Position numbers and translations under genes: made by a program | The notes under the pieces: generated by a model | Told to the model about the DNA's origin: nothing | Seen by the model: the letters and a program-made list of their open reading frames with translations, nothing else | Database searches by the model: none | Source: Pirellulaceae bacterium | GTDB taxonomy: Bacteria; Planctomycetota; Planctomycetia; Pirellulales; Pirellulaceae | DNA length: 12,120 nt | Direction of reading: 5' to 3' | Assembly (NCBI GenBank): GCA_020846515.1 | Contig: JADLDX010000189.1 | Span: 1 to 12,120 of the forward strand | Shown: positions 1-12,120 of the stretch, piece after piece | Numbering within the stretch: the first letter of the stretch is position 1 | How the letters are laid out: each line of letters opens with the position of its first letter

Positions 1-83
1 ATGGGTTAGTCGAGGCACGCCCCCTCCCCGCCCACGCTGCCGCGGGTCGACCCTCCCGCTGCTACGCCGCCGGAGGGGTAGTT
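1..83 (-). repeat. Partial copy (D) of the structured GC-rich repeat, reverse orientation
   Basis: This is the first of two direct tandem partial copies. Positions 4-83 align without gaps to 98-177 with about 7 differences in 80 bases. Read on the minus strand it matches the left half of the 202-bp elements at 6455-6656 and 11877-12078: an aactaaccctcc-like end (here aactacccctcc), a hairpin, then a ggggaggg arm and the start of the core. The terminator-bearing right half is absent. The copy is cut by the window edge. Confidence 0.7.
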
Positions 84-90
84 CGCGCGT

Positions 91-177
91 CATGCGTGGT
101 TAGTCGAGGCCGGCCCCCTCCCCGCCCACGCTGCCGCGGGGCGACCCTCCCACTGCTACGCAGCGGGAGGGTTAGTT
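91..177 (-). repeat. Partial copy (C) of the structured GC-rich repeat, reverse orientation
   Basis: Second tandem partial copy, about 94 bp after the first. It ends in gggagggttagtt, the same terminus as the full elements. The hairpin ccctccc-actgctacgcagc-gggaggg lies at 145-171. On the minus strand the order is terminus, hairpin, ggggaggg arm, then a core stretch resembling the ctaacc..gcatga part of the full elements. The right half with the poly-A/poly-T hairpin is missing. Bases 178-286 hold no other feature I can support; no convincing promoter for the next gene was found there. Confidence 0.72.
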
Positions 178-286
178 TGCTGCTGCTACTACTGCGCAAC
201 ACTCGCCGGTTCAGGCTTGTATTACAATCAGGTGAATGCGGCTAACAGGTGGATAATCCGAACAACTCTTCGATCAACTACTCATC

Positions 287-2197
287 ATGAATTTCACTCG
301 TCGACTATTTATCAAACTTAGTGCATTGTTGGCCTTGTGGCGGGGCGGGCCCTTACAGGCGCAAACAAATGGCAAGCCATTTGGTACCGACTTTCCAAAT
401 CTGGACTCGTTGGCTGTGGGGCAATGGTGGATGAAACCTCTGCCCAAGGGCGCGAATCCTCCACCCCCGATGGACGTGCCTCGCGATCAAGTACTGGCAT
501 TTGCTTTGTATACCCAGGATCGCGGTACGTTGAAGCTGACGGCGCAGCTCTATCCGCTGAAGCCTGACGAGCCACGCGAGACTCGACTGGAACTGCAGAA
601 AGAAAACGAATGGATAGAAGTTGCCAGGCAGCCAGTCATCTATCCCGGTTGGAGCTCGCATTTTCGAATCGAGAAATGGGATGACACTCAAGACGTGAGG
701 TATCGAGTGCGTCATGGAAAAGATGCCATATTCGAGGGTTTGATTCGTCGAGACCCGCGGGACAAAGATGTCATCGTGGTCGCCAACATGTCGTGCAATT
801 CCAGTCGCACCACGGGGGCGCGCGCCGAGATTGTCGACCACCTCAAGGCTCAGGATCCGGACTTGCTGTTCTTCGCAGGCGATCAGACGTATCGACACAC
901 CGAACATACTGCTGGTTGGATCGAGTTTGGTTTGCAGTTTCGCGATATTATTCGCGATCGACCGACCATTACGATTCCGGATGATCACGATGTTGGCCAT
1001 CCCAATCTCTGGGGCGAGAACGGACGACGTTCAACTCTTAGTGGCAACGCGGACGGCGGCTATTTTTATCCAGTAGAGTATGTGAATCTTGTTCAACGAC
1101 AACAAACCTGGCACTTGCCTGACCCGGTGGATCCTGAACCGATCGAGCGTGGCATTGGCGTTTACTTTACACGTCTACGTTTAGGCGGCATCGACTTTGC
1201 CATCCTCGAGGATCGCACATTCAAGTCGGGACCTGCCGGCAAGATACCGAAGATGGGGCCTCGTCCGGACCATATCAATGATCCCAAATATGATCCCAAG
1301 TCGATCGATGTGCCGGGGCTACAGTTATTAGGCGAAAGGCAACATAAGTTCTTGCGCGATTGGTCGGCGGATTGGACCGGCGCAGAAGTCAAAGCTGTTT
1401 TGTCGCAAACCGCATTTTGTGGTGCCGTGCATATGCATGGAAAACGCAATGATCGCTTGTTGGCAGATCTAGACTGTAATGGTTGGCCCCAAACGCCGCG
1501 TCGTCAAGCGCTGGAAGATTTGCGGCGCGTACAGGCGGTGCATCTGTGCGGCGATCAGCACCTGGCTGTAGTCGTCAAACATGGCATTGATCAGTTCGGA
1601 GATGGCCCATACGGATTCACCAGTCCGGCATTGGTGAACACGATTTACGGACGCTGGTGGCATCCAGAAAATGAACAGCCCGGCCCCAACCCCGTGGCTG
1701 GCAGTCCACTGCCTTGGACCGGCGATTTCAAAGATGGATTAGGCAATCCCATCTCGATGATGGCCTATGCTAATCCGACCGACATCACTGATGAACAGCG
1801 GCGTGGTGACGGGTATGGCCTGGTACGATTCGATAAACGGCAGCAACAAATTACCTTTGAATGTTGGCCACGATTTGAAGTTGCCGGACAACGCACGCAG
1901 TATCCAGGCTGGCCTATCACGATCGCCATGCGCGACAACGATGGTCGTAAACCAATCGCTTACCTACCCGAGTTGGTGTTCGAGAACGTCGAATCGCCTG
2001 TCGTACAAGTCACTCGGCAAGATACAGGTGAAGTGGTGTACTCGTTGCGTGTTCGAGGCAAGAGCTTCAGGCCACCCGTCTTTGCGGCTGGTGAATACTC
2101 GATCAGTGTTGGCAAAGATCGCCCCGATAACTGGCGACGCACGGGCGTACGCAGTGGCTCGATCGACTCGGATGCGAAGATGTCCGTGCGCCTGTAG
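287..2197 (+). CDS. Tat-exported PhoD-like metallophosphatase (alkaline phosphatase D-like)
   Basis: Predicted exported phosphohydrolase of the calcineurin-like/PhoD group, hydrolysing phosphate mono- or diesters outside the cytoplasm. The N-terminus has a twin-arginine signal (TRRLFIK, residues 4-10, then a hydrophobic stretch to about 25), so it should be exported folded by Tat. An N-terminal beta-rich part (about 60-155) precedes the metallophosphoesterase core. Metal-ligand-like motifs are ANMSCNSS (166-173), AGDQTY (197-202), DDHD (232-235) and LCGDQHLA (420-427), in the order expected for PhoD-like enzymes. The tail after about 560 looks like a small beta domain. The 636-residue length is on the long side for PhoD. 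ATG at 287 is chosen because it puts the Tat motif at the N-terminus; no clear Shine-Dalgarno is seen. It stands alone on the + strand and converges on the methyltransferase gene. The substrate cannot be told from sequence. Confidence 0.88.
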   Translation: MNFTRRLFIKLSALLALWRGGPLQAQTNGKPFGTDFPNLDSLAVGQWWMKPLPKGANPPPPMDVPRDQVLAFALYTQDRGTLKLTAQLYPLKPDEPRETRLELQKENEWIEVARQPVIYPGWSSHFRIEKWDDTQDVRYRVRHGKDAIFEGLIRRDPRDKDVIVVANMSCNSSRTTGARAEIVDHLKAQDPDLLFFAGDQTYRHTEHTAGWIEFGLQFRDIIRDRPTITIPDDHDVGHPNLWGENGRRSTLSGNADGGYFYPVEYVNLVQRQQTWHLPDPVDPEPIERGIGVYFTRLRLGGIDFAILEDRTFKSGPAGKIPKMGPRPDHINDPKYDPKSIDVPGLQLLGERQHKFLRDWSADWTGAEVKAVLSQTAFCGAVHMHGKRNDRLLADLDCNGWPQTPRRQALEDLRRVQAVHLCGDQHLAVVVKHGIDQFGDGPYGFTSPALVNTIYGRWWHPENEQPGPNPVAGSPLPWTGDFKDGLGNPISMMAYANPTDITDEQRRGDGYGLVRFDKRQQQITFECWPRFEVAGQRTQYPGWPITIAMRDNDGRKPIAYLPELVFENVESPVVQVTRQDTGEVVYSLRVRGKSFRPPVFAAGEYSISVGKDRPDNWRRTGVRSGSIDSDAKMSVRL

Positions 2198-2218
2198 ACG
2201 AGTCGCTCCGCGACTCGT
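2198..2218. repeat. 21-nt perfect palindrome directly after the phosphatase stop codon
   Basis: A 9-bp stem (acgagtcgc / gcgactcgt) with a 3-base loop tcc begins at the base after the TAG stop at 2195-2197. It lies between two convergent genes and could act in 3'-end formation from either side, but it has no U-tract of a classical intrinsic terminator. The same palindrome family occurs at 3768-3788 and several times in 7624-7795. Confidence 0.85.
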
Positions 2219-2263
2219 CCAATCACGACTCGTTTTCATCTGACTCGCTTTTATCCTGACTCG
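2212..2263. repeat. Short tandem repeat with a gactcg motif every 15-16 bases
   Basis: The hexamer gactcg begins at 2212, 2227, 2242 and 2258. The units starting at 2227 and 2242 are the most alike (gactcgttttcatct and gactcgcttttatcct). The run starts inside the right arm of the palindrome at 2198-2218 and ends just before the end of the methyltransferase gene. It fills most of the 81-base convergent gap. Confidence 0.6.
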
Positions 2264-2278
2264 GCCGTGTCGCTGTAC

Positions 2279-3739
2279 TTAGCCCAACCGCAACCACATG
2301 GCGTTGAGATACTCGGCTTCGGGGCAGTTGCCCGATACAGGGTGGCAAGCGGCAGCGCCTGTGCGAGCGAGAATTTGCATGGGGCGGGGCAGGGCATGCG
2401 GCGATTCGGCTGAACGCGTTGAGCTACGCGCTGCACTGCGCACCAAGCGAATGAACTCTTCCTCAGGTAGCAGACCAGCGCAGGTACAAGTGAGCATCAG
2501 GCCACCAGGCCGCACCAGTTGCATGGCTAGTCGATTTAGATCGAAGTGCTTCTTGGAACCTTCTTCAATCTCGGCTCGTGAACGAATCAGTTTAGGTGGG
2601 TCAAGCACGACCATGTCGTACTGCTTGCCCGCGCGCAGCATATCGCGCATGTAGGCAAACGCATCGGCCTGCGTGAACTTCACACGTACATCGTTCAAGG
2701 CCGCATTCTGTTTGGCTTGTTCCAGTGGTGCTTCGTCCAGGTCAATGCCCGTGACTTCGCTGGCTCCACCGCGTTTGGCGGCCATGACTGCAAAGCCGCC
2801 GGTGTAGCAGCACACGTCCAGCACCGACTTGCCGCCACACAATTCCGCGACGCGGAGTCGATTCTCACGCTGGTCACAAAAGAAACCAGTTTTATGGCCC
2901 GTGCCAAAATGCACTCGATAACGAGTGCCATGTTCCGTGATCGTGACCTGCGATGGCAAGTTGGCGCTGCCCCACGGCTTAAACGTGGCACCTTCTTGAC
3001 TGGCCAATTGAGGACTTGGTTGAATCAACCAATGCTTTGTACCTAATCGAGCGCCCAGTCGTTCCAGGATGGCTTGAGCACGCGAGCCCATAGCCAAACT
3101 GAAGACCTCGGCGCTTAACACATCGGCGTATCGATCGATGACCAGTCCTGGTACGCCATCGGCTTCACCATGCAGCACTCGATAGCTGTCGGTGGTACTG
3201 TCCAGCTTGAGCACATCACAACGCAGCGCCAAGGCATTCTCAAGGCATTGATCCCAATAATCATTGTCGGGTACCAATTGTCCCCAACGTACGATGCGCA
3301 GCGCAATCTCGCTCTTGGGATTGTAGAGGCCATAAGCGAACAACTCGGGTTCGGCTACCTCGTGGGTATGGTAGACCGCCACCCAATCACCGCGGCGTGG
3401 TGAGCCTTCGATGTTGCGAATGCGTTTGCGAAAGACGTTTGGATGTGTCGTCGGTTTGTCCAGGATGACAGCGGCCAGTTGCGCATTGGCTTGGATGGCC
3501 AGAGCATGAGACTGTGCACCAGCCTGCAGGCTGACCAACGGTTCATCCCCAACCGCATGGGCGCTCGGGCGACGCGTGCGTGGTCCCGGACCGGCAGCCT
3601 GTCTCGGGCCTGAGTTCGGGCCGGAACGCGAGCCTGAACTCGGTCTTAATCTTGGTTGCTTAGAATTAGGGTCTTGGTCGGGGCCGTGAGGACGCACATC
3701 TTGGGAACGTACGCGAGGCAAGAATCGTTTTTTAGGCAC
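2279..3739 (-). CDS. RlmI-type class I SAM-dependent 23S rRNA (cytosine-C5) methyltransferase
   Basis: Predicted to methylate a cytosine of 23S rRNA using S-adenosylmethionine, as E. coli RlmI does at C1962. After an N-terminal extension, a PUA-like RNA-binding region covers about 67-150. Family signatures follow: GEADGVPGLVIDRY (191-204), GTGHKTGFFCDQRENR (279-294), motif I DVCCYTGGFAV (308-318), the acidic SAM-ribose site GIDLDE (331-336), VLDPPK (378-383), a Cys-rich CTCAG (418-422) near the expected catalytic motif, and PEAEYLNAMWLRL at the end. RlmI proteins usually have about 390-400 residues; this one has 486 because of a basic Pro/Ser/Gly/Arg-rich N-terminus of about 65 residues. GTG at 3739 is the first usable start before an upstream stop at 3749-3751; no Shine-Dalgarno is visible. 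It lies 76 bases downstream of threonine synthase on the same strand, with a palindrome between them. Confidence 0.87.
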   Translation of the reverse strand: MPKKRFLPRVRSQDVRPHGPDQDPNSKQPRLRPSSGSRSGPNSGPRQAAGPGPRTRRPSAHAVGDEPLVSLQAGAQSHALAIQANAQLAAVILDKPTTHPNVFRKRIRNIEGSPRRGDWVAVYHTHEVAEPELFAYGLYNPKSEIALRIVRWGQLVPDNDYWDQCLENALALRCDVLKLDSTTDSYRVLHGEADGVPGLVIDRYADVLSAEVFSLAMGSRAQAILERLGARLGTKHWLIQPSPQLASQEGATFKPWGSANLPSQVTITEHGTRYRVHFGTGHKTGFFCDQRENRLRVAELCGGKSVLDVCCYTGGFAVMAAKRGGASEVTGIDLDEAPLEQAKQNAALNDVRVKFTQADAFAYMRDMLRAGKQYDMVVLDPPKLIRSRAEIEEGSKKHFDLNRLAMQLVRPGGLMLTCTCAGLLPEEEFIRLVRSAARSSTRSAESPHALPRPMQILARTGAAACHPVSGNCPEAEYLNAMWLRLG

Positions 3740-3767
3740 TATGGTCAGCTATAGGTGGCGCCTGTAT

Positions 3768-3788
3768 ACGAATCGCTCCGCGACTCGT
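3768..3788. repeat. 21-nt palindrome (one mismatch) between threonine synthase and the methyltransferase
   Basis: Same family as 2198-2218, with one arm reading acgaatcgc and the other gcgactcgt around the tcc loop, so one pair is mismatched. It sits 27 bases past the end of threonine synthase and about 30 bases before the methyltransferase start, all on the minus strand. It may separate the two transcripts or stabilise a 3' end; this is inference. Confidence 0.8.
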
Positions 3789-3815
3789 CAATACAATCTT
3801 CAGTTCAGATACACA

Positions 3816-5282
3816 TCAGCTATACAGTTGGATCGCGCGGATGATGGCGTCCAATTCGTTGGGAACGGCGACCGCGCGGTTGGCAAACGAGGCACGCGAG
3901 ACACCGCGGCTGCCCAGTACTTCGTTGAATTTATCTTGATCGGTCGTGTGATAAGCCACAGTTGCAGTGGGGTCTTTCAGTTGGTGACCAGTCAAGATGC
4001 AGACGACTCGATCGCTGGGCGCGATGATGCCTTCCTCGCGCAACAGTTTCGCACCGGCCACACTCGCGGCACTGGCTGGTTCGCAACCAATGCCACCGGC
4101 GCCAACTTGTGCTTTGGCATCCAGGATCTCTTGGTCGGTGACGCGACGCACAACACCATCGCAGACTTCCAGCGCTCGCAAGCACTTCTTCAGATTCACT
4201 GGTCGATTGATTTCAATGGCGCTAGCGATCGTGTCGGCTTTGGCGCGGCGACTATCTAGGTCATCGTAATAGGAGACCGTGGTTTTCTGGTCGGGCTGGC
4301 CGGCGTTCCAACGCAGATGACGGCGCTCGTAGAGTTGGTAGAGGGTGTCAGCACCCGCAGCATTGATCACGGCCAAGCGCGGGGCGCGATCGATCAAGCC
4401 AAGTTTTAATAGTTCCTGAAAGGCTTTGCCGAAAGCACTTGAGTTGCCCAAGTTGCCGCCGGGCACCACGATCCAGTCGGGCACTTGCCAGCGCAGGGCT
4501 TCAAGCACGCGGTACATGACCGTCTTTTGGCCTTCCAGGCGGAAGGGATTGATGCTGTTGACGAGATATATTCCCAGATCTTTGGAAACTTCGCGCACGC
4601 GAATCATGGCATCATCAAAGTCACCGGCGATTTGAACGGTGAGCGCACCATACTCGAGCGCTTGCGAGAGTTTGCCATAAGAGATCTTGCCGCTGCCGAT
4701 GAAAATGACAGCCTTCATCAATTGCGTAACGGCGCAGTACATCGCCAGCGAAGCGCTGGTATTGCCGGTGCTGGCACAGGCTGCTCGCTTGGCACCGGTC
4801 AAGTGCGCGTGCGTAAAGGCAGCGCACATGCCATTGTCTTTAAAGCTGCCCGAAGGGTTCATCCCTTCATATTGCAGGTACAGCCCACCACTGGAGGCCC
4901 CGCCTGGCAATGTTCGCCCTGGATGCAGGCCGACATATTTGGCAACCCAGTCCGCCTTTTGCAGCAACGTTTGACCTTCACCGACTGTGACGACATCTTC
5001 CGGCGGGACGAAGGGCAGCAATTCGTGAAACCGCCAGACGCCTGAAAAACGCAGCGGCTCGTAGCGGCGACTCCAATACTGTTCAAAGTCGCTCATGCGT
5101 TTGGGCACGGGCAGGCGTGACCATTCGTAGTCCACATCCAGCAGATCGCCACAGCGATCGCAGGCCGTCTTGACCTGGCCAATATCAAACGTAGCCTGGC
5201 ACAAGGGGTTAATGCACCGTTGCAGGGCCGGGCCGCTAGTCAGCGGCTTGGAGGAAGCGGATGCCAATTCGATGTTAGCCAT
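3816..5282 (-). CDS. thrC: Threonine synthase (PLP-dependent)
   Basis: Converts O-phospho-L-homoserine to L-threonine and phosphate in the cytoplasm, the last step of threonine synthesis. It has the fold-type II PLP architecture. Numbering from ATG at 5282, an N-terminal zinc-ribbon-like part has Cys23, Cys28, Cys41 and Cys44. The PLP lysine motif [11 protein letters not shown] puts Lys148 in place. ASTGNTSAS (about 170-178) fits the substrate/phosphate loop and VVPGGNLGN the cofactor-phosphate region. The protein is 488 residues. The frame stays open to an ATG at 5366, but a promoter-like sequence at 5337-5365 would exclude that start. ATG at 5309 (497 residues) is the other candidate; 5282 is preferred because homologous sequence seems to begin near there. 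A related PLP enzyme such as cysteate synthase is possible but less likely in a bacterium. Confidence 0.88.
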
Positions 5283-5336
5283 GCAACCGAGCTCTCGCAC
5301 TCTACTCATACAGGGGCGGGTTTTTCGTATCCTTCT

Positions 5337-5365
5337 GTTATACCCCACAGCCGCCTTGAGGTCCA
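5337..5365 (-). promoter_or_regulatory. Candidate sigma70-type promoter for threonine synthase
   Basis: On the minus strand, -10 tataac (5342-5337, 5 of 6 consensus) lies 17 bases after -35 tggacc (5365-5360, 4 of 6 consensus). This puts the transcription start near 5330, about 20 bases before the ATG at 5309 and 48 before that at 5282. The weak -35 makes it tentative. Confidence 0.35.
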
Positions 5366-5397
5366 TTCGAACCCAATCGAATGCCCAGGGGCCAGAT

Positions 5398-5426
5398 TTG
5401 ACATAACTGCTGGACTAGCCTACTAT
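5398..5426 (+). promoter_or_regulatory. Near-consensus sigma70-type promoter for the traR/dksA-like - lspA operon
   Basis: A perfect -35 TTGACA (5398-5403) is followed after exactly 17 bases by -10 TACTAT (5421-5426, 5 of 6 consensus). The expected start is near 5433, giving a leader of about 50 bases to the ATG at 5485. A direct repeat ccaagaatt at 5432-5440 and 5446-5454 lies at and just after the start and could be an operator, which is speculative. Confidence 0.65.
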
Positions 5427-5484
5427 TCCGGCCAAGAATTTCCGACCAAGAATTCCTCATTCAATCACCTTGGTGGTCCAAGCA

Positions 5485-5853
5485 ATGAAAAAGAAGGCCG
5501 AGGATTACGAGAAGTTCCGCGTGTTATTAGTGGAATTAAAACGCCGGCTGAAAGGTGATGTCAGCATGATGTCAGCCGAGGCATTGGGGGGTAGCGATTC
5601 GGATTCGCAGGACAACCGGGCACCCATCCACCCGGCGGAGATTGGAACGCACAGTTTCGAGCAAGAATTTACCCTTAATCGGCTGAGCGACGACGGCGAA
5701 CGACTGGAGCAAATCGAAGCTGCCCTTGATCGAATCGAGCAAGGAGTCTACGGTTCCTGCGAAGAATGCGGAGGTCGCATTCCCAAAGCACGTCTAGAAG
5801 TCTTGCCGGATACCCCCTATTGTGTCAAGTGTGCATCTAACTTGGGCGGATAG
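5485..5853 (+). CDS. TraR/DksA-family C4 zinc-finger protein
   Basis: Small predicted transcription factor of the DksA/TraR superfamily, whose members bind in the RNA polymerase secondary channel. The 122 residues begin with a charged helical stretch, MKKKAEDYEKFRVLL, which with residues about 60-85 could form a coiled coil. The C-terminus has a C4 zinc finger: CEECGGRIPKARLEVLPDTP followed by YCVKC. The acidic DxxDA tip typical of E. coli DksA is not seen, so an effect on polymerase like that of DksA is uncertain. TTG at 5470 and GTG at 5473 are in frame upstream, but ATG at 5485 gives the usual family N-terminus. Its stop lies 7 bases before lspA, so the two are probably co-transcribed from the promoter at 5398-5426. 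A TraR/DksA-like gene next to lspA is also found in other bacteria, from memory. Confidence 0.85.
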   Translation: MKKKAEDYEKFRVLLVELKRRLKGDVSMMSAEALGGSDSDSQDNRAPIHPAEIGTHSFEQEFTLNRLSDDGERLEQIEAALDRIEQGVYGSCEECGGRIPKARLEVLPDTPYCVKCASNLGG

Positions 5854-5860
5854 TCAGACG

Positions 5861-6415
5861 ATGAAGCAGTCACGCGTGCTGGCACAATGGTTTACGTTCA
5901 CTGCGCTTGCCGCGGGCGGTGCCGCGTTGGATCTGTGGAGCAAAGCGGCGGTGTTTGCATGGCGTGGCACTCCGGGTGTCAGCTTCGAACCTTACTGGCT
6001 GATTGAAGGTTGGGTGGGCATCGAAACGGCGGTCAATGAGGGTGCCCTGTTTGGCATGGGGGCCGGCTTCGGCACCATGTTCGCGGCTCTATCAGTGGCT
6101 GCCGGCTTGGGCATCCTGGTTTGGTTGGCCTGGTTCGGCGCCATTGAAAGTTGGTGGCTGTCGATTGCGCTGGGGTGCATTATGGCCGGCATTTTTGGCA
6201 ATTTGTATGACCGCTTGGGCTTGTGGTGGCAAAGCGATTACCCGCCCGAATGGCGCAGCGGAGTACGAGATTGGATCCTGCTGCGATACAAAACGTACAC
6301 TTGGCCCAACTTCAACGTCGCTGATAGCTTACTGGTCGCCGGCGCTATCATGCTGGCCATCCATTCATTCACCGCGCCCATAGAGCAACCGCCCACCGAA
6401 GGCAGCAAGAACTAA
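5861..6415 (+). CDS. lspA: Lipoprotein signal peptidase (signal peptidase II)
   Basis: Inner-membrane aspartyl protease that cuts the signal peptide from diacylglyceryl-modified prolipoproteins. The 184-residue protein has about four hydrophobic segments (near 8-24, 66-95, 97-115 and 155-170). Conserved family motifs are present: LDLWSK (23-28), VNEGALFG (58-65, the NxGxxFG motif), GNLYDR (113-118) with catalytic Asp117, and FNVADS (151-156) with catalytic Asp155. ATG at 5861 is 7 bases after the upstream stop and gives the normal length; an in-frame ATG at 5822 would overlap the upstream gene. The reading frame ends in aag aac taa, and this TAA (6413-6415) lies inside gaactaaccctcc at 6409-6421, the terminal sequence of the repeat element that follows. 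The last residues and the stop may therefore be repeat-derived. Confidence 0.93.
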   Translation: MKQSRVLAQWFTFTALAAGGAALDLWSKAAVFAWRGTPGVSFEPYWLIEGWVGIETAVNEGALFGMGAGFGTMFAALSVAAGLGILVWLAWFGAIESWWLSIALGCIMAGIFGNLYDRLGLWWQSDYPPEWRSGVRDWILLRYKTYTWPNFNVADSLLVAGAIMLAIHSFTAPIEQPPTEGSKN

Positions 6416-6454
6416 CCCTCCTGCTCGGGAACTAACCCTCCTGCTGCGTAGCGG
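6409..6454 (+). repeat. Two truncated left ends of the 202-bp element in tandem
   Basis: Two partial copies of the element's left end precede the full copy. The first (6409-6428) reads gaactaaccctcctgctcgg. The second (6429-6454) keeps six more bases of the hairpin (gcgtag) before cgg. The full element then starts at 6455 with the complete hairpin. The series looks like stepwise deletions within the hairpin. Confidence 0.8.
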
Positions 6455-6656
6455 GAACTAACCCTCCTGCTGCGTAGCAGCGGGAGGGTCGACTGGCGTC
6501 AGCTCAGTCGGGGAGGGGGCCTCCCGTGCTAACCAAGGCATGAAGCACTTCGCTGCGGGCTCGCCTCTGCGGCGCACGCACCCTCCCCGAAAAAACAGGC
6601 TGCAGTAGCGCCTGTTTTTTCGACCCTCCCGGGCGCTGCGCTGGGAGGGTTAGTTC
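6455..6656 (+). repeat. Full 202-bp structured repeat element, copy A (MITE-like, no coding capacity)
   Basis: The ends are perfect 13-bp inverted repeats, gaactaaccctcc (6455-6467) and ggagggttagttc (6644-6656). Inside, in order, are a left hairpin (ccctcc-tgctgcgtagcagcg-ggaggg), arm cggggaggg (6509-6517), a 63-base core, arm ccctccccg (6581-6589), a terminator-like hairpin (6588-6622) and a right hairpin (ccctccc..gggaggg, 6624-6649). Copy B at 11877-12078 has the same length; over the 207 bases 6451-6657 I count 10 differences, all in the core. There is no ORF, transposase or clear target-site duplication. It fills the gap between convergent lspA and the protease gene and overlaps the 3' end of the protease gene by 7 bases. 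Confidence 0.88.
6588..6622. terminator. Bidirectional intrinsic-terminator-like hairpin in element A
   Basis: A 13-bp perfect stem, cgaaaaaacaggc (6588-6600) and gcctgttttttcg (6610-6622), has a 9-base loop. With A6 on the left and T6 on the right, both strands carry a U-tract, though it is paired with the A-tract. It sits between convergent lspA and the protease gene, so it could end transcription from both sides. The G+C part of the stem is short (about 5 bp), which may make it weak. Confidence 0.65.
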
Positions 6657-7489
6657 TTGGCGCGACGCCGACGGCTATAGCCGATGGCTCCGAAGCCCAA
6701 GCAAGCTAGGGCCAATGAACTTGGTTCGGGAACAACCGAAATCGAAGTGAAGCCGATGTCGCGGAAAGAGGCGACGGTCATATTGCTGATGAACGTGTTC
6801 GGATTCAACCAGCCCGTCATCAACTCGTCACGCAGATCGCGTCCCAAGCCATCGACGATGCCCGTCGGCAGGCCACCTCCGTCCACTTCGTTCCAGTGAC
6901 CGTTGGCAGTCCCTACGCCACCACCCAGCTCAACGTCCGGCGTACCCGACCGCCCAAATTCGGTTTGCCACTGAACCGTAGCATTGGCACCAGTGAACTC
7001 GCCTGAGTTATTTGCATAAACTCCGTTATTGGTCCAGAGCGTTCCAAAGCCGAGCACGTGAGCCATCTCATGTAAAATCACGTTTTCCCATTGACCGCCA
7101 GAAAGCAGACCAGCCACGTCGGCAGAATCGAACCGCATGAGGCCGTTGGTGGCCAGCGTGTAGTTGGCTGCGTCCAAGGCAATGGCTGTAGGGCCGGCCG
7201 AGCCCAACACGTTACCAACCCCATCGATGGCCTCCACATTGGCGGTTATGAATACCGTCGAAACGGTTTGGCCATTGCTGTAGCTGCTGCCAGCGGAGGT
7301 CGACACGACCAATCCATTCTGAAATCCGCCCAGCAAGTTTTGCCAGGTGGATGCTGCGGTCGAGAAGGCCGCGGCATATTGTGGATCACCGGTGTAGTTA
7401 ACGTTGATGATCAATGCCGCTTGCGATACTTGATGACCAAGAAGAATTGCCGCCAGGTATGCGGCGGCAAAGCGAGCTATTTTCAGCAT
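6650..7489 (-). CDS. Secreted PEP-CTERM metzincin metalloprotease, leishmanolysin (M8)-like
   Basis: Predicted secreted zinc protease with a C-terminal sorting signal. Numbering from ATG at 7489 (279 residues): a Sec signal peptide covers about 1-24 (MLKIARFAAAYLAAILLGHQ..SQA). The zinc site HEMAHVLGFG has His140, Glu141 and His144. About 50 residues later, GHW places a third His at 198, and ELMTG puts a Met-turn-like Met at 224, followed by MTVASFRDIGF. This wide spacing to the third ligand is typical of M8-like proteases. The tail is VPEPSSLALACLGFGAIGYS then RRRR, a textbook PEP-CTERM signal with PEP at 254-256, expected to be recognised by the adjacent exosortase. The frame stays open upstream to 7780, but that part is translated palindromic repeat (AESLRDS) and is rejected. 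No Shine-Dalgarno is seen. The stop (6650-6652) lies in the terminal repeat of element A. Confidence 0.87.
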   Translation of the reverse strand: MLKIARFAAAYLAAILLGHQVSQAALIINVNYTGDPQYAAAFSTAASTWQNLLGGFQNGLVVSTSAGSSYSNGQTVSTVFITANVEAIDGVGNVLGSAGPTAIALDAANYTLATNGLMRFDSADVAGLLSGGQWENVILHEMAHVLGFGTLWTNNGVYANNSGEFTGANATVQWQTEFGRSGTPDVELGGGVGTANGHWNEVDGGGLPTGIVDGLGRDLRDELMTGWLNPNTFISNMTVASFRDIGFTSISVVPEPSSLALACLGFGAIGYSRRRRAKN

Positions 7490-7606
7490 GATGAGGTGCC
7501 TGCGAGCGAGGGCGAGAGGAGAAGCAACCAGGTCAGGATAGAAAATGGCACTCGCCAGTGCAAGCTGAACGCTAGAAATAAGCCAACCTACATTGCCTCT
7601 TTTGGT

Positions 7607-7795
7607 GGACGAGTCGCATGTGGCCGAATCGCTCCGCGACTCGGTCTTTCTGTAGGCGAATCGCTCCGCGACTCGTCCCATCCCCACCACGGCGTTCCGA
7701 CGGAGCCCCGAGTCGCGGAGCGACTCGGCCACAGAAAGACAGACCGGCAGACAGACCGAGTCGCGGAGCGACTCGGCCACAGGCGGAGCGATTCG
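7607..7795. repeat. Array of 21-nt palindromes between the exosortase and protease genes
   Basis: Four copies lie at 7624-7644, 7656-7676, 7708-7728 and 7756-7776, with half-sites at 7607-7616 and about 7783-7795. The consensus is cgartcgc-tcc-gcgactcg. Copies 1-2 read gctccgc on the + strand and copies 3-4 read gcggagc, so the array is itself inverted. Flanks are shared too: ctcggtctttctgt after copy 1 matches, inverted, the gacagaccgag before copy 4, and ggccaca follows both copies 3 and 4. The array begins 6 bases past the end of the exosortase gene and fills most of the 312-base gap to the protease start. Apart from it, 7490-7606 shows nothing I can support. Confidence 0.88.
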
Positions 7796-7801
7796 TTTAC
7801 A

Positions 7802-9532
7802 TCAATCAAGCTTCTGAACTTGGGCTATGGCCATGGGAATGGCCGTGTCAAACAGCTTCAAATAGCTTTGGATTTCGGCTTCGCTTAACTCGCGACTACT
7901 GGGGACATACATCTGAAACTGATAAGTTACCGGCTCGCGTTCTACCGAATCGGCCAAGGCGAGCTTGAGCCGCTCAAGAATGGGGTTCGTGTCGTTCTCT
8001 TGATCATACAAGTTAATCTTGGCTGGCTGACCTTGAGCGTCAAACAGCAAAAACCACAGATACGATAGATTGCCCAGTTCGTCTTTCAACTTCACTTGTA
8101 CCACATGCTGAGACGATTGAGGCTGGTCGGCTTGGGATGGCAAGCTCACTGGTGTGGGCACGCCTTGAATCTGTTGACCGGCGTTGGTATAGCAGACCCA
8201 TAATGGGTGATAACCTCGAAACGGAAAGTCGATCGAACAGACGAAGTCGCTGCTCGGCGCACGATAGGTCCAAACGGCCGAGTGCTCGCCCAGAAAATTA
8301 TCGGGAGAGCGATGCTCGTGACGAAAGGCCAAGCGTTTGGCTGGCTCAAATGCTTCCGGTAAACCATTTTCGGCAATCGCGGCTTTCACTTGCGCTTGAT
8401 CGAAGTGGGGCAAGCGTGTCGAGCTACCATCTCGCCAATCTCGCGCGATATTGCGAATGCTCAACCCCGCTGCGATTAAGCAACTCACGGTCATCAATCC
8501 CACCACCCACCTGCCAAACTTAGGCTCAGCCGGTACGGTGCTTTGTCGTTCCACTTTCGATTTGGGTTTAGGCTTCAGGCGTGGATCTTCAACCTCAAAG
8601 TACTGTTGCTCCTCATCGATAAGCACGGGAGCTCTGCCTGGAAAGCAGACCACGGCGTTGTACCACAGGTGCCATTGGCGCCGATCGCGTGGGAGGTCAC
8701 TGGTCGAGAAACGTCTGAACAAGTGTGTCAGCGCATCAAGAGTCAAAAACAGACACAATGCCGACAAACCAAAGGTAACAAAACCCAGCGCGGTGTGTTG
8801 CCAGCCGTGTGAAAGATCAACTTGCCAACGATCCAAGCAGATGACAATGGTCGTTAAACGCAAGACGTTGCCCAGCCAGGCCCAGATCGGCACTGTTATC
8901 ACCGTAAAAAAGCCGACGACGAGTGGCCTCGCTTGCCATAACATCATCAGCAGGGCGATGGCCACCAGCGAATAAAGACTGTCGATCCCACTGCAGGCTT
9001 CGTCGACAAACAATTTCCCTGCACGAATCTCAATGAGCGTACCTTGCCGCAAATGGGCAATGCCGATCAGGTCCAGCAGTCCGCCAGCCGACTCGGCCGA
9101 TATCCGCTGAAGCCCATTGATCAAGTTGGCATCCAACTGACCAGGCAGTGGCACCGTGATCCACAACAGCAACGACCAGCCAAACCAGCGAAACGGCGGC
9201 ACGGTCGCCAGACGCAGCCAACCCCAACCGCTGATACACAAGACGCAAGCCGCTTGACCCAGCCAAGGTGAAAACAGTAACGCACCAGCCAAACCGGCTA
9301 GTACGCCTGCGGCCCAAACAACGCTTCCCAAGCGGCGCCGCCCTAAACTGCTGGACCACTTCAATTCACTCCGCGTCGTGATCAGCGCTCCGAAGGCCAA
9401 CCAAGCTAAGGGAAAGAATTGAAAATGCGGACGCTCCCACAAATGCACTGCCTGTAGCCAGACCAATGGCGCCAAGCATACCAGACATAACCCCAAGCAA
9501 AACTCAGGAAATCTACCTTGGATCGATCGCAT
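7802..9532 (-). CDS. Exosortase with fused C-terminal EpsI-like domain (probably exosortase U type)
   Basis: Integral-membrane cysteine transpeptidase-like enzyme predicted to cut and anchor PEP-CTERM proteins. Residues 1-270 hold about eight hydrophobic segments. The exosortase triad is visible: Cys180 in VDEACSGIDSLYS, Arg225 in GNVLRLTTI and His246 in WQHTALGFVTF. After a charged linker (about 300-338, Lys/Pro-rich) comes one more membrane segment (342-362). Next is a soluble region of about 210 residues resembling EpsI/DUF3485, including GYHPLWVCYTNAGQQI (440-455), the counterpart of the usual HxPExCYxxxGW. EpsI is often a separate gene, so this is a fusion. At 576 residues it is much longer than exosortases of about 280-300. 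ATG at 9532 gives a sensible N-terminus; no Shine-Dalgarno is seen. It is 92 bases downstream of gmd and upstream of a PEP-CTERM protease, its likely substrate. The exosortase U label is from memory of planctomycete annotations. Confidence 0.9.
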   Translation of the reverse strand: MRSIQGRFPEFCLGLCLVCLAPLVWLQAVHLWERPHFQFFPLAWLAFGALITTRSELKWSSSLGRRRLGSVVWAAGVLAGLAGALLFSPWLGQAACVLCISGWGWLRLATVPPFRWFGWSLLLWITVPLPGQLDANLINGLQRISAESAGGLLDLIGIAHLRQGTLIEIRAGKLFVDEACSGIDSLYSLVAIALLMMLWQARPLVVGFFTVITVPIWAWLGNVLRLTTIVICLDRWQVDLSHGWQHTALGFVTFGLSALCLFLTLDALTHLFRRFSTSDLPRDRRQWHLWYNAVVCFPGRAPVLIDEEQQYFEVEDPRLKPKPKSKVERQSTVPAEPKFGRWVVGLMTVSCLIAAGLSIRNIARDWRDGSSTRLPHFDQAQVKAAIAENGLPEAFEPAKRLAFRHEHRSPDNFLGEHSAVWTYRAPSSDFVCSIDFPFRGYHPLWVCYTNAGQQIQGVPTPVSLPSQADQPQSSQHVVQVKLKDELGNLSYLWFLLFDAQGQPAKINLYDQENDTNPILERLKLALADSVEREPVTYQFQMYVPSSRELSEAEIQSYLKLFDTAIPMAIAQVQKLD

Positions 9533-9624
9533 GTCTGTAGCCGGCGTTGATAGAGATTAGGATTGAGCGGGCTTCGGTGGCTGGCAGGCCAAGAACCAGC
9601 ACTCGGGTCGCAACCCACCTAATT

Positions 9625-10608
9625 CTAATTGTCTTCGCGTTGACAGTCAGCCTCGACCATCTGCTTGACCATCTCTTCGAATCCAATTTGCGGTTTCCAG
9701 CCCAGATCACGCTGTGCAGTCGTTGCGTCCCCTACCAACGACACGGGATCAACGGAACGGGCAAAGCGGGGGTCGAATTTGACATGTTCGCGCCAATCCA
9801 ACCCCAAGTGACCAAACGAGATCTCCAGCCAATCCGAAACACGATGGAGGATTCCCGTGGCCAGGACAAAGTCCTTGGGTTCCTTGTGGCTAAGCGCGGC
9901 GCGGAATCCACGAACATAATCGGGCGCATAGCCCCAGTCTCGCTGGCTGTCCAAATTTCCCAGCATCAAATCGTGCTGCTTGCCGGCTCGGATCCTGGCC
10001 GCCGATCGCGTGATTTTTCGAGTCACAAACGACTCGCCACGCCGAGGTGATTCGTGGTTGTAGCAAATGAGATTACAGGCAAAGAGATCGAACTTTTCCC
10101 GATAAACTCGCACCATTTGCGTCGCAAATGCTTTGGCTACACCATACGGGGTCATGGGACGCATCGGCGTGTCTTCGTTCTGCGGCTGACTGGTCGGCGT
10201 CCCGAAAATCTCGCTGCTGCTGGCATGGGCAAACTTGGGCAGCGGATCACAATCCCGCAGGATCTCCAGCAATCGCAACGTCCCCATCGCCGTAAATTCG
10301 CAGGTCGTCTCGGGGATTTCAAAGCTGGCGCCGACGTGACTCTGACCAGCCAAATGATAAACCTCATCCGGCTTGGCCTTCATGATCAACCGCCGAATCG
10401 TTGTCGTATCGTCCAGATCGCCGTAGTGCAGAAATAACGACTCGTTATAGATGCGCTCGTCGCTGGTTAAATGATCCAGCCGCGAACGGACGATGTTGCT
10501 GTTGCGCCGCACCAACCCATGGACGACATAGCCTTCCGCTAGCAGTAGTTCCGCCAGGTAGCTGCCGTCTTGTCCAGTGATACCAGTGATTAAAGCGGTT
10601 TGAGGCAA
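9625..10608 (-). CDS. gmd: GDP-mannose 4,6-dehydratase
   Basis: Cytoplasmic short-chain dehydrogenase/reductase that converts GDP-D-mannose to GDP-4-keto-6-deoxy-D-mannose, the precursor of GDP-L-fucose, GDP-D-rhamnose and relatives. The NADP(H)-binding motif is GITGQDGSYLAELLL (9-23) and the start LITGITGQDG is typical of Gmd. The dehydratase catalytic set is present: Ser131 (Thr in E. coli Gmd), Glu133 in SSSEIFG, and Tyr155/Lys159 in TPYGVAK. Further Gmd signatures are YNHESPRRGESFVTRKI (183-199), DWGYAPDYV (224-232) and GWKP (303-306). The 327 residues are slightly fewer than in the E. coli enzyme (about 373). No partner GDP-fucose synthase is in the window. The start is ATG at 10608. It is on the same strand as the exosortase (92-base gap), so co-transcription is possible. 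Confidence 0.92.
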   Translation of the reverse strand: MPQTALITGITGQDGSYLAELLLAEGYVVHGLVRRNSNIVRSRLDHLTSDERIYNESLFLHYGDLDDTTTIRRLIMKAKPDEVYHLAGQSHVGASFEIPETTCEFTAMGTLRLLEILRDCDPLPKFAHASSSEIFGTPTSQPQNEDTPMRPMTPYGVAKAFATQMVRVYREKFDLFACNLICYNHESPRRGESFVTRKITRSAARIRAGKQHDLMLGNLDSQRDWGYAPDYVRGFRAALSHKEPKDFVLATGILHRVSDWLEISFGHLGLDWREHVKFDPRFARSVDPVSLVGDATTAQRDLGWKPQIGFEEMVKQMVEADCQREDN

Positions 10609-10910
10609 GGTTTCAACTTACACAAGTGGGAAGTAGCTGTTCCGACGCTGACCATGATTGTAACTGCTCTGCCAGTTGAGCAAGTCCCGGCTCGCACATC
10701 GGATCAAGCCATGTTCTTACCTCTTCTTGGTTGGTCAGGTACGCAGTGATTGGTGGTTGCGTGAGATTTCGCCTGTTTCCTGGGTGAAATCTCCCATGTC
10801 TTGCGAAAGTGTGAACTAGAGTGGAATTACTGAATCGTTAACTTCAGGCTGTGTCCTTGGCTAGCGGGGGCTATGGCGCTGTGCCACTTTCGGTTCAGAC
10901 GGGGTCGATC
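10609..10910. other. Divergent intergenic region between gmd and the sulfotransferase
   Basis: This 302-base region must hold the promoters of both divergent genes. Apart from the hairpin at 10763-10793 I see no confident promoter. A GTG at 10851 is in frame with the sulfotransferase and could extend it by 20 residues, but that stretch shows no family similarity I recognise. Confidence 0.5.
10763..10793. promoter_or_regulatory. Hairpin/operator-like inverted repeat upstream of the sulfotransferase
   Basis: gagatttcgcct and gggtgaaatctc pair over 12 positions around a 7-base loop: 8 perfect outer pairs, then 4 more, two of them G-U wobbles. It lies about 118 bases before the sulfotransferase ATG and 155 before gmd. 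The perfect gagatttc/gaaatctc arms could be a dimeric repressor site, or the hairpin could form in a leader RNA. Which applies cannot be told here. Confidence 0.5.
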
Positions 10911-11843
10911 ATGGTTCACCAGCATCCAAATCTCTTCGTGATTGGTGCACCCAAGTGTGGCACCTCGAGTTTGTATGCGTATCTTCGTCAGCACCCTCAG
11001 GTGTACATGGCGAAACCCAAAGAGCCCAACCATTTTGTCTATTCGAGCGGCAATCCGTATGGTTGGGGCACCTCGCACCCCTATTCGACCTTAGATGCGT
11101 ATCTTTCACTATTTCGAGCCACGGGTGACCAAGGCATCGTAGGCGAGGCATCGACCTGCTACTGCCTGATGCCCCATGTGGCGCGCGCCATTCGCAACCA
11201 TAATCCAGAGGCCAAGCTGATCGCCGTCCTGCGGGATCCCGTGGAACGGGCGTGGAGCATGTATCTGTACTGGCATCAGTTCAATCCCCAGTATCAAAGG
11301 CTAGATCTGGATGATTTTCGCGCGCGTTTCGTCGCGGATGATCTGATGACCGATTTGGAGCGCGGACGATCCACGCGAGTCAAGTGGCTACGTGGGGCCG
11401 GCATGTACTGGGCTAACCTGAGCCATTTTTATAGTGAGTTTCCGGCAGACCAAATTTTCCTGTTGAATTACGATGACTTCGTGCGGCAACCGCAACGGAT
11501 GATGGATCAGTTGTGCGAGTTCCTGGGAGTAAGCTCATACACGTTTGATACGTCTGTCCGCGAGAACACAACGGCCGTGCCTCGCTTTCGTCGGCTGTAT
11601 AACTTTGTCAATCTGAATGTCGAACATCCTTTGCGCCGCGCGCTGAAGAATACATTCGGAAAACTGTTGCCGATGCGAACCTTGCGACTGTCACTCAACC
11701 AAGCTCTGCTGAGCGTTCAGGCGCAGCGCACCTTGCCCGACAGTTTGTACCATGAGCTTGGCGATTTCTATCGCGATGATCTGAAGCGACTGGCCGACCA
11801 TACCGGCTTTCCGGTCCGCCAATGGACGCGGCTCGGGGTCTGA
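10911..11843 (+). CDS. Sulfotransferase domain protein (PAPS-dependent)
   Basis: Predicted to transfer sulfate from 3'-phosphoadenosine-5'-phosphosulfate to a hydroxyl or amine, probably on a carbohydrate, resembling the heparan-sulfate-type Sulfotransfer_1 group. Numbering from ATG at 10911 (310 residues): the 5'-phosphosulfate loop is APKCGTSSL (13-21), KPKEPNHF (35-42) is a typical following motif, and the 3'-phosphate site is LRDPVERAWSMYLYW (107-121) with Arg108 and Ser116. YDDFVRQPQRMMDQLCEFLGV (187-207) is the usual C-terminal family segment. ATG at 10911 has ggggt 6 bases upstream and starts just before the conserved core; GTG at 10851 is the alternative. No membrane segment is evident, so it should be cytoplasmic or membrane-associated. 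Its neighbours gmd and exosortase suggest surface-glycan work. The acceptor is unknown. Confidence 0.88.
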   Translation: MVHQHPNLFVIGAPKCGTSSLYAYLRQHPQVYMAKPKEPNHFVYSSGNPYGWGTSHPYSTLDAYLSLFRATGDQGIVGEASTCYCLMPHVARAIRNHNPEAKLIAVLRDPVERAWSMYLYWHQFNPQYQRLDLDDFRARFVADDLMTDLERGRSTRVKWLRGAGMYWANLSHFYSEFPADQIFLLNYDDFVRQPQRMMDQLCEFLGVSSYTFDTSVRENTTAVPRFRRLYNFVNLNVEHPLRRALKNTFGKLLPMRTLRLSLNQALLSVQAQRTLPDSLYHELGDFYRDDLKRLADHTGFPVRQWTRLGV

Positions 11844-11876
11844 GGGTAGTCTGCTGCTGCTGCTGCGCAGCAGCGG
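11844..11876. repeat. CTG-rich hairpin flanking element B
   Basis: Directly after the sulfotransferase stop, ggtagtctgctgctg leads into the perfect palindrome gctgctgcgcagcagc and then ggg, up to the start of the full element. It resembles a degenerate end hairpin of the same repeat family and parallels the extra partial ends beside copy A. Confidence 0.55.
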
Positions 11877-12078
11877 GAACTAACCCTCCTGCTGCGTAGC
11901 AGCGGGAGGGTCGACTGGCGTCAGCTCAGTCGGGGAGGGTGCCTCCCGTGCTAACCCAAGCATGAAGTACTCCGCTGCGAACTCGTCTGTGCGGCGCACG
12001 CGCCCTCCCCGAAAAAACAGGCTGCAGTAGCGCCTGTTTTTTCGACCCTCCCGGGCGCTGCGCTGGGAGGGTTAGTTC
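11877..12078 (+). repeat. Full 202-bp structured repeat element, copy B
   Basis: Same architecture, orientation and length as 6455-6656: 13-bp terminal inverted repeats (11877-11889 and 12066-12078), left hairpin, cggggaggg and ccctccccg arms, core, terminator-like hairpin and right hairpin. The outer parts are identical to copy A, and all 10 differences lie in the core (11940-12002). It begins 33 bases after the sulfotransferase stop. Confidence 0.88.
12010..12044. terminator. Terminator-like hairpin in element B, downstream of the sulfotransferase
   Basis: Identical to 6588-6622: a 13-bp stem (cgaaaaaacaggc / gcctgttttttcg), a 9-base loop and a T6 run. It is the best candidate for ending the sulfotransferase transcript, about 170 bases after its stop codon. 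Confidence 0.6.
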
Positions 12079-12096
12079 TGCCGCTGCGCGGCAGTG

Positions 12097-12120
12097 GAAC
12101 TAACCCTCCTGCTGCGTAGC
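12097..12120 (+). repeat. Start of a further repeat copy, cut by the window end
   Basis: The sequence gaactaaccctcc followed by tgctgcgtagc is the left end of the 202-bp element again. It is preceded by a small hairpin (gccgctgcgcggc, 12080-12092). Whether it is a full copy or only an end fragment cannot be seen. Confidence 0.75.

Follow-up and report, generated by a model that had tools for sequence, protein, structure and literature searches.

The 3' ends of lspA and of a convergent PEP-CTERM protein gene lie in the two ends of a palindromic repeat of about 205 nt, which is expanded in a single planctomycete lineage, sits at gene 3' ends in a strongly biased reading frame and leaves hardly any native spacer between convergent genes. 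We consider it likely to be a lineage-specific, high-copy, non-autonomous REP/MITE-like palindrome, whose copies would have been kept where the tip closes the reading frame and whose hairpins probably end transcripts. A non-autonomous palindrome with frame-filtered survival at gene ends is, among the accounts weighed below, the least demanding.

The repeat in the window and in its genome

The window, by which we mean the whole 12,120-nt stretch, contains the following features.

5861..6415, + strand: lspA (signal peptidase II), Pfam PF01252 (Peptidase_A8), with its TAA at 6413-6415 inside the left tip
6650..7489, - strand: PEP-CTERM protein gene, Pfam PEP-CTERM plus a borderline Peptidase_M8 match barely above the cut-off
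6409..6454, + strand: left terminus repeated twice more in tandem (6409-6421 and 6429-6441), outside the full unit
6455..6656, no strand: full repeat unit, with terminal inverted repeats at 6455-6467 and 6644-6656
6644..6656, - strand: right terminus GAACTAACCCTCC, containing the stop of the PEP-CTERM (protease) gene at 6650-6652
6588..6622, no strand: hairpin CGAAAAAACAGGC..GCCTGTTTTTTCG, an inverted repeat paired in the fold, with an A-tract on one side and a T-tract on the other
11851..12120, no strand: second copy and the beginning of a third, separated by 7 nt from a gene whose stop is at 11843
2..187, no strand: a pair of short, incomplete units (about 83 nt), arranged in tandem where the contig begins

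From reading its sequence, we take the gene with its stop at 11843 to be sulfotransferase-like. The repeat DNA at 6438-6657 is 93% identical to that at 11860-12079.

As the first-pass annotation had claimed, lspA ends AAG AAC TAA with its stop within GAACTAACCCTCC at 6409-6421, and the PEP-CTERM gene likewise ends AAG AAC TAA with its stop within the opposite GAACTAACCCTCC copy. Its picture of one terminus at each end needs amending on the lspA side, where three tandem copies of the terminus stand (at 6409, 6429 and 6455), although the stop does lie in the outermost copy. We rejected the shared lysine as a signal and regard it as a coincidence, because only the third base (G) of its codon is element DNA, two-thirds being host, and because AAGAACTAACCC occurs just six times genome-wide. 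Among the 23 convergent blocks listed, the block in the window is alone in having AAC TAA at both ends.

The unit is a multi-branched palindrome of about 205 nt, predicted to form one closed fold whichever strand is taken (z -8.9 and -8.7), in which the tips read (G)AACTAACCC inward from both sides, pair with each other and form 13-nt identical terminal inverted repeats of the kind that MITEs have. One branch is an A6..T6 hairpin, and the hairpin at 6588-6622 appears, from its sequence, terminator-like in either direction. The window's own A/T hairpin is absent from the output of a consensus terminator scan, and a perfect A4+..T4+ hairpin is found in only 45 of the 96 blocks of at least 170 nt. 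A few variant tips read GCCTAAC. A search of Rfam 15 returned only four weak microRNA matches, all far under the gathering scores.

In its own draft genome (6.48 Mb, 80.8% complete), GAACTAACCCTCC occurs 239 times and the reversed control not once. With that genome left out of the tallies, single copies occur in 14 of the 395 other genomes of the order and in 2 of 59 other relatives, and the motif was not found in 14 congeners. Weak, diverged relatives of the terminator half are present in three genomes (G027, G020 and G001), and a longer pattern searched among genome contig records, a set from which the own genome is possibly missing, gave no match. As far as sampled, the expansion is specific to the lineage. 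At three loci (L222, L226 and L229) of G027, which represents a different genus in the family, tandem arrays of related structured units occur. Within the own genome, contigs C247 and C254 (loci L060 and L062) carry a near-identical element junction and are possibly assembly variants of one site.

Stop codons, reading frame and C-termini

We analysed 140 stretches of DNA (896 kb, 623 called ORFs), of which 120 were chosen for holding the motif, 18 are contigs outside the motif list and 2 carry Y1 genes; 205 of the 239 motif sites lie inside this DNA and 34 outside. Genes were called with a home-made codon-usage finder, and the edges of repeat blocks were taken from self-BLAST. The proposal that many ORFs would end at the motif if the element donates stops was borne out on these sites, with both sides of the element donating them. 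The 104 gene 3' ends near a block have a median gap of 1 nt, 47 stops overlapping the element and 85 lying within -15..+20, and the 53 gene 5' ends near a block are at a median distance of 91 nt. Internal blocks have a convergent context in 23 of 42 cases, compared with 79 of 484 adjacent gene pairs overall, and no called ORF in the analysed DNA spans a block.

The stops themselves come from the tip in three ways. Among 84 gene ends within -60..+100 of AACTAACCC, 20 are AAC TAA followed by CCC, while 4 are T-AA and 4 are T-GA, stops formed across the junction of gene and tip (hyphen). AAC TAA is the commonest pair of last codon and stop in the analysed DNA, where it closes 31 of the 567 genes that have a stop. 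At least 20 of these 31 endings fall in an element end; two of the 20 genes score below 15 as coding sequence (L145 and L189), and four first cross an outer GCTGC hairpin (L048, L088, L151 and L189).

Of the 31 genes that enter a AACTAACCC end with their frame open up to that point, 28 meet their stop in the first seven bases of the tip. When random insertion was simulated by placing the real unit near element-free stops, the fraction stopping immediately was 0.38-0.40, with a median read-in of 78 nt otherwise; tested against 0.41, the observed count has a binomial p of about 1e-8. The two parts of the sample agree in this bias, with 16 of 18 on contigs up to C442 and 12 of 13 on later ones. 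The remaining three genes (L059, L075 and L160) stop 22 nt after the 9-mer begins; the stop of L059 is the AAC TAA belonging to a second tip. Since the tip carries stops in a frame-dependent manner, the reading frame becomes a readout of how repeats crowd stop codons, and the many copies in one lineage amount to a natural experiment on the takeover of gene ends by repeats.

The orthologues show when these junctions arose. Across 84 orthologous loci (28 LspA, 23 FolP, 4 CstA and 29 M3 peptidase, own loci uncounted and the M3 set mostly non-planctomycete), CTAACCC/GGGTTAG was found at none within 250 nt after the stop, and a lone CCCTCC/GGAGGG at two. With LspA, FolP, CstA and M3 peptidase orthologues free of a 3' element, the junctions arose in this lineage. 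The first-pass suggestion that the element inserted between the genes and rewrote both 3' ends is partly supported, but "rewrote" is too strong, given C-termini that mostly differ by few residues. LspA falls short of 12 of its 13 congener counterparts (median 5 residues, maximum 16) and equals one in length, a further sequence (L104) having been dropped because it runs off its contig; CstA is 2-5 residues shorter than in three congeners, and FolP is a median of 3 residues longer than in 13. The M3 peptidase is 64-71% similar to records from Pirellulaceae, Mariniblastus and Rubripirellula, which on the evidence of this one protein makes the host a planctomycete. In length it matches two of three planctomycete-labelled orthologues and is 2 residues shorter than the third, and the tail of the PEP-CTERM protein is as long as that of its one close relative. 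Pfam domains reach the C-terminal end in the M3 peptidase, FolP, CstA and an epimerase. C-terminal truncation by random insertion is unsupported as a general effect, as the length differences go both ways. For the most part, the effect is that the stop codon and the DNA following it are exchanged.

Accounts of the position at gene ends

REP-like palindromes could crowd stop codons through targeted insertion or through selection. The tip gives an immediate stop as AAC TAA in one frame, as T-GA in the second if the gene contributes T, and as T-AA in the third where the tip's G is T. In the reading we favour, selection is the filter. Copies landing at or just before a native stop would be retained if the tip closed the frame at once, and copies in other frames, which would extend the protein by about 26 codons, would be lost. 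The hairpins, among them an A/T-tract stem that roughly half of the longer copies have, would then probably end the transcript of one neighbouring gene or of both. What counts against this frame-filtered survival is that simple insertion into a convergent pair should keep the native spacer of about 100 nt at one flank of the element, whereas most of it is gone. We also count against it the A4+..T4+ hairpin being limited to 45 of 96 blocks, the Asn endings without an element described below, and the outcome of the searches for a mover and for target duplications. A profile search for Y1_Tnp, the sole transposase type searched, returned two genes, with the motif on neither contig (the match on C334 ends 289 nt from the contig end), and none of the seven testable blocks with both tips exact has a target duplication of at least 4 nt. 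A RAYT as the mover was rejected, as there is no link between the Y1_Tnp genes and the motif. The Y1_Tnp gene on C184 (L201 in G000, around 1336-1692) is flanked by a third palindrome, GCCGGAACAAGCG..CGCTTGTTCCGGC, and its surroundings suggest that it is likely a RAYT with REPs of its own.

Targeted insertion, in which the mobilising machinery picks stop codons or native terminators so that the frame match follows from the target and not from selection, is a possible account, if on the unlikely side. It would explain the very sharp decay of the gap between the same 104 3' ends and their blocks (31 at 1-10 nt, 11 at 11-20 and 5 at 21-60), and it is in line with the C-terminus FPVN of the M3 peptidase, whose last residue is the same as in the Mariniblastus orthologue. 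Additionally, an unrelated palindrome used as a control, CGAGTCGCGGAGCGACTCG with its close variants (25 clusters away from the element), is itself close to stops, lying within -15..+10 of a 3' end in 9 of 24 cases, compared with 74 of 104 for the element. Yet this control overlaps the stop in only 1 of 24 cases compared with 47 of 104, so the overlap tracks the tip sequence, and the 12 bases outside 73 outermost tips have no strong consensus, A merely being scarce at -2 and -3 (8/73 and 7/73, plain counts). Stop proximity is common to repeats in this genome, and frequent stop overlap is a property of the AACTAACCC element.

Another process that would place the element from stop to stop is the replacement of terminators by recombination, with gene conversion, or recombination between neighbouring copies, deleting the native spacer. 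In its favour, the non-element DNA left between convergent genes has a median of 7 nt in the 21 pairs with the element and 101 nt in the 58 pairs without it (p 6e-5). The mosaic units, multiple tips and double-length blocks that occur among the copies also fit. We nevertheless hold recombination to be unlikely, given that 12 co-directional pairs keep a 5'-side spacer of 23-547 nt (4 of them also with large 3' gaps) and that in two species published REPs, too, are described as lying within 20 bp of each of the convergent ORFs (PMC3733652).

We are similarly doubtful of a portable gene-end module, an element directed to stops that would replace the native stop, the 3' spacer and the terminator in one event and in both directions; if it were true, one copy would end the translation and the transcription of two convergent genes.

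That the genes already ended in Asn and a stop, with the repeat merely starting there, is very improbable. The first-pass annotation had held that identical orthologous endings without an element would argue for chance. Among the LspA orthologues listed, none of the 14 congener genes ends AAG AAC TAA, but a distant one does so without the element (L124 in G042, same order, about 43% identity). Asn endings without the element also occur in another LspA (L111) and in a congener FolP (L268), and the Mariniblastus M3 orthologue shares its Asn. Against these stand the low frequency of Asn endings in congeners (0/14 LspA, 1/13 FolP and 0/3 CstA), the share of AAC TAA endings that coincide with the tip, and the excess of immediate stops over the roughly 0.4 expected, and because of these counts chance is refuted unless the gene calls are grossly wrong.

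Integron attC sites overlap the stop codons of cassette genes and have the core consensus RYYYAAC / GTTRRRY. Although the tips of the element, inward ..TAAC and outward GTTA.., hold stops and a few variants read GCCTAAC, an attC-like origin is scarcely credible, as the dominant tip AACTAAC breaks the consensus at its second base and copies lie on dozens of contigs, beside lspA, folP and other genes and several of them between convergent genes.

Relation to described repeats

Short repeats that supply stop codons are already in print as a type of phenomenon. The closest are the GTAG/CGTC-tagged REPs, whose hosts include planctomycetes and which, in the passages of Di Nocera, De Gregorio and Rocco (2013, PMC3733652), are of high copy, intergenic, biased to convergent and unidirectional contexts and equipped with stop-giving termini; GTAG REPs adjoin the 3' ends of both genes in convergent pairs and are said to "often provide" a TAG stop, and those of P. 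entomophila and S. wittichii lie mostly <20 bp from both convergent ORFs. The element shares the high copy number, the intergenic position and the 3'-end and convergent bias. Unlike these REPs, it gives TAA, or a TGA or TAA made at the junction, instead of TAG; its unit has about 205 nt and many branches instead of 20-40 bp; its tips, (G)AACTAACCC, are paired, with no tag or unpaired tetranucleotide at a palindrome end; and no linked RAYT bordered by the repeat was found, the Y1 gene on C184 being bordered by a different palindrome. The same passages carry no frame statistics, and the frame bias was measured here.

Other systems resemble the element in part. REPs of E. coli, described within 15 nt of stops and with reported ribosome stalling (Liang, Rudd and Deutscher 2015, as described in PMC12306157), are likewise palindromes close against stop codons, but that account puts them downstream of the stop, whereas the present element often contains it. 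In the ERIC/RU-1 fusions reported by Delihas (2007, PMC2759123), a MITE at the gene 3' end removes the normal stop and the ORF ends in the repeat, as here; the cases described there are single genes with C-terminal extensions, whereas here many genes stop in the first bases. The TAACTGA repeats of Beggiatoaceae, for which PMC4679880 describes 13 cases of overlap with stop codons, also offer stops in several frames that are tolerated at ORF ends, but in that description they are short, direct, mostly toward start codons and without hairpins.

A prior description of this particular element was not found in open-licence PMC papers. As far as these searches go, the features that are new are the tip sequence with its stop, the large composite unit, the species-limited expansion and the measured frame bias.

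Other repeats in the same DNA also lie at gene ends. The CGAGTCGCGGAGCGACTCG family is represented in the window at 2192-2229, 3762-3799 and 7618-7801, around gene ends and between genes. Besides, AAAAGGGGTCAGGTCT follows or overlaps the stop at four loci (L051, L071, L142 and L192), for example as AAA TAA AAGGGGTCAGGTC, and may be another repeat that supplies or abuts stops.
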